Shown here: positions 1 through 12,504 of the stretch, piece by piece
How the letters are laid out: each line of letters begins with the position of its first letter
How positions within the stretch are numbered: position 1 is the stretch's first letter
DNA from: Variimorphobacter saccharofermentans
Lineage (GTDB): Bacteria; Bacillota; Clostridia; Lachnospirales; Lachnospiraceae
Reading direction: 5' to 3'
Length of the DNA stretch: 12,504 bases
Assembly: GCF_014174405.1 (NCBI RefSeq)
Contig: NZ_JACEGA010000002.1
Location: forward strand, 1-12,504
Translations under genes and position numbers: made by a program
The notes under the pieces: model-generated
Told to the model about the DNA's origin: nothing
Databases searched by the model: none
What the model saw: the letters and a program-made list of their open reading frames with translations, nothing else

Positions 1-127
1 AAATTTTATGAAGTTGGACAAGTTATTTAATCAGAGAAGGGGAGGGGTGGGGTTGTAACCTTTGCCCCTCTTTTAGAAAGGAAGTGGATGGAATGGCAGT
101 AACATATACACAGGTGCCGGTTAAATT
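1..127. repeat. Terminal direct repeat marking circular closure (left copy)
   Basis: These 127 bases are identical to 12378-12504. The repeat has no target-site or inverted-end structure. It cuts through two genes in a way that makes sense only on a circle: the gene at 12198 ends inside it, and the gene at 93 starts inside it. The length equals a common odd assembly k-mer, so I infer an assembly overlap of a 12,377-bp circular molecule rather than a biological terminal repeat. Confidence 0.9.
42..74 (+). terminator. Hairpin with T-tail between the unknown genes (possible terminator/attenuator)
   Basis: GAGGGG (42-47) can pair with CCCCTC (65-70), with a possible inner GGT/ACC pairing, and TTTT follows at 71-74. 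It lies just after the stop of the gene that ends at position 30 (12407 on the circle) and directly before the ribosome site of the gene at 93. It may therefore be a weak or partial terminator that sets the ratio of the two genes. The short T-run lowers confidence. The same element reappears at 12419-12451. Confidence 0.45.
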
Positions 128-362
128 AGAAATCAATAAAAATACATTGGCCAGTGTTATAGATGTACTTGAAATGATAAACGGTAGTAATCCTAATAAA
201 ATTTATACTATAGAAACATCTTTCCATGTAGGCAACATAGCACAAGCAGATACAGTTATGACCGGAATTGAAACGCTAAAGAACCTGGGGGCCTTAAGCA
301 CTTACCAAGCTGATAGTGCCTTTCGTCAAATTGATGGTTTTAAAAGAAGTTATCTGAAATAG
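93..362 (+). CDS. Small hypothetical protein, 89 aa
   Basis: I do not recognise this protein. The ATG at 93 is preferred over the in-frame GTG at 84, because AGGAAG at 79-84 sits 8 bases before 93 and would overlap the GTG. The product is soluble-looking, with no membrane segment or cysteine motif. It begins MAVTYTQVPVKLEINKNTL and has alternating hydrophobic stretches suggesting a small alpha/beta fold. On the circle it follows the gene that ends at position 30, with a hairpin between them, and is followed by a good terminator at 378. It is therefore the last gene of the transcription unit that runs from the sigma-factor region through 11474-12407. A phage-type accessory protein is possible but unsupported. 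Confidence 0.7.
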   Translation: MAVTYTQVPVKLEINKNTLASVIDVLEMINGSNPNKIYTIETSFHVGNIAQADTVMTGIETLKNLGALSTYQADSAFRQIDGFKRSYLK

Positions 363-377
363 AAAAAGCATATATTT

Positions 378-423
378 ACGCCCTGCAGGTACTACTTTGC
401 CTATGCTTGCGGGGTGTTTTTTG
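378..423 (+). terminator. Rho-independent terminator after the 89-aa gene
   Basis: ACGCCCTGCA (378-387) pairs over ten bases, with two G-U wobbles, with TGCGGGGTGT (408-417). Six or more T follow immediately. An inner AGG/CCT pairing can tighten the 20-base loop. It closes the transcription unit and isolates the recombinase promoter at 464. Confidence 0.85.
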
Positions 424-430
424 TGTTAAG

Positions 431-448
431 AAACACAAGAAGTACAAA
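431..448. promoter_or_regulatory. Two 9-bp repeats upstream of the recombinase promoter
   Basis: Units AAACACAAG and AAGTACAAA lie in tandem 15 bases before the -35 box of the recombinase promoter. The same two units occur in the ParA-partner gene (3121-3201) and, in related form, after the promoter at 8831. I infer a protein-binding site, perhaps for the ribbon-helix-helix protein at 3058. Confidence 0.45.
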
Positions 449-463
449 TTTATTTTATATCTA

Positions 464-492
464 TTGACATTAATTGATAAAAATTATATAAT
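464..492 (+). promoter_or_regulatory. SigA-type promoter for the recombinase operon
   Basis: Perfect TTGACA (464-469) and TATAAT (487-492) are separated by exactly 17 bases. Transcription would start near 499, just before the ribosome site AGAGGTGATG and the ATG at 513. This is a consensus vegetative promoter, so the recombinase should be expressed by the host polymerase without help from the plasmid sigma factor, unless the 9-bp repeats just upstream bind a repressor. Confidence 0.9.
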
Positions 493-512
493 CATCATTA
501 AGAGGTGATGAT

Positions 513-1571
513 ATGAACACGAAGCTACAAGTACAAGAGGTACAAATAACACAAAATGTACAATTTAACGCTTCTTTATTTACCAGGTTTATAGAATATA
601 CAGATGTAAAAGAAACCACCCTTAAAGGCTATGCTGTATGCCTTAGAGCTTTTGCAAGATGGTTGCAAAGGAACAATATAATCCGGCCAACAAGAGAAGA
701 TATTAAAGCCTATAAAGAAGAGCTGGAACGTAGCGACTTTACTGCCGGGACTAAGCAGCAATATTTAAGGGCTGTTAAACACTTCTTCAAATGGACTTCA
801 AGCGAGGGCTTATATCCTAATATTGCCGACAATATTAAGGGTGCCAAGGTAAAACACGACAACACCAAAAAAGACGCTTTAAAGGAATCCGACATCATAA
901 ATATTTGTAATAGCATAGACCGAAACACAACAACAGGAAAAAGAGATTATGCTATGATCCTTCTTTCTGTAACCGGCGGGCTAAGAATTATCGAATTACA
1001 CAGAGCCAACATTGAAGACATCAAGACCATAGCCGGGGAAAAGGTTTTATTCATCCAGGGAAAAGGTAGGGATGAAAAAGATGAATACATCAAACTTGTA
1101 CCGGAAGTACAAGAAGCATTAGAAGCATATCTAAATACCCGTCCAGGAGCTAAAAAGAAAGAAGCCCTTTTTGTCAGCACAAGCAATAACAGCAAAGGGC
1201 AACGCATTACAGAGCCAAGCATAAGCCGATTAATAAAAAATATATTTAGAGCTGCAGGATATGACAGCGATCGAATAACCGCCCACAGTTTAAGACATAC
1301 AGCAGTAACAATGCTTCTTAAAAGCGGAAGTTCCATACAACAAGCTCAACACTTTGCCCGCCATGCAGACCCGGCCACAACAGGAATATACGCCCACAAT
1401 ATTGAAAGGGAAAAGGATCATAGCGAGCAGGCTATATTTAATTATATATTTAAAAAAGATGATGAAAGCAAATTACAGGAAGCCCAGGAGCTTCTGGAAG
1501 AGCTTGACCAGGACGAACTAAATAAAGCATTACAGTATTTAAGATCCATTAGAAAGGAGATGATAGCGTGA
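513..1571 (+). CDS. Tyrosine recombinase, Xer-like, 352 aa
   Basis: It cuts and rejoins DNA through a phosphotyrosine intermediate. On a plasmid it would resolve multimers or integrate and excise the element. All catalytic residues are visible: Arg158 (GGLRIIEL), Lys184 (QGKGR), His258 and Arg261 (HSLRH), His284 (ARHADPATT) and the nucleophile Tyr293 (GIYAH). Residues about 20-110 match the N-terminal SAM-like core-binding domain. Two things are odd. The N-terminus holds a Q-rich run (residues 7-18) encoded by 9-bp GTACAA repeats. After Tyr293 there are 59 more residues, a charged, probably helical or coiled tail far longer than the usual 15-20 in XerC/XerD. AGAGGTGATG precedes the ATG. The stop overlaps the start of the helix-turn-helix gene. 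It could serve resolution or integration; the sequence does not decide. Confidence 0.93.
   Translation: MNTKLQVQEVQITQNVQFNASLFTRFIEYTDVKETTLKGYAVCLRAFARWLQRNNIIRPTREDIKAYKEELERSDFTAGTKQQYLRAVKHFFKWTSSEGLYPNIADNIKGAKVKHDNTKKDALKESDIINICNSIDRNTTTGKRDYAMILLSVTGGLRIIELHRANIEDIKTIAGEKVLFIQGKGRDEKDEYIKLVPEVQEALEAYLNTRPGAKKKEALFVSTSNNSKGQRITEPSISRLIKNIFRAAGYDSDRITAHSLRHTAVTMLLKSGSSIQQAQHFARHADPATTGIYAHNIEREKDHSEQAIFNYIFKKDDESKLQEAQELLEELDQDELNKALQYLRSIRKEMIA
531..566 (+). repeat. In-frame 9-bp GTACAA repeats inside the recombinase gene
   Basis: Four units of nine bases run in frame: GTACAAGAG, GTACAAATA, ACACAAAAT and GTACAATTT. They encode VQE-VQI-TQN-VQF. The region precedes the folded core-binding domain. 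The motif matches the repeats at 431, 3121 and 8860. Confidence 0.55.
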
Positions 1572-1774
1572 GCGCAGGAAGACCTAAAAAAGACTTACAG
1601 CGACCGGAAGATCTGAACCAACTATTTTATAATATTTATGAAACCGCTGATATTCTGGGCGTACACGAAAGAACAGTAAGACGCCTTATTAAGGATAATG
1701 AATTGAAAGCCTTTAAGGTAGGGCGTGTATGGAGAATTTCCAGGGAAGCAATCGAGGAGCTTACGAAAAATTAG
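1568..1774 (+). CDS. Helix-turn-helix DNA-binding protein, excisionase/MerR-type, 68 aa
   Basis: Residues about 22-65 (YNIYETADILGVHERTVRRL followed by a wing with AFKVGRVWRISREAIEEL) are the compact winged helix-turn-helix of the HTH_17/excisionase family. Such proteins bend DNA next to recombination sites or act as small regulators. Translation starts at GTG 1568, in a GTGA overlap with the recombinase stop, with AAGGAG at 1554-1559 and an 8-base spacer, so the two are translationally coupled. This pairing fits recombination directionality control, but the protein could equally repress the downstream partition-replication operon, since a conserved 26-bp site begins inside its last codons. 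The N-terminal 15 residues are basic and probably disordered. Confidence 0.85.
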   Translation: MSAGRPKKDLQRPEDLNQLFYNIYETADILGVHERTVRRLIKDNELKAFKVGRVWRISREAIEELTKN

Positions 1775-1794
1775 ACGTATAACTTAACGTAGAA
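1769..1794 (+). promoter_or_regulatory. 26-bp conserved site, copy 1, before the partition-replication operon
   Basis: AATTA, two variable bases, C, then GTATAACTTAACGTAGAA. Copies 2 and 3 lie at 5038-5063 (+) and 8771-8796 (-). The core GT..AACTTAAC is shared with the origin iterons. It lies 13 bases before the ATG at 1808 and overlaps its probable promoter: TATAAC at 1778-1783 could be a -10 box, but no -35 is conserved among copies. It may be an initiator operator or a promoter for the plasmid sigma factor. Confidence 0.6.
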
Positions 1795-1807
1795 AGAGAG
1801 GGATAAA

Positions 1808-2056
1808 ATGACGTTACAAAACTTTCTTAAAATGCACCAGGGCGGTTGCGTTCAAGATTGCGTATCTATTCAACAAGAACCTTACAATTATGATAAACAC
1901 AAGTATGAAAAAACCTTCTTTGAGGAAGCCGCCCAAGAAGAGATTATCAATTCAGAAATATTTAAAGAAATCCGGAACAAACAAGTAGACCACTTCAATA
2001 TCATTGGTGGCGGTATGTATAAAGTGGAGCTTTGCATTTATCTGAAAGGAGAATAA
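1808..2056 (+). CDS. Hypothetical protein, 82 aa
   Basis: I do not recognise this protein. It starts at ATG 1808 after GAGAGGG. It has two early cysteines (GGCVQDCVS), an acidic helical middle and a C-terminal strand-rich end (VDHFNIIGGGMYKVELCIYL). It is the first gene of the run that continues through a second small gene, ParA, the ribbon-helix-helix protein and the initiator, with only one base to the next ribosome-linked start. Its position suggests a plasmid maintenance accessory, but nothing in the sequence shows function. Confidence 0.7.
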   Translation: MTLQNFLKMHQGGCVQDCVSIQQEPYNYDKHKYEKTFFEEAAQEEIINSEIFKEIRNKQVDHFNIIGGGMYKVELCIYLKGE

Positions 2057-2057
2057 T

Positions 2058-2282
2058 ATGCACACAATAAATAATGAAACCAATACGATTGATGAATTTA
2101 AGCGGCTTAAAGCATATTTAGAACAGAGAGCCAAAGAACACTATGAGAACCACAAGAAAGCCTTTGAAAATTGGCGGTTTGGAGAAATTGACAAAGTATG
2201 GATAGACAAAGACGGATTTATCTGTATTCAGTATGATAGTGGTGATTGGTGGCCCTACAAAGAGAATGGGGAGTGGTGGTAG
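2058..2282 (+). CDS. Hypothetical protein, 74 aa, Trp-rich C-terminus
   Basis: I do not recognise this protein. AAAGGAG precedes the ATG at 2058, one base after the previous stop. Residues 1-48 look helical and charged. The C-terminal part reads as beta strands rich in aromatics (VWIDKDGFICIQYDSGDWW, ending GEWW). The stop TAG at 2280-2282 is one base from the ParA start, so it is co-transcribed and probably coupled with parA. Confidence 0.7.
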   Translation: MHTINNETNTIDEFKRLKAYLEQRAKEHYENHKKAFENWRFGEIDKVWIDKDGFICIQYDSGDWWPYKENGEWW

Positions 2283-2283
2283 A

Positions 2284-3042
2284 ATGAGCAGAACAATAAC
2301 TATAACCAATCAAAAAGGCGGTGTAGGAAAGACCACTACAGCCCACGCCATAGCTACCGGATTAAACCATAGAGGACTTAAAACCCTTTTAGTGGATCTT
2401 GATCCACAAAGTAATTTAACGTATACAATGGGCGCAGATGGAAGCACACCGACCATATATGAGTTATTCAATGAAGAAATTAAAAACCCCTCTTCTGTTA
2501 TCCATCATATGGAACACGGAGATCTTATACCAGGCAGCTTACTACTTGCCGGGGCAGATATGGAATATACAAAGCCTGGGCGTGAATATATCCTTAATGA
2601 GATCCTAGAGCCTTTAAAGGGTGATTATGAATATATTGTTATTGATACTCCACCCGCACTTGGAATACTTACTATAAATGCCCTAACCGCTTCAAATAGC
2701 CTTATTATTCCCATGGGTGCAGATATATATAGCTTACAAGGCTTAAGCCAATTAAGGGGGCTTGTAGACAACGTAAGGAAGTATTGTAATAAAGATCTTA
2801 TTGTAGAGGGCTTACTAATAACAAGATATAATAAAAGAGCAATTATCAGTAGAAACTTAAAAGAGGTTATGCAGGAAACAGCTAAGCAGTTAGAAACCAA
2901 GGTATTTGATACAGTTATAAGAGAGGGTATAGCGATCAAAGAAGCCCAGGCAATGCAAACTACCATATACGATAATTCACCCAATGCGAACGTAACGCAG
3001 GACTATAGCAGCCTATTGGATGAGCTGTTAAATAAAAGGTAA
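2284..3042 (+). CDS. parA: ParA-family partition ATPase, 252 aa
   Basis: It is a deviant-Walker ATPase that positions and segregates plasmid copies along the nucleoid together with a centromere-binding partner. Visible motifs are the deviant Walker A KGGVGKTT (residues 11-18), the A' motif VDLDPQSN (38-44) and the Walker B IDTPPALG (120-127). It is short and lacks the N-terminal DNA-binding domain of type Ia ParA, so it resembles type Ib/Soj-like proteins, which pair with small ribbon-helix-helix partners; such a gene follows 15 bases later. The ATG at 2284 is chosen because the ATP-binding strand begins at once (MSRTITITNQ) and GGGGAG lies at 2268-2273. The in-frame start further upstream would overlap the preceding gene by 50 bases. 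Confidence 0.93.
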   Translation: MSRTITITNQKGGVGKTTTAHAIATGLNHRGLKTLLVDLDPQSNLTYTMGADGSTPTIYELFNEEIKNPSSVIHHMEHGDLIPGSLLLAGADMEYTKPGREYILNEILEPLKGDYEYIVIDTPPALGILTINALTASNSLIIPMGADIYSLQGLSQLRGLVDNVRKYCNKDLIVEGLLITRYNKRAIISRNLKEVMQETAKQLETKVFDTVIREGIAIKEAQAMQTTIYDNSPNANVTQDYSSLLDELLNKR

Positions 3043-3057
3043 AGAGAGGTTATTATA

Positions 3058-3390
3058 ATGGCGAAAGACTATACCGACAAATTAAAAAATGTTTCTGAAA
3101 AGTTTTTTACAGGAATACAACCGACACAAGAAACTCATAATATACAAGAAGAACATGAAGTACAAGAAGTATATGAAGCGCAACAAGTACAACAAACACA
3201 AGGTAAAAAAGGCTTTAAAATGCAGCGTATTAATATGGCATTTACCCCGGACAATATAGACTTTATCAGAATAATGGCTAAGATCAAAGGGCAGACAATG
3301 ACGCAATTCGTCAACAGCATATTAGACCAAGAAAGAGAAGCCAAAGAAGAGGTGTACCAAGAAGCTAAGAAGCTGATAGAAAAACTCTAA
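3058..3390 (+). CDS. Ribbon-helix-helix ParA-partner (centromere-binding) protein, 110 aa
   Basis: Residues about 54-92 (KMQRINMAFTPDNIDFIRIM then a second helix with MTQFVNSILDQ) fit the MetJ/Arc ribbon-helix-helix fold: a beta strand that inserts in the DNA groove, then two helices for dimerisation. Known ParG/omega-type partners have this layout, with a flexible N-terminus that stimulates ParA. Here the N-terminus (1-20) is followed by an unusual three-residue repeat, PTQ-ETH-NIQ-EEH-EVQ-EVY-EAQ-QVQ-QTQ (22-48), encoded by nine 9-bp units. Because the same 9-bp motif occurs in non-coding DNA, I infer that the gene carries its own binding sites. A charged helix (92-110) ends the protein. 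The ribosome site AGAGAGG precedes ATG 3058. A repressor role is an alternative or additional function. Confidence 0.8.
   Translation: MAKDYTDKLKNVSEKFFTGIQPTQETHNIQEEHEVQEVYEAQQVQQTQGKKGFKMQRINMAFTPDNIDFIRIMAKIKGQTMTQFVNSILDQEREAKEEVYQEAKKLIEKL
3121..3201 (+). repeat. Nine in-frame 9-bp repeats in the ParA-partner gene (candidate centromere)
   Basis: Exactly 81 bases divide into nine 9-bp units. The best conserved are GAAGTACAA (3157-3165) and CAAGTACAA (3184-3192); others are degenerate (GAAACTCAT, AATATACAA, GAAGAACAT, GAAGTATAT, GAAGCGCAA, CAAACACAA). Ribbon-helix-helix centromere binders are known to bind short tandem repeats. I infer a parS-like array inside the coding region. Confidence 0.5.
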
Positions 3391-3408
3391 GGCAGGTGAC
3401 GAACACGA

Positions 3409-4734
3409 ATGACTAGCGAAAATTATTTTGATATGTTGGATCGGTTTATGAAATCACATGACAATTTAACAAAACATAAATATGCAGTTGAAGATCTTGA
3501 AAATCAATTATGCAGCCTGCCGGGGGTGACAGAAGAGCAGGGAAACCTTATCATTTATTTTCTTTCCAGGCATTGTCTTTTTGGCGATTATGCGGATATT
3601 TTAAGTCTTGTTATACAGGATATTTCAGAAAACGGAGTAGATAAAGTATTAAAAGAAATTCATGAAATAGAGGAAAGCCAGGAAAATGACGATTTCTTAT
3701 TCAATCTAAAGAAGACATCTAAAAGCAACAGGCCTTTAATAGTTACCAATGATGAAGAAATAGAAACTCTCCCTGGTAAACCAACTGAAATGTTCTTCAA
3801 AAATATCACAAAGCTTGCTAAAAATATGCCTAGCAATAATTTGAACAGGGAATTAACCCTCACTGTTTCCGGACAAAAAAGCAAGAAAAAGGTGAAAATA
3901 AAGGCGGAAATAACAGCCCTTATAATAAAGGATAAGAATGTAAATATTAATTCCCCTATTAACTTTTATGATATGTTAATTCTGGATGCTATTGATTCCC
4001 TATGGGAAGCTGGTAATTATATTTTTACAAGTGACATGGTCGCTAGAGTGGCTAAGTTTCTAGGCGGAAGCGCTTATATTAAAGACAATGCAGTAATGCA
4101 AGTAGAAGAAAGTATAGAGAAGTTAAGAGGTACGAAAGTAACAATAACATATACAGATCAGTTAAATATGTATCGAAAAGCGCATGAAAAAGTTGATAAA
4201 GCAGTCTTAGACGATATGGCGCTTTCCTTAACTGGTGCAACCGTTAAAGCCGGGGGCAATATTGTAAAGGGCTATCAATTCAACACTATGCCTATTCTAT
4301 GGAGATATGCTAAAGACGTCGGCAATTATACATCCATTGAAATCAGCAAGATGAATACAAAAGATTGTTTAAAAGCCACTGACGGTATATCTATTATGAA
4401 AAGCTATATTTTCGGAAGAATAGCCGAAATGAAAAATGAAAAAAGGAAAAGCATGAACCGTATCAGATACAGGGAAATTTATGAACAGGTAGGCCTTATC
4501 TCAATGGAAGATAATGAAAAATATGATAACGGTAAATATAAGAAGCCTTTAAAGGATATTAACTGTCCTAAGGAAAAAGCCAGGGACATAAGAAATAATG
4601 CGAAAATATTTCTCAATCATCTTGTAAAACAGGATTACATAAAGGGCTTCAAAGAATACAGCTACGCAGACATAAAAGATAACGAAGGAGAAGACAAAAG
4701 AACAAAAGTAGGATTGGAAATTTTCTATCAGTAG
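3409..4734 (+). CDS. rep: Plasmid replication initiator protein, 441 aa
   Basis: I call this the initiator from context and a partial fold match. It is the largest gene of the partition operon, and two base pairs after its stop a set of four perfect 19-bp iterons begins. The region from about residue 170 (NINSPINFYDMLILDAIDSL, then TSDMVARVAKFLGG) resembles the winged-helix domains of iteron-binding Rep proteins, followed by a second basic helical region (about 320-400, with ISIMKSYIFGRIAEMKNEKR). The first 110 residues are an acidic helical extension, and basic KSKKKVKIK lies near 155. That is longer than typical Rep_3 initiators of 250-350 residues. AGGTGA (3394-3399) with a 9-base spacer sets the ATG at 3409. 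The iteron-like core at 1769 suggests autoregulation of its own operon. Confidence 0.75.
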   Translation: MTSENYFDMLDRFMKSHDNLTKHKYAVEDLENQLCSLPGVTEEQGNLIIYFLSRHCLFGDYADILSLVIQDISENGVDKVLKEIHEIEESQENDDFLFNLKKTSKSNRPLIVTNDEEIETLPGKPTEMFFKNITKLAKNMPSNNLNRELTLTVSGQKSKKKVKIKAEITALIIKDKNVNINSPINFYDMLILDAIDSLWEAGNYIFTSDMVARVAKFLGGSAYIKDNAVMQVEESIEKLRGTKVTITYTDQLNMYRKAHEKVDKAVLDDMALSLTGATVKAGGNIVKGYQFNTMPILWRYAKDVGNYTSIEISKMNTKDCLKATDGISIMKSYIFGRIAEMKNEKRKSMNRIRYREIYEQVGLISMEDNEKYDNGKYKKPLKDINCPKEKARDIRNNAKIFLNHLVKQDYIKGFKEYSYADIKDNEGEDKRTKVGLEIFYQ

Positions 4735-4735
4735 T

Positions 4736-4829
4736 GGGTGCAACTTAACTACACTAGGGGTGCAACTTAACTACACCAAAATAAAAAAGGGTGCAACTTA
4801 ACTACACTAGGGGTGCAACTTAACTACAC
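4736..4829 (+). repeat. Four 19-bp iterons (initiator binding sites)
   Basis: Perfect copies of GGGTGCAACTTAACTACAC lie at 4736-4754, 4758-4776, 4789-4807 and 4811-4829. Start-to-start distances are 22, 31 and 22 bases, close to two and three helical turns, so all copies lie on about one face of the DNA. A 45-base block (two iterons plus CAAA) is exactly duplicated at 4736-4780 and 4789-4833, so the array arose by doubling of a pair. Confidence 0.92.
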
Positions 4830-4928
4830 CAAACTCGAATGCAATTATAAGGACAAACTCTTTGTTATCAAGCCTTTAAGGGGTACTCTCTAAATTGGGT
4901 ATAAGTAAACTGTAGGTACTACAGTATG

Positions 4929-4988
4929 TTTACTGTAGTGCCAGCCATGCCCCCTATTTACAAAGGGGCATGGCGTGGCTATAGTAAA
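4929..4988. repeat. Long imperfect inverted repeat beside the iterons
   Basis: The left arm, TTTACTGTAG then TGCCA then GCCATGCCCC, mirrors the right arm 4965-4988 over about 25 bases. The inner 10-bp stem GCCATGCCCC/GGGGCATGGC is perfect and the loop is 11 bases. GGCTATA in the right arm (4977-4983) can instead pair with TATAGCC at 5002-5008, giving a competing structure. No T-run follows, so it is not an obvious terminator. A single-strand origin, a replication fork stop or a transfer origin are possible. Confidence 0.6.
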
Positions 4989-5037
4989 TTCAAAAGGTAA
5001 ATATAGCCTATAAACAGCGGCAAAAAGATTAATGCAG

Positions 5038-5063
5038 AATTATCCGTATAACTTAACATAGAA
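5038..5063 (+). promoter_or_regulatory. 26-bp conserved site, copy 2, between origin and leader
   Basis: AATTA, TC, C, then GTATAACTTAACATAGAA. It differs from copy 1 (1769) in the two variable bases and one A/G. It points toward the 5263-5938 genes. If TATAAC (5047-5052) is a -10 box, the transcript would start near 5059, just ahead of the leader hairpins. Confidence 0.55.
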
Positions 5064-5067
5064 TATT

Positions 5068-5231
5068 AAGCCCTCTTAAAGGCTTCAATATAAACTCACG
5101 CTGAAAGGAGTGATCCTCATATGAGAGTATTAAAATAAGCCACGCTACACTTGCAGGCGAAACGTGGCTTAGCACTAGGAATAGAACTCAACGAACTATA
5201 CCCAGGCAATGTCATTATATCATTGTCCTGG
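5068..5231 (+). promoter_or_regulatory. Leader with three hairpins (possible attenuator)
   Basis: Hairpin A pairs AAGCC (5068-5072) with GGCTT (5081-5085). Hairpin B pairs TAAGCCACG (5136-5144) with CGTGGCTTA (5163-5171), nine perfect pairs. Hairpin C pairs CCAGGCAATG (5202-5211) with CATTGTCCTGG (5221-5231), one bulge. The AAGCC/GGCTT strands of A and B can swap partners. A five-codon frame with a strong ribosome site ends at the foot of hairpin B. No T-run follows any stem, so translational rather than transcriptional control would be implied. This is inference from architecture only. Confidence 0.45.
5121..5138 (+). CDS. Possible five-residue leader peptide (MRVLK)
   Basis: ATG AGA GTA TTA AAA TAA follows AAAGGAG (5104-5110), which continues as TGAT toward the full anti-16S complement, with a 10-base spacer. 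The stop codon is the first three bases of the nine-pair hairpin at 5136-5171. The start codon lies in the palindrome CTCATATGAG (5116-5125). Ribosome loading here would touch the hairpin foot, as in leader-peptide control. I know of no named leader with this sequence, and it could be chance. Confidence 0.35.
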   Translation: MRVLK

Positions 5232-5262
5232 AAATAAAACAAGAAAAGGAGAATTGCATATT

Positions 5263-5595
5263 ATGACAAGCTTAGAAGAATTAAGAATGAAGAACGAGTT
5301 TTCAGAAAAATTAGACAACGCTGAAATGAACCTAGATAAGGTTAGAACATTGGTAGGAGATCTTCTTGAAGAATACAATATGTACGATCCGAGAAAAACA
5401 GCTGAAAAGTTGCAATACGAAGCTTCCAGAGTAATGACTTATCTTGAAATAGTTTTCGATTATGTGATAGATACGCATAACGATATAGCAGCTATTCAAG
5501 AAGAGTTACACACCAGATCAAAAAATTTAAGAAAATTATGCGTTGCAAGCGGAGAACTTGAAAGGACACCAGGGGAGGTATTGGGAAATGAGTAG
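5263..5595 (+). CDS. Hypothetical helical protein, 110 aa
   Basis: I do not recognise this protein. The ATG at 5263 follows AAGGAG (5246-5251) with an 11-base spacer. The in-frame ATG at 5209 has no ribosome site and lies inside a hairpin, so I reject it. The product is nearly all alpha-helical with heptad-like spacing (MTSLEELRMKNEFSEKLDNA and so on) and probably forms a coiled-coil bundle. It overlaps the next gene by 8 bases, so the two are translationally coupled, and both precede the primase-helicase. A role as a replication accessory is possible from position only. Confidence 0.75.
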   Translation: MTSLEELRMKNEFSEKLDNAEMNLDKVRTLVGDLLEEYNMYDPRKTAEKLQYEASRVMTYLEIVFDYVIDTHNDIAAIQEELHTRSKNLRKLCVASGELERTPGEVLGNE

Positions 5596-5938
5596 AGAGG
5601 ATATAATCACTAATTTGTTGAGTACATATGCCAAGTATGGTGTAACCCGCTTTATTCTGGAACAGGAAATAGAAAGCGGATTAAAGCAGGGATTCTCTTA
5701 TCAGACCATCTATACAGGATTAAGAATGACATTAGGAAATGTCTTCCATGAAAGAGAATATTTCACTCCGGCAGAAATGGCCGAAGCTCTGGGAACTACA
5801 GAAGAAGAAATTATAAACCAGGTTGAAGTTATGGGAAAAGAGCTTGAAGCCCAGGGAGAAGATCCAAGCGAATACTTCACAAGGGTTGAGCCGGTAGAAA
5901 AGCAGACCTTTATTATTCCCCCCGGTGCATTGAAATAA
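5588..5938 (+). CDS. Hypothetical protein, 116 aa
   Basis: I do not recognise this protein. The ATG at 5588 is chosen because GGGAGG (5573-5578) lies 9 bases upstream. It overlaps the previous gene's stop. Residues about 52-82 (VFHEREYFTPAEMAEALGTT followed by EEEIINQVEVM) look like a small helix-turn-helix-like segment in which 'FTPAEMAEALGTTEEEI' reads as the first two helices. That makes DNA binding possible, but this is a weak motif-level guess. The C-terminus ends with a hydrophobic IIPPGALK. The structured region at 5965 begins 27 bases after its stop. Confidence 0.72.
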   Translation: MSREDIITNLLSTYAKYGVTRFILEQEIESGLKQGFSYQTIYTGLRMTLGNVFHEREYFTPAEMAEALGTTEEEIINQVEVMGKELEAQGEDPSEYFTRVEPVEKQTFIIPPGALK

Positions 5939-5964
5939 AGTTGCGAAATCGTAAGAATTATATT

Positions 5965-6157
5965 TTCCGGTGCAAGCTGCAGCTTCACTCGTCACGTAGG
6001 AAGAATGAATATGGTTTTCGTCCTGGAAGACGAATACTTAAAGGTATGTAACATTTCGTTACCTACCCTCGACACTGATGTCGAACCCGCACCAAAAGAT
6101 CATATTTGTTCTGACGTCAGAACAGCAACCCGACATTGGTGTCCAGTTGCACCGGAA
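5965..6157 (+). other. Multi-hairpin element before the primase-helicase gene (structured RNA or DNA site)
   Basis: TTCCGGTGCAA (5965-5975) is a perfect 11-base inverted match to TTGCACCGGAA (6147-6157), and three more pairs (CTG/CAG) follow across a one-base bulge. Inside this outer stem lie four or five local hairpins: 6014-6037 (GT.TTCGTC/GACGAA.AC), 6043-6067 (GGTA.GTAAC/GTTAC.TACC), 6070-6083 (CGACA/TGTCG), the palindrome 6107-6124, and 6131-6144 (CGACA/TGTC). AAGCTGCAGCTT at 5974-5985 can form a rival hairpin. CCGGTGCA also occurs at 5922-5929 and could compete for 6148-6155. It ends 14 bases before the ribosome site of the primase-helicase. Confidence 0.55.
6070..6153 (+). repeat. Diverged direct repeat pair flanking an 18-bp palindrome
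   Basis: CGACACTGATGTCG followed by AACCCGCACC (6070-6093) resembles CGACATTGGTGTCC followed by AGTTGCACC (6131-6153). Each copy has its own inverted CGACA/TGTC arms. The two copies surround the perfect 18-base palindrome TGTTCTGACGTCAGAACA at 6107-6124, which looks like a dimeric protein operator or the top of a hairpin. Confidence 0.6.
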
Positions 6158-6182
6158 CAGCTTTAGAAAGAGAGGTAATAAA

Positions 6183-8315
6183 TTGAAGAGAGAAGATGCA
6201 GAGCTTTATATAAAAGATGATCTTCCTAATTATCTGACAGCAAGAGGGTTAAGTTTAAGAAAGCCTTTTAGGTGTCTTAATCCGGATCATAGCGATAGCC
6301 ACCCAAGTATGAGTTATGATGTGAAGAGAAATAAAGTTCATTGTTTTTCATGCGGGGCAGATTACAGCACGTTTGACCTTATAGGCATAGAATACGGATT
6401 AACTGACAATGCAGAGATATTTAAGAAAGCATATGAGCTTTACAATATTGAAATTGACACCGCACAGGACGATTTTAGCCCGGTAAAAGATAGTAGACAA
6501 TATAAAACACCTTTAAACGAGTTTAAGCCAAGAAATCAAAAAATAGACGACATAGAAGACCTTGAAGAGCCGGACAAGGTATATGACTTTACAAAAATTA
6601 TAGAAGAAGCTCACAAGGAGCTATTAAACACTCCTAAAGCCATGGATTATTACAGATCCAGAGGGTTGTCAGATGAGATTATAAAGGAATACAAATTAGG
6701 ATATTGCAAAGATGGCTATAACTCATTATTGAAAGACTTTCCGGAGCTTCATAGCCAAGGGAAAAAACAAGGGCTATATAAATATGTGTTGCCATATATC
6801 AACGACGATAAAACTTGCAATTACTTCATAACGGAAATCACAGACAGAAGCCAGGTAGACGAATATAACGGAAAGTACAGAAAAATTAAAGACATAAAGG
6901 CTTATATTTTCAATGAAAGATATATAATCCGTAACAGTCCAGAAGTAATCTTTATTTGCGAGGGAATATATGATGCACTAAGTGTTGAAATGGCTGGAGG
7001 AAAAGCGATAGCCTTTATAGGTACAGCTCACAGGAGATTTTTAAGCCTTTGCAAAAAATATAAACCTAAAAGCAAATTTATCATTATGCTAGATAATGAC
7101 GGAGCCGGGCAAAAAGCGGTAGAAGCTGTTAAGGAAGGCTTAAATATTTTAGGTATTGATTATGCGATACATAAGCCCAACAACGGGAAAGATGCAAATG
7201 AGAGCCTGCAGAACGACAAAGAAGCTTTTGTATCTGACATAGCTGAAGCTATAAGAAAGGCAGTAGAGCAGGAAAAACTAGATTATCTTAATAATAGCGC
7301 TTTAAAGCATATTGCAGAATTTACAAATGGCATTAATGAGAGTGTAAATACTCCTGCAATATCTACCGGCTTTTTGGAACTTAACAATATGTTAGACGGT
7401 GGATTTTATGAGGGGCTTTACATTCTGGGGGCCATTTCATCCCTGGGAAAGACAACTTTTGCGCTGCAAGTTGCTGATCAGATAGCCAGGGCGGGGCATG
7501 ACGTATTATTTTTTAGTTTAGAAATGTCAAGATCCGAGGTAATTGCAAAGAGCATAAGCCGGCTAACATTTATCGAAAGCAAGTTTAATAAGGAACTCGC
7601 AAAGACAACCAGGGGGATATTGGCCGGAAAGAAATACCGGTATTATTCCCAGGAAGAAAAGGATTTGATAAAAAAAAGTGTAGAAGTGTATTCTCAATTT
7701 GCCGGGAATATGTATATCTATGAGGGGCGCTATGTCAATAAAGATGGAACAGCCGAAAGAATGAGCGTAGCGCATATAAGAGAATTAGTGAATAAGCACG
7801 TTACCCTTACAGGCCGAAAACCGGTTGTGTTTATTGATTATCTACAGATCATTGCACCGACAGATATAAGAGCCACAGATAAGCAAAACACAGATATAGC
7901 GGTATTTGAACTAAAAGAAATCAGCAGGGATTTTAAAATCCCGGTTGTTGCTATAAGCTCATTCAATCGTGAAAATTATTCGCAGCCGGTCAGTATGGCA
8001 AGCTTCAAGGAAAGCGGTGCAATAGAATATTCAAGTGATGTATTGTTAGGACTTCAATACTCTGGAATGGAGTATCTAGACGGAGAGAACGAAAGGGATC
8101 GTACAAAGAGGATTCGAGAACTATTCCGGATTAATGAAGCCCAGGCAAAAAACGGAAAACCGCAAGAAATAGACCTAAAAATCCTTAAGCAGCGAAATGG
8201 AGCCAAAGGAAGCATAGGCTTGTATATGACAGCAAAATTCAATTACTTTGATGATTTTAGACCGATAGAACCGGAAGAAACACCATTTGATAAGCTGGTA
8301 AAAGAAAGTAAATAG
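6183..8315 (+). CDS. Fused primase-helicase (DnaG-like + DnaB-like), 710 aa
   Basis: It would make RNA primers and unwind DNA at the plasmid fork, like phage T7 gp4. Domains in order: CHC2 zinc finger (Cys31, His36, Cys54, Cys57), the primase polymerase core (about 150-250), Toprim with Glu260-Gly and Asp264 (EGIYDA) and Asp304-x-Asp306 (LDNDGAG), a linker (about 345-390), then a RecA-type DnaB helicase with Walker A ISSLGKTTF (Lys423), LFFSLEM (442-448), Walker B VVFIDYLQI (Asp552) and the Arg671 segment KQRNGAKG. The start is TTG 6183: AGAGAGGT lies at 6171-6178 and the zinc finger begins soon after. The in-frame ATG at 6078 has no ribosome site, adds 35 unlike residues and falls inside hairpins. 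A terminator follows at 8331. Confidence 0.93.
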   Translation: MKREDAELYIKDDLPNYLTARGLSLRKPFRCLNPDHSDSHPSMSYDVKRNKVHCFSCGADYSTFDLIGIEYGLTDNAEIFKKAYELYNIEIDTAQDDFSPVKDSRQYKTPLNEFKPRNQKIDDIEDLEEPDKVYDFTKIIEEAHKELLNTPKAMDYYRSRGLSDEIIKEYKLGYCKDGYNSLLKDFPELHSQGKKQGLYKYVLPYINDDKTCNYFITEITDRSQVDEYNGKYRKIKDIKAYIFNERYIIRNSPEVIFICEGIYDALSVEMAGGKAIAFIGTAHRRFLSLCKKYKPKSKFIIMLDNDGAGQKAVEAVKEGLNILGIDYAIHKPNNGKDANESLQNDKEAFVSDIAEAIRKAVEQEKLDYLNNSALKHIAEFTNGINESVNTPAISTGFLELNNMLDGGFYEGLYILGAISSLGKTTFALQVADQIARAGHDVLFFSLEMSRSEVIAKSISRLTFIESKFNKELAKTTRGILAGKKYRYYSQEEKDLIKKSVEVYSQFAGNMYIYEGRYVNKDGTAERMSVAHIRELVNKHVTLTGRKPVVFIDYLQIIAPTDIRATDKQNTDIAVFELKEISRDFKIPVVAISSFNRENYSQPVSMASFKESGAIEYSSDVLLGLQYSGMEYLDGENERDRTKRIRELFRINEAQAKNGKPQEIDLKILKQRNGAKGSIGLYMTAKFNYFDDFRPIEPEETPFDKLVKESK

Positions 8316-8330
8316 TTGCGACGTCTCAAC

Positions 8331-8363
8331 AAGGTGGATAGTGAAATGCTACCCACCTTTTTT
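8331..8363 (+). terminator. Rho-independent terminator after the primase-helicase
   Basis: AAGGTGG (8331-8337) pairs with CCACCTT, with an inner TAG/CTA pairing, and a run of T follows to 8363. There is no A-run on the other side, so it acts on the plus strand only. Its tail overlaps the stop codon of the converging minus-strand gene. Confidence 0.85.
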
Positions 8364-8661
8364 ATTGTTTATTATGGATTATGTTCCATACCAAAGTCTT
8401 AGATATTTTCAGCATTTCAGCTATTTTACTCATTGAAAGACCGTTCTTCTCATACTCATAATGAACCTTGAAATAATGAGTGTTATATTTGCTTATTTTT
8501 CCCTTCTTGACAGATCCCCTTTTATTACGGTTACTTTCATCCAGGTAAACCCTGGGTGCATTACCGGTGATCTCTTTTACAATGTCATATTTTAGAGCTT
8601 CCCGGCATCTTGCGCAGGTGTCTTTATCTGCCTTGCTGCATTCATAACACGGTAAAGGCAT
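8362..8661 (-). CDS. Cys-rich helix-turn-helix protein, 99 aa
   Basis: This is probably a DNA-binding regulator. The N-terminus has two CxxC pairs (CYEC at 5-8 and CARC at 16-19), fit to bind one zinc or act as a redox sensor. The C-terminus (NGLSMSKIAEMLKISKTLVW, about 72-91) is a clear helix-turn-helix like those of resolvases and homeodomain-like regulators. The basic linker (about 44-60) has many Lys and Arg. I choose ATG 8661 over the in-frame ATG at 8670, because GGGG directly abuts the latter and lies 9 bases from the former. It is the only minus-strand gene, transcribed away from the divergent control region; the TCGTTCA/TGAACGA repeat in its own leader suggests autoregulation. Confidence 0.75.
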   Translation of the reverse strand: MPLPCYECSKADKDTCARCREALKYDIVKEITGNAPRVYLDESNRNKRGSVKKGKISKYNTHYFKVHYEYEKNGLSMSKIAEMLKISKTLVWNIIHNKQ

Positions 8662-8681
8662 ATCTCTCATCCCCTCTTATA

Positions 8682-8708
8682 TCGTTCATTATTATTGCTT
8701 CTGAACGA
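8682..8708. promoter_or_regulatory. Inverted repeat operator in the leader of the minus-strand gene
   Basis: TCGTTCA (8682-8688) and TGAACGA (8702-8708) are perfect inverted 7-mers with a 13-base spacer, about two helical turns centre to centre. The repeat sits between the proposed -10 box and the ribosome site of the Cys-rich helix-turn-helix gene, where binding would block transcription. Confidence 0.5.
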
Positions 8709-8717
8709 ATTATTTTA

Positions 8718-8747
8718 ATTATATATCGGATGGAAAACCTGGATGAA
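8718..8747 (-). promoter_or_regulatory. Possible promoter for the minus-strand gene
   Basis: Read on the minus strand, TATAAT occupies 8723-8718. The -35 region is poor (TTCATC with an 18-base spacer), so activity may need an activator or be low. The 26-bp site at 8771 lies upstream and could supply an alternative start. Confidence 0.4.
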
Positions 8748-8770
8748 TAAGTTACCCTTTAAAGGCATTT

Positions 8771-8796
8771 TTCTATGTTAAGTTATACATGTAATT
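8771..8796 (-). promoter_or_regulatory. 26-bp conserved site, copy 3, facing the minus-strand gene
   Basis: On the minus strand: AATTA, CA, T, then GTATAACTTAACATAGAA, as at 1769 and 5038. It is about 110 bases upstream of the Cys-rich helix-turn-helix gene and points toward it, while the plus-strand promoter at 8831 lies behind it. Confidence 0.55.
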
Positions 8797-8830
8797 TTAC
8801 ATAAAGAGTATAAAACAAAATAAAAGAACA

Positions 8831-8859
8831 TAGACAAATATATGTTTTTGTTGTATAAT
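8831..8859 (+). promoter_or_regulatory. SigA-type promoter for the small-gene operon
   Basis: TAGACA (8831-8836) and a perfect TATAAT (8854-8859) are separated by 17 bases. Transcription would begin near 8866, inside the 9-bp repeats, and lead to the ATG at 8911. Confidence 0.8.
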
Positions 8860-8895
8860 AAGTACAAGAAGTTTATTAAGTACAAAAAGTACAAA
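8860..8895 (+). promoter_or_regulatory. Four tandem 9-bp repeats over the start site of the 8911 operon
   Basis: Units AAGTACAAG, AAGTTTATT, AAGTACAAA and AAGTACAAA begin immediately after the -10 box. Three of four units are near identical. A protein bound here would cover the transcription start, so this looks like an operator. The unit matches those in the ParA-partner gene. Confidence 0.6.
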
Positions 8896-8910
8896 GGGAG
8901 TGAAAAGCCT

Positions 8911-9180
8911 ATGATGTCAGATGAAGAATTTAATAGCCTGGAATTTAGAGAGATAAAAACCATTAAAGACATGACAGCCTTAAAAGGGGCTACCATTACG
9001 GATATTGAACCGACGTATGCCGGGTACTATGAAAATGGATCACAGGTAATAAGCGGGGTAATTCTCTATGTAAATATGGCCGACGGAAGTCAGAGGGTAT
9101 GTTCTATAGATTGCCCTGCCCCCTGGGAGATAGAGAGTGATAAACCAATATTAATGATGTTATCTATAACGAAGGAGTGA
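8911..9180 (+). CDS. Hypothetical protein, 89 aa
   Basis: I do not recognise this protein. The ATG at 8911 (or 8914) follows AGGGAG. The in-frame ATG at 8842 is rejected because it lies within the promoter and would translate the 9-bp repeats. An acidic helical N-terminus (MMSDEEFNSLEFREIKTIKD) precedes a strand-rich domain (TITDIEPTYAGYYENGSQVI then VILYVNMADGSQRVCSIDCP). CSIDC is a possible metal or redox pair. It is the first gene after the repeat-covered promoter, and its stop overlaps the next gene's ribosome site. Confidence 0.75.
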   Translation: MMSDEEFNSLEFREIKTIKDMTALKGATITDIEPTYAGYYENGSQVISGVILYVNMADGSQRVCSIDCPAPWEIESDKPILMMLSITKE

Positions 9181-9186
9181 GAAAGC

Positions 9187-9366
9187 ATGACAGAGAGTGC
9201 GAGAGCAGCACAGAGAGAATATTATAGGCAGTATAGGGAGAAAAACAGAGAGAAGTTAAGAGAGTACCAGGCACAATACAGAAGGAAGAATAAGGCCAAG
9301 ATAAGACAGTATCAAAGGAACTTTTGGGAAAACCGGGCAAATAGATTAATAGGGGGTACTCCATAG
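9187..9366 (+). CDS. Small basic coiled-coil protein, 59 aa
   Basis: It starts at ATG 9187 after GAAGGAG, with the spacer beginning at the previous stop. The protein is highly basic and nearly all helical, with repeated Tyr-Arg segments (QREYYRQYREKNREKLREYQ). Similar Arg/Lys/Glu/Tyr-rich small proteins are common in phages and plasmids of Firmicutes, without known function; nucleic-acid binding is plausible from charge. It ends GGTP. Its ribosome site and tight packing support that it is real. Confidence 0.7.
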   Translation: MTESARAAQREYYRQYREKNREKLREYQAQYRRKNKAKIRQYQRNFWENRANRLIGGTP

Positions 9367-9493
9367 AAAAGCCCTGTGTTTACAGCCTTTAAGGTAGATT
9401 TAAAGCGCCAAAACAAGCTAAAAAGTGGCGCATAGTTATAAAAAACAAATAATAAAAAGGGGCTAAAAATCAAGAAATAAAGAGGGTTGGTGT
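9367..9493. other. Short intergenic gap with a 6-bp hairpin
   Basis: GCGCCA (9405-9410) pairs with TGGCGC (9426-9431), 15-base loop, with no T-run after it. AT-rich DNA follows (TATAAAAAAC near 9437), which might hold a weak promoter, but I cannot pair it with a -35 box. The gap separates the first two small genes from the 9494 operon. Confidence 0.4.
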
Positions 9494-9772
9494 ATGTCGA
9501 AAATAGATAAGCTGATTATTAAGGCTAAGGAATTGAAAGAAGCAAAAAAGGGTTTCCTTACTTTTGGAATGATTAATCGCAAGGGAAAAAAATGGACCCT
9601 TCAATGTTCAATCTGGGATGGGATACCTGGAAGCGGAACAATGATTATTAAAAGCGAGCATGATACATTGTCGGAAGCAGAGCAAGAAGCAAATAGGATA
9701 GCGGAAGAATACCCTAACCAATTCAATGACGTAACAATAATTATTGATGATATCCCAGGGGGCAAAGCATGA
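9494..9772 (+). CDS. Hypothetical protein, 92 aa, DKL-AK N-terminal motif
   Basis: I do not recognise the full protein. It begins MSKIDKLIIKAKELKEAKKG, an N-terminal amphipathic helix shared with the products at 9769, 10289 and, near its C-terminus, 9962. The remainder is a beta-rich domain (FLTFGMINRKGKKWTLQCSI) then a helix and acidic strand (DVTIIIDDIPGG). AGAGGG lies 7 bases before the ATG. The stop overlaps the next start (ATGA), so the genes are coupled. It is the first of a tight run leading into the sigma factor. Confidence 0.75.
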   Translation: MSKIDKLIIKAKELKEAKKGFLTFGMINRKGKKWTLQCSIWDGIPGSGTMIIKSEHDTLSEAEQEANRIAEEYPNQFNDVTIIIDDIPGGKA

Positions 9773-9957
9773 AGAAAGTAGATAAGTTATTAAAGCAAGC
9801 GAAGATTATGGCCGGAATCAGAGGTAATGTTCTGGATAACTACGACTTTAAAAGATTGTCTACCGAGGAACTTAAGGAACTTGCATACGGTAATCCTTCA
9901 GAAGAAAGATTTAATGAGTTAATCAGCAGGGCTGCCAAGCCTGCAGGAGGTGATTGA
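9769..9957 (+). CDS. Hypothetical protein, 62 aa, DKL-AK N-terminal motif
   Basis: It starts in an ATGA overlap with the previous gene. MKKVDKLLKQAKIMAG repeats the motif at the start of the 92-aa neighbour. The rest (LSTEELKELAYGNPSEERFN) is helical and charged. No family is recognised. The shared motif with otherwise unrelated tails suggests a common docking helix or recent duplication of a 5' end. Confidence 0.7.
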   Translation: MKKVDKLLKQAKIMAGIRGNVLDNYDFKRLSTEELKELAYGNPSEERFNELISRAAKPAGGD

Positions 9958-9961
9958 GCAA

Positions 9962-10063
9962 ATGAATAAGCGCAAAAAGAAGAATAACGCTCACACAGTA
10001 CCAAAGGATAACCTGGTAAAGGAAGCGAGGGAATTAGAAAAGAAGCTTGTAAGAAAGAGGTGA
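9962..10063 (+). CDS. Small basic protein, 33 aa
   Basis: ATG 9962 follows a near-perfect ribosome site (AGGAGGTGA at 9945-9953). The product MNKRKKKNNAHTVPKDNLVK continues EARELEKKLVRKR. The segment DNLVKEARELEKK resembles the DKL-AK helix of its neighbours, here at the C-terminus. At this length a chance frame is possible, but the ribosome site and packing between coupled genes argue that it is translated. Confidence 0.6.
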   Translation: MNKRKKKNNAHTVPKDNLVKEARELEKKLVRKR

Positions 10064-10067
10064 TAAT

Positions 10068-10292
10068 TTGGCAAAGATTAGATTAAGACTGAATACTCCA
10101 ACAGACGTAAGAAAAACCCTTGTAAGGGTTACTAATATGGTTGCGAACGGTGAGATGGACAGCAAGAGAGGAAACACTATTATATCAGCCTGCAATTCTG
10201 TTTTAAGCGCAATTAGGACAGACGAACAGGAGAAGAAGATAGCGGAACTGCAGCAACTTCTTGATAGTGTGGCAAAGGAGAAGAGCAGATGA
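10068..10292 (+). CDS. Hypothetical protein, 74 aa
   Basis: It starts at TTG 10068, with AAAGAGGTGA at 10054-10063 spaced 4-8 bases upstream; no ATG is available nearby in frame before the conserved-looking start MAKIRLRLNTPTDVRKTLVR. The protein is helical, with a basic first half and a C-terminal coiled-coil-like helix (TDEQEKKIAELQQLLDSVAK). Similar small proteins in Firmicute phages carry 'TPxDVRKxLxRVxNMVxNGE', to my recollection without assigned function. It overlaps the next gene by ATGA. Confidence 0.75.
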   Translation: MAKIRLRLNTPTDVRKTLVRVTNMVANGEMDSKRGNTIISACNSVLSAIRTDEQEKKIAELQQLLDSVAKEKSR

Positions 10293-10516
10293 AACTAATT
10301 GATAGGCTATTAATGCAGGCCAAGGAAATCCTCACAGCTAAGCACTTTGATTATGACACGAACGAGGATGGATTTATTGAAGCCTTAGGATTGGATCCGG
10401 AAAGGTACAGGATTGATTATCCGAATGGTGAACATGGATATGATGCACTTAAAGCTCTTTTCGAGGTTTCGGATGATCTCTGGAATGACGAAGAAGAAAC
10501 GGATAACCAGGGATAA
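10289..10516 (+). CDS. Hypothetical acidic protein, 75 aa, DRL-AK N-terminal motif
   Basis: It starts in an ATGA overlap. MKLIDRLLMQAKEILTAKHF again carries the shared N-terminal helix. The rest is strongly acidic (ending DDLWNDEEETDNQG) and could be a small regulator or anti-sigma-like partner of the sigma factor that begins 13 bases later. That role is only a guess from charge and neighbourhood. Confidence 0.7.
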   Translation: MKLIDRLLMQAKEILTAKHFDYDTNEDGFIEALGLDPERYRIDYPNGEHGYDALKALFEVSDDLWNDEEETDNQG

Positions 10517-10529
10517 AGGGGTTGATATA

Positions 10530-11411
10530 TTGCTGACTAATGAAGAACTTGTCGAGAAAATAAAACAAGGCATAGATGCTTCAAGAAACCTTGAGCTTCT
10601 CTATAAGCAGAACGAACAATACATTCGTAAAATTGCCAACCGATACCGCGGGTATGCAGAAATAGAAGATCTGATGCAAGAGGGCTATTTTGGACTATAT
10701 GAAGCCGTACAAAGATATGAAAATGAGCATGAAGTTCTGTTTATGTCATATGCCGGCTTCTGGATAGCCCAGGCAATCAAAAGATACATAGAAAATAGCG
10801 GGAGATCATTAAGACTTCCGGTGCATCTGCATGAATTGATATACAAGTATAAAAGAATAGTTAATGCTTATATGTCACAGCTAGGCAGAAATCCAACTGA
10901 TAAGGAGTTATGCAGGCATCTAAGAATAAGTCCTAACCGGCTTAAAAACCTTGAAAGGTATATTTATGAGTATGGACAAATAGAAAGCTTGGACGAACCT
11001 GTAAACAGCTCTGAAGATGGTGACCTATTAGTGTGCGATACCGTTCCGGATAGCACAAATATTGAGAATGAAGTGGTTAATAAAATTATTGAACAGGATC
11101 TTAAAACCGGGTTATGGCAGATTGTAGAAAAGAATACTACGGAAGAGGAAAACCAGGTTATTCTATACAGATTTAAAAATAATCTCACTTTAAAGGCAAC
11201 AGGAGATAATATAGGAAAAACCATTGAAAGAGCTAGGCAATTAGAAAACAGTGCTCTTAAAAAATTACGCCGGAGCCGGATAATAAGAGAACTAGAGGAA
11301 AGATACGCTATAAGCTATTCACAAGCCTATAAAGGTAGTTTATCAAGCTTTAGATATTCCTGGATGTCTTCCACAGAAAAGGCTGCCTTTACAAAAATGG
11401 GTGTTGATTAA
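10530..11411 (+). CDS. Sigma-70 family RNA polymerase sigma factor, 293 aa
   Basis: It would direct host RNA polymerase to plasmid promoters. Region 2 is clear (about 25-90: AEIEDLMQEGYFGLYEAVQR then FMSYAGFWIAQAIKRYI), including the -10 recognition helix. Region 3 follows (about 92-150: RSLRLPVHLHELIYKYKRIV then GRNPTDKELCRHLRIS). Region 4 is present but weak (about 205-250: NNLTLKATGDNIGKTIERAR), with a poor -35 recognition helix, then a 40-residue tail. Region 1.1 is absent. The start is TTG 10530: GGGG at 10518-10521 lies 8 bases upstream and the sigma homology begins soon after. The in-frame ATG at 10413 would overlap the previous gene in another frame. The divergence in region 4 would suit promoters recognised mainly through the -10. 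Confidence 0.92.
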   Translation: MLTNEELVEKIKQGIDASRNLELLYKQNEQYIRKIANRYRGYAEIEDLMQEGYFGLYEAVQRYENEHEVLFMSYAGFWIAQAIKRYIENSGRSLRLPVHLHELIYKYKRIVNAYMSQLGRNPTDKELCRHLRISPNRLKNLERYIYEYGQIESLDEPVNSSEDGDLLVCDTVPDSTNIENEVVNKIIEQDLKTGLWQIVEKNTTEEENQVILYRFKNNLTLKATGDNIGKTIERARQLENSALKKLRRSRIIRELEERYAISYSQAYKGSLSSFRYSWMSSTEKAAFTKMGVD

Positions 11412-11415
11412 GAAT

Positions 11416-11442
11416 TTAATAACAGCCAGACGCTGCTATTAA
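11416..11442. repeat. Inverted repeat between the sigma gene and the 235-aa gene
   Basis: TTAATA.CAGC (11416-11426) pairs with GCTG.TATTAA (11432-11442), ten pairs with one mismatch and a 5-base loop. There is no T-run, so it is more likely an operator or mRNA-stabilising hairpin than a terminator. It lies 31 bases before the next start. Confidence 0.5.
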
Positions 11443-11473
11443 TATAAACCTAAAAGAAAGAGAGGAAAAGAGA

Positions 11474-12181
11474 ATGAAATTAAGAGAATTAACAGAAGCA
11501 CAGAAACAGAAGTACATGAGTGATATTACCGGCATCACCAAGAACTATGATGAGATGATCCACAAAATTAATGGGTTGCTGCTCCAGTACGGAGATATTC
11601 ACTACAAAATGACAGTTGATATGTTAAGCGTGAATTATGCCCGGGAGCAGAAAGAAGCCTTGAAGATGCAGCTTAAGAATACCAATGTAACCGCCCTAGA
11701 TCAGATAATTGCAACACTCAAGGACACAAAAGAGAAATACATAAAAGATATTGCCCCGGTAACAGCTATTACAGATCCTTTAGAGCTTTCCTTTATAGAA
11801 AAGGAATTAAAAGTTATGAAAGATTCCGAGGTCATGGACTACTATAAGGAAAATTATCTTGATAGTAACATCACCAGACTAATTGAAATTGAATGGAAGG
11901 CTAGACATGGTTATAAAGATGGTAAGATCATGATGGAGCTGCCTAAGTATAGCGCTGTTGATCCGATCACGAACCGCGTTGATCAGGAGATAAAAGCAGT
12001 TGTTGGTTTACGCCAGGTGGCTGATATGATGCTTTGCTTCCAAGAGCCGGCAGCGGATGATAGCACTAAGCCGGTTATGATTCCATGGAACACTATTTTA
12101 CAGGAAGTTGAAAACAGAAATAAGTCAACCGTAGTAAGAGTTACTATTGGAGATCTCTATAAATATAATATCAGCAAATAA
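11474..12181 (+). CDS. Hypothetical protein, 235 aa
   Basis: I do not recognise this protein. ATG 11474 follows AGAGAGG with an 8-base spacer. The first 130 residues are helical with coiled-coil character (MKLRELTEAQKQKYMSDITG and KDTKEKYIKDIAPVTAITDP). The later part mixes helix and strand (MMELPKYSAVDPITNRVDQE). There is no signal peptide or membrane segment, and only one Cys. It is the largest unknown on the element and sits right after the sigma factor, followed closely by the 69-aa gene. A structural or replication-accessory role cannot be told apart from sequence. Confidence 0.75.
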   Translation: MKLRELTEAQKQKYMSDITGITKNYDEMIHKINGLLLQYGDIHYKMTVDMLSVNYAREQKEALKMQLKNTNVTALDQIIATLKDTKEKYIKDIAPVTAITDPLELSFIEKELKVMKDSEVMDYYKENYLDSNITRLIEIEWKARHGYKDGKIMMELPKYSAVDPITNRVDQEIKAVVGLRQVADMMLCFQEPAADDSTKPVMIPWNTILQEVENRNKSTVVRVTIGDLYKYNISK

Positions 12182-12197
12182 GAAAGGAGATTGAAGT

Positions 12198-12407
12198 ATG
12201 TCATACGAAGAGTTAAATACAGGCTTCATTAATCTGATTAAGGCCGAGAGGAATAAGATACTTAATAACCATGGAAGACACTCTATTTATGAGAAAGAGC
12301 TTCAGAACATATTAATTCAATATGCTGACTTGACCGGTCAGGACATTGAAGTTCTGAATGAAGCAACCGATAAGAACAAATTTTATGAAGTTGGACAAGT
12401 TATTTAA
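12198..12407 (+). CDS. Hypothetical helical protein, 69 aa, crossing the circle junction
   Basis: AAAGGAGATT precedes ATG 12198. The protein is helical (MSYEELNTGFINLIKAERNK), with no family recognised. Its last ten codons lie in the 127-base terminal repeat, so the same stop codon appears at 28-30, confirming that the two ends join. A hairpin with a T-tail (12419-12451, equal to 42-74) follows before the next gene. Confidence 0.7.
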   Translation: MSYEELNTGFINLIKAERNKILNNHGRHSIYEKELQNILIQYADLTGQDIEVLNEATDKNKFYEVGQVI

Positions 12408-12504
12408 TCAGAGAAGGGGAGGGGTGGGGTTGTAACCTTTGCCCCTCTTTTAGAAAGGAAGTGGATGGAATGGCAGTAACATATACACAGGTGCCGGTTA
12501 AATT
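12378..12504. repeat. Terminal direct repeat marking circular closure (right copy)
   Basis: Identical to 1-127. It contains the end of the 69-aa gene, the hairpin (12419-12451) and the first codons of the 89-aa gene. Confidence 0.9.
12470..12504 (+). CDS. 5' end of the 89-aa gene, second copy in the overlap
   Basis: This is the same start as the gene at 93, truncated by the window end. It is not a separate gene if the molecule is circular. Confidence 0.85.
   Translation, partial: MAVTYTQVPVK

Follow-up and report, generated by a model that had tools for sequence, protein, structure and literature searches.

Tandem arrays of a 9-bp unit, RYACAARNN, lie next to two promoters of a circular plasmid from Variimorphobacter saccharofermentans and also inside the gene that adjoins its parA. 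Comparison with related plasmids shows that these repeats are a DNA-level family that stands at promoters in a fixed register and tracks the pair formed by ParA and its partner protein; it confirms the observation of an earlier note and partly supports the interpretation given there. We consider it likely that the partner binds the repeats, in which case the promoter arrays would act as operators and the in-gene array would be the likeliest parS. A broader proposal, which we put forward tentatively and with a little less than even confidence, is that one 9-bp RYACAARNN code serves both partition and regulation throughout a large plasmid family of the gut whose members measure roughly 10-15 kb. 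At two promoters the arrays would be operators in a fixed register, and in the ParA partner, the primase-helicase and the recombinase, which are unrelated proteins, they would be centromeres that translate into amino-acid triplets of flexible linkers.

The plasmid and its 9-bp repeat

The window, that is, the whole stretch of 12,504 nucleotides analysed, represents a 12,377-bp circular plasmid with a 127-bp terminal repeat, which is contig C2 of a 4.16-Mb genome. Two small ORFs lie between the excisionase-like gene and the ParA gene, and the gene order (Table 1) suggests that promoter 464-492 probably drives an operon of recombinase-excisionase-orf-orf-ParA-partner-Rep. Type Ib systems have a Walker-type ParA without an extra N-terminal DNA-binding domain. 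The window ParA is a protein of 252 aa that the ATPase families match from residue 3, for which Pfam reported no DNA-binding domain and which matches NCBIfam ParA_partition at E 3.7e-29 (under the family cut-off); its predicted domain content is that of a type Ib ParA. Neither the Rep candidate nor orf 8911-9180 has a Pfam, NCBIfam or PHROG match at E 0.01, and four iteron-like GGTGCAACTTAACTACAC units lie directly 3' of the presumed Rep gene, at 4736-4833. The plasmid itself also encodes a sigma-70-family factor (window 10530-11411, Pfam). On both strands of the window 49 promoter-like sites were found against 37.7 expected by chance; 464-492 and 8831-8859 are the two best matches on the plus strand, and a repeat array adjoins each.

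Table 1 Features of the V. saccharofermentans plasmid (window coordinates)
Feature	Position	Strand	Remark
Upstream array, two units ACACAAGAA GTACAAATT	433..450	+	inverted TTGTGT at 421-426
Promoter TTGACA-17-TATAAT	464..492	+	only 12/12 sigma-70 match in window
XerC/XerD-like tyrosine recombinase	513..1571	+	Pfam Phage_integrase E 3.1e-27
Downstream array, four units, recombinase N-terminus, residues VQEVQITQNVQF	531..566	+	9-unit score 29.5
Excisionase-like HTH	1568..1774	+	second gene of co-directional run
ParA-type ATPase	2284..3042	+	Pfam AAA_31 E 7.5e-51
ParA-partner gene, 110 aa	3058..3390	+	adjoins parA
In-gene array, ten units RYACAARNN, several degenerate	3115..3204	+	best 9-unit stretch in window
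Presumed replication initiator (Rep), last gene of first operon	3409..4734	+	assigned only by position and iteron-like repeats 4736-4833
Promoter TAGACA-17-TATAAT of second operon	8831..8859	+	11/12 match
Array, four units, one degenerate	8862..8897	+	just after -10 to ribosome-binding site of orf 8911
First gene of second operon	8911..9180	+	downstream of promoter 8831-8859

An earlier note, made from the window sequence only, had described four repeat loci at about these positions, and all of them are present in the sequence. Its unit, AAGTACAAR, did not hold up, since the natural unit is RYACAARNN and begins one codon later than in the earlier frame. Likewise, the array it placed at 3121-3201 as nine units exists, but in its natural register comprises the ten units given in Table 1. 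The note had further called two of the loci non-coding, which is right for 431-448; the stretch 8860-8895 is probably leader DNA because it starts directly after the TATAAT -10 element at 8854-8859, but an ORF from an upstream ATG (8842) reads through it.

Where the earlier note had proposed a motif model built from 8860-8895, we scanned the circle with a weight matrix whose training set was 29 non-coding units from the related plasmids L009, L010 and L158 only, with the window left out, and the top four stretches were the same four loci. The training arrays were chosen by RYACAR at 9-bp steps, a pattern written after the window and its relatives had been viewed, so that the test is not fully blind. 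Scores of 58.8 at 3124 and 29.5 at 531 were reached by none of 500 dinucleotide shuffles and that of 23.7 at 8853 by one, while the 16.7 at 433 was reached by 47 of 500, so that array 433-450 is not significant alone; the best 9-unit score on the minus strand was 10.5. Moreover, RYACAANNNRYACAANNNRYACAA, which represents three successive RYACAA units at 9-bp steps, occurs twice in the 4.16-Mb genome, both times on the plasmid and in overlapping positions (531-563), with no control matches, and two of the four genomic occurrences of GTACAANNNGTACAA are on the plasmid. An isolated GAAGTACAA at 1104, inside the recombinase gene, lies in a stretch whose matrix score is at chance level. At 421-441 the sequence TTGTGTTAAGAAACACAA forms an inverted motif pair and part of a terminator-like hairpin, so that the terminator of the preceding gene may share DNA with the upstream operator.

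Arrays and promoter register in related plasmids

The protein database contains 21 partner homologues including that of the window, many of which have variable-length linkers rich in x-[VTAI]-[QH] (P0018-P0021 are without them). The closest relatives, P0002 and P0003, have partners 81-82% identical to that of the window and stand on contigs of 12,497 and 12,601 bp; the DNA-level comparison covers other loci. Loci with DNA were drawn from genome_contigs, viral_contigs and further genomes; one of these scans contributed the best 80 of its 116 relatives, of which L224-L247 are not in the counts. The resulting 67 loci comprise the window, L007-L021, L158, L160 and L171-L223 minus L213, L215, L217 and L218, which are the same contigs as L014, L016, L015 and L018. 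After removal of loci without a ParA match (L189, L196, L205, L210, L214), without a partner ORF (L197, L199) or with a wrong partner call (L178, L204) and of near-duplicates (L020, L175, L193), 55 loci were left for counting; the partner of L158 was assigned by hand. These counts are not independent because L009/L010, L015/L016/L018, L173/L176, L177/L180 and L211/L222 are related. Terminal repeats mark 26 of the 55 loci as probably circular, and the plasmids carrying the repeat span 37-59% GC.

Single-sequence scans of genome_contigs and viral_contigs found nothing, whereas alignment-based scans did find loci; a second such scan with a larger alignment gave eight, none new to the set. Protein searches of plasmids and phages gave no match with the window partner and one weak plasmid match with the L010 partner, and megablast of the whole plasmid against PLSDB gave none. 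A degenerate four-unit scan of viral_contigs was dropped as unspecific. Further genomes of the order and class yielded mostly weak matches, many in longer frames. Five of these contigs were examined: the G003 contig is L158, the G895 contig is L008, and those of G473, G135 and G782 have no RYACAA pair (in G135 and G782, which have weak partner homologues, over 19 and 18 kb). Many IMG/VR viral contigs with the same recombinase (L012-L021, L171-L223) carry ParA, the partner and often a primase-helicase; they look plasmid-like and may alternatively include phage-plasmids.

Same-strand RYACAR pairs in the partner genes of the 55 loci numbered 21, 15, 14, 14 and 9 at spacings of 9, 18, 27, 36 and 45 bp, compared with 0-4 at all other spacings. 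In non-coding DNA, where the mean was 2.5, there were 14 pairs at 9 bp (Poisson 5e-7), 11 at 18 bp (Poisson 7e-5) and 6 at 27 bp. Other coding DNA had 44 and 35 pairs at 9 and 18 bp against 4-24 elsewhere, an excess due in part to ORF calls that extend over some of the non-coding arrays. In 31 of the 55 loci, the window included, at least one array exceeded the best of 60 shuffles, and in 15 such an array lay in the partner gene; the other 24 loci had none. The reversed motif passed the same cut-off in 8/55 loci, indicating that 60 shuffles are not a strict threshold. The matrix ranked the partner gene first in only 10 of 51 held-out loci, where 0.6 were expected.

The arrays keep a constant distance from promoter elements. 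YACAAGA-N14-TTGAC occurs at 14 places in 13 of the 55 loci, with at most three at any other spacing from 0 to 40; ten of these places are before the recombinase, two before parA (L009, L010) and two without an annotated next gene. In the window TACAAAT at 443, within the second unit of 433-450, likewise lies 14 nt before the -35 element. On the other side, TATAMT-N3-YACAAGA occurs in 10/55 loci including the window (at most three at other spacings from 0 to 30), and the reversed motif gave at most one occurrence at any spacing from promoter elements. Repeat arrays at the operon promoter, another feature of type Ib systems, are present here, with 433-450 and 531-566 on the two sides of 464-492.

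The earlier note had treated recombinase expression as a separate target of the repeats. That link dissolved, since 433-450 and 531-566 flank a single promoter, probably that of the rec-xis-par-rep operon, and so would be par-operon operators. Because the arrays of L009 and L010 likewise flank the promoter before parA, the recombinase N-terminal VQEVQITQNVQ tail is best read as a putative downstream operator that falls in coding sequence. P0023 (87% identical) retains most of the tail, with SAQ in place of NVQ, and P0024-P0027, which are about 70% identical, lack it.

Arrays inside other genes, or just beyond them, vary among the relatives. L171 has an array inside its partner gene, and in L173, whose partner is of another type than the window's, there is no in-gene array and a non-coding one above all 60 shuffles lies directly 3' of the partner stop codon. 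By eye, YACA runs at about 9-bp steps follow the partner stop codon in L176 and L187, which fail the shuffles, and shorter, partly inverted runs do so in L174/L175, of which L174 fails. The primase-helicase gene contains arrays in L172 (9057), L180 (6615), L185 (6588), L186 (8252) and L019 (5250). In an alignment of 43 primase-helicases, which leaves out L185, the array region is an insertion present in one protein (L172) or three (L019), and the arrays of L180 and L186 fall in stretches common to 36 and 25 proteins, respectively. L008 retains single promoter motifs with no in-gene array, showing that the in-gene array is not universal.

From the arrays, their promoter register and their conservation we infer the following mechanism. 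Partner dimers would load side by side on the 9-bp units. The arrays on either side of 464-492 would be operators repressing the rec-xis-par-rep operon, and array 8862-8897, between the -10 element and the ribosome-binding site, would be an operator repressing the second operon. The in-gene array 3115-3204 would most likely be the partition-complex site (parS), pulled by ParA, and its translation a linker of x-[VTI]-[QH] triplets that is probably disordered and tolerates repeats. A simpler scheme would give the partner a role in transcription only, with the in-gene arrays as internal regulatory sites and the centromere elsewhere or at the promoter arrays. Conservation is indeed strictest at the promoters, a review places the centromeres of type Ib systems upstream of the operon (PMC5016525, partial text), and L008, L015, L016 and L018 have promoter motifs and no in-gene array above shuffles. 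Against this stand the length of the in-gene array, the longest of all and 2.6 kb from the promoter, and the return of arrays at this place in distant relatives, within the partner gene or, in L173, immediately behind it, and we judge a purely regulatory role unlikely.

The partner protein and comparable partition systems

A profile search with the partner matched ParG (1p94, E 0.0011), KacA (E 0.0018) and ParD (E 0.014), and the same search also lists unrelated capsid fusion chains at E 0.003. In the AlphaFold2 model, which contains no strand, residues 14-36 and 42-55 have pLDDT below 50 and confident helices span 64-77, 81-95 and 97-109; TacA, Arc and CopG were near the top of the Foldseek results, yet all had E above 1. 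The C-terminal domain is a probable ribbon-helix-helix, given weak profile matches. The array encodes residues 20-49, mostly with pLDDT below 50.

Two circular relatives, L009 (9.5 kb) and L158 (19.2 kb), combine arrays in the partner gene with non-coding ones ahead of parA. Compared with 14 window proteins, only ParA matched in them at E 1e-4, the partner being set by homology and position; no recombinase, excisionase, Rep, primase-helicase or sigma match was found at this threshold. The presence of arrays without those other proteins points to the partner as the binder. Arrays occur in 23 of the 28 loci with a TQG-type partner and in 8 of the 27 with other types, window included, and in 20/25 against 8/27 with the training loci excluded (Fisher p 3e-4); the matrix, having been trained on TQG-type plasmids, favours this type, and other types may have a different unit. 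No array above shuffles was found in 5 of the 28 TQG-type loci.

Another plasmid protein might bind the repeats instead, namely the excisionase-like HTH at 1568, Rep or the plasmid sigma factor. Such proteins can act at promoters too, and a recombinase is present in 27 of the 31 array loci. The arrays of L009 and L158 speak against this, with the qualification that distant or unrelated substitutes are possible in these plasmids, and the iterons, as presumed Rep sites, differ in sequence from the arrays; we rate a different binder as very improbable.

The closest working model is the omega/delta system (ParB/ParA, type Ib) of pSM19035, whose omega also acts as a repressor. The two are alike in combining a ParA and a ribbon-helix-helix protein (probable here) with arrays of short repeats. 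In pSM19035, parS consists of short non-palindromic repeats that are contiguous and overlap several promoters, and full ParA activation takes at least four contiguous ones (PMC9499535, partial text). By this measure and as the longest array, the in-gene array would be the best centromere candidate in the window. The unit there is a 7-bp WATCACW, whereas here it is 9 bp and pair spacing peaks at 9, not 7. The omega/delta sites overlap the copS, delta and omega promoters; in the window the longest array is inside the partner gene, and further arrays lie in the recombinase gene and, in relatives, in primase-helicase genes. ParF/ParG of TP228 (type Ib) is similar in that ParG gave the best solved-structure profile match and consists of a flexible tail and a ribbon-helix-helix, type Ib partners having a repressor function (PMC5016525, partial text); it differs in the position of the centromere upstream of the operon, which that text states for type Ib generally.

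Sites inside the gene of their own binding protein have precedents. In Bacillus subtilis, parS sits within spo0J, the gene of its binding protein; this is a single palindromic site on a chromosome read by an HTH-type ParB, unlike the tandem array here. In pSK41 the origin lies inside rep (RepA_N), and the binding sites of Rep encode a linker of Rep (PMC5703833, partial text). The window array, if the partner binds it, would resemble this in placing binding sites inside the binder's own gene as a linker; pSK41 has four Rep boxes within rep that serve its replication origin and initiator, in contrast to dispersed arrays for partition here. The window system would thus work like the pSK41 cis-site without being a member of that class. 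A search of titles and abstract openings in a set of open-access papers returned no ribbon-helix-helix partition array inside a gene.

Should the proposed mechanism hold, the gene of a partition protein could carry the very plasmid centromere which that protein recognises, and a linker that looks like mere low-complexity protein could be a by-product of DNA sites. Relatives with the array inside the gene, set beside the one that has it just beyond the gene, would offer a natural experiment on the entry of cis-sites into coding sequence. Under the broader proposal, the 9-bp period, equal to three codons, would let arrays enter or leave coding sequence without a frame break. The promoter registers (14 nt before -35 and 3 nt after -10) open repression to direct testing, and searches for the centromeres of many uncharacterised gut plasmids can start from the 9-bp unit.

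Codon choice in the coding arrays

The earlier note had suggested comparing synonymous sites and had set against a DNA element the case of relatives that keep the protein repeat with freely varying codons and lack non-coding copies. The relatives do not follow that case, as L009, L010 and L158 each have coding as well as non-coding copies. The codon comparison favours the motif across the family but not in the window alone: synonymous recoding of the window partner gene gave p=0.11 for pairs and p=0.18 for sites, while across the 55 partner genes pairs numbered 21 (5.8 expected, sd 2.2; no more than 14 in any of 2000 simulations) and sites 141 (99.0 expected, sd 7.7). A control of 162 other genes from 30 of the 55 loci also exceeded its recoding null, by a smaller proportion, with 17 pairs (10.1 expected, sd 2.9) and 761 sites (654.6 expected, sd 20.2). 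V/A/T codons before Q/K/H/E end in A in 145/241 cases in the linker and 2316/5913 elsewhere (stratified z 5.4), and the CAA codon accounts for 60/126 in the linker and 445/1452 elsewhere (z 4.4).

These counts bear on the reading that x-[VTI]-[QH] is a functional low-complexity linker with ordinary codons, to which the non-coding copies would be unrelated. It draws on the window gene lying within the synonymous null and on the flexible N-terminal tails of type Ib partners, which act on ParA (PMC5016525, partial text). It leaves aside the non-coding 9-bp arrays with their fixed promoter register, the L173 array just outside the partner gene, the arrays in unrelated proteins and the family-wide codon bias, and is strongly disfavoured, with only a slim chance of being correct.

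Among the closest partner pairs (core identity at least 0.91), four of five linker-length differences counted as independent are multiples of three residues, a count that leaves out one artefact, the apparent 6-residue difference of L180 caused by its start codon; less similar pairs show no such rule. Being confined to the closest pairs, 9-bp linker indels were dropped as strong proof. This length pattern and the tandem units themselves would fit functionless, microsatellite-like slippage of A-rich DNA spread by duplication, an account that we find scarcely credible as it explains neither the fixed promoter distances across 37-59% GC nor the separate arrays at several loci. A co-variation of the last unit bases with partner type was also dropped, owing to confounding by GC content and small numbers.

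The window contains a second dispersed repeat, GTATAACTTAACRTAGAA, with three copies at 1769-1794 (+), 5038-5063 (+) and, inverted, 8770-8804 (-); the inverted copy ends shortly before the 8831 promoter. AACTTAACNTA with at most one mismatch has four matches in the window, a number also reached by 18 of 200 shuffles. The iteron-like units at 4736-4833 share AACTTAAC with it, so that the GTATAACTTAACRTAGAA family may represent Rep sites. CTTAACATAG-like elements were also seen upstream of parA in L171 and L173.
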